Below, piece by piece: positions 1 to 64,000 of a DNA stretch of 64,000 nt. The notes under the pieces were generated by a model. It did not search any database and was not told the origin of the DNA. It was given only the letters and a program-made list of their open reading frames with translations. Position 1 is the first letter of the stretch. Every line of letters begins with the position of its first letter. This DNA is from Butyrivibrio sp. CB08 (GTDB lineage Bacteria; Bacillota; Clostridia; Lachnospirales; Lachnospiraceae): assembly GCF_003625485.1 (NCBI RefSeq), contig NZ_RAIR01000003.1, forward strand, positions 124,001-188,000. The letters are read 5' to 3'. The translations under genes and the position numbers were made by a program.

Positions 1-2
1 TT

Positions 3-3000
3 GTAAAGCCTACTCTTGAGCAGGATACCAACAGATATCTTGAAGGTGACACTGTAACAGCTATGACAGCACCTGTTGTTGCAGGTTATAAATTTGAAGG
101 ATGGACAAGGACAGGTTCTCAGAGTGGCGTAGAGCAGGGCGGAACATTCACAATGCCTGCAGCTAACGTTGAACTTGTTGGTAAGTATGTAGCAAGTAGT
201 GAAGTTCATTACGTTGTTGAGCACTATCAGCAGAAAGCTGATCTCAGTGGATATCCAACCACACCAACAGCTACAGAGGAATTTAATAACGGAACAACTG
301 GTCAGCCTGCAGCTTATTCAGCTAAGACTTATGAAGGCTTCGAGTATAAGTCAAATAAGACTGAGTTCTATGGTACAAGTGGTAAGCTTACATCTGCAAC
401 AGTGCAGGCAGATGGAAGCCTTGTGATCAAGCTTTACTATGACAGACTTCAGTACGATGTAACATATGCTTATACAGATACAACAACAGTTCCTGGTGCT
501 ACCCCAGCTAATCCATCTACATTAAATGGCAAGTTCTACTTCGGACAGACTGTTGTTATTGCTGACAATGCTACAGCAAACGGTTACACATTTAGTGGAT
601 GGCAGGTTCCTTCAGGAATAACTGTTTCAGTAAATCCTAGAACACACAAGAAGGAATTTACAATGCCTGCAGCTCAGGTTGACATTACTGGAAACTTCGA
701 TGTCAACAAGCATAAAGTATCATACGAATACATCCTGGATGATCCATACATTGCTGTTCCAGATGGTGCAGCACCACTTGAAATGGATCTTCCTAAGAAC
801 GAAGAACATGATTTTGGTACAAGTGTTAGTACCGTAGCAGTTACTGTTCCTGCTGGATATGAATTTATCGGATGGAAGGTAAAAGGCAATTCTCTTACAC
901 TTAATGCTGGTGAAGAGATAGTTGGTGATTCCTTCACAATGCCTGATAATGATGTATTCCTTCAGGGTGGATTCAAGGCAAAAACTGATACAAAATATGC
1001 GGTAGAGTACTACCAGCAGAACATTAAAAATGACGAGTTCACATTATTTGAAACTGATAGCAACAGAAGTGGCACAACAGGCCAGAAGGCAACAGAATAT
1101 GTTAAGTCATACGAAGGATTTACATTTGCATCCGATCTTACAGAATATGTAAGCGTTAATGAAAGTACCCACGCTGAGTCTTCAGTTGATGATGACACGA
1201 TCCTTGGTGACGGAAGCCTTGTTATCAGACTTTACTACACAAGAAATAAGTACAATGTTTCTTACAGCTATACAAATACCGTACCTGGTGCAGATCCTGC
1301 TAATCCAGCAACCTATAACGGTACATACAAGTATGGTGCAACAGTAACTGTAGCAGCAGATGCAAAGGCTGCTGGCTACAAATTTAGCGGATGGAATGCA
1401 TCAGTAGAAGATCAGACTATCGTATCTACTACTCTTGCACAGAGACTTCTGGCACTTATCACTGGACAGCCTGTAGCCGATACTGTTCGTACATTCGAGA
1501 TGCCTGCAAGTAATGTATTCATCACAGGTGGATTTACAGCTAACGATGATACTGTTTACACAGTAGAGCATTACAAGAAGAGCCTTGATGGTCAGTATGT
1601 ACTCGCAGATACTGATGCAGATACTAAGGGTACAACAGGAACTATCGCAACTTACTCATCAAGAATCGGTACAGCGGATTACGTTGGATTTAAGTATATT
1701 GAAAATGCAACCAAGTTCTATAGTGGCGATGATGAGCAGGATGATGCAACCATTCTTGGAGATGGAAGCCTTGTTATCAAGCTCTACTACGACAGAGAGT
1801 CTTATCAGGTAACATATAAGTACACAGGCAATGTTCCAGAGAGTGCAGATCCTACAGAAGCAGAACTTGAGGCAGAGCCTTATAAGAAGAGCTATCTGTT
1901 TGGTGAGACTGTAACAGTAGCAGATGATGCTACAGCTACAGGATACACATTCAGTGGATGGGATGTACCTGTTGATACAACTGAAACAAGTGCAGGTCTT
2001 ATTGAGACTCTTGTTTCAGCGGTAACTGGACAGGAAACACAGACTACACGTACATTTGAGATGCCAGCACAGGATGTTGAGATCAAAGGTTCATTTACAA
2101 TCAACAGACATATGGTTATCTATGAGTACACAGGCGAAGTTCCTGAGGGTGCAGATCCTTCAGTTGCAGAGCTTGCAGCAGAGCCTTACACAATGGAGTA
2201 TGACTATAACTCTACAGTAACAGTAGCAGATGATGCCAATGCTCCAGAGGGTTACTTCTTCAAAGGATGGACATCTGAGGATGAGGACATTACAGAAGGC
2301 AGCTTCTTAATGCCTGATAATGACGTAACTATCAGAGGATCTTTTGAGAAGAAGAAGATCGTCACATTAAGACTTAATATCGATGGAAGTAATGTTAAGG
2401 AAGTTCTTTATGATGGAACACCTTACAGCACAGGCGTCGATGTTGTTGCAACCGTTACAGGTCAGGATGGAGATGACCAGGAAGAGCAGAATACTATTCG
2501 CCGTGTACTCGAGCAGTTTATAACAGCAGGAGTATTGGTAGTACACGCTGAAGAGGGTGATGATGAAGAAGATGGCATTCGTGCTGAATATGGCGGAGAT
2601 TTATACATCATTAAGGGCGTTACAGTAACAGAAGGTTCAGGAATTGATGCTGATGTATATTATGCATACATCAATACTGATGAAATGGCTATCTTCAGAG
2701 ATGGCGAAGATGTAACAGGTGAATTTGATCTCGTTATTGATAAGCCATTTGATGCAGAAGAGAATGTAGTTGGACGTCTTACAATCAAGCAGAGACAGGT
2801 TACACTTACATCTGAGTCAGCAAGCCAGACCTACAACGGATCAGCGCTTACACGTCCAATAGTTCAGATTGGCGGAGATGGATTTGTAGATGGTGAAGTA
2901 GAGAACCTCAGAGCTACAGGAACAATCACAGGCGTAGGCTCAGTTTCTAATCCAATCGAGTATGACGTGGTAGGCAAGTACAAAACTGAAGAAGGTTATG

Positions 3001-3320
3001 ATGAAGATCTCTTCAAGCAGAACTACAAGGTAGAGGAGGTTGTCGGAACTCTTACAATCACAGCAGGTGGTGGCGGCGGAGACGATACACCAGGTACTCC
3101 AACAACTATCCCTGATGCACCAGTAGCAACAGGTCCAGCACCTGCAGTACTTGGTGAGCAGAGACCTCTTGATGGCCCTGCAGTACTTGGCGCTAGAAGA
3201 GCAGGAACAGATGACTCTACAAACAGAACAGCCAGAGCATTCATCATCCTGGTTTCAGCAGCAATAGGACTTTCACTGATAATTGCTGGAAAGAAGAAAA
3301 GAGAAAACGAGGAAGATTGA
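3..3320 (+). CDS. Large repeat-containing surface protein, 5' end outside window
   Basis: The frame is open from the first bases of the window, so the true start lies to the left; about 1105 residues are visible. Two modules alternate: MucBP-like units (beginning VEHYQQ, VEYYQQ, VEHYKK and ending GDGSLVIKLYYDR) and SHIRT/InlB-like units (beginning YAYT, YEYI, YSYT, YKYT, YEYT and containing YTFSGW and FTMPA). An MBG-like beta domain (SQTYNGSALT) precedes a Gly/Pro/Thr-rich linker. The C-terminus has two VLG repeats (PAVLGEQR, PAVLGARR), TDDSTN, one hydrophobic helix and the basic tail KKKRENEED, resembling a cell-wall sorting signal without LPXTG. Such proteins are usually adhesins or wall-anchored structural proteins; the ligand cannot be told. 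A strong terminator follows. Confidence 0.85.
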   Translation, partial: VKPTLEQDTNRYLEGDTVTAMTAPVVAGYKFEGWTRTGSQSGVEQGGTFTMPAANVELVGKYVASSEVHYVVEHYQQKADLSGYPTTPTATEEFNNGTTGQPAAYSAKTYEGFEYKSNKTEFYGTSGKLTSATVQADGSLVIKLYYDRLQYDVTYAYTDTTTVPGATPANPSTLNGKFYFGQTVVIADNATANGYTFSGWQVPSGITVSVNPRTHKKEFTMPAAQVDITGNFDVNKHKVSYEYILDDPYIAVPDGAAPLEMDLPKNEEHDFGTSVSTVAVTVPAGYEFIGWKVKGNSLTLNAGEEIVGDSFTMPDNDVFLQGGFKAKTDTKYAVEYYQQNIKNDEFTLFETDSNRSGTTGQKATEYVKSYEGFTFASDLTEYVSVNESTHAESSVDDDTILGDGSLVIRLYYTRNKYNVSYSYTNTVPGADPANPATYNGTYKYGATVTVAADAKAAGYKFSGWNASVEDQTIVSTTLAQRLLALITGQPVADTVRTFEMPASNVFITGGFTANDDTVYTVEHYKKSLDGQYVLADTDADTKGTTGTIATYSSRIGTADYVGFKYIENATKFYSGDDEQDDATILGDGSLVIKLYYDRESYQVTYKYTGNVPESADPTEAELEAEPYKKSYLFGETVTVADDATATGYTFSGWDVPVDTTETSAGLIETLVSAVTGQETQTTRTFEMPAQDVEIKGSFTINRHMVIYEYTGEVPEGADPSVAELAAEPYTMEYDYNSTVTVADDANAPEGYFFKGWTSEDEDITEGSFLMPDNDVTIRGSFEKKKIVTLRLNIDGSNVKEVLYDGTPYSTGVDVVATVTGQDGDDQEEQNTIRRVLEQFITAGVLVVHAEEGDDEEDGIRAEYGGDLYIIKGVTVTEGSGIDADVYYAYINTDEMAIFRDGEDVTGEFDLVIDKPFDAEENVVGRLTIKQRQVTLTSESASQTYNGSALTRPIVQIGGDGFVDGEVENLRATGTITGVGSVSNPIEYDVVGKYKTEEGYDEDLFKQNYKVEEVVGTLTITAGGGGGDDTPGTPTTIPDAPVATGPAPAVLGEQRPLDGPAVLGARRAGTDDSTNRTARAFIILVSAAIGLSLIIAGKKKRENEED

Positions 3321-3354
3321 TCTCCCGATTCCTCAGAGATAATTAGTTGAACAA

Positions 3355-3387
3355 GGCGGTTGGCCCCAGTGGTCAGCCGCCTTTTTT
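3355..3387 (+). terminator. Rho-independent terminator after surface protein
   Basis: An 11-bp stem (GGCGGTTGGCC with GGTCAGCCGCC, two G-U pairs), loop CCAGT, then six T. Confidence 0.9.
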
Positions 3388-3508
3388 GCGCCTTCTTCCC
3401 ACTACATTGTGCACAATCGAATTGTTGGCACAATTGTCTTAATTCTGTGAATTTTGTGTGAAAAAGCAAAAAATTACGTTTTTTGTAACATTTTCTGTCC
3501 AGAAGTGG

Positions 3509-3532
3509 TATAATCATTTCAGAACATGTTCT
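3509..3532 (+). promoter_or_regulatory. Extended -10 promoter with overlapping palindrome
   Basis: TGGTATAAT gives an extended -10 element (TATAAT at 3509-3514). Seven bases downstream, near the expected transcription start, lies the perfect 12-bp palindrome AGAACATGTTCT (3521-3532). It could be an operator for the small gene that follows. No convincing -35 is visible, in keeping with an extended -10 promoter. Confidence 0.5.
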
Positions 3533-3561
3533 AAATAGTGATTACACAGGGGGCTGCAATC

Positions 3562-3741
3562 ATGAAGAAGAATACGTTTATAGTGAAAGTGGACAACCGC
3601 CAACGGAATACCTGGCAGGGCGAGATCGTCTGGGCGGAGGAGAACAGACGCAAGCGCTTCAGGAGCAGTTTGGAGCTTCTTATGCTCATGAACGAAGCCA
3701 TGAACCTTAGCGAAGATAGTGTCATGAGAAGAGCCAACTAA
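3562..3741 (+). CDS. Small conserved hypothetical protein (59 aa)
   Basis: Encodes a 59-residue basic protein beginning MKKNTFIVKVDNRQ with the core TWQGEIVWAEENRRKRFRS and a helical C-terminal half (LELLMLMNEAM). I recall similar short proteins in Lachnospiraceae genomes but know no function. The ATG at 3562 is chosen because a G-rich Shine-Dalgarno (CAGGGGG) sits about nine bases upstream; a GTG at 3538 in the same frame has none. The gene stands alone between two terminators and has its own extended -10 promoter with a palindrome over the start region. The strand-helix layout with clustered arginines would suit a nucleic-acid or protein-binding adaptor, but that is a guess. Confidence 0.75.
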   Translation: MKKNTFIVKVDNRQRNTWQGEIVWAEENRRKRFRSSLELLMLMNEAMNLSEDSVMRRAN

Positions 3742-3776
3742 CTGATTTGTACTACAATTGAATAGACAATAATACA

Positions 3777-3814
3777 AGCTGACCTAAAATAACCAAAAAA
3801 GGTCAGCTTTTTTT
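3777..3814 (+). terminator. Rho-independent terminator after small protein gene
   Basis: Perfect 8-bp stem AGCTGACC/GGTCAGCT with an A-rich loop, followed by seven T. Confidence 0.85.
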
Positions 3815-3825
3815 GCGCTTTACTG

Positions 3826-3853
3826 TAAAGATTTCATACAATTCAGCCGATAG
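3826..3853 (+). promoter_or_regulatory. Sigma-D (sigma-28) type motility promoter
   Basis: TAAA at 3826-3829, a 16-base spacer, then GCCGATAG at 3846-3853. This matches the flagellar/chemotaxis sigma-D consensus of Firmicutes (TAAA, about 15 bases, GCCGATAT). It sits about 80 bases upstream of a chemoreceptor gene, the expected target class. Confidence 0.75.
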
Positions 3854-3935
3854 TTTTATATGAGTGCGTGATTTTTATCATGGCTCAGCAAAAAAATAAG
3901 TGAACGGATTTCACTTTCTTATGGAGGTATCCAAA

Positions 3936-5960
3936 ATGGCTAAAGAAGCTAACGAGAAAGGCAAGAAACAGAAAAGTACTATCAGCTTTAAAGACAGTAT
4001 CAAGACCAAACTGATTGCGGTTATGATCCTTATAACAGCAATTCCTCTGATTGTATCACTGATCGTAAGTTACAGGAGTTCAACCAACAAGGCTCTTGAC
4101 GATGCAGTGGCTAACCTCAACTGGCAGGCAAAGTATATTGCTTCAGAGTTTGAGGATACAATCGACAAGAACTATGTAGCGATGCAGACAATTGCTGCGG
4201 CTCCTTCAACAAGAGACTTTATGCTTCATCCAGATGATCCTGTGGCGATGACCAAGACTCTTGAGTTTTTAAGTGCTGTTGATAAGAACCTCAATGACGG
4301 TAATATCACAGTTCTTACAGGCCCTGACGGAATGCAGGTTCTTAGAGCTTCAGGAAAGCTCGTAGATGTTTCCAAGAGAGAATACTTCCAGAAGGCCATG
4401 GAAGGCAATCTTTGGTGCTCAGACGTTATCGTTTCTGCATCAACAGGTGCAAGACAGTGTACTTTTTCAGCTCCAGTCTATGGTGATGGCGGCGCTGTTA
4501 TCGGTATAGTTCAGAGAAACTTTGACATGAACGTTCTTCATGAATTCCTTGCAAGCGAGTCAGATGACGCATTCATCACTGACAGAGCTGGTCTGGTAGC
4601 AGCACACTCTCAGTATGAGATCACAGCAGAGAACGAAGATGACAGAAGTCAGTCAACATTCATGACAAGCGGACTTGACAGCGGAACATATGAGGCGGAT
4701 ACAGGTAAGGGATACCGTGCGATCGTATGTTACACCAAGTCTCCTACAATCGGATGGACAATCTGCACAGCAAGCGACACCAAGACTGTTACAGCATCTG
4801 CAAGATCAGCAGCTACTGTAGTAGTTATCATCGGTATCGTAATGCTCATTATTGCAATCCTTATTTCCTTCATGATGGCAAGGAACTTTACTGATCCTAT
4901 CAAGGTTGTCAATGACGCTATCACACAGCTTGCAGATGGACGCTTCAGCAAGGTAAGTAAGCACCAGAACAGAAAAGATGAGCTTGGCCAGATGATCGGC
5001 AACACCAATCTGGTTATTGATAAGTTAAAAGAGATCGTTACTAACATAAAAGAGTCTGCTAACAACGTAGGTATCAATTCTGAAGAACTTTCAGATATGG
5101 CTAACCAGATCTCTCAGACAGCCGAGGACGTATCAAATGCAGTTCAGGAGATCGCATCTGGTGCAACACAGCAGGCTGATGAGATCCAGCACGCTTCTGA
5201 GAACGTTGGCAGAATTGGCGATGCAGTAGGCGACGTACAGAATTCAACTGGTGATCTTTCAAATCTCGCAGAGAAGATGAAAGAGGCATCAGAAGTATCA
5301 AGTACTTCACTTGCATCCCTTCAGGATTCTTCAAATGAGATGACAGCCAAGATCGATGAGATCTCCAAGACCATCAGTGCTACACAGGATGCTGTTACAA
5401 ATATCAATGGCAAGGTTGAAGGCATTGCTTCAATCGCCACACAGACAAACCTTCTTTCTCTCAACGCTTCCATCGAGGCAGCAAGAGCAGGAGAGGCAGG
5501 AAAAGGATTTGCAGTCGTTGCGGAAGAGATCGGCAAGCTTGCTGATGATTCCAAGCAGATGGCTGATGATATCAGAAAAGAGATGGATATTCTTCTTGAG
5601 CAGTCCAAGGCAGCCGTTGCTGCAGCTGATGACGTTCGTCAGGGCAACCAGGATCAGCAGCTTGCACTTGGTGAGACTCTCGAGGCAGTTAACGGAATGC
5701 TTGCTGATATCGGAAGCACAGTTGGCGGTGTACAGCTTATTTCTCAGGGCGCTGACACCTGCGAAACAAGTAAGAACGCGGTTGTTGACACAATGAGCGC
5801 ACTTTCAGCTATTTCCGAGGAGAACGCTGCTTCTTCAGAGGAGACAGGCGCTTCCATGCAGGAGCTTTCTGCAACAGTTACAACCCTTGCTGGTTCTGCA
5901 AACAACTTAAAGGACATCTCAGACAAGCTCAACGAGGACATCGCATTCTTCAAGGATTGA
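3936..5960 (+). CDS. Methyl-accepting chemotaxis protein with Cache-type sensor
   Basis: A 674-residue transmembrane chemoreceptor. A basic cytoplasmic N-terminus leads to TM1 (about 26-46), an extracellular double-Cache-like sensor (about 47-285), TM2 (about 288-311, with [10 protein letters not shown]), HAMP (about 312-365) and a long cytoplasmic coiled coil. The conserved signalling tip ([19 protein letters not shown]) is near residues 505-523. Ligand binding outside would control CheA through the tip; Cache sensors often bind amino or organic acids, but the ligand is unknown. The start at 3936 follows GGAGG with eight bases between; an upstream in-frame GTG at 3900 lacks a ribosome-binding site. 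A sigma-D promoter precedes the gene and a terminator follows, so it is monocistronic. Confidence 0.93.
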
Positions 5961-5991
5961 TCTTTAAAGTTTCTTTAGCATAAATATATAT

Positions 5992-6036
5992 GGCACCAGA
6001 GGAACGCTTATAGGCGGTCTTCTGGTGTCATTTTTG
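5992..6036 (+). terminator. Rho-independent terminator after chemoreceptor
   Basis: GGCACCAGA pairs with TCTGGTGTC (one wobble), followed by ATTTTTG. Confidence 0.8.
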
Positions 6037-6126
6037 TTGCAATTAGCCTAATTTGGCTAGGTGTAATCGAGCCTTTAGTGTGATAAAATCATAGGATACA
6101 AGACATCTATCAAAGGGGGCAGGTTT

Positions 6127-7335
6127 ATGGCAGAACTTAAGTGTCCACATTGCGGACAGGCATTTACAGTTGATGATACGGAGCTTAGCAGTATTGTTTC
6201 CCAGATCCGTGACAAGGAATTTGAAAAAGACCTATCGCAGCGCACCTCAGAGCTTGAGAAGCACCTGCAGGAAAAGCACGCCCTGGAGATGTCTGCTGTA
6301 GAAAATAAGATCGTCTTAAAGACCAGACAGGAGTTTGAAGACGAGATCAACAAGCTCAGGGAAGAGAACTCCAGGCTTACCATGGAGATCCAGGCCTCAG
6401 ATGACAAGAAGCGCCTTGCAGTTCTGGAAGCAGTTAAGCGGGTTGAGGATGAAAAGCACGACCTTGAGTCTCAGTTCAATGAAAAGAGTCGCGACCTGGA
6501 GACAGCTCTTTTGCAGGAAAAGGAAAAGAGCAAGATCCTCCTTGACCAGAAGGAAAAGGAAGTTGAGTTCTACAAGGACCTTAAGACCCGCATGTCCACC
6601 AAGATGGTGGGTGAGACCTTGGAGCAGCACTGCGAGATCCAGTTTAACCAGATCCGTGCCACAGCCTTCCGGAACGCTTACTTTGAGAAGGACAACGACG
6701 CCAGAAGCGGCAGCAAGGGCGATTACATTTTCAGGGAAGTTGATGAGAACGGCGTAGAGATCATCTCCATCATGTTCGAGATGAAGAACGAGATGGACGA
6801 GACTGCCACCAAACACAAGAACGAGGATTTCTTCAAGGAGCTTGATAAGGACAGGAGGGAAAAGAACTGTGAATACGCTGTTCTTGTATCCCTTTTAGAG
6901 AGTGACTCTGAGCTCTACAATGCCGGAATTGTTGACGTCTCCTACAAGTTCGACAAGATGTACGTGGTCCGTCCACAGTGCTTTATTCCTATAATAACGC
7001 TCCTTAGGAATGCGGCCCTTAACGCCCTTTCCTACAAGCAGGAGCTTGCTGAAGTTCGCAATCAGGATATCGATATCTCCAACTTTGAGGACAGCCTCCT
7101 TAAGTTCAAGAACGACTTTAGCAGCAATTATACCAAGGCCCACGCTCATTTTGACAAGGCCATCGAGGAGATCGACAAGACCATACAGCATCTTGAGAAG
7201 GTAAAAAAAGAGCTCCAGGGCTCCGACAATCAGCTCAGGATCGCCAACAATAAGGTGGAGGATGTTTCAGTTAAAAAGCTCACCAGAAACAACCCCACCA
7301 TGAAAGCTAAATTCGACGCATTAAAGGACGAGTAA
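6127..7335 (+). CDS. DUF2130 domain protein
   Basis: A 402-residue soluble protein. It opens with a zinc-ribbon-like CPHCGQAF, continues with a long charged coiled coil (about 30-165, rich in Glu/Lys/Leu) and ends in the conserved globular DUF2130 region (KTRMSTKMVGETLEQHCE, IMFEMKNEMDETATKHKNED, VSLLESDSELY). The family has no firmly established biochemical role. A strong Shine-Dalgarno (AAAGGGGGCAGG) precedes the start. An extended -10-like TGATAAAAT at 6081-6089 may be its promoter. The MATE gene begins three bases after its stop, so the two are co-transcribed; a functional link is not evident. Confidence 0.88.
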   Translation: MAELKCPHCGQAFTVDDTELSSIVSQIRDKEFEKDLSQRTSELEKHLQEKHALEMSAVENKIVLKTRQEFEDEINKLREENSRLTMEIQASDDKKRLAVLEAVKRVEDEKHDLESQFNEKSRDLETALLQEKEKSKILLDQKEKEVEFYKDLKTRMSTKMVGETLEQHCEIQFNQIRATAFRNAYFEKDNDARSGSKGDYIFREVDENGVEIISIMFEMKNEMDETATKHKNEDFFKELDKDRREKNCEYAVLVSLLESDSELYNAGIVDVSYKFDKMYVVRPQCFIPIITLLRNAALNALSYKQELAEVRNQDIDISNFEDSLLKFKNDFSSNYTKAHAHFDKAIEEIDKTIQHLEKVKKELQGSDNQLRIANNKVEDVSVKKLTRNNPTMKAKFDALKDE

Positions 7336-7337
7336 TA

Positions 7338-8744
7338 ATGGCAGCAAAGACACAGAACAGAAGAGAATTTATGACTCAGACCCCGGTACCCAAGCTGATA
7401 CTGACGCTGTCTGTGCCAACAATAATAAGTATGCTGGTAACGGCGATCTACAACACCGCTGATACCTTCTTTGTAGCAAGAGTTTCAAGTGACCCTGCAG
7501 TAAACACCGCAGCAACAGCCTCTGTAGGCCTTGTGTTTACGGTTATGGCCATCATCCAGGCCTTTGGATTTTTCTGCGGTCACGGCTCAGGTAACTACCT
7601 TTCAAGGATGCTTGGAGCAGGCAATCACAAGGAAGCCAATGAGATGGCATCTACAGGCTTTGCCCTGGCTATCATTCTTGGAATCATCTTCGCGATCGTA
7701 GGAAATATCTTTGTTACACCAATAGCCCAGTTCCTTGGAGCAACGGATGCAACCATGCAGTTTACCAAGGACTACATGAGGATCATCTTGTTTGGGGCAC
7801 CATTTATGATGGCCCAGTTTGTTATAAACAACCAGTTAAGGTTCCAGGGAGCAGCCACCTACGCCATGGTGGGACTAATGTTTGGCGCTGTCATGAACAT
7901 GATCCTGGATCCCCTTCTTATCATGGTGTTCCACATGCAGGTAATAGGCGCAGGAATCGCCACTGTCATGGGACAGGTAACAAGCTTTATCGTGCTTCTT
8001 ATCGGAACCAGCAAGGGCGAGAACATCAAGATGAGCATCAAAAATGTTCACATTAACAGGCATTACGTTTTGGAGATAATTAACGGCGGAGCGCCATCTC
8101 TTTTCCGTCAGGGCCTTGCAGCTATATCAACACTGCTCCTTAACAGAATGGCAGGAGCAATGGGTGCGATCACTATGGTTACAATTGCTGGATCGCAGCA
8201 GCTTATGGGAGCTGAGGCAGCCATCGCAGGAATGTCTGTAGCAGGACGCCTTATGATGATGATGGCATCTGCCCTTATCGGATTTGGTCAGGGCTATCAG
8301 CCTGTGTGCTCCTTTAACTACGGAGCAGGACTTACTAAGCGTGTCAAGGAAGGCTTTGTGTTCTGCGTTAAGTATTCAACCATTTTCCTTATTGGAATCG
8401 GCGCGGTTTGCTTTGTCTTTGCGCCAAATATCGTAGCTCTTTTCACCAGGACGGAAGCTGCCCACATGGTGGGTGTTGCGGCCCTTCGCTTCATGGCTGC
8501 ATCCCTTCCTCTTTCAGGAGCCATCGTTATCAGCAACATGATGCTTCAGTCAATTGGTAAGGGCGTCAAGGCTTCCATCACAGCATCAGCAAGAAACGGC
8601 ATCTGCTTTATCCCGCTGATCCTGATCCTGCCACAGATCTTTGGCATCAGGGGCGTTGAGATGACTCAGGCCTGCGCTGATGTTTTATCACTTTTTATCG
8701 CAGTTCCACTGGCTCTTTCGGAACTTCGCAAGTTTAATGACTAA
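7338..8744 (+). CDS. MATE family efflux transporter
   Basis: A 468-residue polytopic membrane protein of the multidrug and toxin extrusion family, of the MepA/DinF-like type. About 12 hydrophobic helices are visible, in two six-helix halves. The family N-terminus is clear (LSVPTIISMLVTAIYNTADTFFVAR), with GFGQGYQPV in the second half. Members export drugs, metabolites or cationic compounds using Na+ or H+ gradients. The gene starts three bases after the DUF2130 gene and is followed 11 bases later by an amino acid ABC permease, so it sits inside a longer transcript. Export of an amino-acid-derived compound is possible but not shown. Confidence 0.93.
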   Translation: MAAKTQNRREFMTQTPVPKLILTLSVPTIISMLVTAIYNTADTFFVARVSSDPAVNTAATASVGLVFTVMAIIQAFGFFCGHGSGNYLSRMLGAGNHKEANEMASTGFALAIILGIIFAIVGNIFVTPIAQFLGATDATMQFTKDYMRIILFGAPFMMAQFVINNQLRFQGAATYAMVGLMFGAVMNMILDPLLIMVFHMQVIGAGIATVMGQVTSFIVLLIGTSKGENIKMSIKNVHINRHYVLEIINGGAPSLFRQGLAAISTLLLNRMAGAMGAITMVTIAGSQQLMGAEAAIAGMSVAGRLMMMMASALIGFGQGYQPVCSFNYGAGLTKRVKEGFVFCVKYSTIFLIGIGAVCFVFAPNIVALFTRTEAAHMVGVAALRFMAASLPLSGAIVISNMMLQSIGKGVKASITASARNGICFIPLILILPQIFGIRGVEMTQACADVLSLFIAVPLALSELRKFND

Positions 8745-8755
8745 CTGGAGAATTT

Positions 8756-9430
8756 ATGTTTGATCAAAAGACACTTGAGCTTCTCGTTAGCTCTTTTCCC
8801 AAAATACTGGAGTATGGACTTAAGGTAACACTGCCACTGGCGGCCATAGCCTTTATGCTCTCTACGGTTATCGCGGTTTTGGTTGCAATGGTACAGTACG
8901 CCAACACTCCTGTTCTTAGGCAGATATGCAGGGTGTACATCTGGATCATCAGAGGAACGCCCCTTCTGGTTCAGCTGATGGTGGCATTTTACGGACTGCC
9001 ACTTCTTGGCATAAGGGCCAATCCCTTTGTGATGGCGGTGGTTGTTTTTTCAATAAATGAAGGTGCTTACTCCGCAGAGACCATGAGGGCAGCAATGGAG
9101 GCGGTTCCGGCAGGACAATTGGAAGCCGGCTACTGCGTTGGCATGAACTATATGCAGATCATGTGGCATATCATCCTGCCCCAGGCCTTCAGGACAGCGT
9201 TCCCATCTCTGTTCAACGCCCTGATCAGCATGGTCAAGGACACTTCCCTTGCATCAAGTATCACGGTGGTTGAGATGTTCACAAGGACCAAGCAGATCGC
9301 AGGCCAGTCCTACAACTACCTGCCGCTGTACATCGAGGTTGCGCTTGTTTACCTGATCTTCTGCACGGTTCTTACCTTTATTCAGAAGAAGGGCGAGAAG
9401 ATTCTTGGAAGTTACGGGGTTAGAAAGTAA
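8756..9430 (+). CDS. Polar amino acid ABC transporter permease
   Basis: A 224-residue inner-membrane permease of the HisM/GlnP family. It has the N-terminal signature LKVTLPLAAIAFMLS, the RGTPLLVQL motif and the EAA loop (EAGYCVGMNYMQIMWHIILPQAF) that contacts the ATPase. About five transmembrane helices are visible. The start follows GGAG. Its TAA overlaps the ATG of the downstream ATPase by one base, implying translational coupling. With the two next genes it forms a complete importer (permease, ATPase, binding protein). Confidence 0.93.
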   Translation: MFDQKTLELLVSSFPKILEYGLKVTLPLAAIAFMLSTVIAVLVAMVQYANTPVLRQICRVYIWIIRGTPLLVQLMVAFYGLPLLGIRANPFVMAVVVFSINEGAYSAETMRAAMEAVPAGQLEAGYCVGMNYMQIMWHIILPQAFRTAFPSLFNALISMVKDTSLASSITVVEMFTRTKQIAGQSYNYLPLYIEVALVYLIFCTVLTFIQKKGEKILGSYGVRK

Positions 9431-10170
9431 TGGCACTTTTAGAGGTTAAAAACATACAGAAGGCCTTTGGCGAAAACGGCGTACTTAAGGGCATTGACCT
9501 TACCGTAGAAAAGGGCGATGTGGTGTCGGTTCTTGGGCCATCAGGTTCAGGTAAGACGACGCTCCTTCGCTGCATCAACTTCCTTGAGAAGGCTGACGGC
9601 GGATCCCTTTCCTTTGAGGGAAAAGAGTATGATCTGTCCCGGATCACTAAGGCTGAAATAGCAGATATCAGAAAAAAGACAGGTTTCGTGTTCCAGAACT
9701 ACAACCTGTTTGCAAATAAGACGGTTCTTGGAAACGTGACACTGGGGCTTACCAGCGCAAGGAAGGTTGCTAAGGCTGAGGCGGAATCCAAGGCTAAAGA
9801 GGTTCTTGCCAAAGTCGGAATGGCAGAGTTTGCAGACTACTATCCATCCCAGTTATCAGGCGGTCAGCAGCAGAGAGTTGCCATAGCAAGGGCTCTTGCA
9901 ACAGATCCATCGATCCTGTATTTTGATGAGCCAACGTCGGCTCTGGATCCTCAGCTTACGGCTGAAGTTCTCGAAGTCATGAGGGAGCTTGCCCGTGAAG
10001 GGATGACCATGATAGTTGTTACCCACGAGATCTCTTTTGCAAAAGAGGTATCGACCCATGTAATGTTCATGGCCGATGGTAATGTTGTGGAAGAGGGAAC
10101 AGCGTTGGAATTCTTTGAAAACCCCAGGATGGACAGGACCAGGGAGTTCTTGCGTTTAACAAGTAATTGA
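9430..10170 (+). CDS. Polar amino acid ABC transporter ATP-binding protein
   Basis: A 246-residue GlnQ-family ATPase. Walker A (GPSGSGKTT, about 37-45), Q-loop (FVFQNYNLF), signature LSGGQQQR, Walker B ([13 protein letters not shown]) and the H-loop (VVTHEISFA) are all intact. It energises the permease encoded just upstream, with which it overlaps by one base. The downstream binding-protein gene is separated by a 74-base stretch carrying a strong hairpin. Confidence 0.95.
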   Translation: MALLEVKNIQKAFGENGVLKGIDLTVEKGDVVSVLGPSGSGKTTLLRCINFLEKADGGSLSFEGKEYDLSRITKAEIADIRKKTGFVFQNYNLFANKTVLGNVTLGLTSARKVAKAEAESKAKEVLAKVGMAEFADYYPSQLSGGQQQRVAIARALATDPSILYFDEPTSALDPQLTAEVLEVMRELAREGMTMIVVTHEISFAKEVSTHVMFMADGNVVEEGTALEFFENPRMDRTREFLRLTSN

Positions 10171-10200
10171 TGTATTATGCACAATATAATTGTATCGAGG

Positions 10201-10225
10201 TGGACCTGCTTTATGGGCAGGTCCA
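10201..10225 (+). other. Intercistronic hairpin before binding-protein gene
   Basis: Perfect 9-bp stem TGGACCTGC/GCAGGTCCA with a 7-base loop and no useful T-tract, 19 bases before the next start codon. It is more likely an mRNA-stabilising or processing structure than a terminator. It would allow the lipoprotein message to be more abundant than the permease/ATPase message. Confidence 0.6.
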
Positions 10226-10244
10226 TTTAGTAAGGAGGACTATT

Positions 10245-11093
10245 ATGAAGAAGAAACTATCTTTAGTTATGGCGACAGCTCTTTTGGCTGTATCAGTTAT
10301 GGGATGCGGCGCATCAAAGGATGCCGGAACAGCAGACACTAATGCAGCAGGCAGCGAGACAGCAGCTGCCACTGGTGAGGACCACCTTGCAAGGATCAAG
10401 GCAGCAGGCAAGATCACAATCGCTACAGAGGGTGTTTGGGCTCCATTTACATATCACGACGAGACTACAGATGAGCTTGTGGGCTTTGACGTAGAGGTTG
10501 CAGCAGCCATCGCTGAAAAGCTGGGTGTAGAGGCAGACTTTAAGGAGGTTGCTTTTGACGGCGGTCTTACAGGCGTAACAACTGGAACCTTCGACATGAT
10601 GGCCAACGGCGTTGACGTTACTGAGGACAGAAAGGGAACCTACGATTTTACTGATCCTTATGCATATGACCACGCAGTTGTTGTTACCCTTGCAAGCAAC
10701 AGCGATATCACATCATTCGACGATCTTAACGGCAGAACAACAGCTAACTCAGCTGGTTCAACATACGAGGCAATGGGCAAAGAGCACGGCGCTACAGTAT
10801 CAAATGTTGATACTCTTGGCGAGACTATGACACTGGTACTTAACGGAACAGTTGATGCTACCATCAACGCCAACACTTCAGCTCAGGACTACTTCAACAC
10901 AACAGGAACAACAGAGCTCAAGGTTGCAGCAACAGACCCGGAGGTTACAATGTACGCTATTCCTCTTGCAAAGGGCGCTGATAACGACAGCCTAAGAGAA
11001 GCCATCAACAAGGCAATTTCAGAACTTCGCTCAGAAGGTAAGCTCAAAGAGATCTCTGTTAAGTACTTCGGAGCAGATATAACTACAGATTGA
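10245..11093 (+). CDS. Amino acid ABC transporter substrate-binding lipoprotein
   Basis: A 282-residue family 3 solute-binding protein. The signal peptide ends in the lipobox VMGC, so Cys is lipidated and the protein is tethered outside the membrane. The mature part has the typical fold markers (GKITIATEGVWAPFTYHD, LVGFDVEVAAAIAEKLG, FDMMANGVDVTEDRKGTYDFTDPY). The start at 10245 follows TAAGGAGG; an in-frame ATG 78 bases upstream would prepend a non-signal sequence and is rejected. It completes the importer with the two genes before it. Specificity cannot be read with confidence; polar amino acids are usual for the family. Confidence 0.92.
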   Translation: MKKKLSLVMATALLAVSVMGCGASKDAGTADTNAAGSETAAATGEDHLARIKAAGKITIATEGVWAPFTYHDETTDELVGFDVEVAAAIAEKLGVEADFKEVAFDGGLTGVTTGTFDMMANGVDVTEDRKGTYDFTDPYAYDHAVVVTLASNSDITSFDDLNGRTTANSAGSTYEAMGKEHGATVSNVDTLGETMTLVLNGTVDATINANTSAQDYFNTTGTTELKVAATDPEVTMYAIPLAKGADNDSLREAINKAISELRSEGKLKEISVKYFGADITTD

Positions 11094-11141
11094 TATTTTT
11101 TTAAGTAAAGGACTTGATTTAATTTAATATTGTTGTTATAT

Positions 11142-11166
11142 TATACATAAAATGTATAAATATACA
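11142..11166 (+). promoter_or_regulatory. ArgR/AhrC-type operator with overlapping inverted repeats
   Basis: TGTATAAATATACA at 11153-11166 matches the core ArgR box TGNAT-WWWW-ATNCA at every fixed position. It overlaps a second inverted repeat, TATACAT-AAA-ATGTATA (11142-11158), and a further half-site ATGTATA follows at about 11173. The cluster lies 32-56 bases before the start codon of an amino acid binding protein. Repression by arginine through an ArgR/AhrC homologue is inferred. Confidence 0.5.
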
Positions 11167-11197
11167 GGATTTATGTATAAAACAGGAGGAGATTATT

Positions 11198-11983
11198 ATG
11201 AAAAAGAAGATACTTTCAGCCTTTGTAGCAACAGTAATGACAATGACAGTCCTTTGCGGATGCGGAAGCGCAGCAGCACCAGCAGCAGATAACCAGGGTG
11301 CTGGCGAGGCTGCCAAGGAGACACTTATCGTTGGAACCAACGCAGCTTTCCCACCATTTGAGTTTGTAGGCGATGATGGCAAGCCAGATGGATTTGACAT
11401 GGCACTTATCAAGGCAATCGGAGATGAGATCGGCTATGATGTTCAGATCCAGGACATGGAGTTTGATTCACTTGTATCATCAATCGGTAACAAGATCGAC
11501 GTTGCTATCGCTGGTATGACAGTAACTGAAGAGCGTAAGAACATGGTTGATTTCTCTGATCCATATTACGAGGCTGTTCAGGCTGTAGTAGTTCCTAAGG
11601 GAGCAGCTATCGCTACTGCAGATGACCTCAAGAACCTCAAGATCGGTGTTCAGCTTGGAACAACAGGTGAGTTCATCGCTGATGAGATCGAGGGCGCTGA
11701 GGTTTCAGCATACAACAAGGCAGTAGATGCAGTTAACGATCTTAACAACGGACGTGTTGACTGCGTTATCATCGACAAGAACCCTGCAGAAGTATTTGGT
11801 GCACAGTTCTCAGATAAGGTTGACGTAGTAGCAGGCGAGAACTTCGATTTCGAGCCAGAGAACTACGCTATCGCACTTCCTAAGGGAGACACAGAGCTTG
11901 CTGGCAAGATCAACGCAGCTCTCAAGAAGTTCAAGGAAGACGGAACATACGACAGCCTTGTTAAGCAGTACATCGAGGAGTGA
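11198..11983 (+). CDS. Amino acid ABC transporter substrate-binding lipoprotein (second system)
   Basis: A 261-residue family 3 binding protein with lipobox VLCGC after a short hydrophobic signal. Fold markers include LIVGTNAAFPPFEF, GFDMALIKAIGDEIGY, DVAIAGMTVTEERK and VDFSDPYYEA. The start follows GGAGGAG. The gene opens a second complete importer in the order binding protein, permease, ATPase, unlike the preceding system. The ArgR-type operator upstream suggests arginine or another basic amino acid as substrate; sequence alone does not settle this. Confidence 0.93.
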   Translation: MKKKILSAFVATVMTMTVLCGCGSAAAPAADNQGAGEAAKETLIVGTNAAFPPFEFVGDDGKPDGFDMALIKAIGDEIGYDVQIQDMEFDSLVSSIGNKIDVAIAGMTVTEERKNMVDFSDPYYEAVQAVVVPKGAAIATADDLKNLKIGVQLGTTGEFIADEIEGAEVSAYNKAVDAVNDLNNGRVDCVIIDKNPAEVFGAQFSDKVDVVAGENFDFEPENYAIALPKGDTELAGKINAALKKFKEDGTYDSLVKQYIEE

Positions 11984-11992
11984 TTTATTTAG

Positions 11993-12679
11993 ATGACCAT
12001 TTCAGAACGTTTTACCGCGGCGTTCATAACAGGTGAGCGCTGGAAACTTTATATCTCTGGTCTTGGGATTACCCTTGAGATAGCTCTTTTCGCAGGGCTT
12101 CTTGGAATCATCATTGGTACCATTGCAGCTCTTATGAAGCTCTCTACCACTGAGGATGGCAAGCCAACCATATTTAACTACATCGCTTCAGTTTACGTGG
12201 ATGTTATCCGCGGAACTCCAAGCGTACTGCAGCTCCTTATCATGTGGTTTATCGTAATGGCTTCTTCCAACAACGGAATCCTGGTTGCATCTCTTTCCTT
12301 TGGTATCAACTCAGGAGCATACGTTTCCGAGATCGTAAGAGGCGGAATCCTTGCAGTTGATAAGGGACAGATGGAGGCAGGAAGGTCTCTTGGATTATCC
12401 AAGGCCAAGACCCTTCGCTACATCGTTCTTCCACAGGCTATGAAGAATGTCATTCCTCCTTTGGGGAACGAGTTCATTACTCTGGTAAAAGAGACTGCGA
12501 TCGTGGGATATGTATCCCTTGCAGATCTTACACGTGTTGCTAATCAGATCGCATCAAGGACCTATGACGCATTCATGCCCCTTATCGGAGCAGCGGTGAT
12601 CTACTTTATTGTGATCAAGATCCTTACGATACTCCTTGGAAAACTTGAAAGGAGGATGCGTAGAAGTGATATCCGTTAA
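11993..12679 (+). CDS. Amino acid ABC transporter permease (second system)
   Basis: A 228-residue HisM/GlnP-type permease with about five membrane helices. It has the motif [16 protein letters not shown] and an EAA loop ([25 protein letters not shown]). It starts nine bases after the binding-protein gene and uses the GAGGAG that overlaps that gene's stop. Its 3' end overlaps the ATPase gene by 14 bases. Confidence 0.93.
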
Positions 12680-13403
12680 GAACCTTACAAAAGATTACAC
12701 TAAGGCCGATGGCAACCACATAAGAGTTATCGAGGGCCTTAACTACGAAATTGAAAAGGGCGAGAAGATCGTTATCGTAGGACCTTCAGGTTCAGGAAAG
12801 AGCACATTTTTAAGGTGCCTTAACCTCCTTGAGAGACCTACTTCAGGCCAGATATTCTTTGACGGTGAGGAGATCACTGCCAAGGGAACAGATATAAACA
12901 AGGTAAGACAGAGGATGGGAATGGTATTCCAGAACTTCAACCTCTTTAACAACCTTACTGTTATGCAGAACCTGACACTTGCTCCAGTCAAGCTTGGAGT
13001 TATGAGTAAGGAAGAGGCCCACGCTAAGGCTACTGAGCTTTTAAAGAGGGTTAACCTTCTTGATAAGGCAGACGTCTATCCAGCTTCTCTTTCAGGTGGT
13101 CAGAAGCAGAGGATTGCTATCGTTCGTTCACTTTGCATGAATCCTGAGATGATGCTCTTTGACGAGCCAACATCAGCTCTGGACCCTGAAATGGTCGGAG
13201 AGGTTTTGGACGTTATGAAGCAGCTTGCAGATGACGGTATGACCATGGTGGTTGTTACCCACGAGATGGGCTTTGCAAGAGAGGTTGCCACCAAGGTGCT
13301 GTTCATGGACGAAGGTATTCTCCTTGAGGAGAACACACCGGATGAGTTCTTTGATCATCCAAGGACAAAGAGACTTCAGGACTTTTTGTCCAAGGTGCTG
13401 TAA
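12666..13403 (+). CDS. Amino acid ABC transporter ATP-binding protein (second system)
   Basis: A 245-residue GlnQ-type ATPase with Walker [10 protein letters not shown], signature LSGGQKQR, Walker [13 protein letters not shown] and [10 protein letters not shown] place the start at the GTG at 12666 because AAAGGAGG lies nine bases upstream and translation then begins [11 protein letters not shown], the usual family N-terminus. A longer reading from a TTG at 12636 would have no ribosome-binding site. The overlap with the permease implies coupled translation. A terminator closes the operon. Confidence 0.93.
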
Positions 13404-13455
13404 GAAGATTTAAATTCGTGATTTTTTTAGTAATTGAATAGCCAGATATATGTAA

Positions 13456-13488
13456 AACACCAGGGCTTTTTATGGCTCTGGTGTTTTT
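13456..13488 (+). terminator. Rho-independent terminator after second amino acid ABC operon
   Basis: Stem AACACCAG/CTGGTGTT (8 bp, perfect) with additional G-C pairing in the loop, followed by TTTT. Confidence 0.85.
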
Positions 13489-13603
13489 GCGTTGCGGGAA
13501 ATGCCCATGGTTACTGGGCTTCTCAATGTGATAAGGAAAATTTATATTCACCTATAAGATTAGTATGTTTTACAATTGCAGTGCGCTAAAGCATAATTCA
13601 CTC

Positions 13604-14926
13604 ATGGACAGGACAGAAGAACTGATCGTCAAAACAATAGATGATCACAAAAACGAAATACTTGAATTTGCCAGAGACATTTATACTCACGCTGAGCTGG
13701 GTTACAAGGAGTTTAAGACCAGCGAAAAGTTCCAGAACAAAATGAAGGAGCTGGGACTTGAGATCCAAAAGGATCTGGCCATCACAGGAGCAAAGGCATT
13801 CATCAACAGGGACAGGAAAGACTCTTTTAGCCTGGCACTTCTTGGAGAACTGGATGCACTCAGGATCCCGACTCACAAATATGCCAATCCTGAAACAAAC
13901 GGAGCTCACTGTTGTGGACATCACGCACAGCTCACAGGAATCGTCGGAGCGGCCATAGCCCTTAGCATTCCGGAGATAGCAGATAAGCTTGACGGACAGG
14001 TTGAACTCTTTGCAGTACCTGCTGAGGAATACGGAGAGGTTGAATTTAAGAACACTCTTATAGAGCAGGGCAAGATAAGATACGGCGGAGGCAAATGTGA
14101 ACTCCTAAGGATCGGAGCATTCGATGATATAGATCTTTCCCTTGCGCATCACATAAGTGAGCAGGGGAACAGCTTAGGATCAGGAAGCAGCAACGGATTT
14201 GTTTCCAAGGTCATAAAGATCAAAGGAAAAGCAGCCCACGCTGCAGCAGCACCGGATCAGGGAATAAACGCTCTCTCAGCTGTAAGCCTTGGACTTCAGG
14301 CTCTTGGGCTTAACAGAGAAACCTTCAGGGATGAGGATGCTGTAAGAGTTCACCCGATACTTACAAAGGGCGGAGAGCTGGTAAACGTAGTTCCGGAGCA
14401 GGCAGTAATCGAAACACTGGTAAGGGGCAAGACAATAGAAGCCTTCACCGATGCAGCAGTTAAAACCGACAGGTCTTTTAAAGCAGGAGCCCTGGCAATC
14501 GGAGCAGACTACCGGATAGAGACAATGCCAGGTTACCTTCCGGAGATCCCGCAGGAATTTCCAAAAGAGCTGATTGAAGCCTTCGATGAACTGACCAAAG
14601 GGAACTTCGAACTTACACCTAAGACTACCCACTCCAACGGATCAACAGATGTGGGAGATGTGCAGCACCTGCTTCCGGTTTTAACCTTCCACACTGGAGG
14701 AATGAAGGGCGGACTTCACCAGGACAACTTCGACATAGTAGATGAAGACACAGCCTACATCCTGACAGCCAAGATGTTTGCCATAGGAGCCTACAGATTA
14801 CTTAAAGACGGCGCAGCCCTTGGAAAGTCAATTAAGGAAGGCTACACACCAAAGTTTAAGAACAAGGAAGAATACATAAGCTTCATGGATTCCTTCAACA
14901 AGATAGAGGAAGGTTCCTATAAATAA
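13604..14926 (+). CDS. M20 family amidohydrolase (candidate N-carbamoyl-cysteine or related hydrolase)
   Basis: A 440-residue metal-dependent amidohydrolase of the M20/AbgB group. Metal-ligand and catalytic motifs are GELDAL, HCCGHHAQ, PAEEYGE and, near the C-terminus, HTGGMKGGLHQDNF; the dimerisation insert carries GKAAHAAAAPDQGINAL. The usual HACGHDGH is HCCGHHAQ here, as in AbgB-like members that lack the second His. It heads an operon with an ATC hydrolase-like protein and an SsuABC-type transporter. In Pseudomonas, ATC hydrolase yields N-carbamoyl-cysteine, which an amidohydrolase converts to cysteine, so that role is inferred here. Neither possible start (ATG 13565 or 13604) has a good ribosome-binding site; 13604 fits the family N-terminus better. 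Confidence 0.85.
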   Translation: MDRTEELIVKTIDDHKNEILEFARDIYTHAELGYKEFKTSEKFQNKMKELGLEIQKDLAITGAKAFINRDRKDSFSLALLGELDALRIPTHKYANPETNGAHCCGHHAQLTGIVGAAIALSIPEIADKLDGQVELFAVPAEEYGEVEFKNTLIEQGKIRYGGGKCELLRIGAFDDIDLSLAHHISEQGNSLGSGSSNGFVSKVIKIKGKAAHAAAAPDQGINALSAVSLGLQALGLNRETFRDEDAVRVHPILTKGGELVNVVPEQAVIETLVRGKTIEAFTDAAVKTDRSFKAGALAIGADYRIETMPGYLPEIPQEFPKELIEAFDELTKGNFELTPKTTHSNGSTDVGDVQHLLPVLTFHTGGMKGGLHQDNFDIVDEDTAYILTAKMFAIGAYRLLKDGAALGKSIKEGYTPKFKNKEEYISFMDSFNKIEEGSYK

Positions 14927-14947
14927 AGACCTAAGAGGTAGACCAAC

Positions 14948-15481
14948 ATGAGTACAGAAAAGACAAAGATCACAGGCGTCGTAGACAGGGCCAGGGAAGT
15001 TGATCAGATTCGAAGAGCCGCAAGGCAGTTTGCAATGCAGTACTTCCACTTTAGTAAGACCCTTTACGAGAGCCTGGGACGAGACAGAGCAAAAGAGCTG
15101 GTCCAGAAAACAGTGTACGAGCTGGCAAAGGACAGAGCTGAAAAAATGAGGAGGAAAGCGCAGGATGAGGGAAAAGGCACTGACACAGTTGAAGACTTTA
15201 TGGCAGTCATTGATCTTCCTTTTGACGGATGGATCCCAGAGTGGGGAGAAAACCATTGTCCTTACGCTGAGGTGTGGAGAAGCTACTTTGATGAGTACCC
15301 CTGGTTTAGAGAGTTCGCACCTTTTTACTGCGATGTGATCGACACCACAACAATCGAGACCTTCACCCACAAGCTCTCACACCACATCACACAAAACGTA
15401 ATAAACAGCGGAACAGCTTGTCTACGTGAATACTACCCAAGCGAAAAAGTAGAAAAGGGGGAGTACACCTATGAAAGCTAA
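14948..15481 (+). CDS. L-2-amino-thiazoline-4-carboxylic acid hydrolase family protein
   Basis: A 177-residue soluble protein that I assign to the ATC hydrolase family. The recognisable pattern is a helical N-terminal half with a charged segment (YESLGRDRAKELVQKTVYELAKDRAEKM), then YCDVIDT and a C-terminal NSGTACLREYY. Members open the thiazoline ring of L-2-amino-thiazoline-4-carboxylate to give N-carbamoyl-L-cysteine. The gene begins 21 bases after the M20 gene and overlaps the permease gene by 11 bases, so it is translationally coupled to an uptake system. The family assignment is from memory of motifs; the exact substrate is open. Confidence 0.7.
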   Translation: MSTEKTKITGVVDRAREVDQIRRAARQFAMQYFHFSKTLYESLGRDRAKELVQKTVYELAKDRAEKMRRKAQDEGKGTDTVEDFMAVIDLPFDGWIPEWGENHCPYAEVWRSYFDEYPWFREFAPFYCDVIDTTTIETFTHKLSHHITQNVINSGTACLREYYPSEKVEKGEYTYES

Positions 15482-16244
15482 AAAGAAAAAGATAACCCTG
15501 ATAAACATACTTCAGATAATCACCGTTGCAGCGATCCTCATATACATGCAGGTGGCAGTTAAGTCAGGAGCCATAAGTAAGATCTTCCTGGCAGCACCGA
15601 CAGACATCGTTTCCGAGGGAGTGAAGATCATCAGTAACGGAACACTTCTTCCACACTTTCTTATAAGTGTAGAGGAGATCCTTGTGGGATACGGGATCGC
15701 AGCATTTGTTGGTATAAGTCTTGGAATAATCTGGACTTTGTTCCCGAAAACTGAGGAGTTTGGAAATGTCTTTTGCGCAGCCATAATGGCTATTCCAAAG
15801 GTAGCAATCCTGCCACTTCTAATTCTGTGGTTCGGAATTGGATTTACATCTAAGGTTGTTCTGATCTTCCTGTTTTCGGTATTCACGATCCTGTACAACA
15901 CAGTGACTGGAGCCAAGCAGTGTAAGGACTCATACCTTAAGGTGGCAAGCGTATTTGAGGCATCAAGATTCCAGACAGTATTTACGGTAGTTATCCCATC
16001 GGCCCTTCCATCAATATTCAATGGCCTAAGGCTTGCAGCGGCCACTGCCTTTACCGGAGTTGTTTTCTCGGAGATGCAGTCAGCAAAGGCCGGAGTTGGA
16101 TATCTCTTATCAGAGGCCCAGGGACTTCTTAATACATCAAGGGTGTTCTTTTTGATCATCCTGATAACAGTAATGTCAGTAATATTCGTTAAGCTTATTT
16201 CACTTATTGAATACTCAGTATGCCATAAGTGGAGAAGAATATAA
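15471..16244 (+). CDS. ABC transporter permease, SsuC/TauC type
   Basis: A 257-residue permease of the nitrate/sulfonate/taurine family with about six membrane helices. The EAA-type loop is KVASVFEASRFQTVFTVVIPSALPSIFNGLRLA, followed by AAATAFTGVVFSEM. The N-terminus overlaps the ATC hydrolase gene. Sulfonate, taurine or thiamine-precursor uptake is typical for the family. Given the upstream enzymes, a sulfur-containing heterocycle or cysteine conjugate is the likely cargo (inference). Confidence 0.9.
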   Translation: MKAKKKKITLINILQIITVAAILIYMQVAVKSGAISKIFLAAPTDIVSEGVKIISNGTLLPHFLISVEEILVGYGIAAFVGISLGIIWTLFPKTEEFGNVFCAAIMAIPKVAILPLLILWFGIGFTSKVVLIFLFSVFTILYNTVTGAKQCKDSYLKVASVFEASRFQTVFTVVIPSALPSIFNGLRLAAATAFTGVVFSEMQSAKAGVGYLLSEAQGLLNTSRVFFLIILITVMSVIFVKLISLIEYSVCHKWRRI

Positions 16245-16271
16245 AAACCAAAAGAAAAGAGGAGAACGGTT

Positions 16272-17366
16272 ATGAAAAAGAAAATATTAGCAGCACTTAT
16301 CAGCACAGTACTTACAGTATCAGCTCTCACAGGTTGCGGATCAGCAGCACAGAGTGCGGCAGCAGAGACAACAAACGAGACTACAGAGGAAGCTCCTGCG
16401 GCAGAGACAACTGAGACAGCAGAGGCTGCATCAGAAGATGCATCTCAGGACAAGATCACAATCAAAGCTTGCTTTGCAATCGGCATGACAGGTGCCGTAA
16501 ACAGATTCGCTATTCAGAAGGGCCTTTACGAGAAGGAAGGTATCGAGTTCGATATCACAGATTATGAGTCAAACGACACTACACTTTCACTTATCACAAG
16601 AGGTGACATCGACGTAGCAGACGGCGATCCAAGCACATATATCCCAGCTATCCAGAACGGTGTTCCAGCTAAGCTTGTTGGTAACATGTGGAGATATCAG
16701 GGATGCTACTGGCTTGTAGTAGATGACAGCATCCAGAGCTTTGAAGATCTTAAGGGCAAGACAATTGGTACAGCTGGTGCCAGCGGCGGAATGAGACTTT
16801 CAGTTCTCAAGATGCTTGAAGCAAACGGCATTTCAGAAGATGATGTAACACTTGTGGCTAACGGAGTTTACACTGACGCATACGCAACACTTACATCTGG
16901 CGAAGTTGATGCAACTATCATCCACAACCCATACGCAGTTCTTGCACAGAATGAAGGCAAGGGTCATCCACTTGGAAGAGCATGGGACTACATTCCTGAT
17001 TACTACACAGGTACAATCATCGCTTCAGACAAGATCATTAACGACGATCCAGAAAAGCTCCAGAGATTCATTACAGCATACTACAAGGTTCACGAGGAAG
17101 TTAAGAACGAGTACTTTGATGAGTTCATCGACTGGGCAGCAGATTACATGAACACAGAGCCAGCTCTTTTAAAGGAAGCTGTAGAAGCAGAGATCGACGT
17201 TTGGTCAGACTACCCTGTAATTCCTGAGGACAGACTTCAGAAGACAGTTGAGTACCTTCAGCAGTATGGATGGCTCGATGCAGCAATCTCTCCAGAAGGA
17301 ACATACACAAACGAGTTTGCACAGAAGGCAGCAGACGAGCTGGGACTTAAGAACCCAGAGAACTAA
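16272..17366 (+). CDS. ABC transporter substrate-binding lipoprotein, SsuA/NMT1 type
   Basis: A 364-residue binding protein. The signal peptide ends with lipobox ALTGC, followed by a Thr/Glu/Ala-rich linker (about 25-65). The mature domain has NMT1/SsuA features: MTGAVNRFAIQKGLYEKEGI, a DxxxGDPSTYIPAIQNG stretch and GKTIGTAGASGGMRLSVLKML. It would capture the substrate for the permease and ATPase on either side. The start follows GAGGAG. A GC-rich hairpin without T-tract (17381-17400) follows its stop codon and may stabilise its mRNA. Confidence 0.9.
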   Translation: MKKKILAALISTVLTVSALTGCGSAAQSAAAETTNETTEEAPAAETTETAEAASEDASQDKITIKACFAIGMTGAVNRFAIQKGLYEKEGIEFDITDYESNDTTLSLITRGDIDVADGDPSTYIPAIQNGVPAKLVGNMWRYQGCYWLVVDDSIQSFEDLKGKTIGTAGASGGMRLSVLKMLEANGISEDDVTLVANGVYTDAYATLTSGEVDATIIHNPYAVLAQNEGKGHPLGRAWDYIPDYYTGTIIASDKIINDDPEKLQRFITAYYKVHEEVKNEYFDEFIDWAADYMNTEPALLKEAVEAEIDVWSDYPVIPEDRLQKTVEYLQQYGWLDAAISPEGTYTNEFAQKAADELGLKNPEN

Positions 17367-17380
17367 CTTTGACAGACTAA

Positions 17381-17400
17381 GGGCCGGGGAAGCCTGGCCC
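17381..17400 (+). other. Intercistronic hairpin after binding-protein gene
   Basis: GGGCCGGG pairs with CCTGGCCC (one G-U) around a GAAG loop. No T-tract follows, so it is likely an mRNA 3'-protecting structure rather than a terminator. Confidence 0.55.
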
Positions 17401-17426
17401 ATACTATCAGAAACGAGGTGCACATT

Positions 17427-18206
17427 ATGCCTGGAATACACATCAAAAACATCAGCAAAACTTACATTGACGGCGCAGGAAATCCTGTTGATGCCATAAA
17501 AGAGATAAACCTTGATATCAAAGACGGCGAGTTCGTCAGCATCGTTGGCCCATCAGGATGTGGTAAGAGTACCCTTCTTGAGATCGTGGCTGGCCTTCAG
17601 AAACAGACCGCCGGAGAGGTTTATATAGATGACAAAAAAGTCACCGGCCCCAGCAGGGATATAGGTGTTGTATTTCAGGATGCAGCTCTTTTCCCATGGA
17701 AGACCATAAAAAAGAATATCCTGTACGGAATGGAGATCAGCAAGGCTCCAAAGGAAGAGCAGGAAGAAAAGCTTAAGAGCTATCTTGAGCTCATGAACCT
17801 TACAGGGTTTGCAGATAAGTACCCTTCACAGCTCTCAGGCGGAATGAGACAGAGGGCAGGAATTGCAAGGACGCTTATCATGAACCCAAAGGTAACCCTG
17901 ATGGATGAGCCCTTCAGCGCAGTAGATCACCTGACAAGATGCACACTGCAGGAGGAGCTTGTAAGGATTCATGAGAAGGAAAAGAAAACCGTGCTGTTCG
18001 TAACTCACGACATCAACGAAGCGGTATTCCTCTCAGACAGAGTTATCCTGCTTAGTCCAAGACCAAGCGTCATCCAGAACGAGTACGTGATAAAAACAAA
18101 ACACCCAAGAAGCAGAAGTGATGATTATCTTGTACATGTTGCAGCAAAGATCGTGGCAGATATAAGCCGCGGCGCAGAAAATGTTGAAAGCGAGTACATG
18201 ATCTGA
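17427..18206 (+). CDS. ABC transporter ATP-binding protein, SsuB/TauB type
   Basis: A 259-residue ATPase with Walker A GPSGCGKST, Q-loop VVFQDAALFPW, signature LSGGMRQR, Walker B VTLMDEPFSAVD and FVTHDINEAV. The LFPW and EAVFLSDRV features are characteristic of the nitrate/sulfonate/taurine branch. The ATG at 17427 is preceded by CGAGG at 17414-17418; an in-frame GTG at 17418 overlaps that site and is rejected. It completes the transporter with the two genes before it. Confidence 0.92.
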   Translation: MPGIHIKNISKTYIDGAGNPVDAIKEINLDIKDGEFVSIVGPSGCGKSTLLEIVAGLQKQTAGEVYIDDKKVTGPSRDIGVVFQDAALFPWKTIKKNILYGMEISKAPKEEQEEKLKSYLELMNLTGFADKYPSQLSGGMRQRAGIARTLIMNPKVTLMDEPFSAVDHLTRCTLQEELVRIHEKEKKTVLFVTHDINEAVFLSDRVILLSPRPSVIQNEYVIKTKHPRSRSDDYLVHVAAKIVADISRGAENVESEYMI

Positions 18207-18223
18207 TCACTAAGGAGGAGAAA

Positions 18224-19126
18224 ATGTCAGAACAACACACACACGAATTTCACGACACATGCCTTGACTATCAGCCTTTAGAGCAGATCATGGCGATTTA
18301 TCAGAGAAACTCAGCACTTACAGAGGACGAGCTCTTTGAGATGGATGACACAGAGTTCAGGGCAAGAATGAGGGAGAGAAGCCATCATACTCTGGAGATC
18401 CAGCTCTACGCCAACGGCTACAGAGGTAAGACCTTAAGTGACAAGCAGGCTGATATCGCCAAGAAGTTTTTGAGGGTATGGGACAGAAAGGGGCTTTCCC
18501 ACGACCTTCCAGAATACAAGTATGTTTCCTTCCTTGTTGAGAGTGCAGACAAGCTCTCAAAGGGAGAGGCGCTGGATCTGTCTGCATACAAGCCTCACGA
18601 AATAACACCACAGATAGAGGAAGACTTTTTTACCGTTCTCTATGAGAGAAGGTCAGTGAGAGAATTCAAGGACAAGGAAGTGCCGGATGAGCTTATCGAC
18701 AAGATCTTAAAGGCAGGCCTTTGGGCAGCTCACGGCTGCAACGTACAGTCAATCAGATACGTGGTTGTCAGAGATAAGAATGAGCCGGGCCTCTTTAAGG
18801 GATCTGACGTTCCTGGCGGCCCAGTGCACATCGTTATCTGCCAGGATATGAGATGCTACAGGGCTAACGACTTTACGCCAAATAGAAACAGGCTCCTGGA
18901 TGCAGGCGCTGCAGGACAGAACATTGTGCTAGCAGCCCATGCAGTCGGCCTTGAGGGCGTATGGCTCACATTCACAGGAGAAGAGTTCTGCGAAAGACTT
19001 AGGAAGAGATTTGCTCTTCCTGATTACATCAGACTTGTAACCTACGTCGATGTAGGATACGGAGATCAGACTCCACACCCACCTCTTCGTCAGAGCGTGG
19101 AAGAAGCAGTGCTCGGCAGATATTAA
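18224..19126 (+). CDS. Nitroreductase family protein with extra N-terminal domain
   Basis: A 300-residue protein whose C-terminal two thirds is an FMN-dependent nitroreductase fold (ERRSVREFKDKEVPDELIDKILKAGLWAAHGCN, DAGAAGQNIVLAAHAVGLEGVW). The first 130 residues are helical and not part of the usual family. The gene follows the ATPase by 17 bases with a strong AAGGAGG, and the operon ends at the terminator just downstream. Nitroreductase-fold enzymes include the azoline/thiazoline dehydrogenases, so redox chemistry on a thiazole or thiazoline ring would fit the neighbouring ATC hydrolase. That link is speculative; a generic quinone or nitro reductase role is the fallback. Confidence 0.82.
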   Translation: MSEQHTHEFHDTCLDYQPLEQIMAIYQRNSALTEDELFEMDDTEFRARMRERSHHTLEIQLYANGYRGKTLSDKQADIAKKFLRVWDRKGLSHDLPEYKYVSFLVESADKLSKGEALDLSAYKPHEITPQIEEDFFTVLYERRSVREFKDKEVPDELIDKILKAGLWAAHGCNVQSIRYVVVRDKNEPGLFKGSDVPGGPVHIVICQDMRCYRANDFTPNRNRLLDAGAAGQNIVLAAHAVGLEGVWLTFTGEEFCERLRKRFALPDYIRLVTYVDVGYGDQTPHPPLRQSVEEAVLGRY

Positions 19127-19132
19127 GAAAAT

Positions 19133-19170
19133 GGCGCCAGATGGGGAGGGTATCCCCTAAGGCGCCTTTT
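19133..19170 (+). terminator. Terminator closing the M20/ATC hydrolase/ABC operon
   Basis: Two-part hairpin: outer GGCGCC/GGCGCC and inner GGGGA/TCCCC, followed by TTTT. Confidence 0.8.
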
Positions 19171-19214
19171 GTCCTGTATAATAGGATTATCACGAAAAAG
19201 AAAGAGGTACTGTC

Positions 19215-20405
19215 ATGGGGAAATATGATTTTGACGTAATACATGATAGAAGAAATACAGACTGTATCAAATGGGATTTTGGGATGCAGCGAAAGGGAAG
19301 GGATGACCTTTTGCCTCTCTGGGTTGCAGACATGGACTTTAAGCTCCCTGACGAGGTGATAAAGGACATAACGGACAGAGCATCGCAGGGCATCTTTGGA
19401 TATACAGACCCAGGAGATAAGTACAGAAATACAGTCAGGGACTGGTATCTAAGACGCCACGGTTTTACCATCGATGGAAAAGACATCATCGTAACTCCCG
19501 GAGTTGTTTACGCCATAGCAATTGCGATCAGGGCATTTACAGAACCTGGAGATGCCATCATCATCCAGCAACCGGTTTACTACCCATTCCAAGAGACCAT
19601 CAAACTTAATGGCAGGAAGGTGGTCAATAACCAGCTCGTTTACAGGGATGGACATTACGAAATTGACTTCGATGATTTCGAGAAAAAGATAATCGACAAC
19701 GATGTAAAGATGTTTCTTCTCTGCAGTCCTCACAATCCTGTTGGAAGAGTGTGGACAAGGGATGAGCTCACAAAACTTGGCGAGATCTGTGCAAAGCATG
19801 ATGTGTATGTGTTTGCAGATGAGATCCACTCTGACTTTGTTTACCCAGGCCACAGGCACAACTCATTTATCACGCTGGATGAGAGTCTTACAGGTAAGCT
19901 CATTCTTGGAACTTCAGCCAGCAAGACCTTTAACCTTGCGGGACTCCAGGTTGCAAATATCATCCTGAAAGATAAGGAGATGTTCAGCTCTTTTGCCAGA
20001 GAAAATGCAGCAGCGGGCTACAGCCAGCCCAATGCTCTTGGAATGGTGGCAACAATGTCTGTGTACCAGAAAGGGGAGGAGTGGCTTGACGAGCTCATCG
20101 AATATCTTCAGGGGAATCTTGACTACGTCAGGGAATTCCTTAAGGAAAAACTCCCCAAGGTTAAGCTCATTGAGCCTGAAGGTACCTACCTTATCTGGCT
20201 TGATTTCTCAGAGATCACAAGCGACCATAAGGAGCTTGAAAAGCTCATTGTGGATGGGGCGCACCTTTGGCTCGATCCCGGAATCATCTTCGGAAGAGAG
20301 ACTTCTCTTTTCGAGAGGATCAACATCGCGTGTCCCCGCAGCATCCTAGAGCAGGCAATGGAGCAGCTTTACGAAGCTATTAGTAGTGCTGATAGCAATA
20401 GATAA
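19215..20405 (+). CDS. PatB/MalY-type aminotransferase-fold C-S lyase
   Basis: A 396-residue fold-type I PLP enzyme. The N-terminus (FDVIHDRRNTDCIKWD, LPLWVADMDF) is diagnostic for the PatB/MalY cystathionine beta-lyase branch. The PLP lysine is in GTSASKTFNLAG (about K237), preceded by the DEIHSDF motif. These enzymes cleave cystathionine or other cysteine S-conjugates to a thiol, pyruvate and ammonia. A TATAAT at 19177-19182 may serve as its own -10. It is flanked by terminators, so it is probably monocistronic, but the setting is clearly sulfur metabolism. Confidence 0.9.
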   Translation: MGKYDFDVIHDRRNTDCIKWDFGMQRKGRDDLLPLWVADMDFKLPDEVIKDITDRASQGIFGYTDPGDKYRNTVRDWYLRRHGFTIDGKDIIVTPGVVYAIAIAIRAFTEPGDAIIIQQPVYYPFQETIKLNGRKVVNNQLVYRDGHYEIDFDDFEKKIIDNDVKMFLLCSPHNPVGRVWTRDELTKLGEICAKHDVYVFADEIHSDFVYPGHRHNSFITLDESLTGKLILGTSASKTFNLAGLQVANIILKDKEMFSSFARENAAAGYSQPNALGMVATMSVYQKGEEWLDELIEYLQGNLDYVREFLKEKLPKVKLIEPEGTYLIWLDFSEITSDHKELEKLIVDGAHLWLDPGIIFGRETSLFERINIACPRSILEQAMEQLYEAISSADSNR

Positions 20406-20420
20406 GTATTCCTTAATTGT

Positions 20421-20450
20421 GTAGCCGTGAAATCACGGCTACTATTTTTA
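20421..20450 (+). terminator. Rho-independent terminator after PatB-like gene
   Basis: Perfect 9-bp stem GTAGCCGTG/CACGGCTAC with loop AAAT, then TATTTTTA. The next gene's ribosome-binding site is only 14 bases further on, so some readthrough may be needed for that gene. Confidence 0.8.
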
Positions 20451-20477
20451 TATAAGAAACAAAGAGGAGCAGAAGTT

Positions 20478-21641
20478 ATGGGAAAAGAGATTTCATCAAA
20501 TTACAGTCTGGATACAAAGTGCCAGCTTCTGGACAGGGACTTGGCGGATAAGTGGGGAGCAATAAGCTTTCCGATTTACCAGTCAGCAACCTTTGCCCAT
20601 CACGGAGTTGGAGGAAGCACGGGTTACGACTACACCCGAATGCAGAATCCAACAAGGCAGCAGCTTGAGAGCGTTGTAGCAGATCTTGAAAACGGAATAG
20701 ACGCACTGGCCTACTCAAGCGGAATGGCAGCAGTTGCAAATGTGATGGAACTCTTCAGACCAGGGGACCATATAATAATCGACGAGGACCTCTACGGCGG
20801 AAGTATAAGGCTCTTCGATGAGATCAATGCAAAGAACGGGATTGAGTTTACGGTGGTGGATTTAAGCCGGGAGGACATTACACAATACATCAAGGATAAC
20901 ACCAAAGCGGTTTACCTTGAGACACCAACAAACCCAATGATGAATGTCACTGACCTTGAAAAACTCGCAAAAGCAACTAGGACTGCAGGTCTCATCCTTA
21001 TAGTGGACAACACATTCCTGTCTCCCTACTTCCAAAATCCACTGGACCTTGGGGCGGATATTGTAATCCATTCAGGCACCAAGTTCCTTGGTGGACACCA
21101 CGACACCATCGGAGGCTTTGTGGTTGTTAAGGATGAGAAACTTGATGAGAGGCTCAGGTTCATCTACAAGACCGTTGGTGCAGGCCTTAGCCCCTTCGAC
21201 AGCTGGCTGATCCTAAGGGGCATCAGGACACTTTCCGTAAGACTTGAAAGAGCTCAGGAGAATGCCAGGGCTCTTGCAGAGTATCTTAAGGGAAAAGAGC
21301 ATGTCACAAGGGTCATCTATCCTGGCCTTCCAGAGCACCCTGGTCACGAGATCATGAAAAAGCAGGCAAGAGGGTTTGGCGCGATGCTCACCTTCGAGGT
21401 GGACAGCGCTGAGTTTGCAAAGAGGATCCTGGATAACGTAGAGCTTATCTACTTTGCAGAGAGCCTTGGAGGAACGGAGACACTTATCACTTACCCTATA
21501 ACCCAGACCCACGCTGAGGTTCCAAGTGAGCTCCTTAAGAAGAACGGGATAACAGACAGAGTGCTGAGGCTATCAGTAGGAATTGAAGGAATTGAAGATC
21601 TTAAAAATGAGTTTGACAGAGTTTTTGCATTAGCAGATTAG
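20478..21641 (+). CDS. Cys/Met metabolism PLP-dependent enzyme (cystathionine gamma-synthase/lyase family)
   Basis: A 387-residue member of the MetB/MetC family. Visible motifs are YDYTRMQNPT (phosphate-binding Tyr-x-Arg), YSSGMAAV, ETPTNPMM, VDNTFLSP and HSGTKFLGGH with the PLP lysine near residue 202. The family covers cystathionine gamma-synthase, cystathionine lyases and methionine gamma-lyase; sequence alone does not separate them. The start at 20478 follows GAGGAG; an in-frame GTG at 20427 would lie inside the upstream terminator and is rejected. An SGNH esterase follows 35 bases later and may be co-transcribed. Confidence 0.92.
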   Translation: MGKEISSNYSLDTKCQLLDRDLADKWGAISFPIYQSATFAHHGVGGSTGYDYTRMQNPTRQQLESVVADLENGIDALAYSSGMAAVANVMELFRPGDHIIIDEDLYGGSIRLFDEINAKNGIEFTVVDLSREDITQYIKDNTKAVYLETPTNPMMNVTDLEKLAKATRTAGLILIVDNTFLSPYFQNPLDLGADIVIHSGTKFLGGHHDTIGGFVVVKDEKLDERLRFIYKTVGAGLSPFDSWLILRGIRTLSVRLERAQENARALAEYLKGKEHVTRVIYPGLPEHPGHEIMKKQARGFGAMLTFEVDSAEFAKRILDNVELIYFAESLGGTETLITYPITQTHAEVPSELLKKNGITDRVLRLSVGIEGIEDLKNEFDRVFALAD

Positions 21642-21676
21642 TTAAGGCGGCGGAGGCCGCAAGCAGAGGTGAAGAT

Positions 21677-22300
21677 ATGGGAAGCATACTGGCATACGGC
21701 GATTCAAATACATGGGGACTTATCCCTGGAACCCACAAGAGATACCCTTGGGGCGTAAGATGGACAAGCCTTGTCCAGGAAGAACTTAAGAGTACAAGAG
21801 TTATCGAGGATGGACTTTGCGGAAGAACAACAGTCTTTGAAGACCAGCTTCGTCCTTTCAGAAAGGGTGCTGACGTTCTGCCCCTTGCCCTTGAAGGTAA
21901 TTACCCACTTGATGGCGCCATCATCATGCTTGGAACCAATGACTGCAAGACTATTTTTAATGCATCTGAACATGTGATAGGACTTGGCCTTGAGAAGTGC
22001 CTTGACGAGCTGGAGAAGTATCTTTTGCCAGAGCAGATCCTTGTGGTAGCGCCAATAAGTCTCGGTGAGGATGTATGGCGCCCTGAGAAGGATCCTGAGT
22101 TTGACAGTGCGTCTGTTGAGACCAGCATCAGCTTAAGGGATGAGTACGAGAAGATCGCAAAGAGGCGCGGGAACAGATTCCTGGCGGCTTCCGACTATGC
22201 GGTTGCCAGCGACATCGACGATGAGCACATGGACGAGAATGGTCACAGGGCTCTGGCAGGTGCAGTGGTTCAAAAACTTTCTGAAATGAATATAGCGTAA
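21677..22300 (+). CDS. SGNH/GDSL hydrolase (esterase)
   Basis: A 207-residue SGNH hydrolase. Block I is YGDSNTWG (nucleophile Ser), block III is GTND, and the C-terminal catalytic Asp/His lie in DDEHMDENGHRAL. There is no signal peptide, so it should act in the cytoplasm. Relatives are arylesterases and lysophospholipase L1-like acyl esterases. Its position between a Cys/Met PLP enzyme and a LysR regulator raises the possibility that it deacylates an O- or S-acyl intermediate, but nothing in the sequence proves this. Confidence 0.88.
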   Translation: MGSILAYGDSNTWGLIPGTHKRYPWGVRWTSLVQEELKSTRVIEDGLCGRTTVFEDQLRPFRKGADVLPLALEGNYPLDGAIIMLGTNDCKTIFNASEHVIGLGLEKCLDELEKYLLPEQILVVAPISLGEDVWRPEKDPEFDSASVETSISLRDEYEKIAKRRGNRFLAASDYAVASDIDDEHMDENGHRALAGAVVQKLSEMNIA

Positions 22301-22352
22301 TTTCCTGGTGTTGTGTTATCATACTTTTAAGTTTTTTGGGGAGGACGATAAC

Positions 22353-23255
22353 ATGACCATACTTCAGCTAAAATACGTAATTGCTATTGATGAAGAATGC
22401 TCCATGAGGAAGGCAGCCGACAGGCTCTACGTGTCACAGCCGGGACTTTCAAGTGCTGTTCGAGATCTCGAGAAAGAGATCGGAATACAGATCTTTGAGA
22501 GAGTCCACAACGGTGTTGTGACCACTTCTGCTGGGGCATCTTTTATTGCTTACGCGAGAAATGCTGTTGAACAGTTTGAGAAGGTTGAGAACAAGTACAT
22601 CAACGGCGGAAGTGAAAAGCCTACATTCTCAGTATCCATGCAGCATTACACCATAGCTGTTGATGCATTTATTGATACGGTAAAAGAGTTTGATCTTCCG
22701 GAGTATCAGTTCTCAATCCGCGAGACTCAGACCAGTGAAGTCATCGAAGATGTTAAGACCTTAAAGAGTGAGGTTGGCGTTATCGCCCTTAGCGAATTTA
22801 ACAGGAATACATTCAAGAAGATCTTTGCCGATGCATCTTTGGAGTTCCATGAGCTCTTTTCCAGAGATACTTATGTGTACTTAAGTAAGAATCACCCCCT
22901 GGCTGACAGGGACGAGCTGTCTCTTGATGAGCTTCAGGAGTACCCTTGCATGGTCTTTGATCAGGGGGACAACACTTCTTTCTACTATAGAGAAGAGGCC
23001 CTTGCAACCTACGATTACAAGAAGGTTATCAGCACCAACGAAAGAGCAACATCTATTGAGCTGATGCTTGGCCTTAACGGATACGCGGTTGGCGCTGCCA
23101 TGCTTGGAGAGGGCAAGACTTCATCAGATATCCATGTTATCAAGCTTAAAGAGGATGAGATGCTGACCTTTGGATATATCACCAGAAAGGGCCAGGAGCT
23201 TTCAGAAATGGGAAGGACCTTTGTGGAACTTCTTGAGAGACATAAAGAAAGCTGA
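22353..23255 (+). CDS. LysR family transcriptional regulator, probably sulfur-responsive
   Basis: A 300-residue LysR regulator. The winged helix-turn-helix is at the N-terminus (TILQLKYVIAIDEECSMRKAADRLYVSQPGLSSAVRDLEKE), followed by a two-subdomain effector-binding region. The start at 22353 follows GGGGAGG; the upstream in-frame ATG at 22308 has no ribosome-binding site. It is immediately upstream of metQ, and the 125-base gap carries a long inverted repeat over the metQ -35. Control of metQNI and perhaps the whole sulfur region by an O-acetylserine- or methionine-type signal is inferred from CmbR/CysB/MetR precedents. Confidence 0.9.
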   Translation: MTILQLKYVIAIDEECSMRKAADRLYVSQPGLSSAVRDLEKEIGIQIFERVHNGVVTTSAGASFIAYARNAVEQFEKVENKYINGGSEKPTFSVSMQHYTIAVDAFIDTVKEFDLPEYQFSIRETQTSEVIEDVKTLKSEVGVIALSEFNRNTFKKIFADASLEFHELFSRDTYVYLSKNHPLADRDELSLDELQEYPCMVFDQGDNTSFYYREEALATYDYKKVISTNERATSIELMLGLNGYAVGAAMLGEGKTSSDIHVIKLKEDEMLTFGYITRKGQELSEMGRTFVELLERHKES

Positions 23256-23265
23256 TCACCCTATA

Positions 23266-23329
23266 AGCAATATTTATCGGTGTCTATAAATCTCTTAGTA
23301 TTGCTCATGTGCAATTGGGAGAGTATATT
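23266..23329 (+). promoter_or_regulatory. metQ promoter with LysR-type inverted repeat
   Basis: TTGCTC (23301-23306), 17 bases, TATATT (23324-23329) form a good sigma-A promoter. An inverted repeat AGCAATA (23266-23272) and TATTGCT (23299-23305) is separated by 26 bases, and its right arm overlaps the -35. This placement suits a LysR activator or repressor encoded just upstream. Confidence 0.6.
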
Positions 23330-23379
23330 ATAGAAAAAAGTTAATAACCGCTTTACGCGGACGGAGGAGGAAAAGTATT

Positions 23380-24246
23380 ATGAAAAAGAACGTATTAGTT
23401 AGCCTTGTGCTTGCAGCTACCCTTGCAGTTTCAGCGCTTACAGGATGCGGTGCTGCAGCAGGCGGTGCAGATAGCAGCGCAGATAAGACAATCAAGGTTG
23501 GTGCAACACCTGTACCTCACGCAGAGATCCTTGATAACATCGTTAAGGAAGTTCTTGCAGAGGATGGATGGACTCTTGAGACAGTTGTTTTCTCAGATTA
23601 TGTTCTTCCAAACACATCACTTGAAGAGGGCGAGCTTGACGCCAACTACTTCCAGACACTTGGTTACATGAACCAGCAGAACAGCGATGCAGGTCTTCAC
23701 CTCACAGCTGTTGCAGGTATCCACATCGAGCCAATGGGAATCTACTCAGAGAAGTACACATCACTTGCTGATCTTCCAGACGGCGCATCAATCGGTATTC
23801 CTAACGATCCAGATAACGGCGAGAGAGGAATCGACCTTCTTGTTCAGAAGGGACTTCTTACATCAAAGGGCGGCTTCGGAACAGATGCCAACTACAACGA
23901 GGATTCACTTACAAACGACGCTGAGGCAAATCCTCACGGCTATGTGATCACTCCACTTGAGGCAGCAAGCCTTCCACTTTCACTTCCTGATCTGGATGCT
24001 GCTACAATCAACGGTAACTACGCACTTGAGGCTGGTCTTCCAGCTAAGCACCCAGCTCTTGATATCGAGTCATTTGACGCTGAGACAACAGTTAAGAGAA
24101 CAAACTTCCTTGTAGTTAAGGATGGCAACCAGGAGTCAGAAAAGACAAAGGCCCTCATCAAGGCTCTTCAGTCTGACAAGGTTCAGAAGTACATCGATGA
24201 CACATACAAGGGTGCAGTTATCACATCTTTCATTGATGCACAATAA
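23380..24246 (+). CDS. metQ: Methionine ABC transporter substrate-binding lipoprotein
   Basis: A 288-residue NlpA/MetQ lipoprotein with lipobox ALTGC. The mature domain has the family pattern KVGATPVPHAEIL, SDYVLPNTSLEEGELDANYFQ, IEPMGIYSEKYTSLADLPDGASIGIPNDPDN and NGNYALEAGL. It binds D/L-methionine or related compounds outside the cell and delivers them to MetNI encoded downstream. The start follows GGAGGAGG. A weak terminator-like hairpin follows, probably lowering expression of the ATPase relative to this protein. Confidence 0.93.
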   Translation: MKKNVLVSLVLAATLAVSALTGCGAAAGGADSSADKTIKVGATPVPHAEILDNIVKEVLAEDGWTLETVVFSDYVLPNTSLEEGELDANYFQTLGYMNQQNSDAGLHLTAVAGIHIEPMGIYSEKYTSLADLPDGASIGIPNDPDNGERGIDLLVQKGLLTSKGGFGTDANYNEDSLTNDAEANPHGYVITPLEAASLPLSLPDLDAATINGNYALEAGLPAKHPALDIESFDAETTVKRTNFLVVKDGNQESEKTKALIKALQSDKVQKYIDDTYKGAVITSFIDAQ

Positions 24247-24271
24247 TGGTTTTTGTAATATAATACTGTTC

Positions 24272-24305
24272 GAGCCGCTTGTTAATTGCAGGCGGCTCAT
24301 TTTAT
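24272..24305 (+). terminator. Weak terminator or attenuating hairpin between metQ and metN
   Basis: Stem GAGCCGC/GCGGCTC (7 bp) followed by ATTTTAT. The poor T-tract and the downstream partner genes point to partial termination or mRNA 3' protection. Confidence 0.55.
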
Positions 24306-24360
24306 AAGATGACATGCGGGTGACATGCCCGTGAGATTAGTTAGAAATGGAAGTTTTAAA

Positions 24361-25332
24361 ATGATACGAATTGCAAACGTGCAGAAGTCCTTTAAGGATA
24401 CTGAGGTCCTTAAGGATATTTCAATCGAGATCGAAGACGGCGAGATCTTCGGAATAATCGGACAGTCAGGTGCAGGAAAGAGTACCCTTCTTCGCTGTAT
24501 CAACGGCCTTGAGTCCTACGACGGAGGCAGCATTACCGTTGGGGAACAGCTGGTGGATATTAAGAGCAAGAAGGAATTGCGTAGTCTTCAAAAGAGAATG
24601 GGCATGATCTTCCAGAGCTTTAACCTTCTGGAGAGACTTGATGTTTATCAGAATGTGGCCCTTCCCATGAAGTTCTGGGGAATTCCTACAAACACCACTG
24701 ATGCAAAAGAGAAGATCATGAACCTCATTCGTCTGGTAGGACTTGAGGATAAGGTTCACGCAAAGCCAAGGGAGCTTTCCGGTGGTCAGAAGCAGAGAGT
24801 TGCCATAGCAAGAGCCCTTGTTCTTGATCCTGAGATCCTTCTGTGCGATGAGGCTACATCTGCCCTTGACCCAGAGATCACAAAGGGTATCTTGGCTCTT
24901 TTGCAAAAGATCAATAAAGAGATGGGAATCACCATCGTTGTTGTTACACACCAGATGGAAGTTGTTAAGCAGATCTGTCAGAGGGTTGCGTTCCTTAACA
25001 AGGGCCATGTCCTTGCAGTTGGAAGACCGGAGCAGCTCTTTGTATGGCCCAAGGAAAGAGAGATCAGAGATTTCCTCAGGGAAGAGAGTGACAAGCTGCC
25101 AACAACTGGCGTAAACCTAAAGCTCTTTTTCTATGGCGAAGGCAATCAGCGTCCTATCGTAACCCAGATGTCACAGGAGCTCCACACAGATTTCAATATC
25201 TGCTGGGCTAAGCTTGAGGACTTCAGGGAGGATGTTTACGGAAGCCTGGTTCTTAACATGGAGGAAAAAGACCTTGAGAAGGCCTGTGCTTTCCTGGATT
25301 CCAAGGACGTTACCTGGGAAGTTATAAAATAA
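24361..25332 (+). CDS. metN: Methionine ABC transporter ATP-binding protein with NIL domain
   Basis: A 323-residue ATPase. Walker A GQSGAGKST, Q-loop MIFQSFNLL, signature LSGGQKQR, Walker B ILLCDEATSALDP and VVTHQMEVV fill the first 230 residues. Residues about 245-323 form the C-terminal ACT-like NIL domain that in MetN binds methionine and shuts the transporter down. The start at 24361 (MIRIANVQKSF) follows TGGAAG; an in-frame ATG at 24325 lies in a structured leader and is rejected. Confidence 0.94.
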   Translation: MIRIANVQKSFKDTEVLKDISIEIEDGEIFGIIGQSGAGKSTLLRCINGLESYDGGSITVGEQLVDIKSKKELRSLQKRMGMIFQSFNLLERLDVYQNVALPMKFWGIPTNTTDAKEKIMNLIRLVGLEDKVHAKPRELSGGQKQRVAIARALVLDPEILLCDEATSALDPEITKGILALLQKINKEMGITIVVVTHQMEVVKQICQRVAFLNKGHVLAVGRPEQLFVWPKEREIRDFLREESDKLPTTGVNLKLFFYGEGNQRPIVTQMSQELHTDFNICWAKLEDFREDVYGSLVLNMEEKDLEKACAFLDSKDVTWEVIK

Positions 25333-25382
25333 GAGATTTGTGCTGACAGGGCAGGAAGTCCTGCAGTTTAAGGAGATATAAA

Positions 25383-26045
25383 ATGTCTGGAGTTTTATCA
25401 AACAGCGGAATGTATTCAATAATAATGAATGCCTTTTGGCAGACACTTTACATGGTGTTCTGGTCAACAGTTTTTTCAGTGATAATCGGATTTATACCGG
25501 CAGTGGTTCTGACACTTACAGCACCTGACGGGCTTAAGCCAAACAAGATCGTATATGAGATCTTAAGCTTTATAGTGAACGTGTTCAGAAGTTTTCCGTT
25601 CATTATCCTTCTGGTTATCCTGATCCCATTTACAAGAATGGTTGTAGGTAAGTCCATCGGAACAACAGCTTCTATCGTGCCACTTACTGTTTCAGCAATT
25701 CCTTATATCGCAAGGGTGTTTGAGACAAGTCTTCGTGAGACCAATCCTGGTGTCATCGAGGCAGCAAGAAGCTTTGGAGCGAGCAATTTCCAGATCCTTA
25801 TGAGGGTCTACGTTAAGGAATCTATTCCAAGAATGCTCAACGGCGTTGTTCTTCTTGTGATCTCACTGGTTGGATATTCAGCAATGGCCGGAACTGTCGG
25901 TGGCGGCGGTGTCGGTGATATTGCCATCAGATACGGTTATCAGCAGTACAAGACGGATTACCTTATTGTTTGTTCGATCATTCTGATCGCATTTGTTCAG
26001 CTTATTCAGATGCTTGGAAACCACATGTACAAGAAGATGAGTTGA
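25383..26045 (+). CDS. metI: Methionine ABC transporter permease
   Basis: A 220-residue MetI permease with about five membrane helices. Motifs are NVFRSFPFIILLV, VPLTVSAIPYIARVFETSLREV-like, the EAA loop EAARSFGASNFQILMRVYVKESIPRML and AMAGTVGGGGVGDIAIRYGYQQY, which is highly specific to MetI. The start follows AAGGAG. LarE begins seven bases after its stop, so the transport operon probably continues into larE and apbE. Confidence 0.95.
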   Translation: MSGVLSNSGMYSIIMNAFWQTLYMVFWSTVFSVIIGFIPAVVLTLTAPDGLKPNKIVYEILSFIVNVFRSFPFIILLVILIPFTRMVVGKSIGTTASIVPLTVSAIPYIARVFETSLRETNPGVIEAARSFGASNFQILMRVYVKESIPRMLNGVVLLVISLVGYSAMAGTVGGGGVGDIAIRYGYQQYKTDYLIVCSIILIAFVQLIQMLGNHMYKKMS

Positions 26046-26052
26046 GGTAAGT

Positions 26053-26895
26053 ATGGATTACACAGTAACAGCAGCGCAGCATGATAAATACAACAGATTA
26101 TTGTCCATTTTGTCTTCCTATGGAAGTGCGGCGGTAGCCTTTTCCAGCGGCGTTGATTCAACGTTTCTTTTGTACGCAGCAAGAGCAGCCCTTTCTGACA
26201 ACGTGGTTGCAATGACTGCATCTTCCGGAGTTTTCCCAAAGAGAGAACTTGAGGAGGCTCTTAGTTACTGCGAGAGGCTCGGGGTTAAACACGTGGTCCT
26301 TAACATCAACGAGATGGAGATCGAGGGCTTTGCCCAGAATCCCAAGGACAGATGCTATCTTTGCAAAAAAGATCTGTTCCAACATTTCCTTGATACAGCA
26401 AAAGCTGAGAATATGGCTGTTGTAGTTGAAGGCTCAAACCTTGACGACGAGGGTGATTACAGACCTGGTCTTAAGGCAATCGCAGAGCTTGGTATAAAGA
26501 GCCCACTTCGCGAAGCTGGTATGACCAAGAATGATATCAGAGCTCTTTCACAGCACTTCGGACTTCCCACATGGGATAAGTCTTCCTTTGCCTGCCTTGC
26601 AAGCCGCTTCCCATACGGCGAGAACATCAGCGACAAGAAGCTTGATATGGTCGATAAGGCTGAGCAGATCATGATGGAGCTTGGTTTTAAGCAGTTCAGG
26701 GTTCGTATCCACGGCAATGATATTTTCCTTGCAAGGATCGAACTGTTACCTGAGGATATTGCAAGGGTTCTTACTGAGGACCTTCGCAGTACAGTTCATG
26801 ACGCCCTCAGGAAGATCGGATTTACATACGTGTCCCTTGATCTTTATGGATACAGAACGGGGAATATGAATGTTTTTCAGGATGAAGTTGAGTAA
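26053..26895 (+). CDS. larE: LarE-type ATP-dependent sulfur transferase
   Basis: A 280-residue PP-loop enzyme. The ATP-binding loop is FSSGVDST (SSGVDS rather than SGGVDS), followed by the conserved RCYLCKKDLF and WDKSSFACLASRFPYG. The Cys in ACLASR corresponds to the sacrificial sulfur donor (or cluster ligand) of LarE. Known LarE converts a pyridinium dicarboxylate precursor to its thiocarboxylated form for the nickel-pincer cofactor of lactate racemase. No larA, larB or larC is present in the window, so the acceptor here is uncertain. The gene is translationally close to metI and overlaps apbE by 26 bases. Confidence 0.88.
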   Translation: MDYTVTAAQHDKYNRLLSILSSYGSAAVAFSSGVDSTFLLYAARAALSDNVVAMTASSGVFPKRELEEALSYCERLGVKHVVLNINEMEIEGFAQNPKDRCYLCKKDLFQHFLDTAKAENMAVVVEGSNLDDEGDYRPGLKAIAELGIKSPLREAGMTKNDIRALSQHFGLPTWDKSSFACLASRFPYGENISDKKLDMVDKAEQIMMELGFKQFRVRIHGNDIFLARIELLPEDIARVLTEDLRSTVHDALRKIGFTYVSLDLYGYRTGNMNVFQDEVE

Positions 26896-27928
26896 GCTAT
26901 TTTTGAATAAGAAGAGAATTGTTTGCGCTGCCGCGGCTTTTTTGGCCCTGACAGCGCTTTCTGCATGTTCGCTTACAGGCCCTAAGATTATGACCAGTAG
27001 CCTTTTTGCCATGGATACCATCATGGAGCTTCAGGTTGCGGGAGATGAGGAGCTTCTTACTGGCGCTGAGACCATGATCCGTGACCTGGAAAAAGAGCTG
27101 TCGGTAACGGATGAGGGCAGTCAGATCTTTGCACTTAACAGAGACGGGGAGGCAGATGTTTCTTCGGAGGTTGCAGATATCATGAAAGGGGCGCTTGATG
27201 TTTGCGACAGGACTGATGGGGCGCTGGATATCTCTATCTATCCCGTGCTTAAGGCATGGGGATTTACAACGGGAAGTTATAAGGTGCCTCAGGAAGCGGA
27301 GATTGAGGCGCTACTTCAGAACGTGGATTACAGGCGCGTGGAGATTGCAGGATCTCGCGCCACAATAGCGCAGGACATGAAAGTTGACCTTGGCAGTGTT
27401 GTTAAGGGTTACACCAGCACTGCGGTGGCTGACTATTTCCGTGAGAACGGCGTTAAATCCGCCCTTATTAACCTTGGCGGAAACGTACAGTGTATTGGCA
27501 AAAAGCCAGACGGTCAGAAGTGGAAGGTGGCGATTAAGAGCCCCTTTGAGGATAGTCAGACCGGTATCTTTGCAGTTATCGATGCTGAAGATGTGGCTAT
27601 CATCACCTCAGGCGGATACGAGAGATACTTTGAAGAAAACGGCGAGATCTACTGGCATATCCTCGATCCCAAGACCGGATATCCAGCCAGGAACGGCCTT
27701 ATGTCTGTGACCATCATTGGCAAGGATGGTCTTATGTGCGACGGGCTGTCCACAGCTCTTTTCGTAATGGGTCTTGATGAGGCAGTGGAATTCTGGAAAC
27801 AGGCAGGGGACTTTGACGCGGTATTTATCACAGAGAGCGGAGAGGTCTATGTAACTGAGGGCATCGAGAGCTCTTTTAACCTCTATAACGAGTACTACGA
27901 TGCGCCAGTGCACGTGCTAAAAAAGTGA
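26870..27928 (+). CDS. apbE: FAD:protein FMN transferase, lipoprotein
   Basis: A 352-residue ApbE family protein. The N-terminal signal ends in lipobox LSAC, so it is exported and membrane-tethered. ApbE motifs are present: LGSVVKGYTS, NLGGNVQCIG, HILDPKTGYPA and the metal-binding DGLSTALFVMG. ApbE uses FAD and Mg2+ to attach FMN to threonine in Rnf/Nqr subunits and other extracytoplasmic flavoproteins. The start at 26870 overlaps larE; GGGG stands five bases before it. Its target is not encoded in this window. Confidence 0.92.
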   Translation: MFFRMKLSKLFLNKKRIVCAAAAFLALTALSACSLTGPKIMTSSLFAMDTIMELQVAGDEELLTGAETMIRDLEKELSVTDEGSQIFALNRDGEADVSSEVADIMKGALDVCDRTDGALDISIYPVLKAWGFTTGSYKVPQEAEIEALLQNVDYRRVEIAGSRATIAQDMKVDLGSVVKGYTSTAVADYFRENGVKSALINLGGNVQCIGKKPDGQKWKVAIKSPFEDSQTGIFAVIDAEDVAIITSGGYERYFEENGEIYWHILDPKTGYPARNGLMSVTIIGKDGLMCDGLSTALFVMGLDEAVEFWKQAGDFDAVFITESGEVYVTEGIESSFNLYNEYYDAPVHVLKK

Positions 27929-27950
27929 TAATCTGGATAAAAATTTCCAG

Positions 27951-27979
27951 TTGAAAAATGGTCTGTAACATAATAGAAT
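27951..27979 (+). promoter_or_regulatory. Sigma-A promoter for the aldo/keto reductase gene
   Basis: TTGAAA (27951-27956), a 17-base spacer and TAGAAT (27974-27979), 50 bases before the start codon. Confidence 0.55.
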
Positions 27980-28028
27980 GAGATAACGGTTGCGATAAAT
28001 TCAATTGCGCAAAATTTAGGAGATTTCT

Positions 28029-29210
28029 ATGAAATACAGGAATAACAGAAACGGCGAGCCCATCTCCATCCTTGGCTACGGATGTATGAGATTTACCACA
28101 AGCGGCGGCCGCATCGATATCGACAAGGCGGAGAAGGAGCTGATGGAGGCCTACAGAGCCGGCGTCAACTACTTCGACACAGCTTATGTTTACACTGGAA
28201 GCGAGGCTGCTCTTGGTGAGATCCTTGAGAGAAACAGGATCCGCGACAAGGTTAATATCGCCACCAAGCTTCCACAGTACCTCATCGGCAGCAGGACTGC
28301 CATCGACAGATACTTTGACGAGGAGCTCAGGCGCCTTCGCACGGACTATGTGGACTACTATCTCATGCACCACATGACCGCCATGAACCAGTGGGATAAG
28401 CTTAAGAAAGTGGGCATCGAGGACTGGTTCGCTGAAAAGAAGGCTTCTGGACAGATCAAAAACATTGGATTTTCCTATCACGGAAACACTGAGGATTTCA
28501 TCGGGATCCTTAATTCCTACGACTGGGATTTCTGCCAGATCCAGTACAACTACGTGGATGAGACTTCCCAGGCAGGTGTTGAGGGCCTTAAGGCTGCAGC
28601 AGCTAAGGGTATTCCAGTTATCATCATGGAGCCCCTTCGTGGTGGCAAGCTCGTAAACCTTCTTCCTGACAAGGCAAAAGAGCTTATCGCATCGAAAGAA
28701 ACTGGCTATACACCTGCAGAGTACGGACTTCGCTGGCTTTGGAATCAGCCTGAAGTTACCTGCGTTTTATCCGGAATGAACTCCATCGAGATGGTACAGG
28801 AGAACTGCAGGATCGCATCTTCGGCTGAAGCAGGCTCTTTTACCCAGGACGATTTCGATACAATTGATAAGGTAAAAGAGATCATTAAAGAGACAGAGCT
28901 TGTTGGCTGCACAGGCTGCAGATACTGCATGCCATGTCCTAAGGGCGTCGATATCCCGGCGCTGTTTAGGAGCTACAACATGACAGCTCTTGAGAGCAAG
29001 TCCAATGCCCGCTTTGAGTACGCGCAGACTGTTGGCCTCAAGAAAGAGCCTGCTTTTGCAACTCAGTGCATCGGTTGTGGAAAGTGCGAGCAGCACTGCC
29101 CTCAGAACATTCCTATCAGGGAGAAGCTCAAAGAGGCAGACAAGGTTGTCCGCCCATGGAATTACAGGATTGGAATAAATATCGTCCGCAAGTTCATGCT
29201 CAGAGGATAA
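28029..29210 (+). CDS. Aldo/keto reductase with C-terminal 4Fe-4S domain
   Basis: A 393-residue protein. The first 285 residues are an aldo/keto reductase barrel with the catalytic set FDTAYVYTGSE (Asp, Tyr), ATKLP (Lys) and YLMHHM (His). The C-terminus has a ferredoxin-like region, CTGCRYCMPCPKGV (about 298) and CIGCGKCEQHCPQNI (about 344), enough for two 4Fe-4S clusters. This architecture is common in anaerobes, where it may pass electrons between clusters and a carbonyl substrate. The substrate is unknown. The gene is monocistronic between a promoter and a strong terminator. Confidence 0.93.
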   Translation: MKYRNNRNGEPISILGYGCMRFTTSGGRIDIDKAEKELMEAYRAGVNYFDTAYVYTGSEAALGEILERNRIRDKVNIATKLPQYLIGSRTAIDRYFDEELRRLRTDYVDYYLMHHMTAMNQWDKLKKVGIEDWFAEKKASGQIKNIGFSYHGNTEDFIGILNSYDWDFCQIQYNYVDETSQAGVEGLKAAAAKGIPVIIMEPLRGGKLVNLLPDKAKELIASKETGYTPAEYGLRWLWNQPEVTCVLSGMNSIEMVQENCRIASSAEAGSFTQDDFDTIDKVKEIIKETELVGCTGCRYCMPCPKGVDIPALFRSYNMTALESKSNARFEYAQTVGLKKEPAFATQCIGCGKCEQHCPQNIPIREKLKEADKVVRPWNYRIGINIVRKFMLRG

Positions 29211-29220
29211 TTGATGGAAA

Positions 29221-29277
29221 ACCCTCGGTTTTCGGTGTATATTTAGATGGTACATCAGAAAACCGGGGGTCATTTTT
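29221..29277 (+). terminator. Terminator whose 3' arm also serves as a ribosome-binding site
   Basis: A 13-bp stem (ACCCTCGGTTTTC with GAAAACCGGGGGT, one wobble) and a 24-base loop, followed by CATTTTTG. The next gene's TTG start is only 11 bases past the GGGGG of the 3' arm, so the hairpin would both stop transcription and hide the Shine-Dalgarno sequence. Confidence 0.75.
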
Positions 29278-29280
29278 GTT

Positions 29281-30327
29281 TTGAAGAATAAAGTTGGGGC
29301 GATAATTACAGCTATCGTCATGGTGATACTTGGCGTGGTGGCGATAGATCTTTTCCTGGGGCCAAGGCTTAGAGAGAGCTACAGGCTTGAGCGATTTAAG
29401 GAAGTTACAGAGGATACATTTCCAAATCTTGGCCAGAGATGCGCATATATAGAGAGCAGGAGCAGCGATGAAAATAAGATCGGGACTGTGAGTGTTGCAG
29501 CCATTGAGGTATTTGGAGCCCAGGATCTTTCTCTTTATTGCGAGAATGTCTGTGACTGGATGGAGAGGTGCCTATCTCAGGTTCCTTATGATGAAGCGCC
29601 ATGGCTTTACAGAGAGATGGGAATCAAAATGTCAGAGGAAACCATTCCTTTTGACTTAACTCCCTATGTGGGTGAGACTTTTGATAGAAAAGGCCTCTAC
29701 AAGGGGCTTTACGATACTATTGATGCAAGGTTTGTGGGAGAGGGCTGGTCTCAGAATGATGAAGACTACAAGGGACTTGCTTTTGTGGAGGAACCACAGG
29801 AGACTGATCCTTACTATGCCACAATTGAGCCAGACTGCACCTATACTACGAAGGATGGCGTGGAGTACAGGCTTATTCCCATAGACAGGGCAGCGGGCAG
29901 CAGCTTCTACATGATGGTCAAAACCTCTGACGGTGGTAAGACCTGCAGTCTCGTCAACGAAGATCCATTTATTGGATGCGGAGGACAAGCGCAGTGGATC
30001 ACCTTTATTGATGATACGGAGCTTGGCTTTACCTGTCTTAGTTACAGCGGCGGAGATGAAGGCTATCTTTTCAGAACTGAGGATGGTGGAAAGACCTACA
30101 CCCAGATCAACTATCCGTCAGCCAAGGTTACTTTCTCGGATGGTTCTATCTACAACCCTTATGTGATTCCTGAGAAAGTTTGGAGAGAAGACGGTAAGAT
30201 CTATATGCTTGTAGGACAGAGCCCATATTCAGGGGATTACTACAACGAAGAGCTGGAAAAGCATCCTTCGGGACTGTACGTGTCCGAGGATGATGGTATA
30301 ATCTTTGAGTATGTAGGAGAGCAGTGA
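29281..30327 (+). CDS. Membrane-anchored Asp-box (BNR-like) extracytoplasmic protein
   Basis: A 348-residue protein starting with TTG. One N-terminal helix (AIITAIVMVILGVVAIDLFL) anchors it, and the rest is extracytoplasmic. At least two Asp-box motifs are visible (SDGGKTCSLV near 217 and EDGGKTYTQI near 260) with a degenerate third at the end (SEDDGIIFEYV), suggesting a beta-propeller-like fold as in sialidases and related proteins. I do not recognise a specific family. It is followed 19 bases later by a solute-binding protein, a histidine kinase and a regulator, so it may be an accessory sensor. GGGGG within the upstream terminator is the only possible ribosome-binding site. Confidence 0.75.
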   Translation: MKNKVGAIITAIVMVILGVVAIDLFLGPRLRESYRLERFKEVTEDTFPNLGQRCAYIESRSSDENKIGTVSVAAIEVFGAQDLSLYCENVCDWMERCLSQVPYDEAPWLYREMGIKMSEETIPFDLTPYVGETFDRKGLYKGLYDTIDARFVGEGWSQNDEDYKGLAFVEEPQETDPYYATIEPDCTYTTKDGVEYRLIPIDRAAGSSFYMMVKTSDGGKTCSLVNEDPFIGCGGQAQWITFIDDTELGFTCLSYSGGDEGYLFRTEDGGKTYTQINYPSAKVTFSDGSIYNPYVIPEKVWREDGKIYMLVGQSPYSGDYYNEELEKHPSGLYVSEDDGIIFEYVGEQ

Positions 30328-30346
30328 ATTATTTTGTGAGGGGAAT

Positions 30347-31372
30347 ATGCGTAGGTTCTACATAATAATCGCAATCGCCGTGGTGCTGGCGCTGGCGTCA
30401 TTGGGGCTGTATCTTGGCCTTGCTGGAAGACCGGGCGTCACCCAGGAGGATAATAAAGTGGTGGTGGCATCGCCCCACCCAATAGAGTTCATGAAGCCAC
30501 TGATCAACGAGTTTGAATCAGAGACTGGTATTGTCGTGGAAGTTAAAAAGTGCGGAACTTCAGAGGCCATAGATATGATGACATCTGGCGAAGATGTTGA
30601 TCTTTTGTGGGGAGGATCCGTACTGTCTGTTGGCGCTTATAATGACTATTTCATGCCATACATTTCTCAAAACTATGACAGCTTTGCTTCGGAGTTTAAG
30701 AACCTTGGAAACGGCATAACATGCTTTACTGACGTTCCAAGTGTACTTATGGTGAACACCGATCTTATCGGAGATATTAAGATTGAGGGGTACGAGGATC
30801 TTCTTAACCCTGCACTTACGGGTAAGATCGCTTTTGCTGATCCTGGTAAATCTTCTTCATCCTTTGAACAGCTTGTAAACATGCTCTACGCCATGGGCGA
30901 TGGTAATCCGGACAATGGCTGGGACTATGTGGAGGCCCTTGCCCATCAGCTTCAGGGGAATCTTCTTACCAGTTCATCAGCAGTATATGAAGGTGTTTCC
31001 GCGGGCAAGTACATAGTGGGGCTTACCTTTGAGGAAGCAGCTATAACCATGCTCAAAACAGGTAAACACGTTAAGATCATCTACATGAATGAAGGCGTGG
31101 TATCAACACCAGATGGCCTTTACATTAACAAGAACGCAGGTCACGTGGACAACGCCAAGGCCTTTGTTGATTTCATGACTGATGAACACGTTCAGAAATA
31201 TATATCCAATAACCTTGGACGCCGCTCGGTTCGTGGCGACGTTACAGCATCAAGCCTTGTAAGTCCAAAGAGTGACATCAATATAATTGAAGTAGATAAA
31301 AAGCTCGTAATCGGAAGTAAGAAGGAATGGACTTCCCGCTTTTCAGAGCTGATGGGAGGTACCGATGAGTAA
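30347..31372 (+). CDS. Extracellular solute-binding protein of a sensory operon
   Basis: A 341-residue family 1 binding protein of the Fe3+/phosphonate/sugar-phosphate group (VVVASPHPIEFMKPLINEFESETGI, DLLWGGS, GKIAFADPGKSSSSFEQL). It has an N-terminal hydrophobic helix without a lipobox, so it is probably membrane-anchored or secreted. It overlaps a histidine kinase gene by eight bases, and that operon has no permease. It resembles the PgtC/PgtB/PgtA arrangement of enterobacteria, in which a binding protein feeds ligand information to a kinase. A second binding protein (34669) serves the neighbouring transporter. A sensory rather than transport role is inferred. Confidence 0.85.
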   Translation: MRRFYIIIAIAVVLALASLGLYLGLAGRPGVTQEDNKVVVASPHPIEFMKPLINEFESETGIVVEVKKCGTSEAIDMMTSGEDVDLLWGGSVLSVGAYNDYFMPYISQNYDSFASEFKNLGNGITCFTDVPSVLMVNTDLIGDIKIEGYEDLLNPALTGKIAFADPGKSSSSFEQLVNMLYAMGDGNPDNGWDYVEALAHQLQGNLLTSSSAVYEGVSAGKYIVGLTFEEAAITMLKTGKHVKIIYMNEGVVSTPDGLYINKNAGHVDNAKAFVDFMTDEHVQKYISNNLGRRSVRGDVTASSLVSPKSDINIIEVDKKLVIGSKKEWTSRFSELMGGTDE

Positions 31373-33035
31373 AGAAATCGAATCCTTCCAGGAAAATATA
31401 AGAAGAACCTTCATCGTCTTTTCCCTTACTCCTGTAATCGGAATCGTATTTGCAGTGATGATCCTGTTTATCATCACCTGGAACGCCTACATGAGCGAGT
31501 CCAACAGGAGGGATAACAGCGAGATCGCAGCAGAGACCAACGAAGTTCTGACCACCTACTACAGCATGTTTTCCGAGATCAAGAACGTGATCAACAAAAA
31601 CGACGGAGATATAGAGGCTTCATCGAACCAGATCTTTTCAAAGCTTTATTCAAGCACTTCCGGGTATGATGAACTTGGAAACCTGATGATAATTGATGGG
31701 ACGGGTGATGTTCTTTTCACCAGCGCAAGTCCCATGGATATTCCAAGATACCTCACGGACCCGGAGTTCATGGACTGGGGCGTATGGAATAAATTAAAGT
31801 CCAGGCCCGGTCTTGCCAGCACGGTTCTTTATGAGGGAACACTTTACGTGGCATCTGGTGAGTACACAGGAAGCGACCTTAACTACGCCATGATCTATGC
31901 GGTTCCATCCCAGGTCATTGCAAACATTGTAAACGCCAAGAACAGATACTGTATGATCACCGATGAAAATGGCTGGATCTACCTTAACAACACCCAGGGA
32001 ATCAGGGACGACTTCGGTCAGATTCAGGAGGTGTTTGAGGGTCGCTCTGGCTATGTAAGGAGTGACGGACAGAAGTACATCTGCCACGAATCCGGACTTC
32101 AGAAGGGACTTCGTGTCTACACTTTTTACGACATCAACCGAAGCCTTTGGATGATCCTGATCCTCATCGCTATCATTCTTGTGATCTTCGTTGCGGTCAT
32201 CATCATCACTTACCGCAGTACTGCTGCCACTTCCGAGGAGTACACCAAGGATGTAAAAAAGATCGAGGACGCCTTCGAGGCTGTTCAGCAGGGTAACCTT
32301 GATGTGAGCCTTTCAATAGATACAAACAAAGAGTTCCAGACTATTGGTAACGACTTTAACGAGATGCTTGGCGGTCTTAAAGATCAGATCGAGAGGAATA
32401 AAGAGCTTGCGCAGAACGCGGCTTTTTCCCAGGTTAAGCAGCTTGAAAGCCAGTTTAACCCGCATTTCCTTTTTAACACGCTGGATAACATCCGCTTCAT
32501 GGCCAAGATAGACGCTGCAGCTGCGGACAAGATGATAGTGTCGCTGTCAGGACTGCTTCGCTATAGTATCAAGGAGATGAGGGAAGAGGTTACGGTAAAA
32601 GAGGACCTTGATAACCTGCAGTATTATCTCAACATCCTGCAGATCCGCTTCAACAAGCGCTTTTCTTATAATATAAACGTGGCAGAGGACATTTACGACT
32701 GTCTGATCCCGAAGCTTCTTTTGCAGCCCCTTCTTGAAAACGCTGTGAAATATGGCTTTGGTGAAAAGGAGAAACTGAACGTAAATATCAGTGGATATCA
32801 GATCACAGAGAATCTGATCTTTGTCTGCGAGGACGACGGCGTGGGCATCGACGAGGACGTTCTTGAAGAGATAAAGAGCCAGCTTGCGGACAGCGAGAAC
32901 ACCTCAAACCACTTTGGAATCTACAACATCCACCGCAGGATCCAGCTGATGTATCAGGGGGACTACGGTCTTGATATCAATAGTAAAAAAGGCGAGGGTA
33001 CCACAGTAAGACTCACCCTGCCAAAGAGGACGTAA
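31365..33035 (+). CDS. Sensor histidine kinase, YesM/LytS-type
   Basis: A 556-residue membrane kinase. TM1 is at about 18-40, an extracellular Cache-like sensor spans about 41-260, TM2 is at about 262-284, followed by HAMP and a His_kinase domain with NPHFLFNTLDNIRFM (phospho-His near 366). The ATPase domain has LLQPLLENAVKYGFG (N box) and CEDDGVGID (G1). The start follows GGGAGG inside the binding-protein gene. It would phosphorylate the AraC-type regulator encoded four bases downstream in response to the adjacent binding protein. Confidence 0.93.
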   Translation: MSKEIESFQENIRRTFIVFSLTPVIGIVFAVMILFIITWNAYMSESNRRDNSEIAAETNEVLTTYYSMFSEIKNVINKNDGDIEASSNQIFSKLYSSTSGYDELGNLMIIDGTGDVLFTSASPMDIPRYLTDPEFMDWGVWNKLKSRPGLASTVLYEGTLYVASGEYTGSDLNYAMIYAVPSQVIANIVNAKNRYCMITDENGWIYLNNTQGIRDDFGQIQEVFEGRSGYVRSDGQKYICHESGLQKGLRVYTFYDINRSLWMILILIAIILVIFVAVIIITYRSTAATSEEYTKDVKKIEDAFEAVQQGNLDVSLSIDTNKEFQTIGNDFNEMLGGLKDQIERNKELAQNAAFSQVKQLESQFNPHFLFNTLDNIRFMAKIDAAAADKMIVSLSGLLRYSIKEMREEVTVKEDLDNLQYYLNILQIRFNKRFSYNINVAEDIYDCLIPKLLLQPLLENAVKYGFGEKEKLNVNISGYQITENLIFVCEDDGVGIDEDVLEEIKSQLADSENTSNHFGIYNIHRRIQLMYQGDYGLDINSKKGEGTTVRLTLPKRT

Positions 33036-33039
33036 ATAA

Positions 33040-33801
33040 ATGTACAGAGTACTTATAGCTGAGGATGAGGACATCATCCGCAAGGGAATAGCATACACCA
33101 TGGACTGGGTTTCCATGGGCTGCACCATTATAGGAGAGGCAGCCAATGGCCAGGAGGGAGTTCAGAAGATTGAGGAGCTCCAGCCAGACATCGTTCTTGC
33201 TGACATCATGATGCCAGTTATGGACGGCATCGAGATGATCAGAAGAGGCCAGGAGATAGCAGATTTTAAGGCAATCATCATGACCAGCTATGGTGAATTT
33301 GAATACGCCAAAAAAGCCATCGAGCTTGGAGTTTCTGCCTACCTCATGAAACCTGTCGACGAAGAGGAGCTTAAGGCCAACATCAAAAAAGTCATCGACG
33401 ACATCGAGCGCAGCAATCAGCTTAAGCAGCTTGAAAGCAGGAAAAGAGATGGCGGCGAAGTTGATCCTATCTTTATAAAGAGCGACAAGGAAAACGACTA
33501 CGTCAAGCAGGTCATTGACCGCACCAAAGAACACTACTCAGAGAAGATCAGCATTGAAGGCTTTGCAGAAGAGTTTGGCGTTTCCGCAAGCTACCTGTCC
33601 AGGAAATTCAAGGAGGCTACAGGCCAGAAGTATCTGGATTTCCTCAACAAATACCGCGTCCAGCAGGCGGTTGGACTTCTTGAAACTGGCAAGTACAAAG
33701 TGTATGAAGTATCTGATATGACTGGGTTTAGTGATTATAAGTACTTCAGTACTGTATTTAAGAAATATTCCGGAAGCTCACCTTCGGATTTTGTGAAGTG
33801 A
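33040..33801 (+). CDS. Response regulator with AraC-type DNA-binding domain
   Basis: A 253-residue YesN-like regulator. The receiver domain (1-125) has the acidic cluster EDED, phospho-acceptor D55 in DIVLADIMMPVMDG and the conserved Lys in AYLMKPV. The C-terminal AraC/XylS domain has two helix-turn-helix units (IEGFAEEFGVSASYLSRKFKEATG and VYEVSDMTGFSDYKYFSTVFKKY). It is shorter than many YesN proteins because the middle insert is missing. The likely target is the adjacent Fbp-type ABC operon, whose upstream region holds several palindromes. Confidence 0.93.
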   Translation: MYRVLIAEDEDIIRKGIAYTMDWVSMGCTIIGEAANGQEGVQKIEELQPDIVLADIMMPVMDGIEMIRRGQEIADFKAIIMTSYGEFEYAKKAIELGVSAYLMKPVDEEELKANIKKVIDDIERSNQLKQLESRKRDGGEVDPIFIKSDKENDYVKQVIDRTKEHYSEKISIEGFAEEFGVSASYLSRKFKEATGQKYLDFLNKYRVQQAVGLLETGKYKVYEVSDMTGFSDYKYFSTVFKKYSGSSPSDFVK

Positions 33802-33847
33802 GGATTACGAACCGGAAATTTTGTCTGGGAATGTAGATGTCACAATA

Positions 33848-34012
33848 GTAATCAAGGGGCGGCACAAATAGTGCCGTCCCTTTTTTCTATTGTGCGGGTC
33901 CGGCTCCTTTGTCAATGGACTTTCGCGGCATATCCTCGCAGGCCACGAGGGGTGCTGGCACTTTGCGGATTTCGATGTGGCCTGCTGCGGTATTCCACGG
34001 TTCCGTTGACAA
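33848..34012 (+). repeat. Structured interspersed-type repeat, left copy
   Basis: About 165 bases. It begins GTAATCAAGGGG, includes the terminator hairpin, then a long palindrome whose outer arms are CCTTTGTCAATGGA (33906-33919) and TCCGTTGACAAAGG (34002-34015). An inner 9-bp stem is GCAGGCCAC (33938-33946) with GTGGCCTGC (33977-33985). The segments 33909-33939 and 33987-34012 match the reverse complement of the right copy at 30 of 31 and 25 of 26 positions. No gene is present. A MITE- or REP-like element or a structured RNA are the main options. Confidence 0.75.
33856..33886 (+). terminator. Terminator of the sensory operon, also the edge of the left repeat
   Basis: GGGGCGGCAC pairs with GTGCCGTCCC (one wobble) around AAATA, then six T. 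The stem is shared in sequence with a hairpin of the inverted repeat copy at 34432-34458, so this terminator belongs to the repeated element. Confidence 0.85.
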
Positions 34013-34062
34013 AGGGGGTTCTGCCAACCTAGGAGCGTGGTTCCGCGCATGAAATGTCACTT

Positions 34063-34246
34063 TATACCTTCAGAGTGTGTTTTTGAGTTGTGAAGGTATA
34101 CTTTTGGGAAGATTCTTACTTGGCAAAAAAATAAGTATACCTTCAGAGGAGATTTTTATACTGTGAAGGTATACTTTGGGATGAGGCGGGCATAATATCA
34201 GAAAAAAGTATACCTTCAGAACAGATTTTTTCACTCTGAAGGTATA
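34063..34246 (+). repeat. Three palindromes on an exact 73-bp period
   Basis: Each unit has TATACCTTCA and TGAAGGTATA arms (10-11 bp, units two and three starting GTATACCTTCA) separated by exactly 18 bases. The left arms begin at 34063, 34136 and 34209, a spacing of exactly 73 bp. The 18-base loops are related (T-rich centre) but not identical, and the 35-base intervals share CTTTTGGGA-like starts and A-rich ends. On RNA these would be three hairpins; on DNA, six half-sites. They lie between the two inverted repeat copies. Confidence 0.85.
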
Positions 34247-34335
34247 TTCTTTGAAAACTACTCACTTTGGACGCGGGCGGTGCGCTCGATTCAGTGTTGG
34301 TTTTGATAGACGCTTTCCTTGACGCCCCCCGCCGC

Positions 34336-34466
34336 TTGTCAACGGAAGCGTGGAATACCGCAGCGGACGTGTCCGCGAGGATATGCCGCGAAAGTCCGTT
34401 GACAAGAGATGGAACCAGGAGCCTTACTACAGGGGATGGCACTTTAAGTGCCAGCCCCTTGATTAC
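34336..34466 (-). repeat. Structured interspersed-type repeat, right copy (inverted)
   Basis: About 131 bases, in opposite orientation to the left copy. The outer 12-bp arms are perfect: CTTGTCAACGGA (34335-34346) and TCCGTTGACAAG (34395-34406). The inner stem is GCGGAC/GTCCGC (34363-34368, 34371-34376), different in sequence from the left copy's inner stem but equally self-complementary. A second hairpin, GGGGATGGCACT/AGTGCCAGCCCC (34432-34458, one mismatch), corresponds to the left copy's terminator stem. It ends at GATTAC, matching GTAATC at the left copy's edge. Confidence 0.75.
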
Positions 34467-34668
34467 CATCTGGCAGCAGAGATAGGAGCCAGTAAATCTT
34501 GCTGGTAATGCACTTGGGGCAGAGGTTATTTCTTTTCCCTGCATGGATACTGCGTTTAAACTTGTGTTCATTTTTTTGGATAATTAAACAGAAAATTAGG
34601 TATTTTAGGAAAACGGTTTTCTTTATCATAAAAGTATCCAATGACCCGAAATTGAAAGGAGAGGTAAT

Positions 34669-35835
34669 ATGAAAAAGAAAATCGCGTTAGTATTGGCGGG
34701 ACTTATGACACTTGGTGTTGTAGGATGCGGAAATGCAGCTACTGAGACTCCAGCAGCTGAGGCTCCAGCAGCAGAAGCACCTGCAGCAGAAGCTCCAGCA
34801 GCAGAGGCACCTGCAGCAGAGGAAGCATCAGGAATGGATGCTCTTATTGAGGCAGCTAAGGCTGAGGGCGAGCTCATTGTTTACGGTTCATGCGAAGAGG
34901 AATATCTTGCAGCAGCTTGTGAGCACTTTGAAGAGCTTTACGGAATCAAGGTTCAGTATCAGAGACTTTCAACTGGTGAAGTTCAGAGTAAGATCGAAGA
35001 AGAGAACGGAAATCCTTCAGGCGACGTTTGGTTTGGTGGCACAACTGATCCTTACAACGTAGCAGCAGGCGAGGGACTCCTTGAGGCTTATGAAGCACAG
35101 AACGCTAGCCACCTTATCGATGCAACATATCGTGACAAGGATGGTTACTGGTATGGTATCTACAAGGGAATCCTTGGATTCATGGTTAACACAGACGAGC
35201 TTGATCGTATGGGCATCGAGCAGCCTGCAGACTGGAAGGACCTTCTTGATCCTAAGTACCAGGGACTTATCTGGCTTTCAAACTACAACACAGCTGGAAC
35301 AGCTAAGCTTGTTATCAACACAATGATCCAGAAGTATGGTCATGACGAAGGTATCCAGTACCTTGTAGACCTTGATAAGAACATCGAAGTTTACACAAAG
35401 TCAGGTTCTGGCCCATCTAAGAACGTTGGTACAGGTGAGTGCGTAGTTGGTATCGGATTCCTTCACGATGGTATCACACAGATCGTTGACAACGGATATG
35501 GCAATGTAGGACTTATCATTCCTTCAACAGGAACATCCTTCGAGGTTGGTGCAACAGCTATCTTCAAGGGATGCGCACATCCAAACGCAGCTAAGCTTTG
35601 GATCGAGTATGCTCTTACACCTGATTGCGTTGAGCTTGCAGCACAGAACGGTTCTTACCAGTTCCTTGTTATCGACAACGCTAAGCAGCCTGAGATCGCA
35701 ACACAGTTCGGTCTTGATCCTAACAACGTTATGAAGTATGACTTCGAAGATGCTAAGGCTAACACAGCTACATACATCGAGGAAGTTATGACAGCTCTTG
35801 GAAGCGCTGCTGACGATCGTTTCCAGACCGAGTAA
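34669..35835 (+). CDS. ABC transporter substrate-binding lipoprotein, Fe3+/sugar-phosphate type
   Basis: A 388-residue family 1 binding protein. The signal peptide ends in lipobox VVGC. A low-complexity linker of about five EAPAA repeats (about 28-55) precedes the binding domain (GELIVYGSCEEEYLAAACEHFEE, GDVWFGGTTDPYNVAAGEGLLE, DPKYQGLIWLSNYNTAGTAKL). The start follows AAGGAGAGG. It partners the FbpB-like permease and ATPase downstream. Family relatives bind ferric iron, 2-aminoethylphosphonate, thiamine or hexose phosphates; the nearby kinase system and MgtC make a phosphorylated solute plausible, but iron cannot be excluded. Confidence 0.9.
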   Translation: MKKKIALVLAGLMTLGVVGCGNAATETPAAEAPAAEAPAAEAPAAEAPAAEEASGMDALIEAAKAEGELIVYGSCEEEYLAAACEHFEELYGIKVQYQRLSTGEVQSKIEEENGNPSGDVWFGGTTDPYNVAAGEGLLEAYEAQNASHLIDATYRDKDGYWYGIYKGILGFMVNTDELDRMGIEQPADWKDLLDPKYQGLIWLSNYNTAGTAKLVINTMIQKYGHDEGIQYLVDLDKNIEVYTKSGSGPSKNVGTGECVVGIGFLHDGITQIVDNGYGNVGLIIPSTGTSFEVGATAIFKGCAHPNAAKLWIEYALTPDCVELAAQNGSYQFLVIDNAKQPEIATQFGLDPNNVMKYDFEDAKANTATYIEEVMTALGSAADDRFQTE

Positions 35836-35870
35836 TCAAAACTCATTCTAGCGTTAAACAGATTTATATA

Positions 35871-35896
35871 GGGCGGAAATTCTTTTCCGCCCTTTT
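35871..35896 (+). terminator. Attenuating terminator between binding protein and permease
   Basis: Stem GGGCGGAA/TTCCGCCC (8 bp) with loop ATTCT, followed by TTTTCTTT. Its place inside an ABC operon suggests partial termination giving excess binding protein. Confidence 0.75.
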
Positions 35897-35923
35897 CTTT
35901 AAGATTTACTAGGAGGAATAACA

Positions 35924-37639
35924 ATGGCAAAGAGTCAAAGTGCCAGCCTTGACAGGAAAAAGCTCATGGCGGATCCAATAATGATGACCACCATCGTGCT
36001 TTTGGTAGCATTTCTTACAATCTTCATCTTGTATCCGCTGGCAATATTGTTGGTGGACAGCTTCATTTCAGATAATGGGTTAACACTGGATATCTTTAAA
36101 AGAGTTATGGCCCTTTCAAACTTTAGGCGCGCCATAACAAACACATTAAAGGTTGGTTTCCTGGTAGGAATCGCTTCAGCTCTCATAGGTCTTTTGTTTG
36201 CCTATGTGGAGGTTTACGTTAAGCTTCGTACCAGATTTATGGAAGGCCTTTTCAAAGCAGTATCAATGCTTCCAGTAGTTTCACCACCTTTCGTTTTATC
36301 ACTTTCAATGATCATGCTCTTTGGTAAAGCGGGCATCATCACAAGATTTCTTTTGAAAATTTATGACAACAGCGTATATGGCTTCTGGGGAATCGCAATT
36401 GTTCAGACACTGACATTCTTCCCAGTATGCTACATGATGCTGAAAGGTCTTTTGAAAAATATCGATCCATCCCTTGAGGAAGCAGCAAGGGACATGGGTG
36501 CATCAAGATTCAAGGTATTCATGACAGTTACACTGCCACTTATCCTTCCTGGTCTTGGAAATGCATTCCTTGTAACCTTCATCGAGTCTATCGCAGACTT
36601 TGCTAACCCAATGATCATCGGTGGATCATACGACACACTGGCAACAACAATCTACCTGCAGATCACAGGTGCCTACGACAAGGAAGGCGCTGCAGCCATG
36701 GCGGTAGTTCTTTTGGCAATAACCCTTGTGATGTTCATTGTTCAGAAGTATTACCTTGAGGCCAAGTCTACAGCAACACTTTCAGGAAAAGCATCAAGAG
36801 AGCGTATGCTCATCACAGACAAGAGCGTTACAATTCCTCTTACAATCCTGTGCTCAGCTCTTGCGATCTTCGTAATCCTGATGTACATCTGCGTACCATT
36901 CGGCGCGATGTTCAAGACATGGGGCTACGACTTCCACTTAACCTTCAAGTGGTTCGGACAGGTATTTACCAAGTACAAGGGACTTAAGGCCTTTAAGGAC
37001 AGCTTCGTTCTGTCACTTATCTCGGCTCCGATCACAGCTCTTTTGTCTATGATCATTTCTTACCTTGTAGTAAAAAGAAATTTCAAGACCAAGGGCTTTA
37101 TCGAAGCAGTTTCAATGCTGGCTATGGCAGTTCCTGGAACAGTTCTTGGTATCGGATATATCAGAGGTTTCTCAGGGGGACTTTTTGGAACAGGAATCCT
37201 GCAGGGGCTCTACGGAACAGGTGCGATCCTGGTTATCGTATTCATTGTAAGATCCCTTCCAACAGGTACCAGAAGCGGAATCTCAGCTCTTCGCCAGATC
37301 GACAAGAGCATTGAGGAATCTGCTTATGATATGGGCGCGGACAGCCTTAAGGTGTTCATGACAGTTACACTTCCTCTTATCAAGGACAGCTTCCTGTCAG
37401 GATTTGTAACATCGTTCGTGCGCAGTATCACTGCTATCAGTGCGATCATCCTTCTGGTTACACCTTCTTACCTGCTCATTACAGTACAGATCAATGAGTT
37501 TGCAGAGAAGGGATCCTTTGGTATCGCCTGTGCCTTTGCGACGATCCTTATCATCATCACATACAGTTCAGTTATCCTTATGAACATCGTGATGAAGTAC
37601 TTTGGAACAAGCCGCAAGGTTAACCTTGAAGAGAACTAA
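35924..37639 (+). CDS. FbpB-type ABC transporter permease, two fused permease domains
   Basis: A 571-residue protein with about 12 membrane helices in two homologous halves. Each half ends in an EAA loop: EEAARDMGASRFKVFMTVTLPLILPGL near 185 and EESAYDMGADSLKVFMTVTLPLIKDSF near 465. One polypeptide therefore supplies both halves of the channel, as in FbpB and AfuB. The start follows AGGAGG. It works with the lipoprotein upstream and the ATPase downstream. Confidence 0.93.
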   Translation: MAKSQSASLDRKKLMADPIMMTTIVLLVAFLTIFILYPLAILLVDSFISDNGLTLDIFKRVMALSNFRRAITNTLKVGFLVGIASALIGLLFAYVEVYVKLRTRFMEGLFKAVSMLPVVSPPFVLSLSMIMLFGKAGIITRFLLKIYDNSVYGFWGIAIVQTLTFFPVCYMMLKGLLKNIDPSLEEAARDMGASRFKVFMTVTLPLILPGLGNAFLVTFIESIADFANPMIIGGSYDTLATTIYLQITGAYDKEGAAAMAVVLLAITLVMFIVQKYYLEAKSTATLSGKASRERMLITDKSVTIPLTILCSALAIFVILMYICVPFGAMFKTWGYDFHLTFKWFGQVFTKYKGLKAFKDSFVLSLISAPITALLSMIISYLVVKRNFKTKGFIEAVSMLAMAVPGTVLGIGYIRGFSGGLFGTGILQGLYGTGAILVIVFIVRSLPTGTRSGISALRQIDKSIEESAYDMGADSLKVFMTVTLPLIKDSFLSGFVTSFVRSITAISAIILLVTPSYLLITVQINEFAEKGSFGIACAFATILIIITYSSVILMNIVMKYFGTSRKVNLEEN

Positions 37640-37683
37640 CTGTTTATATTTTGCGCATGAAACATGCGAGATAGGTGGATAAA

Positions 37684-38745
37684 ATGGCAAAAGAGAAAAA
37701 GGGCGTACGCCTTGAACATATTTCAAAGATTTATAAAGACCCAAAGACCGGAAAGGACTTCTATGCGGTTAAAGATCAGAATCTGGAGATCGAGCCAGGC
37801 AGCTTTGTAACCCTCCTCGGACCTTCCGGATGTGGTAAGACAACAACACTTCGTATGATCGCAGGATTTGAATCTCCTGACGAGGGCGAGATCTATCTTG
37901 GTGGAGAGCCAATCAACGCACTTACACCAAACAAGCGTGACACAGCGATGGTATTCCAGAGCTATGCGCTTCTTCCTCACTACAACATTTTTGATAACGT
38001 AGCTTATGGTCTTAAGCTTCGCAAGATGGATTCTGAGACCATCAAGAAAAAAGTAACTGACATCCTTGCACTTGTTGGCCTTGAGGGAATGGAAAACCGT
38101 ATGACAAACCAGCTCTCAGGTGGACAGCAGCAGAGAGTTGCCCTTGCAAGAGCCCTTGTAATTGAGCCAGGAGTTCTTTTGTTCGATGAGCCACTCTCAA
38201 ACCTTGATGCAAAGCTCAGGGTTTCCATGAGAACTGAGATCAGACGTATCCAGCAGGAAGCTGGAATCACAGCTGTTTATGTAACACATGATCAGTCAGA
38301 GGCTATGGCTATTTCTGATAAGGTCATCATCATGAACAAGGGTATCGTTGAGCAGGTTGCAACACCTCAGGAAGCATATTATTATCCTAATAACAAGTTC
38401 GTTGCTGACTTCATCGGCGAGTGTAACTTCCTTAAGGCTAAGGTAACAGGCCAGGATATGGTTGAGATCGGTGGAACAGCAGTTAAGTGCGCAACTGGCA
38501 GCCTTTCAGCCGGTGCAGACTGTGACGTGGTACTTCGTCCAGAGGGCGCAACACTTTCAGATATGGGCGCTATCAAGGGTAAGGTTGATTACTCATGCTT
38601 CATGGGCGCTTACCAGGATTACCACATCAGGATCGGCGAGAGCGTAATCAAGATCCAGGATTACAATCCAAAGAATAAGAAGATCTACAAAGTAGGGGAT
38701 GAAGTATACCTCAACTTCGAGGACAACACACTCTACGCACTCTGA
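37684..38745 (+). CDS. ABC transporter ATP-binding protein, FbpC/PotA type
   Basis: A 353-residue ATPase. The catalytic half has Walker A GPSGCGKTT, Q-loop MVFQSYALLPHYNIF, signature LSGGQQQR, Walker B VLLFDEPLSNLD and YVTHDQSEAM. The C-terminal 100 residues form a TOBE-type regulatory domain. The ATG at 37684 follows AGGTGG by six bases; the in-frame GTG at 37675 overlaps that site. The mgtC gene follows ten bases after the stop and uses a ribosome-binding site overlapping the stop codon. Confidence 0.93.
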   Translation: MAKEKKGVRLEHISKIYKDPKTGKDFYAVKDQNLEIEPGSFVTLLGPSGCGKTTTLRMIAGFESPDEGEIYLGGEPINALTPNKRDTAMVFQSYALLPHYNIFDNVAYGLKLRKMDSETIKKKVTDILALVGLEGMENRMTNQLSGGQQQRVALARALVIEPGVLLFDEPLSNLDAKLRVSMRTEIRRIQQEAGITAVYVTHDQSEAMAISDKVIIMNKGIVEQVATPQEAYYYPNNKFVADFIGECNFLKAKVTGQDMVEIGGTAVKCATGSLSAGADCDVVLRPEGATLSDMGAIKGKVDYSCFMGAYQDYHIRIGESVIKIQDYNPKNKKIYKVGDEVYLNFEDNTLYAL

Positions 38746-38755
38746 GGAGAGATTT

Positions 38756-39454
38756 ATGACTTTTTATGATTTTATTGATTTCTTACAGTCAACTAACGAT
38801 ATCGCAGTTGCCATAAGACTTATAATGGCCACAGTATTCGGCGGTCTTGTAGGTTGGGAGAGAATCGTCACTCACCACAACGCAGGCATCAAGACTTTTG
38901 CACTGGTGAGTCTTGGCTCTGCAGTTGCTACGGTGCTCAATATCTACCTGGCGCTCCTTCCGGATCTGGCTGCGGATGTTAGCCGTATTCCTGCCGGCGT
39001 AGTAAGCGGTATTGGTTTCCTAGGCGCAGGTACCATCCTGGTTACTGGCAAGAAGCAGATCAAGGGTCTTTCAACAGCAGCAACCCTATGGGTTACATCC
39101 TGCATGGGAATGGCCATTGGAGGCGGTTATCTGGTAGTGGGAGTTTGTGCATTCCTCCTTATTGCATTTGCCAACGTTATCCTGCTGCAGATTTCTGACA
39201 GAGTTGAGAACAACAGCAAGTACATGAGCATCTACATTGAGGTTCCCAAGAACCGCGGTGTGAACAAGCTCACCAACGCCATCAACGAGCAGGGATTTAC
39301 TATCATGAGTATGGAAAAGAGCAAAGAGAAGACCCTGCAGAGTTCGGATGCGGGACTTATCATCGACATTGCACTTGATAGGAAGAGATCCCACCACGAG
39401 CTCATAAGCATGTTCAATAACCTTGAATATGTTAACTATGTAGAAGAAGTTTGA
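38756..39454 (+). CDS. MgtC/SapB family membrane protein
   Basis: A 232-residue protein. The N-terminal half has about five membrane helices with the MgtC signature (RLIMATVFGGLVGWER, GIKTFALVSLGSA, GVVSGIGFLGAGTIL, GLSTAATLWVTS). The C-terminal about 80 residues are soluble and ACT-like (YIEVPKNRGVNKLTNAINEQGF). MgtC proteins modulate F-type ATPase activity and phosphate or magnesium balance in several bacteria. Tight coupling to the Fbp-type transporter genes suggests a role linked to that solute. A strong terminator closes the operon. Confidence 0.93.
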   Translation: MTFYDFIDFLQSTNDIAVAIRLIMATVFGGLVGWERIVTHHNAGIKTFALVSLGSAVATVLNIYLALLPDLAADVSRIPAGVVSGIGFLGAGTILVTGKKQIKGLSTAATLWVTSCMGMAIGGGYLVVGVCAFLLIAFANVILLQISDRVENNSKYMSIYIEVPKNRGVNKLTNAINEQGFTIMSMEKSKEKTLQSSDAGLIIDIALDRKRSHHELISMFNNLEYVNYVEEV

Positions 39455-39469
39455 AGTGTTTTTATATGG

Positions 39470-39499
39470 GGCCGGAGGCGTTTTGCCTTCGGCCTTTTT
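39470..39499 (+). terminator. Rho-independent terminator after mgtC-like gene
   Basis: GGCCGGAGGC pairs with GCCTTCGGCC (one wobble), loop GTTTT, then five T. Confidence 0.9.
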
Positions 39500-39526
39500 A
39501 TGTGCATATTTTTCACAATAATTCAC

Positions 39527-39555
39527 TTAATTTCTGCGCTCAAATCCTTTATAAT
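39527..39555 (+). promoter_or_regulatory. Promoter for spermidine-synthase-like gene
   Basis: A perfect -10 TATAAT (39550-39555) with a weak TTAATT -35 17 bases upstream, about 50 bases before the TTG start. Confidence 0.45.
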
Positions 39556-39603
39556 ACTTGTCAGTGGCGATTTTATTCGCATGTTGAAGGGACGGATTTT
39601 ACT

Positions 39604-41280
39604 TTGAATAAGAAAAAGATACTTAGAAGCAAACTCTTTTTATACCTGACAGAGTTCTTTGCAGGTATGTCAGTTATGGCAGTCGAGCTGGGAGCCAGCA
39701 GACTTCTTGCGCCATACTTTAGTTCATCTCAGATCGTATGGACCATTATCATCGGAACCATCATGATAGCCATGGCCCTTGGAAATATCTACGGAGGAAG
39801 GAAAGCCGACAAGGACCCTGATCCTGCAGGGCTCTATAGAAGGATTCTTATTGCAGCCATCTGGATCGCCCTTATTCCGGTTCTTGGTAAGTACATAATC
39901 ATCGGAATCTCCGCGGTTTTAGTTTTTGCAGTAAACAGCAATTTCCTCGTTATAGCTGCCTTTGCTGCATGCATGGTGGTGTTTGTGTTCCCTCTTTTCC
40001 TGCTTGGAACAGTTACACCAAGCCTTGCCAAGTACACAACGGATTCCCTGGAGGACAACGGAAGGATCATCGGAACCCTTGGAGCCTACAACACAGTGGG
40101 CAGCATCATCGGAACCTTCGTGCCAACCTTTGTGACAATCCCTGCGGTTGGTACAGCAGTTACATTCCTTATCTTTTCAGGAATCCTTATAGTTCTTTCT
40201 ATTCTCTATTTTGTGAGCCCTTATGAAGACGGGGCAGCGTCAGCTCAGTCAGGAGGCAGCGCTAATGGAAAAAAATCCCTGGCCAAGGGTGACCTTAGAA
40301 GAATAATTGCAGGAGCGCTTATCTTTTTCCTGTGCGTCATCTTTGGCCATAACACAAGCTTTGCATTCTGGGAAAACGACTTAACCTTCGAGGGTGAGTC
40401 AGTTTACAACTATCTTCAGGTCAAGGAGACAGATAACAGCGTTATCCTCTCAACCAACGTTCTGTTTGGAGTTCAGTCCATCCTTATCAAGGACGGCGCC
40501 CTTACTGGAATGTACTACGATTATGCCATGGCAGCGCCCTATATGGCAGGCATCAAGGAAAAAGAGAAGTCTGGCGAAGAACTAAATCTTCTTATCCTTG
40601 GAATGGGTTCCGGAACCTATGCAACCCAGCTGTCCAGATACTTTGACAACATAACTGTTGAGGGTGTTGAGATCGACGATAAGATCACAGATCTTGCCCA
40701 CAGATATTTCGAGCTTCCTGCAGAGACAAAAGTTACCACCTACGATGGCCGTGCTTATCTTGCAGCAATTGACGGACAGTACGACGTTATCATGGTGGAC
40801 GCCTATCAGGACATCACCATTCCATTCCAGATGTCCTCTGTAGAGTTCTTTTCCATGGTAAAAGAGCACCTTGCTCCCGGAGGAGTTATGGTGGTAAACA
40901 TGAACATGTACAGCGATGATCAGGAGGGCATCAACACATACCTTTCCGATACCATCAGCTCTGTATTTAGCGATGTAGTAACAGTCAAGGTTCCAAACTC
41001 CACAAACAGGGAGCTGTTTGCCACAGACGATCCATCATTTATGGTCAGGCTCTCTGAAAATGTTGCCATGGAAGACAATGAGACCTTGAGAGCTATGATG
41101 CAGAGGGTACTTGATACTTATGTAAGATACGAGAGCACAGGCCACATCATGACTGATGATAAGGCTCCGGTAGAACTTCTTGGAATGAGACAGATCGACT
41201 CCATCATCCAGAACGAAGTATCCTACTACCGCCATATTTATGAGACACAGGGCATTCAGGGATTATTAGAACTTCTTTGA
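39604..41280 (+). CDS. Fused membrane/spermidine-synthase-like protein
   Basis: A 558-residue protein. The N-terminal about 240 residues hold seven or eight membrane helices of the fused-synthase type (FFAGMSVMAVELGASRLLAPYF, IIGTIMIAMALGNIYGGRKADK, GTLGAYNTVGSIIGTF). The C-terminal half is a spermidine-synthase-like Rossmann domain (LLILGMGSGTYATQLSR, GVEIDDKI, YDGRAYL, VDAYQDITIPF). These fused proteins are widespread, but polyamine synthesis is not established for most. I place the start at the TTG at 39604 after GGGACGG; a longer frame to 39451 would run through the upstream terminator. Confidence 0.85.
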   Translation: MNKKKILRSKLFLYLTEFFAGMSVMAVELGASRLLAPYFSSSQIVWTIIIGTIMIAMALGNIYGGRKADKDPDPAGLYRRILIAAIWIALIPVLGKYIIIGISAVLVFAVNSNFLVIAAFAACMVVFVFPLFLLGTVTPSLAKYTTDSLEDNGRIIGTLGAYNTVGSIIGTFVPTFVTIPAVGTAVTFLIFSGILIVLSILYFVSPYEDGAASAQSGGSANGKKSLAKGDLRRIIAGALIFFLCVIFGHNTSFAFWENDLTFEGESVYNYLQVKETDNSVILSTNVLFGVQSILIKDGALTGMYYDYAMAAPYMAGIKEKEKSGEELNLLILGMGSGTYATQLSRYFDNITVEGVEIDDKITDLAHRYFELPAETKVTTYDGRAYLAAIDGQYDVIMVDAYQDITIPFQMSSVEFFSMVKEHLAPGGVMVVNMNMYSDDQEGINTYLSDTISSVFSDVVTVKVPNSTNRELFATDDPSFMVRLSENVAMEDNETLRAMMQRVLDTYVRYESTGHIMTDDKAPVELLGMRQIDSIIQNEVSYYRHIYETQGIQGLLELL

Positions 41281-41344
41281 TAATCATACTTTGTGAATTC
41301 TTTGTTAAAGTACTATCAATTTGTGATTCGATGTAATATAATCA

Positions 41345-41360
41345 TGATAATTAATTATCA
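41345..41360 (+). promoter_or_regulatory. Fur-like 16-bp palindromic operator
   Basis: TGATAATTAATTATCA is a perfect palindrome. Each 7-base arm (TGATAAT, ATTATCA) equals the Firmicutes Fur-box arm; the centre is two bases rather than one. It lies three bases past a TATAAT -10 (41337-41342) and just before the ribosome-binding site of the 127-residue gene, an ideal place for repression. Confidence 0.5.
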
Positions 41361-41372
41361 ATAGGAGATACA

Positions 41373-41756
41373 ATGCAGGGTCAGAGTAGAGAAGCTATGG
41401 ATAATAAATACAGGGAGCAGATGAAAGCCTGGATGATGATCCAGGTAATTGGTCAGACCAGCATCAACTTCCTTAATGTCAAAAAGCTTGCAAAAGAGAT
41501 GAGACAGCACCTTGCAACTCTCCTAAACTGTGATATAGCAGAATTTGCAGATTATTTCATCGATTCCTGCAAGGATTCAAAATCTTACAGGGCAGCTATT
41601 TTTGGAACGATGACCATGAGCGATGAAGGGGCCAGAACAAGGCTTTTAGAGGATATCGACCAGGTTACAAAAACCATTCCGGAAAAGTTTGGACTAGAGG
41701 ATTCTTTTGAACCAATCAGAATTGCTTTTTTAAATTCGTTAAATAGAGTACAATAA
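41373..41756 (+). CDS. Hypothetical protein (127 aa)
   Basis: A 127-residue, mostly helical soluble protein that I do not recognise. It has two long amphipathic helices (MKAWMMIQVIGQTSINFLNVKKLAKEM and the C-terminal FEPIRIAFLNSLNRV) and no signal peptide, membrane helix or metal motif. The start follows ATAGGAGAT. A palindrome resembling a Fur box sits between its -10 and the ribosome-binding site. The LacI-sensor/GGDEF gene begins 60 bases after its stop without an obvious terminator, so the two may share a transcript. Confidence 0.75.
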   Translation: MQGQSREAMDNKYREQMKAWMMIQVIGQTSINFLNVKKLAKEMRQHLATLLNCDIAEFADYFIDSCKDSKSYRAAIFGTMTMSDEGARTRLLEDIDQVTKTIPEKFGLEDSFEPIRIAFLNSLNRVQ

Positions 41757-41816
41757 TTCGTAGAGGTATTCGGAGTAAATATTGTTGCAAATCAACGCCC
41801 GTTTTGAGGAGATGCA

Positions 41817-43676
41817 ATGATAAAGGATAAAAGGCTTGTAGCTTTATGTACATATAGAATCTATGATCCGGGAGAGTTTGCGTTCATTACTGAGCTGAAC
41901 AGACTCTTCAGGGAGAATAATTGTGCCCTGTTTATCTATGCCTTGAATTCTGAGATTGGCAACAGTGGCAATGAAGTGGCTGAGACCGCTGTATTCGATA
42001 TTATTCCCTATGACAGAACAGATGCGATAGTTATCCTTGATGAAAAGATCAAGAGTCATCAGGTTGCCCAGAGCATCATTGACAAGGCGGCAAAAAAAGA
42101 GGTCCCTGTCATTGTGGTGGATGGAAAATACGAAAATGTTTCCACTGTCTGCTTTGACTATGCCAAGGGCTTTGAAAATGTTGTAAGACACATGATCGAG
42201 CACCATGGGGCAAGGCGCCCTCACATGATGGCCGGCAAGAGGAACAATGTCTTTTCTGACGAGAGAATCGAGATATTCAAAAAAGTTCTTCGTGAAAATG
42301 ACATCCCATTTGACCACAGCATGTTAAGCTATGGAGATTTCTGGGCTGCTCCTACAAGAACAGCTACAGTTCAGCTCCTTGAAAGGGACGAGCTTCCAGA
42401 CGCAGTTATCTGCGCCAACGATATCATGGCCCTCAACGTTTCAGACGTGTTCATGGCAGCAGGAGTAAAGGTGCCAGAGGATGTTATCGTTTCAGGCTTT
42501 GACGGGATCGAGGAGTCATTTATCTCCAAACCTGGAATAACTACAGCCAAGTGTGACGGTACAGCCCTTGGCCAGGAGGTTATGAAGGTTTTAAACAGAT
42601 TGTTTGCAGGTGAGAGAAACATAGATACTCTCATAGTTCCTGATTTTATAGCCAATGAGTCCTGCGGATGCCCAAGGAACACAGAGGTTACCTTCGACAG
42701 CATCTCAGCTCTTAACAACAACTTCTATCATCACCAGGATGATATCCATATGCTCCAGGAGATCACCTACAAGATCATGAATGACAAGGATATTCAGGGA
42801 CAGATCCGTTTCCTGAAAAAGAGCCTTGCCCAGAATACATGCGTCGTTATTGAGGATTCCTGCTTTGACCTTGAGAAGAACTACTTCTTTGAGGATGTAC
42901 CACACGGCAGCAGGATGGTTATTTACGATTCCTACAAGGAGACCGAGACTCCATATCGCTATGATCCCTATGAGATAGTGCCTCACCTTGAGCTCTTCAT
43001 AAAGAGAGGCTTCCCTGTTATCTTCAATGGCCTTGAGTATATGAATAAGTCTCCGGGATTTGTGTGCTTCTCATATCCGGGAATCAATCTTATCGATTAC
43101 ACCCAGACTTCCAGCATTACCAACAGCATGGGAATGGCCATAGGTGGATATGTCACCAACAAGTATCAGAAGTACCTTAGGGACAAGCTTCAGGAGATGT
43201 ACCAGATGGATGCCCTGACAGGACTTCTTAACAGGCTTGCCTTCATGGACAAGATGGCTGACATCCGCGAGAATCCTCATAACGTTGGCAGGAAGATCAA
43301 CATAATAACTGCAGACTTAAACTCACTTAAGTGGATCAATGATAATTTAGGACACCTTGAAGGGGATAAGGCCATATCTGCTGTTGCCCACGCCCTCAGA
43401 GAGTCATGCCCTAAGGACGCTCTGTGCGTAAGAATGGGCGGCGATGAGATGTTCGCTTTCTTCTTTGGCGTCTATGATCTTGATAAGATCATGGCTGAAA
43501 TTGATGAGAGGCTTGAGAAATCCTCCCAGGACTACGGCTACACAGTGTCTGCCAGCATGGGAACCTACGTCGCATTCTTTGACAAGGACCTTGATATGAC
43601 TGAAGCATTTGAGAAAGCCGACGAAAAGATGTACGCCAACAAGAGGCGATATAAGGAAATGAAAGATAATGCCTAA
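41817..43676 (+). CDS. LacI-type sensor/GGDEF diguanylate cyclase, cytoplasmic
   Basis: A 619-residue soluble protein. Residues 1-280 form a LacI/PBP1-like sugar-binding domain (AVICANDIMALNVSDVFMAAG, VPEDVIVSGFDG, PGITTAKCDGTALGQ) but there is no DNA-binding helix-turn-helix. A central 180-residue part is unassigned. A GGDEF domain starts at MDALTGLLNR (about 463); the active-site motif reads RMGGDEMF (GGDEM near 540) and ADLNSLKWINDNLGH is intact. No RxxD inhibitory site is seen. It should make c-di-GMP in response to an intracellular ligand, probably a sugar. Its 3' end overlaps the next gene by eight bases. Confidence 0.9.
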   Translation: MIKDKRLVALCTYRIYDPGEFAFITELNRLFRENNCALFIYALNSEIGNSGNEVAETAVFDIIPYDRTDAIVILDEKIKSHQVAQSIIDKAAKKEVPVIVVDGKYENVSTVCFDYAKGFENVVRHMIEHHGARRPHMMAGKRNNVFSDERIEIFKKVLRENDIPFDHSMLSYGDFWAAPTRTATVQLLERDELPDAVICANDIMALNVSDVFMAAGVKVPEDVIVSGFDGIEESFISKPGITTAKCDGTALGQEVMKVLNRLFAGERNIDTLIVPDFIANESCGCPRNTEVTFDSISALNNNFYHHQDDIHMLQEITYKIMNDKDIQGQIRFLKKSLAQNTCVVIEDSCFDLEKNYFFEDVPHGSRMVIYDSYKETETPYRYDPYEIVPHLELFIKRGFPVIFNGLEYMNKSPGFVCFSYPGINLIDYTQTSSITNSMGMAIGGYVTNKYQKYLRDKLQEMYQMDALTGLLNRLAFMDKMADIRENPHNVGRKINIITADLNSLKWINDNLGHLEGDKAISAVAHALRESCPKDALCVRMGGDEMFAFFFGVYDLDKIMAEIDERLEKSSQDYGYTVSASMGTYVAFFDKDLDMTEAFEKADEKMYANKRRYKEMKDNA

Positions 43677-46386
43677 GCATGTAACAATAGGAATTCTGGC
43701 CCACGTAGATGCAGGAAAGACCACTCTCTCGGAGGGGCTCCTGTATCTGTCCGGCGCCATCAGAAATATAGGAAGGGTGGACAAAGGTGACACCTTCCTC
43801 GACACATATGAACTTGAAAGAGCCCGTGGAATAACCATTTTTTCCAAAGAGGCTTCTTTTGATTACGGAGATTTTTCTTTTACCCTTCTGGACACCCCAG
43901 GACATGCGGACTTCTCACCGGAGATGGAGAGAACCCTGCAGGTGCTGGATCTGGCGATCCTTCTCATAAGCGCCGCCGACGGTGTCACAGGTCAGGCAAA
44001 GCTTCTGTTTAAACTTCTTGAACACTACAACGTTCCCACAATTATTTTCGTGAATAAGATGGACCAGCTTGGCAGCGATGCTGCTGCGGGAAAAGAGATC
44101 CTCTCTGCCCTTAAGTCTGGCCTTAGCCCTCACGTTGTGAGCATCCAGGATGGAATAGATGACGATGAGACCCAGGAAGAGCTGGCGGTTTGCGACGACG
44201 AGCTCCTAAGTGGCTTTTTCGATGGGAAAAGAGTCTCATCCGAGGATGTTAAGAATCTCGTGAACCACAGGAAGTGTTTCCCGGTTCTCTTTGGCTCTGC
44301 CCTTAAGATGGATGGGGTAAAAGAGCTGTTGGATGCCACATGCGAGGTTGTAAGGCCGGTTACCGAAATCCCGGCAGGCAGCGCTTCCATGCAGGCCCCG
44401 GCTTCGGCTGACGCTCCCTTTGGAGCCCGCATCTTTAAAATCAGCAGGGATGGAAGCGGAAACAGACTTACCCACATCAAGATAACAAGCGGAAAGCTCC
44501 GCATACGAGACCAGATCGGTGAAGAGAAGATCGATCAGATAAGAATTATTTCAGGCGAAAAGTTCCAGGCCATCCAGGAGGCAGAAGCCGGTCAGGTTGT
44601 GGCTGTACTTGGCCTGTCCGGAAGGCGCGCAGGAGAGGGACTTGGATGCCTTGAAGGTGACACCGTTTCTGAAGTGCTTCAGCCGATCCTCTCATCAGTC
44701 CTTATCCTTCCAGATGGCGCAGACCCATCTATTGTCTACAAAAACCTTAAGGCCTTAGAGGACGAAGAACCCATGCTCCTTGTTTCTTTTTCCGAGGAGA
44801 CAAAAGAGATACAGCTTCAGCTCATGGGAGAGGTGCAAAAGGAGATCTTAACTCACCTTATTAAGACCAGGTTTGACCTTGATGTTAAGTTTGGAAAAGG
44901 AAACATAGTCTACAAGGAAACAATAGCAGGCCCTGTGGAGGGCGTTGGTCACTTTGAGCCCCTTCGCCATTACGCAGAGGTTCACCTTCTTCTTGAGCCA
45001 TTAGAGCCGGGAAGCGGCCTTAAGTTTGAGGCTAACTGCAGCACAGACGATCTGTCTCTTAACTGGCAGAGGCTCATCCTTACTCACCTTGCAGAGAAAA
45101 AGCATCGCGGAGTCCTTACAGGATCTGAGATAACTGATATGAAGATCACAGTCATCGCCGGAAAGAGCCATGTGAAGCACACTGAGGGAGGCGATTTCAG
45201 ACAGGCTACATACAGAGCAGTAAGACAGGGCCTTATGATGGCAAACTCCGTGCTTCTTGAGCCGGTCCTTGATTACAGGCTTGAGGTTCCGTCAGAGTAT
45301 GTGGGAAGAGCTCTTACAGACATGCAGAGGATGAACGCCACAGTGACAGGACCTGAAATCGAGGGCAACATGTCAGTGGTTAAAGGCGTTGTACCTGCGG
45401 CATGCTTTGGTGACTATGCAGGAGATGTGGCGTCATATACCAAGGGCGAAGGCAGGATATTTACTACCCTTAGCGGCTATCAGCCCTGCCACAACGCAGA
45501 GGAAGTCATTACAGAAAGAGGCTATGATCCTACCCTTGACAGAGCCAATTCTCCCGACTCTGTATTTTGCATGCACGGCGCAGGAACCGTTGTGCCATGG
45601 GACCAGGTTAGATCCCACATGCACGTGGAGAGCGGATGGAACCCTGACACCCACCAGATAGAGACTGACCTTTCAGACAACATAGACATGGAGGCCTTAA
45701 AAGAACTCCAGAATAAGCTAAGAAACAAAGATACCGCCCAGAAGTCTTTTGCCGAAAGAGAAAGAGATCACCGCGCGGCAGAGGGCGAGCTCATGGCCAT
45801 CTTCGAGAGAACCTATGGCGCAGTAAAGCCAAGGTACGTTGAGACAGAGACTGTCTACGAGGGCATGACCAAAGAGGAGAAGGAAGCAAGGCGCGACCAC
45901 GAGGTAGAGCAGCAAAAGCGCGAGAAATATGAGAATGTTAAGCCGGCAGATGAGTACAAGGAATACCTTCTGGTGGACGGCTATAATATTATTTATGCAT
46001 CAAAAGAGCTGTCAGACCTGGCAAAAACGGATCTTAAGGCTGCAAGAGACAGCCTTATCGACATGCTGATAAACTTCCAGGGATTTCGCAGAGAGCGCGT
46101 ACTTCTTGTGTTTGACGCATATAAGGTCCCTGGCGGAAAAGAGCATGTGGAAGACAACAGCGGACTTTTGATTATTTATACAAAAGAGGCTGAAACAGCG
46201 GATCAGTACATAGAAAAGGCTGCCCATGAGATCAGCAAAAAATACAAGGTTACAGTGGCTACTTCCGATGCCATTGAGCAGGTGATAGTTATGGGAGCTG
46301 GCGCAATAAGGCTCTCTGCCCGTGATTTCCTAGAAGAGATAGAGAGAACCAAGGAACTTATCCGTGAAAGGATAGATAAACACTAA
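43669..46386 (+). CDS. EF-G/Tet(M)-like GTPase fused to Rae1/YacP-type NYN endoribonuclease
   Basis: A 905-residue fusion. Residues 1-690 have all translational GTPase motifs (AHVDAGKTTL 11-20, DTPGHADF 75-82, NKMD 129-132) and EF-G-like domains II-V (GRALTDMQRMNATVTGPEIEG) of the Tet(M)/ribosomal protection type. A charged linker (about 685-765) joins an NYN/PIN domain from 767: LLVDGYNIIY (D770), LLVFDAYKVPGG (D816), TADQYIEKAAHE (D845) and VATSDAIEQ (D867). These match YacP/Rae1, which cuts mRNA at the ribosomal A site in Bacillus. The fusion could therefore bring a nuclease to the ribosome. A resistance role is possible but not indicated. The start follows AAGGAAATG. Confidence 0.9.
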   Translation: MPKHVTIGILAHVDAGKTTLSEGLLYLSGAIRNIGRVDKGDTFLDTYELERARGITIFSKEASFDYGDFSFTLLDTPGHADFSPEMERTLQVLDLAILLISAADGVTGQAKLLFKLLEHYNVPTIIFVNKMDQLGSDAAAGKEILSALKSGLSPHVVSIQDGIDDDETQEELAVCDDELLSGFFDGKRVSSEDVKNLVNHRKCFPVLFGSALKMDGVKELLDATCEVVRPVTEIPAGSASMQAPASADAPFGARIFKISRDGSGNRLTHIKITSGKLRIRDQIGEEKIDQIRIISGEKFQAIQEAEAGQVVAVLGLSGRRAGEGLGCLEGDTVSEVLQPILSSVLILPDGADPSIVYKNLKALEDEEPMLLVSFSEETKEIQLQLMGEVQKEILTHLIKTRFDLDVKFGKGNIVYKETIAGPVEGVGHFEPLRHYAEVHLLLEPLEPGSGLKFEANCSTDDLSLNWQRLILTHLAEKKHRGVLTGSEITDMKITVIAGKSHVKHTEGGDFRQATYRAVRQGLMMANSVLLEPVLDYRLEVPSEYVGRALTDMQRMNATVTGPEIEGNMSVVKGVVPAACFGDYAGDVASYTKGEGRIFTTLSGYQPCHNAEEVITERGYDPTLDRANSPDSVFCMHGAGTVVPWDQVRSHMHVESGWNPDTHQIETDLSDNIDMEALKELQNKLRNKDTAQKSFAERERDHRAAEGELMAIFERTYGAVKPRYVETETVYEGMTKEEKEARRDHEVEQQKREKYENVKPADEYKEYLLVDGYNIIYASKELSDLAKTDLKAARDSLIDMLINFQGFRRERVLLVFDAYKVPGGKEHVEDNSGLLIIYTKEAETADQYIEKAAHEISKKYKVTVATSDAIEQVIVMGAGAIRLSARDFLEEIERTKELIRERIDKH

Positions 46387-46420
46387 GCGTGATAAAGTAA
46401 TAACAAATTATCTAAAAAAA

Positions 46421-46471
46421 GTATAAATTTTCGCAATTTTATACACTTTTTGTTCTGAAACCCAATATAAT
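46421..46471 (+). promoter_or_regulatory. Promoter region of second chemoreceptor with inverted repeat
   Basis: GTATAAA (46421-46427) and TTTATAC (46438-46444) form a 7-bp inverted repeat upstream of a TATAAT -10 (46466-46471). Unlike the first chemoreceptor, no sigma-D motif is seen, so control is probably different. Confidence 0.4.
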
Positions 46472-46505
46472 ATTAGTACGGGATTCGGAATAAGGAGGTA
46501 TACAA

Positions 46506-48281
46506 ATGAAGCAGAAAAGCGGATTTAAGGCGCCACTTGGCATTTTACTTATTGGTATTACTGCAGTACTGGTATTGGCTCAGTGTCTTAGTATTGGAAT
46601 AAACAGCAGCAAGATGAAAAAACTCCAAAAACAAGACGAAGAGCTTTACTATGACATGCTGTATACCATCAGTACAGCTCTTTTAAATGCAGACAGAGAC
46701 CTGTATCAGGCTCAGTCAGCTGCACTTCACCTAAATGCTTATGCTCAGTACCTGCCAGAGGAGATGATAAAGGGCCACATTCAGGATTACTATGACAACT
46801 GTGATCAGGCTTATGAGAGAGTTACATTGGCTGCACAGCTTGCCAAGACCAATGATGACCTTTATACAGAGCATACAACTGCTGATGGAAAGACTTTCGC
46901 AGATATCTATCCATCCTTTGATGCTCAGTTCAATAAGTGGAAATCACTTTATAACGTAGATACAAACGAAGGCGATATCGAAGCCTTTGACATGGAGTTC
47001 TCAACAACCAGAGATTATATCAGTGATATGACTGATATCGTTGAGGATTGGGCTAACCACGAGAGAGAAGAGAACAACGAAGCAATAAGCAAGAGCATAT
47101 TGGTTAATGTATTGATCTTCTGCATTTTGGCAGCAGTTCTTTTCATAGCAACAATCATTATCATCCTTGCTATCATCAGAACTCTCAACAAGATGTCAGC
47201 AGATGTTAAGAGAATTTCAGAAGGTGACTTCGTAACCAAGATCAAGGCACAGAGTATCATCGTAGAATTCCAGAACATCCTGGAAGGCTTAGAGTCCATG
47301 AGACATGAGCTTAGAAATGCCCTTGTAAAGGTTATCGACCACGCTGATACAGTTAATACCAAGGCAGAACTTGCCAAGGATTCCATTTCAAGTTCTCAGA
47401 AGACAACTACAGACATCAGCTCTGCAGTTAACGACCTGGCAACGGGCGCAACAGCAATGGCTGAGGATGTACAGAGCACATCTTCTGTAACAGTTAACAT
47501 GGGATCTTCAGTAGATAACGTTCTTGATTCAGCTAACTCTAACCTTGAGAGAGGCCGCAAGGTTTACAGCGAGTCCACTAAGGTTAAGGATCAGCTTGAA
47601 CAGATCAAGGAACAGGATCAGAAGAACGACGAGATGGCTACTCAGGTTGCAGAGTCAGTTAATGAGACTGCAGCAGTTGTTGCTCAGATCACAACAGCAG
47701 CAGAGTCCATCATCTCCATCGCAAGCCAGACCAACCTCCTTGCTCTTAACGCATCTATCGAGGCTGCAAGAGCTGGTGAAGCAGGTAAGGGCTTCGCAGT
47801 AGTTGCTGATAACATCAAAGACCTTGCTGGTGATACCAATAACCTCGCGGGTGAGATCACCAACATGCTTTCAACAATTACTGATTACTCCGACAAGAAC
47901 AAAGAGCTCACAGAGGCTATTAAGGAAGCTATCACCAATGAGACCGCAGCTCTTGAAGAGATGAGTGAGTCCTTCGGGCAGATGCTTGAACTCCTTAGAG
48001 AAACTGAGGAAGGTAACAAGCAGATCGTTGATCTTGTTGAGACAATGAACTCCGACAAGGAGAACATCCTTAATTCCGTTGAATCTCTTTCAAGTATTTC
48101 CGAGGAGAACGCCGCATCAACACAGGAGACAAGCGCATCTCTCATGCAGCTTGATACCAACATGGAATCTGTTGTTGAGCAGGCTAAGGATCTTCAGAGG
48201 ATCGCTGAAGAGCTTACAGCAAATGTTAAGTACTTCAAGGTTGAGCTTCCTGCAGGCGAGACAGCTCCTGAAGAGGAATAA
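46506..48281 (+). CDS. Methyl-accepting chemotaxis protein with helical sensor
   Basis: A 591-residue chemoreceptor. TM1 (about 11-32), a 160-residue all-helical periplasmic sensor (four-helix-bundle type, [26 protein letters not shown]), TM2 (about 198-222), HAMP (about 223-275) and a signalling domain with [19 protein letters not shown] near 415. It ends in a short acidic tail (ETAPEEE). The start follows AAGGAGG. A TATAAT -10 is visible at 46466-46471, without a sigma-D motif. The ligand is unknown. Confidence 0.93.
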
Positions 48282-48296
48282 TCATACTAACAACAA

Positions 48297-48331
48297 GGCC
48301 TGGGGCATGTTAAATGCCTCAGGCCATTTTT
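48297..48331 (+). terminator. Rho-independent terminator after second chemoreceptor
   Basis: GGCCTGGGGCAT pairs with ATGCCTCAGGCC (one wobble), loop GTTAA, then ATTTTT. It lies between convergent genes. Confidence 0.85.
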
Positions 48332-48366
48332 ATGCTCTGGGAAAAGAGCTATATTCTGAATGTAAT

Positions 48367-49512
48367 TTATTTGTTTCTACGAAGGATCTCGGTGTAGGCA
48401 AGGATAAGAGGAGCAACGCCCTTGGCCTCGTTCTCAACTACAGGTTCTGAGAAGTAGTACTCAAGGGATCCGTCTCTGTGCTGTGCTCCGCCAAGACCTG
48501 CCACAAGGCAGATACCGCCAAGCTGTGGTGAACCGTCTTCGTTTCTTGAAAGGTATTTATTGGTAATGCCATCAAATGCCTTCATGGCTACTTCTTCAAA
48601 TCTCTTTGGAATATATCCAAGTCTAACGCCCTTTAAAAGCCCGTAGGCGATAAGTGCTGTTCCTGAGGTCTCAAGATAGTTTCTCTCATCGTCCTTTTTA
48701 TCAACAATCTGGTAGAACATTCCGCTCTCGTCCTGGAAAGGAATAAGGGCGTTTGCCAGGTTCTCAAGCATTGTCTGAAGATATCTGTACTCGTAGTACA
48801 TGGACTCATCCATGGCTTCTGCCGTATCAACTAAGGCTACAGTGAACCATCCAAGGGCTCTTAGCCAAAAGTTAGGGGAAAGACCAGTCTCTTTATCTGC
48901 CCAGTACATATCCCTGCTCTCGTCGTATCCGTGGAAGTAAAGGCCGGTTTTTGCATCCTTCATGAGAGCTTCGACGTTTTTGAACTGATTGAATGAATCA
49001 AGACAGCCCTGCATCTTGTTGTAGCGCTTCTCGTACTCCATGTAGAAGGGCTGTGCCATGTACATGCCATCGAGCCATACCTGGTATGGATAGATGTTCT
49101 TGTGCCAGAAGTTTCCAGCCTTGGTCCTTGGCATAGTCTCAAGCTGGCCTCTTGCTGTATCCATGGCCTTTCTGTATTTCTCTTTTCCAGTAAGATCGTA
49201 GAGCTTGAACAGGTTCTTGCTGGGATTGATGTTGTCCAGATTGTATTCCTGTGGGTCATATGTCTTGATGGAGCCGTCCTCCTGCACAAACCAGGACACG
49301 AAAGAGTCTGCAAAATCGAGATATTTCTTTTCCCCGGTCATCTCGTAGAGAGAAAGAACAGCAGTGATCATGCAGCCGTCGATGTAGTTCCAGGTGTTGG
49401 CCTTGCCCTGAAGGATCTTTTCTTTGTTCCAGAATGGGTGCTCGGCGTCTGATTTCTCTAAGAGATAATCAACGTATTCCGAAAGCATCTGGTAGGTTTC
49501 TTGTCTTGTCAT
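48367..49512 (-). CDS. Glycoside hydrolase family 105/88 (unsaturated rhamnogalacturonyl hydrolase-like)
   Basis: A 381-residue (alpha/alpha)6-barrel enzyme. Family markers include WNYIDGCMITAVLSLYEMTG, VWLDGMYMAQPFYMEYE, FWLRALGWFTVALVD, YLETSGTALIAYGLLKGVRLGYI and GGICLVAGLGG. YteR/YesR members remove the unsaturated uronic acid left by pectate or rhamnogalacturonan lyases. There is no signal peptide, so it acts on imported oligosaccharides. The start at 49512 follows GGAG by seven bases; a longer reading would cross its promoter. A 22-bp palindromic operator is shared with the divergent M18 gene. It is the only - strand gene in the window. Confidence 0.92.
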   Translation of the reverse strand: MTRQETYQMLSEYVDYLLEKSDAEHPFWNKEKILQGKANTWNYIDGCMITAVLSLYEMTGEKKYLDFADSFVSWFVQEDGSIKTYDPQEYNLDNINPSKNLFKLYDLTGKEKYRKAMDTARGQLETMPRTKAGNFWHKNIYPYQVWLDGMYMAQPFYMEYEKRYNKMQGCLDSFNQFKNVEALMKDAKTGLYFHGYDESRDMYWADKETGLSPNFWLRALGWFTVALVDTAEAMDESMYYEYRYLQTMLENLANALIPFQDESGMFYQIVDKKDDERNYLETSGTALIAYGLLKGVRLGYIPKRFEEVAMKAFDGITNKYLSRNEDGSPQLGGICLVAGLGGAQHRDGSLEYYFSEPVVENEAKGVAPLILAYTEILRRNK

Positions 49513-49560
49513 GAGGAGTCTCCGTATCTTTTTTATAGAGGTTTTTACAAAAGATGGTGC

Positions 49561-49582
49561 AAAATGTAAGTGCTTACATTTT
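49561..49582. promoter_or_regulatory. 22-bp LacI-type palindromic operator between divergent genes
   Basis: Arms AAAATGTAAG and CTTACATTTT are perfect complements around TG. The core TGTAAG-TG-CTTACA resembles LacI/CcpA-family operators (TGTAANCGNTTACA), though the centre is TG rather than CG. It lies just upstream of the GH105 -35 region and abuts the M18 promoter's -35. Confidence 0.6.
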
Positions 49583-49610
49583 AACATATCATTGGAAAAT
49601 ATGGTATACT
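49581..49610 (+). promoter_or_regulatory. Promoter of M18 aminopeptidase gene
   Basis: TTAACA (49581-49586), 18 bases, and an extended -10 TGGTATACT (TATACT at 49605-49610). Confidence 0.6.
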
Positions 49611-49633
49611 AATTTTTCAGCGAGGTGGCAAAA

Positions 49634-50902
49634 ATGAAAGAAAATATAACTAAGAAAATGCTTGATTTTATCGACGCTTCACCAACAGCTTTTCACGTTG
49701 TTGATAACATCAAGACAGAACTTTTGAAAAAGAAATTTACAGAGCTTAAAGAGACTGAGGTTTGGAGCCTTAAACCAGGTAATTACTTTGTTACAAGAAA
49801 CGACTCCGCCATTATCTCTTTTAAGGTACCTAAAAAGGACTTTAAGGGCTTTCACATGATCGCATCCCACAGCGATTCACCTTCCTTCAAGGTCAAGGAG
49901 AATCCTGAGATGGCTGCATGCGGAGCCTATGTGAAATTGAATGTTGAGAAATACGGCGGAATGTTGTGCGCTGAGTGGTTTGACAGACCTCTCTCCGTGG
50001 CAGGAAGACTTGTTGTGGACAAAAAGGGCAAGACGGAAAGCGTGCTGGTTAATGTAGACAGAGATCTTTTAATGCTCCCTGCGCTTGCTATCCACATGGA
50101 CAGAGAAGCCAACGACGGACACAAGTACAACGCCCAGACAGACATGCTCCCACTTTTTGGAGATGAGAAGAGCGAGGGCAAGTTCTTTGATATCGTTGCA
50201 AAGGCAGCAGGAGTCAACAAAAAAGATATCTTGAGCCACGACCTGTTTTTATACAACAGGTTTAAGCCCACATTCTGGGGCGCTAACGAGGAGTATATCT
50301 CAAGTTCAAGGCTTGATGATCAGGAGTGCGTATTCTCAAGCCTGTTTGGTTTCCTTAATGCCAAGCCTGTAGATTATGTATCAATGCATCTTGTTTTTGA
50401 CAACGAGGAAGTTGGAAGCACAACCAAGCAGGGCGCAGCTTCATCTTTCCTTAAGGATACCCTTGAGAGGATCAACGACGGTCTTGGCCGCAGCAGGCAG
50501 CAGTACCTTGCAGCGATCGCAGACAGCTTCATGATCTCTGCTGACAACGCCCACGCTGTTCACCCTAACTATCAGGACAAGGCAGACCCTGTAAACAGGC
50601 CTGTTATGAATAAGGGCATCGTTATCAAGTATAATGCCAACCAGAAGTACACAACAGACGGAGTTTCCGCTGCACAGTTCAAGCTCCTTTGCAAGGAGGC
50701 GGGAGTTCCTTTCCAGACCTTTACAAACAGGTCTGATATGCCTGGCGGATCAACCCTGGGTAACATCTCTACAACACAGGTTTCAGTAAACACTGTGGAT
50801 ATCGGTCTTGCACAGCTTGCAATGCACTCACCTTACGAGCACGCAGGCAGCAAGGACCCTGAGTACCTTGCCAAAGTGGCAGAAGTTTTTTGGAGGAAGT
50901 AA
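49634..50902 (+). CDS. M18 family aminopeptidase
   Basis: A 422-residue cytoplasmic zinc aminopeptidase. Motifs are ASHSDSPSFKVK (metal ligand His), SSRLDDQECVFSSL, FDNEEVGSTTKQGA (catalytic and metal Glu) and a C-terminal MHSPYEHAGSKD. The family removes N-terminal acidic or neutral residues from peptides. The ATG at 49634 follows GAGGTGG; a GTG at 49625 in frame overlaps that site. Its stop overlaps the start of the SseB-domain gene by one base. Confidence 0.93.
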   Translation: MKENITKKMLDFIDASPTAFHVVDNIKTELLKKKFTELKETEVWSLKPGNYFVTRNDSAIISFKVPKKDFKGFHMIASHSDSPSFKVKENPEMAACGAYVKLNVEKYGGMLCAEWFDRPLSVAGRLVVDKKGKTESVLVNVDRDLLMLPALAIHMDREANDGHKYNAQTDMLPLFGDEKSEGKFFDIVAKAAGVNKKDILSHDLFLYNRFKPTFWGANEEYISSSRLDDQECVFSSLFGFLNAKPVDYVSMHLVFDNEEVGSTTKQGAASSFLKDTLERINDGLGRSRQQYLAAIADSFMISADNAHAVHPNYQDKADPVNRPVMNKGIVIKYNANQKYTTDGVSAAQFKLLCKEAGVPFQTFTNRSDMPGGSTLGNISTTQVSVNTVDIGLAQLAMHSPYEHAGSKDPEYLAKVAEVFWRK

Positions 50903-52092
50903 TGGGATTATTTGATATATTTGGGGGCAAGAAAAACGAGGCACTTGCTGAGCAGGAAAGAGAGCAGGCCCTGGCAGCCCAGAAGGAGCAGGCGCTTGAA
51001 GAAGTAAAGGCTGCTCACGAAGGCCTTGAATGGCCGGTTATTGGAAGGCTTAACCCTGTAAACATCAAGGGCGCTGAGGATTCTGTAATGAAGGAGACTG
51101 TATCCGAGGACAGGAAGGACGCAGTCGGAGAGATGATCTACGAAGAGGAGATTTCTCCAGATTCCCTTAAGTTCTTATCTTCTCAGGAGCTGTTATTTCT
51201 TTTGACTGCTCTTGAAAAGTTCCACAAGCATTCACCACTTCCAGGGTTTGAGGCAAACCACAGGAAGGTTTACAACGTGGTTTTAGACCGCATCAGAGAC
51301 GCAGAGTATCTGTATGTGCTCTACGATCTGGCTACAGGATATCCATTCATCGACCACGGTTTTGGATGTATCTATTTTGAGAAGGAACTTGCAGAGGAGG
51401 CAGCAGCTCTTTTCGCCAAGCAGTACAGAAAGCTGGCGGTAAAAGAGTGCCTTGTTGAGGATAAACAGAACCACAACAAGGTGGGATTCTTTGATTTCCT
51501 GTACTACATCGGAATTGAGAACCTTATTATCGACAACGGCGCTTACAGAGCAAGGTTTAAGAGAAATGAGATCGTTGCAGCTCCTGGCGACTGGGGCGGC
51601 GACAAGAAGATGATGCCAAGTAATCCGGCTCTCAACTTCGCAATGATGGACTGTTTAGCAGAGAGAAAGTGGCCTGTTAATTACGAAAAGAGAGACGAGG
51701 TCATTAAGGCCAAGGAGATGAGGATGTTCACCCTCATGAGAAATGGCCGGTTTATCCTGCCAATGAAGCACGAGGGACCAGCTGAGGTTATGGAGGATGG
51801 CAGGATCAAGATCGGCAAGGACTCCAAGATCGAGTTCCTTATCCTTAAGACTCCGGATGGCAAGCAGTTCCTGCCTGTTTACACTGATGGCTTTGAGTTT
51901 GCCAAAGTAAACAAGGGCAAGGAGTGGAATGCAGGAGTGTTCAGATTCCAGGACCTCATCAGATTTGTTGGTGACAGGGACGGAGTGACCTTCAACCCGG
52001 ATGGACACAGGATCATCATGAACAAGCAGCAGCTGATGGTTATTGAGGCCGCAGCGCAGCAGGCTGACGCATTAAAGGCCAAGAAGAGCTGA
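50902..52092 (+). CDS. SseB N-terminal-domain protein
   Basis: A 396-residue soluble protein. The first 45 residues are a charged helix rich in Ala/Glu/Gln. A central region of about 200 residues is unassigned (LYDLATGYPFIDHGFGCIYF, GFFDFLYYIGIENLIIDNGAYRARF). The C-terminal about 130 residues fit the SseB_N domain (MRNGRFILPM, IEFLILKTPDGKQFLPVYTDGFEF, IIMNKQQL). That domain is widespread and of unclear role. The start at 50902 is coupled to the M18 stop and preceded by TGGAGGAAG. Confidence 0.82.
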   Translation: MGLFDIFGGKKNEALAEQEREQALAAQKEQALEEVKAAHEGLEWPVIGRLNPVNIKGAEDSVMKETVSEDRKDAVGEMIYEEEISPDSLKFLSSQELLFLLTALEKFHKHSPLPGFEANHRKVYNVVLDRIRDAEYLYVLYDLATGYPFIDHGFGCIYFEKELAEEAAALFAKQYRKLAVKECLVEDKQNHNKVGFFDFLYYIGIENLIIDNGAYRARFKRNEIVAAPGDWGGDKKMMPSNPALNFAMMDCLAERKWPVNYEKRDEVIKAKEMRMFTLMRNGRFILPMKHEGPAEVMEDGRIKIGKDSKIEFLILKTPDGKQFLPVYTDGFEFAKVNKGKEWNAGVFRFQDLIRFVGDRDGVTFNPDGHRIIMNKQQLMVIEAAAQQADALKAKKS

Positions 52093-52219
52093 AGTGTCCT
52101 GGCGTTCACCCTTTGACTGACAATTAAACTTGTTTGTGTACGTAATTTAGATTAAAATTGATATATAGCGTAATTATCTTTTACCCGGTGATCATGGAAT
52201 GTGAAGGAGCAAGAGATAT

Positions 52220-53119
52220 ATGTTAGATCGACTGATGGGATCTTATCTCATTGAACAGGGAATGCTGACCAAGCAGCAGCTTCTTGAGGCATACAAGTAT
52301 CAGGAAGCAAGTCGCGCCAAGCTTGGCGTAATTGCTGTGGTCGAAAAGCTCATGAATATTGCCCAGGCAGAACAGGTCAATACTCTCCAGGCCTCCATGG
52401 ACAAGCGCTTTGGCGATATCGCCATTGAGAAGGGGTATCTTACTGAAGCCCAGGTCGCAAGGCTTCTTGAACTTCAGGGCAATGCTTATCTGATTTTCCT
52501 TCAGGCTATCGTGGATCTGGGATTTTTGAGCATGCAGCAGCTCGAGGAAGCTGAGAAACAGTATCAGAGCCTTCATGGCTTTACCGAGAGCGATATGGCG
52601 GCCCTTAAGACCGGAGATGTTGAACAGGCAGTTCCTATTTTCCTTGATACCGACGAGCAGCTGTTTAAGGATATACTCGCCATGGGCGTCAAGAACATGT
52701 ATCGTCTCGTGGATAATCACGTATTCATTGGAAAAGCGTATACCGCTAGAGTTCTTAAAGACGAGGTTCTTGGCTATCAGAAGATCCACGGTGACCAGAA
52801 CGCAGTTGTGGCAATTTCCGGCAGATATGACGATGTCAGGAAGATGGCCATTGCCTATACCAAGGAAGAATTTATTGAGACAAAAGAGGACGCTCTTGAC
52901 GCGGTTTGTGAGCTTATAAACTGTATCAACGGCCTTTATGCTACTGAACAGAGCAAAGCGGACGTAAAGATTGAACTGGAACCACCTAATTTCTCCGTCA
53001 ACTTTGCAGAGGCAACCAGCGAAGAAATGATCGTTTTACCTGTCTACATCCGTGGCGGTGAGATCAAGTATATTATTGCAGTATCCAAGGACTTTGTAGT
53101 AGGCGGACAGGGGGCATAA
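52220..53119 (+). CDS. CheX-like phosphatase with N-terminal MshEN-like repeats
   Basis: A 299-residue soluble protein. The N-terminal 118 residues contain MshEN-like helical repeats: LMGSYLIEQGMLTKQQLLEAYKYQ, then RFGDIAIEKGYLTEAQVARLLELQ (R63-F64-G65), then LGFLSMQQLEEAEKQYQ. Canonical MshEN binds c-di-GMP through RLG, GxL and Q residues. Residues about 145-295 form a CheC/CheX-type domain with the catalytic pattern D227-x3-E231-x2-N234 (DAVCELIN), which dephosphorylates CheY. A CheY gene follows after one base. The start follows AAGGAGC. c-di-GMP control of CheY dephosphorylation is a direct but untested inference. Confidence 0.82.
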   Translation: MLDRLMGSYLIEQGMLTKQQLLEAYKYQEASRAKLGVIAVVEKLMNIAQAEQVNTLQASMDKRFGDIAIEKGYLTEAQVARLLELQGNAYLIFLQAIVDLGFLSMQQLEEAEKQYQSLHGFTESDMAALKTGDVEQAVPIFLDTDEQLFKDILAMGVKNMYRLVDNHVFIGKAYTARVLKDEVLGYQKIHGDQNAVVAISGRYDDVRKMAIAYTKEEFIETKEDALDAVCELINCINGLYATEQSKADVKIELEPPNFSVNFAEATSEEMIVLPVYIRGGEIKYIIAVSKDFVVGGQGA

Positions 53120-53120
53120 G

Positions 53121-53486
53121 ATGAGCAGCAGCGTTTTAATTGTAGATGACTCAAGAACTTCACGCAGAATATTGAAGGATATAGTGGACAGAGCCGGCTA
53201 TAAGGTAGCGGGCGAAGCCATAAACGGCAAAGAGGGCGTGGCATACTATGTAAAGTTCAAGCCCGACATTGTTACCATGGACATCACTATGCCTGAGATG
53301 GACGGCATTGAGGCTCTTCGCCAGATAAAAAGAGAAAATCCAGACGCCAAGGTTATCATGATCACGGCAGCTGGCCAGAAGGACAAGATGATGGAGGCTG
53401 TTAAGCTGGGAGCTGCAGAATTCATCTCAAAACCCTTCGTTGAGGAGACTGTTTTGGAGGCGCTCAAGCACTGCGCACAGTCATGA
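53121..53486 (+). CDS. CheY-like single-domain response regulator
   Basis: A 121-residue receiver domain with no output domain. Acidic pair VDD (9-10), phospho-acceptor D54 in DIVTMDITMPEMDG, Thr in MITAAG and Lys in FISKPF are all present. It is encoded one base after a CheX-like phosphatase, so the two likely form a phosphorylation/dephosphorylation pair. Whether it acts on the flagellar motor or another target is not visible from the sequence. Confidence 0.93.
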   Translation: MSSSVLIVDDSRTSRRILKDIVDRAGYKVAGEAINGKEGVAYYVKFKPDIVTMDITMPEMDGIEALRQIKRENPDAKVIMITAAGQKDKMMEAVKLGAAEFISKPFVEETVLEALKHCAQS

Positions 53487-53506
53487 AGATAAATATCTGA
53501 ATTTTC

Positions 53507-53535
53507 GCCGGGGGCTTTTGTCCCCGGCTTTTTTT
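53507..53535 (+). terminator. Rho-independent terminator after cheX-cheY pair
   Basis: GCCGGGG/CCCCGGC stem followed by seven T. A TATAAT directly after it (53539-53544) may be the -10 of the next gene. Confidence 0.9.
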
Positions 53536-53582
53536 CGCTATAATTTCTATTGTGTTTTCTATTTATATAGAAGGAGTCATTT

Positions 53583-54305
53583 ATGAAAAGAAAAGTTCTC
53601 ATAACCGGGGCTTCCAGAGGAATTGGAAGGGCAATCGCAATCTCTTTTGCCAAAGAAGGAGACGACCTGTTCCTGACCTGCAAGGACAATATCGGGATGC
53701 TGACGGAACTTAAAGAGGAACTTGAGGAAGAATGTGGTATTTCCTGTAAGGTTTTTGCCTGCGACATGTCTGACTATGCCCAGGTAAAAGAGCTTTCGGA
53801 GAAAGTGGGAGATATCGACATCCTTATAAATAATGCAGGAATCTCCTGGATGGGACTTCTGACGGACATGGAGGCCTCTGACTGGGAGAATGTAATAGGA
53901 AGTAACCTTAGCAGTGTGTTCTTCACCTGCAGGCTCTTTGTGCCTTCAATGGTGAAAAAACAGAGCGGCAGGATCATAAATATCTCCTCAGTATGGGGAA
54001 ATGTGGGAGCATCCTGTGAGGTTGCTTATTCAGCTTCAAAGGGCGGAGTAAACTCTTTTACCAAAGCTCTTGCCAAGGAGCTGGCGCCAAGTAATATTCA
54101 GGTCAACGCCATTGCCTGCGGAGTTATCGATACGGACATGAACAGACAGCACCTTACAGAGGGAGATCTTCAGGAGCTTGAAGATGAGATTCCATCTGGC
54201 AGAATGGGAGATCCAGAGGAGGTTGCAGATCTGGTCCTTCGGGTGAGTGAAGCGCCTTCCTATCTTACAGGACAGGTAATAACCTTAGATGGCGGCTGGA
54301 TTTAA
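53583..54305 (+). CDS. Short-chain dehydrogenase/reductase (FabG-like)
   Basis: A 240-residue Rossmann enzyme. NAD(P) binding is at TGASRGIGRAIA (8-19), NNAG follows, the catalytic Ser is in ISSVWG and Tyr/Lys are in AYSASKGG (about Y149, K153). It resembles 3-oxoacyl-ACP reductases, but there are no fatty-acid genes nearby, so the substrate is open. It is preceded by a terminator with its own TATAAT and followed by the trxB promoter, so it is monocistronic. Confidence 0.9.
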   Translation: MKRKVLITGASRGIGRAIAISFAKEGDDLFLTCKDNIGMLTELKEELEEECGISCKVFACDMSDYAQVKELSEKVGDIDILINNAGISWMGLLTDMEASDWENVIGSNLSSVFFTCRLFVPSMVKKQSGRIINISSVWGNVGASCEVAYSASKGGVNSFTKALAKELAPSNIQVNAIACGVIDTDMNRQHLTEGDLQELEDEIPSGRMGDPEEVADLVLRVSEAPSYLTGQVITLDGGWI

Positions 54306-54325
54306 ACGAATTTTGAAAAAAGTTC

Positions 54326-54353
54326 TTTACAAAAAATAGAAATGTGGTACTAT
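54326..54353 (+). promoter_or_regulatory. trxB promoter
   Basis: TTTACA (54326-54331), 16 bases, extended -10 TGGTACTAT (TACTAT at 54348-54353). Confidence 0.6.
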
Positions 54354-54395
54354 TCAATTGTACACAATCTAATTTACAAATGAGGAGGTAACATT

Positions 54396-55334
54396 ATGTA
54401 CGATCTTATTATCATAGGTTCAGGCCCTGCAGGTCTTTCAGCAGCTGTTTACGCTAAGCGCGCAGGTCTCAACATGCTTGTTATAGAGAAAAATCCAGTG
54501 AGCGGTGGTCAGATCATCGACACATACGAGGTTGATAACTACCTTGGAATCCCAGGAGTTAACGGCTTTGACCTTGCAATGAAGTTCAGGGAGCACGCTG
54601 ATAAGCTTGGCGCTGAGTTCGCTGATGCAACAGTTACTTCTATTGTATGTAAGGAAGAGGGAAGTGACACCAAGGCTCCTGTATTTACAGTTGTTACAGA
54701 TGCTGGAGAGTATGACACTCACACTGTTCTTCTTGCAACAGGTGCTCATCACTCCAAGCTTGGCATTCCAGGTGAAGAGGAGTACATCGGAAAGGGCGTT
54801 TCTTACTGCGCAACCTGCGATGGCGCTTTCTACAAGGGCAAGGTTACAGCAGTTAACGGCGGCGGAGACGTGGCTGTTGAGGATGCAATCTTCCTTGCAA
54901 GATTCTGTGAGAAGGTTTACCTCATTCACAGAAGAGATGAACTCAGAGCAACAAAGGTGCTTCAGGATGAGCTCTTTGCCCTTCCAAACGTGGAAGTTAT
55001 CTGGGACAGCGTTGTAAAAGAGATCAAGGGTGAGGACAAGGTTACTACCCTTAAAATAGAAAATGTTAAGAAAAGTGAAGAGAGTGATCTTAATGTTGAT
55101 GGCATCTTTGTGGCCATCGGAATCCACCCTTCAACAGACCTTTTCGCAAGCTTTGTAAAGTGCGACGAAGGTGGGTATGTAATTGCAGGTGAAGATGGCG
55201 CAACCTCAGTACCTGGCGTATTTGTAGCAGGTGACTCCAGGAAAAAACGCTTAAGACAGATAGTTACAGCCGTGGCAGATGGCGCAAATGCGGTAACTTC
55301 GGTACAGGATTTCATGGTCGGAAAGTCCAAATAA
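54396..55334 (+). CDS. trxB: Thioredoxin-disulfide reductase
   Basis: A 312-residue FAD- and NAD(P)H-binding flavoprotein. The FAD motif is GSGPAGLSAA near the N-terminus, the redox-active pair is CATC (about C138, C141) in YCATCDGAFYKG, the second nucleotide site is VNGGGDVAVEDA, and the C-terminal FAD motif is GVFVAGDSRKKRLRQ. It reduces thioredoxin and maintains thiol balance. No thioredoxin gene is adjacent. Some anaerobe homologues use ferredoxin instead of NADPH; sequence does not decide here. The start follows GAGGAGG. Confidence 0.93.
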   Translation: MYDLIIIGSGPAGLSAAVYAKRAGLNMLVIEKNPVSGGQIIDTYEVDNYLGIPGVNGFDLAMKFREHADKLGAEFADATVTSIVCKEEGSDTKAPVFTVVTDAGEYDTHTVLLATGAHHSKLGIPGEEEYIGKGVSYCATCDGAFYKGKVTAVNGGGDVAVEDAIFLARFCEKVYLIHRRDELRATKVLQDELFALPNVEVIWDSVVKEIKGEDKVTTLKIENVKKSEESDLNVDGIFVAIGIHPSTDLFASFVKCDEGGYVIAGEDGATSVPGVFVAGDSRKKRLRQIVTAVADGANAVTSVQDFMVGKSK

Positions 55335-55345
55335 GTAAATTTAAG

Positions 55346-55374
55346 TTGACAAAGGGATGATTTTGGCGTATATT
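55346..55374 (+). promoter_or_regulatory. Consensus sigma-A promoter of NlpC/P60 gene
   Basis: TTGACA (55346-55351), exactly 17 bases, TATATT (55369-55374), 43 bases before the TTG start. Confidence 0.75.
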
Positions 55375-55417
55375 TTTTAAAAGATGTAACAAATTCGTAA
55401 CATTTTGGAGGTTCGTT

Positions 55418-56740
55418 TTGAAAAAGCCATTTATGCAGCTTGCTGCTTTATCTATGGTAGCTGCAATGACATTCACAAACCTGGACATAGTCGCTTATGC
55501 GTCAACTAATAAAGTAACCAGCGTAATGCCACAGGCAGGTTTCACCTATGCACTTGGCAACAATCAGGTATCTCTTTCAGGGCTTCAGGAGTCTGTAGAG
55601 ACTGAGAAGATTGAGTCAGAAGAGGCTTCATCAAGTATCAGCAAGACTACAGCAGAGGCTGCTGGTTCAGAAGAGACCGTTACTAATGTAACACCACTTG
55701 CTTCAACAGTTACAGACAGTATTCTTGCAAATATCCAGAGCGCTACAGGCTCTGTCATCAAGAACTCAGATATAGCCAAGGAAGTTGAACAGGACTCAGA
55801 GGAAGAACTCTTTAAGACTCTGGTAATCGCCAAGGTTCATGACTACGTTAACGTAAGAGATCTTCCAAGTGAAGAGGACGGCGAGATCATTGGTAAGCTC
55901 TATGACAAGTCTGTTGGTACTTACATTGAGGAAGACAACGGCTGGTACAAGATCAAGTCAGGATCCGTAGAGGGTTACGTTAAGGCGGAGTACTGTGTAA
56001 CAGGTGATGACGCTGTTGACCTTGCCAAGGAAGTTGGTACAAGGATCGCTACAGTTACTACAACAACTCTTAAAGTTAGAGGAGGCCCAAGCCTTGATGA
56101 TGAGGTTCTTGGTCTCGTTCCTATAGAGGATCAGCTGGTAGTTGAGGAAGAGCTTGACGGATGGGTTAAGGTTAGTATCGAGGAAGGTGATGGTTATGTA
56201 TCACTTGACTACGTAACACTTTCAACAGAGTTCGTTAAGGCTGAGTCCAAGGCAGAAGAGGAAGCACGTCTTGCAAAAGAGAGAGCTGCAAGAGAAGCTG
56301 CTAACAAGGCTGCTAAGGCTAATACTTCTACCCAGAAGTCCAGCTCAGGATCTACAAGCTACAACGCAGCAAGCTCCTACACAACAGCTACAAGCTCAAT
56401 TGGTAGCGCTGTTGCTCAGTTTGCTCAGCAGTTCGTTGGTAACCCATATGTATATGGTGGAACATCACTTACTAACGGTGCTGACTGCTCAGGTTTCGTA
56501 ATGAGCGTATACTCAAACTTCGGTGTAAGTCTTCCACACTCATCTGGTGCAGACAGAAGTGTTGGTGCAGCAGTTGATGGACTTGCCAATGCACAGCCTG
56601 GTGATATTGTATGTTACTCTGGTCACGTTGCTATCTACATTGGTGGTGGACAGATCGTACATGCTTCTACAGCTAAGACTGGTATCAAGATTTCAGATGC
56701 TAATTACAGAACAGTTCTTGCTGTTAGAAGAATCTTCTAA
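55418..56740 (+). CDS. Secreted NlpC/P60 peptidoglycan endopeptidase with SH3 domains
   Basis: A 440-residue exported cell-wall hydrolase starting with TTG (GGAGG seven bases before). A signal peptide (MKKPFMQLAALSMVAAMTF) is followed by a Ser/Glu-rich segment, two bacterial SH3 domains (HDYVNVRDLPSEEDGEIIG near 147; TTTLKVRGGPSLDDEVLG near 215), an Ala/Lys helix and Ser/Thr linker, and the NlpC/P60 domain. The catalytic Cys is in GADCSGF (about 357) and His in SGHVAIYIG (about 404). It cleaves D-gamma-glutamyl-diamino-acid links and probably acts in cell separation or wall turnover. Confidence 0.94.
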   Translation: MKKPFMQLAALSMVAAMTFTNLDIVAYASTNKVTSVMPQAGFTYALGNNQVSLSGLQESVETEKIESEEASSSISKTTAEAAGSEETVTNVTPLASTVTDSILANIQSATGSVIKNSDIAKEVEQDSEEELFKTLVIAKVHDYVNVRDLPSEEDGEIIGKLYDKSVGTYIEEDNGWYKIKSGSVEGYVKAEYCVTGDDAVDLAKEVGTRIATVTTTTLKVRGGPSLDDEVLGLVPIEDQLVVEEELDGWVKVSIEEGDGYVSLDYVTLSTEFVKAESKAEEEARLAKERAAREAANKAAKANTSTQKSSSGSTSYNAASSYTTATSSIGSAVAQFAQQFVGNPYVYGGTSLTNGADCSGFVMSVYSNFGVSLPHSSGADRSVGAAVDGLANAQPGDIVCYSGHVAIYIGGGQIVHASTAKTGIKISDANYRTVLAVRRIF

Positions 56741-56750
56741 AGCTAATAGA

Positions 56751-56790
56751 AAGCTATATCAAGCCAGCTTGATATAGCTTTCTTTATTTC
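56751..56790 (+). terminator. Rho-independent terminator after NlpC/P60 gene
   Basis: Perfect inverted repeat AAGCTATATCAAGC/GCTTGATATAGCTT followed by TCTTTATTTC. Confidence 0.75.
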
Positions 56791-56878
56791 TTCCTGCGCG
56801 CCTCACTGCAAGCGCATTTTCTCCTATTTGCACATGAAATGATTTGTCAACAGAAAACGTTTAAATTTTCAAAAAAAG

Positions 56879-56948
56879 TTATCCACAATTCCAACATAAA
56901 AAATGGCTATTTTTCGACTTATACACGAAGTTATCCACATTGTCCACA
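56879..56948 (+). other. DnaA-box cluster
   Basis: Four DnaA-box-like nonamers on the same strand: TTATCCACA (56879-56887), TTATACACG (56919-56927), TTATCCACA (56931-56939) and TTGTCCACA (56940-56948). Two are perfect matches to the consensus. They lie in an AT-rich intergenic stretch of about 390 bases (56741-57130) that otherwise holds the upstream terminator and the hpf promoter. Confidence 0.65.
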
Positions 56949-57073
56949 AAAAATGGAGAGGAAACTGAGTTTTGCACAATAGAAAGCAAGAGATATTTTT
57001 TGTGCACTTTTAACAAAAAGTGGTGTTGGTGAAAAAGAAAGTAACTCAATTTCTCTAATAGCACCTAGAAAAT

Positions 57074-57081
57074 GGTATAAT
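57074..57081 (+). promoter_or_regulatory. hpf promoter (extended -10)
   Basis: TGGTATAAT with TATAAT at 57076-57081, about 50 bases before the start codon. No clear -35 is seen, as is usual for extended -10 promoters. Confidence 0.5.
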
Positions 57082-57130
57082 TATCTCAAACATAAACGTC
57101 TTTCTAAGACGCAGTAAAGGGGATGATTGC

Positions 57131-57661
57131 ATGAAATTTACTATCGTAGGCAAGAACATTGATGTAACACCCGGATTGAAGGCAGCTGTAGAGGAGAAGA
57201 TCGGTAAACTGGAGAAGTACTTTACCCCTGATACAAATGCCGACGTAACACTCAGTGTGGAAAAGGAGAGACACAAGATAGAGGTTACAATACCTGTTAA
57301 GGGCAAGATCATTCGTGCTGAGCAGGTTAGCAATGACATGTATGTTTCTGTAGACCTTGTAGAAGAGGTTATCGAGAGACAGCTCAAGAAGTATAAGAGT
57401 AAACTCGTAGACAAGCAGCAGGCTGAGGCCAGCAACTTCAAGAAGGAATATATCGAGACCGACTATATGGACGATGAGGATATCCGCATCGAGCGTATGA
57501 AGAAGTTCGATCCCAAGCCAATGTATGCTGAGGATGCCTGTGTTCAGATGGAACTTCTTGGTCACAACTTCTTCGTCTTTGTAAATGCAGAGACAGACCA
57601 GGTCAATGTGGTTTACAAGAGAAAGGGAAACACATACGGACTTATCGAACCAGAAGTTTGA
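57131..57661 (+). CDS. hpf: Ribosome hibernation promoting factor, long form
   Basis: A 176-residue HPF/RaiA protein. The N-terminal S30AE domain (1-100: MKFTIVGKNIDVTPGLKAAV, LEKYF, VDLVEEVIERQLKKYKSK) binds the 30S decoding region. The C-terminal domain (about 120-176: RMKKFDPKPMYAEDACVQMEL, FFVFVNAETDQVNVVYKRK) mediates dimerisation of 70S ribosomes into 100S particles. Long-form length is standard for Firmicutes. The gene is monocistronic and follows the DnaA-box cluster. Stationary-phase or stress induction is known for the family. Confidence 0.94.
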   Translation: MKFTIVGKNIDVTPGLKAAVEEKIGKLEKYFTPDTNADVTLSVEKERHKIEVTIPVKGKIIRAEQVSNDMYVSVDLVEEVIERQLKKYKSKLVDKQQAEASNFKKEYIETDYMDDEDIRIERMKKFDPKPMYAEDACVQMELLGHNFFVFVNAETDQVNVVYKRKGNTYGLIEPEV

Positions 57662-57715
57662 TAAAGTGCACAGTTATCTGCGTTAATTAAATATCAATTC
57701 ATAGATTTTTAATAA

Positions 57716-57742
57716 AATAGCTCCCGAGAGGGGGCTATTTTT
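57716..57742 (+). terminator. Rho-independent terminator after hpf
   Basis: AATAGCTCCC pairs with GGGGGCTATT (one wobble) around GAGA, followed by TTTTT. Confidence 0.85.
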
Positions 57743-57743
57743 G

Positions 57744-57772
57744 TTGCATTTGCCTAAGCGCTGTGCTACAAT
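57744..57772 (+). promoter_or_regulatory. Promoter of the butyrate operon
   Basis: TTGCAT (57744-57749), exactly 17 bases, and extended -10 TGCTACAAT (TACAAT at 57767-57772). It starts two bases after the hpf terminator and leaves a leader of about 90 bases. Confidence 0.65.
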
Positions 57773-57866
57773 AAAACTGTTCTGACAAAAATTTATCAAT
57801 CAGAATGAGGAGAGGTTTTTACAAGTAGAAATGGGCGTTTGCCCAACAAAATGGAGGTAATACAAT

Positions 57867-59057
57867 ATGGCACAGAAAGTAGTTATTGCTGGCGCAGTTA
57901 GAACTGCAATTGGCAAAATGGGTGGAGCACTTTCAAATACTCCAGCTGCAGAGCTTGGCTCAATCGTTATCAAAGAGGCACTTAATCGTGCAGGCGTTAA
58001 GCCAGAACAGGTTGATGAAGTTCTTATGGGATGCGTTATCCAGGCTGGTCTTGGACAGAACGTAGCAAGACAGGCATCAATCAAGGCAGGTGTTCCAAAT
58101 GAGGTCCCTGCAGTTACAATCAACGTAGTTTGCGGCTCTGGTCTTAACTGTGTCAATATGGCAGCTGACCTCATCAAGGCAGGCGAGGCTGACATCGTTG
58201 TAGCAGGTGGTATGGAGAACATGTCAATGGCTCCTTACGCACTTCCAAATGCGCGTTTCGGATATCGTATGAACAACGGAATAGTTGTAGATACAATGGT
58301 AAACGACGCTCTTACAGATGCATTCAATCATTATCACATGATGATCACAGCAGAGAATATCTGCGATAGATGGAACCTTACAAGAGAAGAGCTCGACGAG
58401 TTCTCAGCTAATTCTCAGCAGAAGTGCGAGAAAGCTATGGCTGAAGGCAAGTTCAACGACGAGATCGTTCCTGTTCCTGTAAAGGTTAAGAAGGAAATGG
58501 TAGAGTTCAAGGTTGATGAGGGTCCTCGTGCTGGCACAACTGTTGAGACTCTTTCAAAGCTTAAATGCTGCTCTGGTAAAGAGGGCGGACTTGTTACAGC
58601 TGGTAACGCATCAGGTATCAACGATGGTGCTGCTGCAGTAGTTGTAATGAGCGAAGAGAAGGCTAAGGAGCTTGGCATCAAGCCTATGGCTACATGGGTT
58701 GGCGGAGCACTTGCTGGTGTAGAGCCTGAGGTAATGGGAATTGGTCCTGTTGCAGCTACTAAGAAGGTTCTTAAGAAGACAGGTCTTGACCTTAAGGATA
58801 TCGACCTTGTAGAGGCTAACGAGGCATTCGCAGCTCAGTCAGTTGCAGTTGCTAAGGATCTTGGCTTCGATATGAGCAAGGTTAACGTAAATGGTGGTGC
58901 TATTGCACTTGGACACCCTGTTGGAGCATCAGGATGCCGTATTCTTGTTACACTTCTTCATGAGATGGCAAGAAGAGACGACGCTAAGAAGGGTCTTGCA
59001 ACTCTTTGCATCGGCGGCGGAATGGGCTGCGCTACAATTGTAGAGAAGTATGAGTGA
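57867..59057 (+). CDS. thl: Acetyl-CoA C-acetyltransferase (thiolase)
   Basis: A 396-residue biosynthetic thiolase that condenses two acetyl-CoA to acetoacetyl-CoA, the first step of butyrate formation. The acyl-carrying Cys is C89 in NVVCGSG; the active-site His is in [14 protein letters not shown] (about 350) and the second catalytic Cys in CIGGGMGCA (about 380). The start follows TGGAGG. It heads thl-crt-hbd-bcd-etfB-etfA and is separated from crt by a 183-base structured gap, unlike the tight spacing downstream. Confidence 0.96.
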
Positions 59058-59074
59058 TAAATGGATTTAAACTG

Positions 59075-59200
59075 AAGCAGTCTGTTGTGCTAGCACAAAA
59101 CAGACTGCTTTAGCTTGAAGACATAACGGACATGAGGAAGTAGGCCGACAGGCCGGATTCCGAATGCCCGCAGCATGACGGGAGCGAAGCGGAGTCATGC
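59075..59200 (+). other. Structured thl-crt intercistronic region
   Basis: The 183 bases between thl and crt hold two strong hairpins. The first pairs AAGCAGTCTGTT with AACAGACTGCTT (59075-59086, 59099-59110, perfect) and contains the inner palindrome GTGCTAGCAC. The second pairs GCATGAC with GTCATGC (59173-59179, 59194-59200) around a GCGAAGC mini-hairpin. Neither has a proper T-tract, so partial termination, RNA processing or regulation of crt is more likely than full termination. Confidence 0.6.
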
Positions 59201-59240
59201 GTTTATTACGGATGAAAATAAATCATTTAGGAGGCATACA

Positions 59241-60035
59241 ATGGGTTTTGTAAATACTGAAGTAAAAGAGAAGATCGCAGTGATCACTATCAACAGACCA
59301 GAGGCCCTGAACGCACTTAACTCTCAGGTTCTTGATGACCTTGATGCAGCTTTTGCAGGTCTTGATCTTGAGGTAGTAAGAGCAGTAGTTCTTACAGGTG
59401 CTGGCGAGAAGTCTTTCGTTGCTGGCGCTGATATCGGAGAGATGAGCACACTTTCTAAGGCTGAGGGTGAGGCTTTTGGTAAGAAGGGTAACGACATCTT
59501 CCGTAAGATCGAGCAGTTCCCTGTTCCAGTAATCGCTGCAATCAACGGATTTGCACTTGGCGGTGGATGTGAGATCTCAATGAGCTGTGATATCCGCATC
59601 TGCTCAGACAACGCTATGTTTGGTCAGCCAGAGGTTGGTCTTGGAATCACTCCTGGATTTGGCGGAACACAGAGACTGGCTCGTCTTATCGGCGACGGAA
59701 TGGCTAAGCAGCTTATCTACACAGCTAAGAATATCAAGGCTGACGAGGCTCTTAGAATTGGTCTTGTTAATGCAGTATATCCACAGGAAGAGCTCCTTGC
59801 AGCTGCTGAGAAGATGGCTAATCAGATCGCAGCTAATGCACCTATCGCAGTTCGTGCTTGCAAGAAAGCAATCAATGATGGCCGTCAGGTTAACATCGAT
59901 GAGGCTCTTGTGATCGAAGAAAAGCTCTTTGGTTCATGCTTCGAGTCAGAGGATCAGAGAGAGGGTATGGCTAACTTCCTCAGGAAGAAAGACGACCCAG
60001 CAAAAGTAAAAGTTGTAGATTTTAAGAATAAATAA
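59241..60035 (+). CDS. crt: 3-hydroxybutyryl-CoA dehydratase (crotonase)
   Basis: A 264-residue enoyl-CoA hydratase family enzyme that dehydrates 3-hydroxybutyryl-CoA to crotonyl-CoA. Oxyanion-hole residues are in AGADIGEM and FALGGGCE; the catalytic glutamates are E111 (GGGCEISM) and E131 (FGQPEVGLG). The start at 59241 (MGFVNTEVKEK) follows TAGGAGG; an in-frame ATG at 59175 lies inside the intercistronic hairpin and is rejected. hbd follows after 19 bases. Confidence 0.95.
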   Translation: MGFVNTEVKEKIAVITINRPEALNALNSQVLDDLDAAFAGLDLEVVRAVVLTGAGEKSFVAGADIGEMSTLSKAEGEAFGKKGNDIFRKIEQFPVPVIAAINGFALGGGCEISMSCDIRICSDNAMFGQPEVGLGITPGFGGTQRLARLIGDGMAKQLIYTAKNIKADEALRIGLVNAVYPQEELLAAAEKMANQIAANAPIAVRACKKAINDGRQVNIDEALVIEEKLFGSCFESEDQREGMANFLRKKDDPAKVKVVDFKNK

Positions 60036-60054
60036 TACTTAGGAGGAATTGAAA

Positions 60055-60930
60055 ATGAAGGTAGCTGTTATTGGCGCAGGTACAATGGGATCAGGTATTG
60101 CTCAGACATTTGCTCAGGCTGAGTCCGTAGAGAAGGTTTATCTTTGCGATATCAAGACTGAGTTTGCTGAGGGCGGCTTTGCTAAGATCAAGAAGGGTCT
60201 TGATAAGCAGGTTGCTAAGGGAAAGAAAACTCAGGAGGAAGCTGACAAGATCACTGGCAAGATCCAGACAGGTCTTAACGACATCTGTGCAGATGCAGAT
60301 CTCGTAGTTGAGGCTGCTCTTGAGGTTATGGACATCAAGAAGAATCTTTTCAAGGAGCTTCAGGACAACATCGTTAAGAATCCTGATTGCATCTTTGCAT
60401 CAAACACATCATCTCTTTCAATCACAGAGATCGGTTCAGGCCTTGCAAAGCCTATCATCGGTATGCACTTCTTCAACCCAGCTCCTGTTATGAAGCTCAT
60501 CGAGGTTATCCAGGGTGCAAACACTCCTGATGACATGGTTGAGAAGATCAAGAAGATCTCAGTAGATCTTGGCAAGACACCTGTTCAGGTTAACGAGGCA
60601 GCTGGATTCGTTGTTAACAGAATCCTCGTTCCACTTATCAACGAAGGTATCTTCGTATATTCAGAGGGTATTTCAGATATCGAGGGTATCGATACAGCTA
60701 TGAAGCTTGGATGTAACCATCCTATGGGACCTCTTGAGCTTGGTGACTACGTTGGTCTTGATATCGTTCTTGCTATCATGGACGTTCTCTACACAGAGAC
60801 CGGAGACTCCAAGTATCGCGCTTGCCCTCTTCTTCGTAAGATGGTTAGAGGTAAGAAGCTCGGCGTTAAGACAGGAATCGGCTTCTACAATTACGCAGAC
60901 GGAAACAAGGTTCCAACTGATAAGCAGTAA
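60055..60930 (+). CDS. hbd: 3-hydroxybutyryl-CoA dehydrogenase
   Basis: A 291-residue NAD(P)H enzyme reducing acetoacetyl-CoA to 3-hydroxybutyryl-CoA. The dinucleotide site is IGAGTMGSGIAQ (6-17); the catalytic His/Glu pair is H138 (GMHFFNPAP) and E150 (KLIEVI), with the conserved ASNTSS and a C-terminal helical domain (GFVVNRILVPLINE). The ATG at 60055 lies eight bases after AGGAGG; a TTG two codons upstream is less likely. Confidence 0.95.
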   Translation: MKVAVIGAGTMGSGIAQTFAQAESVEKVYLCDIKTEFAEGGFAKIKKGLDKQVAKGKKTQEEADKITGKIQTGLNDICADADLVVEAALEVMDIKKNLFKELQDNIVKNPDCIFASNTSSLSITEIGSGLAKPIIGMHFFNPAPVMKLIEVIQGANTPDDMVEKIKKISVDLGKTPVQVNEAAGFVVNRILVPLINEGIFVYSEGISDIEGIDTAMKLGCNHPMGPLELGDYVGLDIVLAIMDVLYTETGDSKYRACPLLRKMVRGKKLGVKTGIGFYNYADGNKVPTDKQ

Positions 60931-60965
60931 TTATCAATTTAAAGAATAATACGGAGGAAATAATA

Positions 60966-62126
60966 ATGGATTTTCAGCTTGATCAGCAACATGAAATGGC
61001 GAGAGCTCTTTTCAGAGAATTTGCAGAAAAAGAAGTTAAGCCAAATGCTATAGAGGTTGATGAGACAGAGGTTTTCCCTATGGAGACCGTTAAGAAGATG
61101 CAGAAGTACGGTTTCATGGGTATTCCAATTCCTAAGGAGTACGGCGGACAGGGTTGCGACCCTCTTACATACGTTATGTGTGTAGAGGAGCTCGCTAAGG
61201 TATGTGGCACTACATCAGTTATCGTATCTGCACACACATCACTTTGCTGCGATCCTATCCTTACATATGGAACAGAGGAGCAGAAGCAGAAATATCTCGT
61301 TCCTCTTGCAAAGGGCGAGAAGCTCGGTGCTTTCGGTCTTACTGAGCCTATGGCTGGTACAGACGCTCAGGGCGTTCAGACCAAGGCTGTTCTTACAGAG
61401 GACGGAAAAGAGTGGATCCTCAACGGATCAAAGTGCTTTATCACAAACGGTGAAGTAGCTGATGTTTATATCATCATCGCTTACACAGATATCGTAGAAG
61501 ACAAGAAGGGCAGAAAGCAGAAGAAGTTCTCAGCATTCATCGTTGAGAAGGGAACACCTGGCTTCACCTTCGGAACAAAAGAGAACAAGATGGGTATCCG
61601 TGGTTCTTCTACATATGAACTTATTTTCCAGGATTGCCACATTCCTGCAGAGAACCTTCTTGGTGCTCGCGGAAAGGGCTTCCCTATCGCTATGCACACA
61701 CTGGATGGCGGACGTATCGGTATCGCTGCACAGGCTCTCGGTATTGCAGAAGGCGCACTTGACAGAACTGTTGAGTACGTAAAAGAGAGAAAGCAGTTCG
61801 GACGTGCTATCGGCCAGTTCCAGAACACACAGTTCCAGCTTGCTAACATGGCAACAAAGTGCGAAGCTGCTAAGCTTCTTGTTTACGCAGCTGCTGATGC
61901 CAAGAAGAAGTCAGACCGCTACTCAGTAGAGGCTGCTAAGGCTAAGCTTTTCGCAGCAGAGGTTGCAATGGATGTTACAACTAAGGCTGTTCAGCTTCAC
62001 GGTGGTTATGGTTACATCAGAGAGTACGAAGTAGAGAGAATGATGCGTGATGCTAAGATCACAGAGATCTACGAGGGTACATCTGAAGTTCAGAGAATGG
62101 TTATTTCTGGCGATTTACTTAAATAA
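60966..62126 (+). CDS. bcd: Butyryl-CoA dehydrogenase
   Basis: A 386-residue FAD acyl-CoA dehydrogenase that reduces crotonyl-CoA to butyryl-CoA. Family features are FGLTEPMAGTDAQG, KCFITNGEVAD, the FAD-binding RKQFGRAIGQFQ and the catalytic base E370 in IYEGTSEVQ. It acts with EtfAB, encoded next, which in this pathway bifurcates electrons from NADH to ferredoxin and crotonyl-CoA. The ribosome-binding site is CGGAGG. Confidence 0.96.
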   Translation: MDFQLDQQHEMARALFREFAEKEVKPNAIEVDETEVFPMETVKKMQKYGFMGIPIPKEYGGQGCDPLTYVMCVEELAKVCGTTSVIVSAHTSLCCDPILTYGTEEQKQKYLVPLAKGEKLGAFGLTEPMAGTDAQGVQTKAVLTEDGKEWILNGSKCFITNGEVADVYIIIAYTDIVEDKKGRKQKKFSAFIVEKGTPGFTFGTKENKMGIRGSSTYELIFQDCHIPAENLLGARGKGFPIAMHTLDGGRIGIAAQALGIAEGALDRTVEYVKERKQFGRAIGQFQNTQFQLANMATKCEAAKLLVYAAADAKKKSDRYSVEAAKAKLFAAEVAMDVTTKAVQLHGGYGYIREYEVERMMRDAKITEIYEGTSEVQRMVISGDLLK

Positions 62127-62141
62127 TAAAGGAGAATGAAC

Positions 62142-62933
62142 ATGAAAGTTGTAGTTTGCATTAAGCAGGTCCCTGATACAAAGGGCGGCGTTAAGTTCAA
62201 ACCCGATGGAACATTGGATAGAGGTGCAATGCTTGCTATCATGAATCCTGATGACAAGGCAGGTCTTGAGGCAGCACTTAGATTAAAAGATCAGTACGGC
62301 GCAGAAGTTTCCGTTCTTACAATGGGACTTCCAAAGGCTGATGCAGTACTTAGAGAAGCAATCGCTATGGGCGCAGACAATGCTTATCTTGTAACAGACA
62401 GAGTACTCGGCGGCGCAGATACATGGGCAACTTCTTCTACAATTGCAGGAGCTCTCAGAAACCTTCAGTATGATCTCATCATCACAGGCCGTCAGGCTAT
62501 CGATGGAGATACAGCTCAGGTTGGTCCTCAGATTTCTGAGCACCTTGGAATTCCTGTAATCTCTTATGCAGAAGAGATCAATGTTGATGAGAAGGCTGGA
62601 ACTGTAGAAGTTAAGAGACAGTTCGAAGACAGATATCACATCGTTAAGGCTAAGATGCCTTGCCTTATCACAGCACTTTCAGAGCTCAACGAACCCAGAT
62701 ATATGACTCCTGGCGGAATCTTCGATGCATTCGAAAAGGAAGTTACAGTTTGGGGAAGACCAGATCTTAAAGACGTTGATGATTCTAATCTCGGTCTTAA
62801 GGGCTCACCTACACAGATCGCAAAGGCTTCAGACAAGGTTAAGAAGGGACAGGGCGAGAAGGTTGCTCCTGATTCACCTGATGAGGCAGTTGACTACATC
62901 GTAGGCAAGCTCAAAGAGAAGCACGTAATCTAA
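62142..62933 (+). CDS. etfB: Electron transfer flavoprotein beta subunit
   Basis: A 263-residue EtfB. Motifs are VVCIKQVPDTKGGVKF, GADNAYLVTDRVLGGADTWATS, GRQAIDGDTAQVGPQISEHLG and CLITALSELNEPRYMT. The Bcd-linked position and the GRQAIDGDTAQVG loop fit the bifurcating type. The ATG at 62142 (MKVVVCIKQ) is preferred over one at 62136 because AAGGAG lies at a proper distance only from the later codon. The gene starts 15 bases after bcd. Confidence 0.95.
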   Translation: MKVVVCIKQVPDTKGGVKFKPDGTLDRGAMLAIMNPDDKAGLEAALRLKDQYGAEVSVLTMGLPKADAVLREAIAMGADNAYLVTDRVLGGADTWATSSTIAGALRNLQYDLIITGRQAIDGDTAQVGPQISEHLGIPVISYAEEINVDEKAGTVEVKRQFEDRYHIVKAKMPCLITALSELNEPRYMTPGGIFDAFEKEVTVWGRPDLKDVDDSNLGLKGSPTQIAKASDKVKKGQGEKVAPDSPDEAVDYIVGKLKEKHVI

Positions 62934-62960
62934 ATTTTCGAATAGTAAAGGAGAAGAGTC

Positions 62961-64000
62961 ATGTCTTTAGAAGAATATAAAGGTGTATTTATATTTGCTC
63001 AGCAGGTAGATAATGAACTTTCAAGTATCGCCCTTGAGCTTCTGGGCAAAGCAAAGAGTCTTGCAGAAGACCTCGATGAGAAAAAAGTAACTGCAGTATT
63101 ACTTGGTAGCGGTGTTGGCAGCCTTGTTGACAAGCTCGCTGAGTATGGTGCAGACAGAGTAATCGTAGTTGATGATCCTGAACTTAAGGATTACAGAACA
63201 GAGCCTTACACACACGCTCTTGCATCTGTTATCAATGAGTACAAGCCTGAGATCCTTCTCGTTGGCGCAACAGCTATCGGAAGAGACCTTGGTCCTAGAG
63301 TATCATCAAGAGTACACACTGGACTTACAGCTGACTGTACACAGCTTGATATCGGTGACTTCCCTCTTGAGCCTAAGGAAGGCGTAGAGCAGAAGCACAA
63401 ACAGCTCCTTATGACACGTCCTGCATTTGGTGGTAACACAATCGCTACTATCGCTTGCCCAGACTTCCGTCCTCAGATGGCTACAGTTCGTCCAGGCGTT
63501 ATGCAGAAGATCGATCCTATTAAGGGTGCTAAGGCAGAGGTTGTTGAGTACAATCCTGGATTTACCAAGAACGACTGCTACACAGAGATCGTTAAGATTG
63601 TAAAAGAGACTTCAGCTGTTGCTGATATCCAGGCTGCTAAGATCCTTGTATCTGGCGGACGTGGAGTTGGCTCACCTGAGAACTTCAAGCTTCTTGATGA
63701 GCTTGCAGAGGTTCTTAACGGAACAGTTTCCTGCTCACGTGCAGTTGTAGATTCTGGCTGGAAGCCAAAGGATCTCCAGGTTGGACAGACAGGTAAGACA
63801 GTTCGTCCTGCTCTTTACTTCGCAATCGGTATTTCTGGAGCTATCCAGCACGTTGCAGGTATGGAAGAGTCAGACATCATCATCGCTATCAACAAGGATG
63901 AGAATGCTCCTATCTTTGATGTAGCTGATTATGGTATCGTTGGCGATCTCAACAAGGTTGTTCCTGCTCTTACAAAGAGACTTAAGGAAGAGCTTGCAGC
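62961..64000 (+). CDS. etfA: Electron transfer flavoprotein alpha subunit, 3' end outside window
   Basis: The frame stays open from the ATG at 62961 (AAAGGAG upstream) to the right edge, giving 346 residues, nearly full length. The C-terminal FAD-binding part is clear (VSGGRGVGSPENFKLL, SRAVVDSGW, QVGQTGKTVRPALYFAIGISGAIQH, MEESDIIIAINKDENAPIFDVADYGIVGD). There is no N-terminal ferredoxin domain. It pairs with EtfB to deliver electrons to Bcd. Confidence 0.95.
   Translation, partial: MSLEEYKGVFIFAQQVDNELSSIALELLGKAKSLAEDLDEKKVTAVLLGSGVGSLVDKLAEYGADRVIVVDDPELKDYRTEPYTHALASVINEYKPEILLVGATAIGRDLGPRVSSRVHTGLTADCTQLDIGDFPLEPKEGVEQKHKQLLMTRPAFGGNTIATIACPDFRPQMATVRPGVMQKIDPIKGAKAEVVEYNPGFTKNDCYTEIVKIVKETSAVADIQAAKILVSGGRGVGSPENFKLLDELAEVLNGTVSCSRAVVDSGWKPKDLQVGQTGKTVRPALYFAIGISGAIQHVAGMEESDIIIAINKDENAPIFDVADYGIVGDLNKVVPALTKRLKEELA

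Follow-up and report, generated by a model that had tools for sequence, protein, structure and literature searches.

The conversion of single-stranded into double-stranded DNA and first expression are poorly known outside a few model plasmids. Masai and Arai reportedly worked on the single-stranded promoter Frpo in 1997, and a structured-RNA survey of 2017 is said to include the ssNA-helix motif, a hairpin in several phyla that might act as single-stranded DNA; integron attC sites also fold strand-specifically. In the accessible portions of the respective papers, the Frpo/ssi sites of F and ColIb-P9 are presented as single-stranded promoters (PMC9849209; PMC11541004; PMC7736820), one Frpo (ssi) site, possibly the core hairpin considered below, lies upstream of the methylase gene of a related plasmid (PMC7736820), and a Bacillus-plasmid RNA is listed (PMC2864571). 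In those same portions of the Frpo literature, supplementary Frpo sequence lists aside, neither this core nor its spread to Gram-positive elements, phages and insertion sequences (IS) is mentioned, and a search of the partly accessible literature with both core halves, supplements aside, together with Rfam 15 scans, yielded no description of it.

The core was met in the window, that is, the whole stretch of 64,000 nucleotides of Butyrivibrio sp. CB08 that was analysed. An earlier note on this DNA had reported two copies of one element, inverted with respect to each other, between an upstream regulator gene and an Fbp-type ABC operon, and a repeat search of the window finds them there: the inverted arms are 33909-33939/34375-34405 (31 nt, 97% identity), 33984-34012/34336-34364 (29 nt, 97% identity), 33845-33860/34454-34469 (16 nt, 94%, the GTAATCAAGGGG edge) and 33951-33963/34446-34458 (13 nt, 92%). 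The upstream gene (33040-33801), judged by eye, resembles a response regulator whose C-terminus is of AraC type, and the pair sits in an intergenic gap of a 373-kb contig, not in a conjugative leading region. Each copy has the core CTTTCGCGGCATATCCTC..stem..T[C/G]CGGTATTCCACG; the inner stems, said to differ between copies and still to pair, are GCAGGCCAC/GTGGCCTGC and GCGGAC/GTCCGC, and both are indeed paired. Inside the pair lie three spacer hairpins TATACCTTCA..TGAAGGTATA, 38 nt each at a spacing of 73 nt, which are absent from the earlier note. A covariance model, R1, built on an alignment, A1, of 66 sequences, none from the window's genome (66 of 72 non-redundant elements, the six with longer inner stems being left out), matches both copies far above chance. 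The features of the locus are the following:

33802..34570 (approximate extent), no strand: stretch without counterpart in the orthologous gaps of eight relatives
33848..33886, strand +: left edge, GTAATCAAGGGG, then the terminator-like hairpin GGGGCGGCAC/GTGCCGTCCC, then a T run
33907..34015, strand + (predicted folding strand -): core hairpin of copy 1, R1 match of 62 bits
33921..33937, strand +: 5′ core motif of copy 1, TTTCGCGGCATATCCTC
33988..33999, strand +: 3′ core motif of copy 1, CGGTATTCCACG
34063..34100, no strand: spacer hairpin 1, TATACCTTCA..TGAAGGTATA
34136..34173, no strand: spacer hairpin 2
34209..34246, no strand: spacer hairpin 3
34333..34407, strand - (predicted folding strand +): core hairpin of copy 2, R1 match of 71 bits
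34349..34360, strand -: 3′ core motif of copy 2, on the + strand CGTGGAATACCG
34377..34393, strand -: 5′ core motif of copy 2, on the + strand GAGGATATGCCGCGAAA
34432..34466, strand -: right edge, matching hairpin GGGGATGGCACTT/AAGTGCCAGCCCC and CCCCTTGATTAC

Further copies, whose lack in related genomes would in the terms of the earlier note have pointed to a local duplication, do occur in the window's own genome, in the genus and beyond. The own genome holds a second inverted pair on contig C4, a lone copy at C19:391697 and a shortened copy at C19:452699; with the copies in Butyrivibrio and other taxa, these rule out a local duplication. The exact 5′ motif TTTCGCGGCATATCCTC occurs in 24 stretches of viral contigs and at least 119 stretches of genome contigs. 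Among the matches listed, the 3′ motif CGGTATTCCACG, with up to two substitutions allowed, lies within 215 nt of the 5′ motif at 151 of 160 anchors, as against 30 of 1430 random places in those loci, and some of the nine anchors without it stand at contig ends or next to masked bases. The 5′ motif, being the search anchor, is invariant by construction; in T[C/G]CGGTATTCCACG, within the substitutions allowed, 13 of 14 positions are kept in 69-72 of 72 non-redundant elements (matches listed). Outside the genus, the core is present in other Lachnospiraceae, Actinobacteria, Proteobacteria, inovirus-like contigs, one microvirus, F and ColIb-P9, and the carriers among the matches listed include Lachnospiraceae, Microbacteriaceae, Arthrobacter, Pseudomonas gessardii, Paraburkholderia domus and Anoxybacillus. 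The group labels used below are hand-assigned, up to L130 according to record titles and in L131-L169 by resemblance of flanks, “other Firmicutes” being the presumed label of the rest group (“other”), and P-values treat elements as independent although they are related. Multi-copy loci among the matches listed have all copies on one strand in 10 of 12 cases, or in 9 of 11 if L159, as it seems, overlaps L081, a locus of Agrococcus casei where four direct core copies, spaced at 1.1-1.3 kb, are interspersed with genes of ArdC-like, ParA-like and other kinds.

In the fold of A1, a stem of four pairs flanks a core in which mismatches (C.A, C.T) are conserved alongside a T.G pair. Over the whole structure, 71 cells are changed on both sides, all of them in the flanking stem, against 17.8 in shuffles, a control that leaves relatedness in, and when the partners are shifted by 1-3 columns, the share of paired cells falls from 94% to no more than 52%. 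Selection for structure, which the earlier note had suggested from the two inner stems, is thus backed by covariation in the flanking stem, relatedness not being removed from the comparison. Mismatches of the outer stem, counted as isolated where two or more Watson-Crick pairs border them on either side, are distributed unevenly in the orientation of the motif: the 114 non-redundant elements have A.C 60 times, G.T 17 times, C.C 15 times and G.G never, with T.C/C.T at 29, G.A/A.G at 16, A.A at 10 and T.T at 1. On the reverse complement, the frequent mismatches turn into G.T, G.G and G.A, the better tolerated kinds. The ratio of A.C to G.T is 10:3 in Butyrivibrio, 18:0 in viral, 7:1 in Proteobacterial and 14:2 in other elements; the asymmetry is absent from Actinobacterial elements (11:11). 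The DNA folding energy is better for the reverse complement in 109 of 114 elements (long form) or 104 of 114 (short form), and in 41 and 36, respectively, of the 44 Actinobacterial elements, the core's own mismatches contributing to this strand difference. Copy 2 of the window has -41.8 on the predicted strand vs -36.4 on the other; the two strands of copy 1 are alike (-48.9 vs -49.2), the stretch folded including the edge hairpin. Taken together, the mismatches and the folding energies point to one folding strand, that of the motif's reverse complement. Because the tolerated kinds of stem mismatch are confined to one strand, a double-stranded cruciform, another candidate of the earlier note, is disfavoured.

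The carriers of the core are mobile elements of several kinds. A 50-nt consensus compared with 72,556 plasmid records at E ≤ 10 matches 4809 of them, the reversed query one; of the matching plasmids 3863 are conjugative, which is a raw count and not an enrichment. The core lies in the leading region, upstream of the DNA methylase, on F (at ~54.0 kb, separate from Frpo1 and Frpo2), on ColIb-P9 (at ~23.7 kb, as a fourth site separate from three Frpo-like sites) and on an IncI plasmid. On F and ColIb-P9 the motif is co-directional with the leading genes, and the template strand, which the accessible portions of two papers equate with the transferred strand (PMC11541004; PMC7736820), is therefore the folding strand. 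The folding-strand 12-mer CGTGGAATACCG also occurs in a Klebsiella CRISPR3 spacer (PMC12195874). On plasmid L213, the nearest genes on the right run against the motif. Among phage contigs the motif runs opposite to the gene for a G2P-type Rep in L034, L035 and L045 and to that for Zot in L044 and L176; it has the same polarity in nine related contigs, which encode a different G2P-type Rep, and on a small RepL plasmid, so that the coding strand folds; in inoviruses, the packaged strand is the coding strand. We infer that the folding strand is the single-stranded one in F, ColIb-P9 and the inovirus-like contigs, one microvirus excepted: L175 has the motif on the coding strand, which breaks a strict polarity rule for all single-stranded DNA elements.

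Among proteins chosen from the neighbourhood of copies, Pfam, PHROGs and NCBIfam identify REP_ORF2-G2P initiators, Zot, relaxase, ArdC, DUF932, N6_N4 methylase, an archaeo-eukaryotic primase domain and transposases of the IS256 and IS6/IS66-like kinds. DDE transposases stand next to copies at no fewer than 18 loci (IS6/IS66-like) and at least six loci (IS256); we know of no single-stranded DNA stage required by IS elements with such transposases. The carriers have no gene cluster in common; clusters of neighbouring ORFs extend over 37 of 135 loci at most (matches listed). The right neighbour is co-directional in 9 of 12 Proteobacterial, 24 of 41 Actinobacterial, 8 of 25 other and 5 of 14 viral cases among the matches listed, a bias that, with crude ORF calls, is significant in no group, and a gene promoter was rejected on this count of neighbour direction. 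In 12 of 14 Proteobacterial elements, the motif shares the direction of the majority coding strand.

A promoter-like pattern is found in Butyrivibrio. On the folding strand, a -10 hexamer matching TATAAT in at least five of six positions lies 16-18 nt from the -35 in 8 of 12 non-redundant Butyrivibrio elements, 0.2 being expected; among the matches listed, the same pattern occurs in 4 of 28 other, 1 of 17 viral, 0 of 44 Actinobacterial and 0 of 13 Proteobacterial elements. A finer list of Lachnospiraceae copies, related ones included, has it in 28 of 48 rows; there the spacer is paired at 12-16 of 16 positions (or 14-15 of 17), figures tilted towards pairing by a register of the arms selected to maximise it, and the -10 itself at only 1-3 of 6. 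The inner arm opposite the -10 is for the most part rich in T, with GTRATCAAGCGG or a variant after it. Judged from the letters, a -35/-10 pair with a mispaired -10 has the anatomy of an Frpo-like promoter that would read into the spacer of the Butyrivibrio elements. The mean -35 match, out of six, is 4.75 in Butyrivibrio, 4.36 in other, 3.94 in viral, 3.15 in Proteobacterial and 1.25 in Actinobacterial elements. The window's own copies have TTGACA and lack a good -10, the best being CACAAT (4/6, 15 nt) and CTTACT (3/6, 18 nt), and their stem beyond the -35 is paired at 7 of 15 and 6 of 18 positions; the -10 pattern is likewise absent from the copies of G019. With such a -10 the window's copies offer no good sign of a promoter role, and they may be a variant or decayed form that has kept the core and TTGACA.

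Within the genus, R1 finds matches in 17 of 61 genomes searched, namely 17 of the 37 from the genus and none of the 24 from other families, and a shallow first look across the phylum finds them in 3 of 299 genomes, the own genome included. Neighbouring matches within 2 kb form 18 pairs, of which 17 are convergent, one tandem and none divergent. The spacers of the Butyrivibrio pairs are arrays of short inverted repeats whose sequence is unlike between elements; those of L187-L203 are mosaics of unlike hairpin arrays (AATACC, TTACGGACT, ACACGC, TAGGATAAGA and TACGG types) at ~70-nt spacing. An ORF of 272 aa (L204:1728-2546, G019) lies between two tandem core hairpins and has by eye a PD-(D/E)xK-like stretch; Pfam and NCBIfam give no match to the protein. 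At the orthologous locus, eight relatives with both flanking genes have a gap of 110-190 nt without the element, as compared with 871 nt here; the window pair is an insertion lacking at these eight loci. No target-site duplication was seen by eye at the empty orthologous loci, whose divergence prevents the borders from being placed. Related genomes have, by eye, pairs with similar flanks (L190/L194, L193/L195), and part of the spread is therefore old. Hairpins of the TATACCTTCAG kind also occur without a core pair, at six places of the own genome that include L212:1047-1310, as a separate repeat family. Two contig starts of the own genome, L207 and L208, have their first ~75 bases in common, and three contig ends, L209, L210 and L211, another ~75 bases; both shared sequences hold AAAAGTAGAC-like words, each joined to TATACCTTCAG hairpins, and probably represent both ends of a single insertion sequence, which has TATACCTTCAG hairpins as its target and breaks the assembly.

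We lean towards reading the core hairpin as a cis-acting single-strand initiation (ssi) site that acts on single-stranded DNA. The folding strand reads 5′-CGTGGAATACCG..stem..GAGGATATGCCGCGAAAG-3′, and its conserved, mismatched core would be bound by a widely conserved host factor, with RNA polymerase and the primosome as candidates; the factor would start an RNA on the single strand, and that RNA would prime the complementary strand and could also express nearby genes. The single-stranded setting, the host factor and the priming are what we infer here, whereas the sequence family with its covariation, strand bias and distribution, the convergent pairing and the -35/-10 pattern in 8 of 12 non-redundant Butyrivibrio elements are observed. 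The core is the common part, so that the common function should be whatever the core binds; its occurrence on elements that share no gene speaks for a host factor, and the folding strand speaks for a single-stranded nucleic acid. RNA polymerase is favoured because of the Butyrivibrio promoters and the frequent TTGAC, and the primosome remains a candidate because of the low Actinobacterial -35 value and the missing -10 outside Butyrivibrio. Several observations count against the ssi reading: the -10 pattern is absent from the window's copies and from the Actinobacterial and Proteobacterial elements, Actinobacterial mismatches are symmetric, the two strands of window copy 1 fold equally well, the microvirus L175 and the right-hand genes of plasmid L213 have the wrong polarity, neighbour direction is significant in no group, copies stand next to DDE transposases, and R1 has no significant match in the phiX174 PAS region, the M13 intergenic region, pUB110 or ColE1. 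The carriers would be mobile elements that pass through single-stranded DNA. In Butyrivibrio, elements that mostly lack genes have a pair of copies opposed across an array of small hairpins, an arrangement that would offer a hairpin whichever strand is single, and many copies add an Frpo-like promoter pattern (-35 TTGAnn, 16 nt, mispaired TATAAT) that would read into the spacer. More tentatively, a single near-invariant hairpin of single-stranded DNA, distinct from Frpo and spread over at least three phyla on conjugative plasmids such as F, inovirus-like phages, a microvirus, a small RepL plasmid and IS, could be where a conserved host initiation factor generally lands; in Butyrivibrio it would have given rise to chromosomal two-strand cassettes flanking hairpin arrays.

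The strand asymmetry of mismatches and energies fits RNA as well as single-stranded DNA. A structured RNA had been named as a candidate in the earlier note; the folding strand would then first be transcribed, and the hairpin, carried on mobile elements, could have a regulating or stabilising role. In line with this, the transposase gene reads the folding strand in IS-associated copies, and RF01691, the Rfam family of the Bacillus-plasmid RNA, gives full-length matches, below its threshold of 31 bits, on the folding strand of window copy 2 (34335-34415, +; 15.3 bits, E 0.33) and of the Anoxybacillus copy (L075:3417-3490, +; 18.9 bits, E 0.041). However, the folding strand is antisense to the next downstream gene on F, ColIb-P9, a Klebsiella plasmid and the IncI plasmid and sense in the inovirus-like contigs; since it is variably sense or antisense and, as deduced above, usually the single-stranded strand, single-stranded DNA is favoured, and an RNA, its fit with the asymmetry granted, seems to us rather unlikely. 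A different question is how the Butyrivibrio pairs spread. The mobile palindromic element of the earlier note, understood as a MITE- or REP-like palindrome moved by a transposase encoded elsewhere with the hairpins as transposase sites, agrees with the occurrence of copies in 17 of the 37 genomes from the genus, with the absence at the eight orthologous loci and with the 16-nt edge repeat (94%), which could serve as a terminal inverted repeat of MITE type and may instead belong to the hairpin system. Dispersal and absence from orthologous loci thus speak for it, but the target duplication was not seen by eye, the like-flanked pairs in related genomes make the spread partly old, and the same core is found both where transposases are unrelated and where there are none, F, phages and the RepL plasmid being among these elements; we regard it as unlikely, and it is compatible with a role of the core in single-stranded DNA, as it concerns the spread of the pair.

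The -35/-10 pairs could also be ordinary duplex promoters that point outwards, since TTGAnn-N16-TATAAT reads outwards in duplex DNA, the hairpin having another role such as that of an insulator. A duplex promoter, however, needs no mispaired arm of the kind found opposite TATAAT, mostly T-rich, next to a paired spacer and with GTRATCAAGCGG or a variant on its inner side, and it would leave the core in other phyla unexplained, which makes it very unlikely. As for a site for a single-strand recombinase, in the manner of attC, or for another protein of mobile elements, strand-specific folding and the multi-copy loci of Actinobacteria fit it, but carriers with no gene cluster in common make it very improbable.

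If the core hairpin is indeed an ssi site, it would be a direct test object, being on F, for single-strand conversion and first expression outside the few model plasmids. It could mark elements with a single-stranded stage, and the rule of the folding strand, if it holds, predicts which strand enters.

Several described systems resemble the core hairpin. It may be the same motif as the ssNA-helix, reportedly also a hairpin of several phyla, and this would lower its novelty. The PriA primosome assembly sites (PAS) of phiX174 and ColE1 are alike in acting on single-stranded DNA via a universal host factor, and the complementary-strand origins of inoviruses (M13) and the sso of rolling-circle plasmids in that the core is on the coding strand of inovirus-like contigs and of the RepL plasmid. 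As far as sequence likeness goes, R1 has no significant match to the phiX174 F-G intercistronic region (PAS), ColE1, the M13 intergenic region or pUB110, and these are ruled out as the same element. In the accessible portion of its description, the STAXI motif is likewise structured, near SSB and antirestriction genes and discussed by its authors for a role in single-stranded DNA; compared by description and Rfam scans, it differs by its repeated pseudoknots, and its authors favour RNA (PMC2864571). Rfam 15 gives no family at threshold in the window gap and eight loci scanned whole. The nearest family, the Bacillus-plasmid RNA RF01691, shares GUCAA../..UUGAC arms and a GAGGAU stretch with the core hairpin and may be a distant relative; it has no match to the core copy on F, and the near-invariant part of the core is absent from its consensus as shown. 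Frpo1 and Frpo2 differ from the core by sequence, as blastn with them does not hit the core sites of F and ColIb-P9, and they are ruled out as the same element; nor does R1 match Frpo significantly (best 8 bits, E 5.6, at L174:13177). Both Frpo1 and Frpo2 of F (L174 near 13533 and 18923, strand -) hold TCCGGTATTCACCA, whose first 10 bases are those of the 3′ core motif, opposite to the folding strand, which may be chance. The Frpo/ssi sites of F and ColIb-P9 are hairpins like the core on transferred single-stranded DNA of the leading region, and 8 of the 12 Butyrivibrio elements likewise rebuild a -35/-10 pair in the stem with the -10 mispaired.
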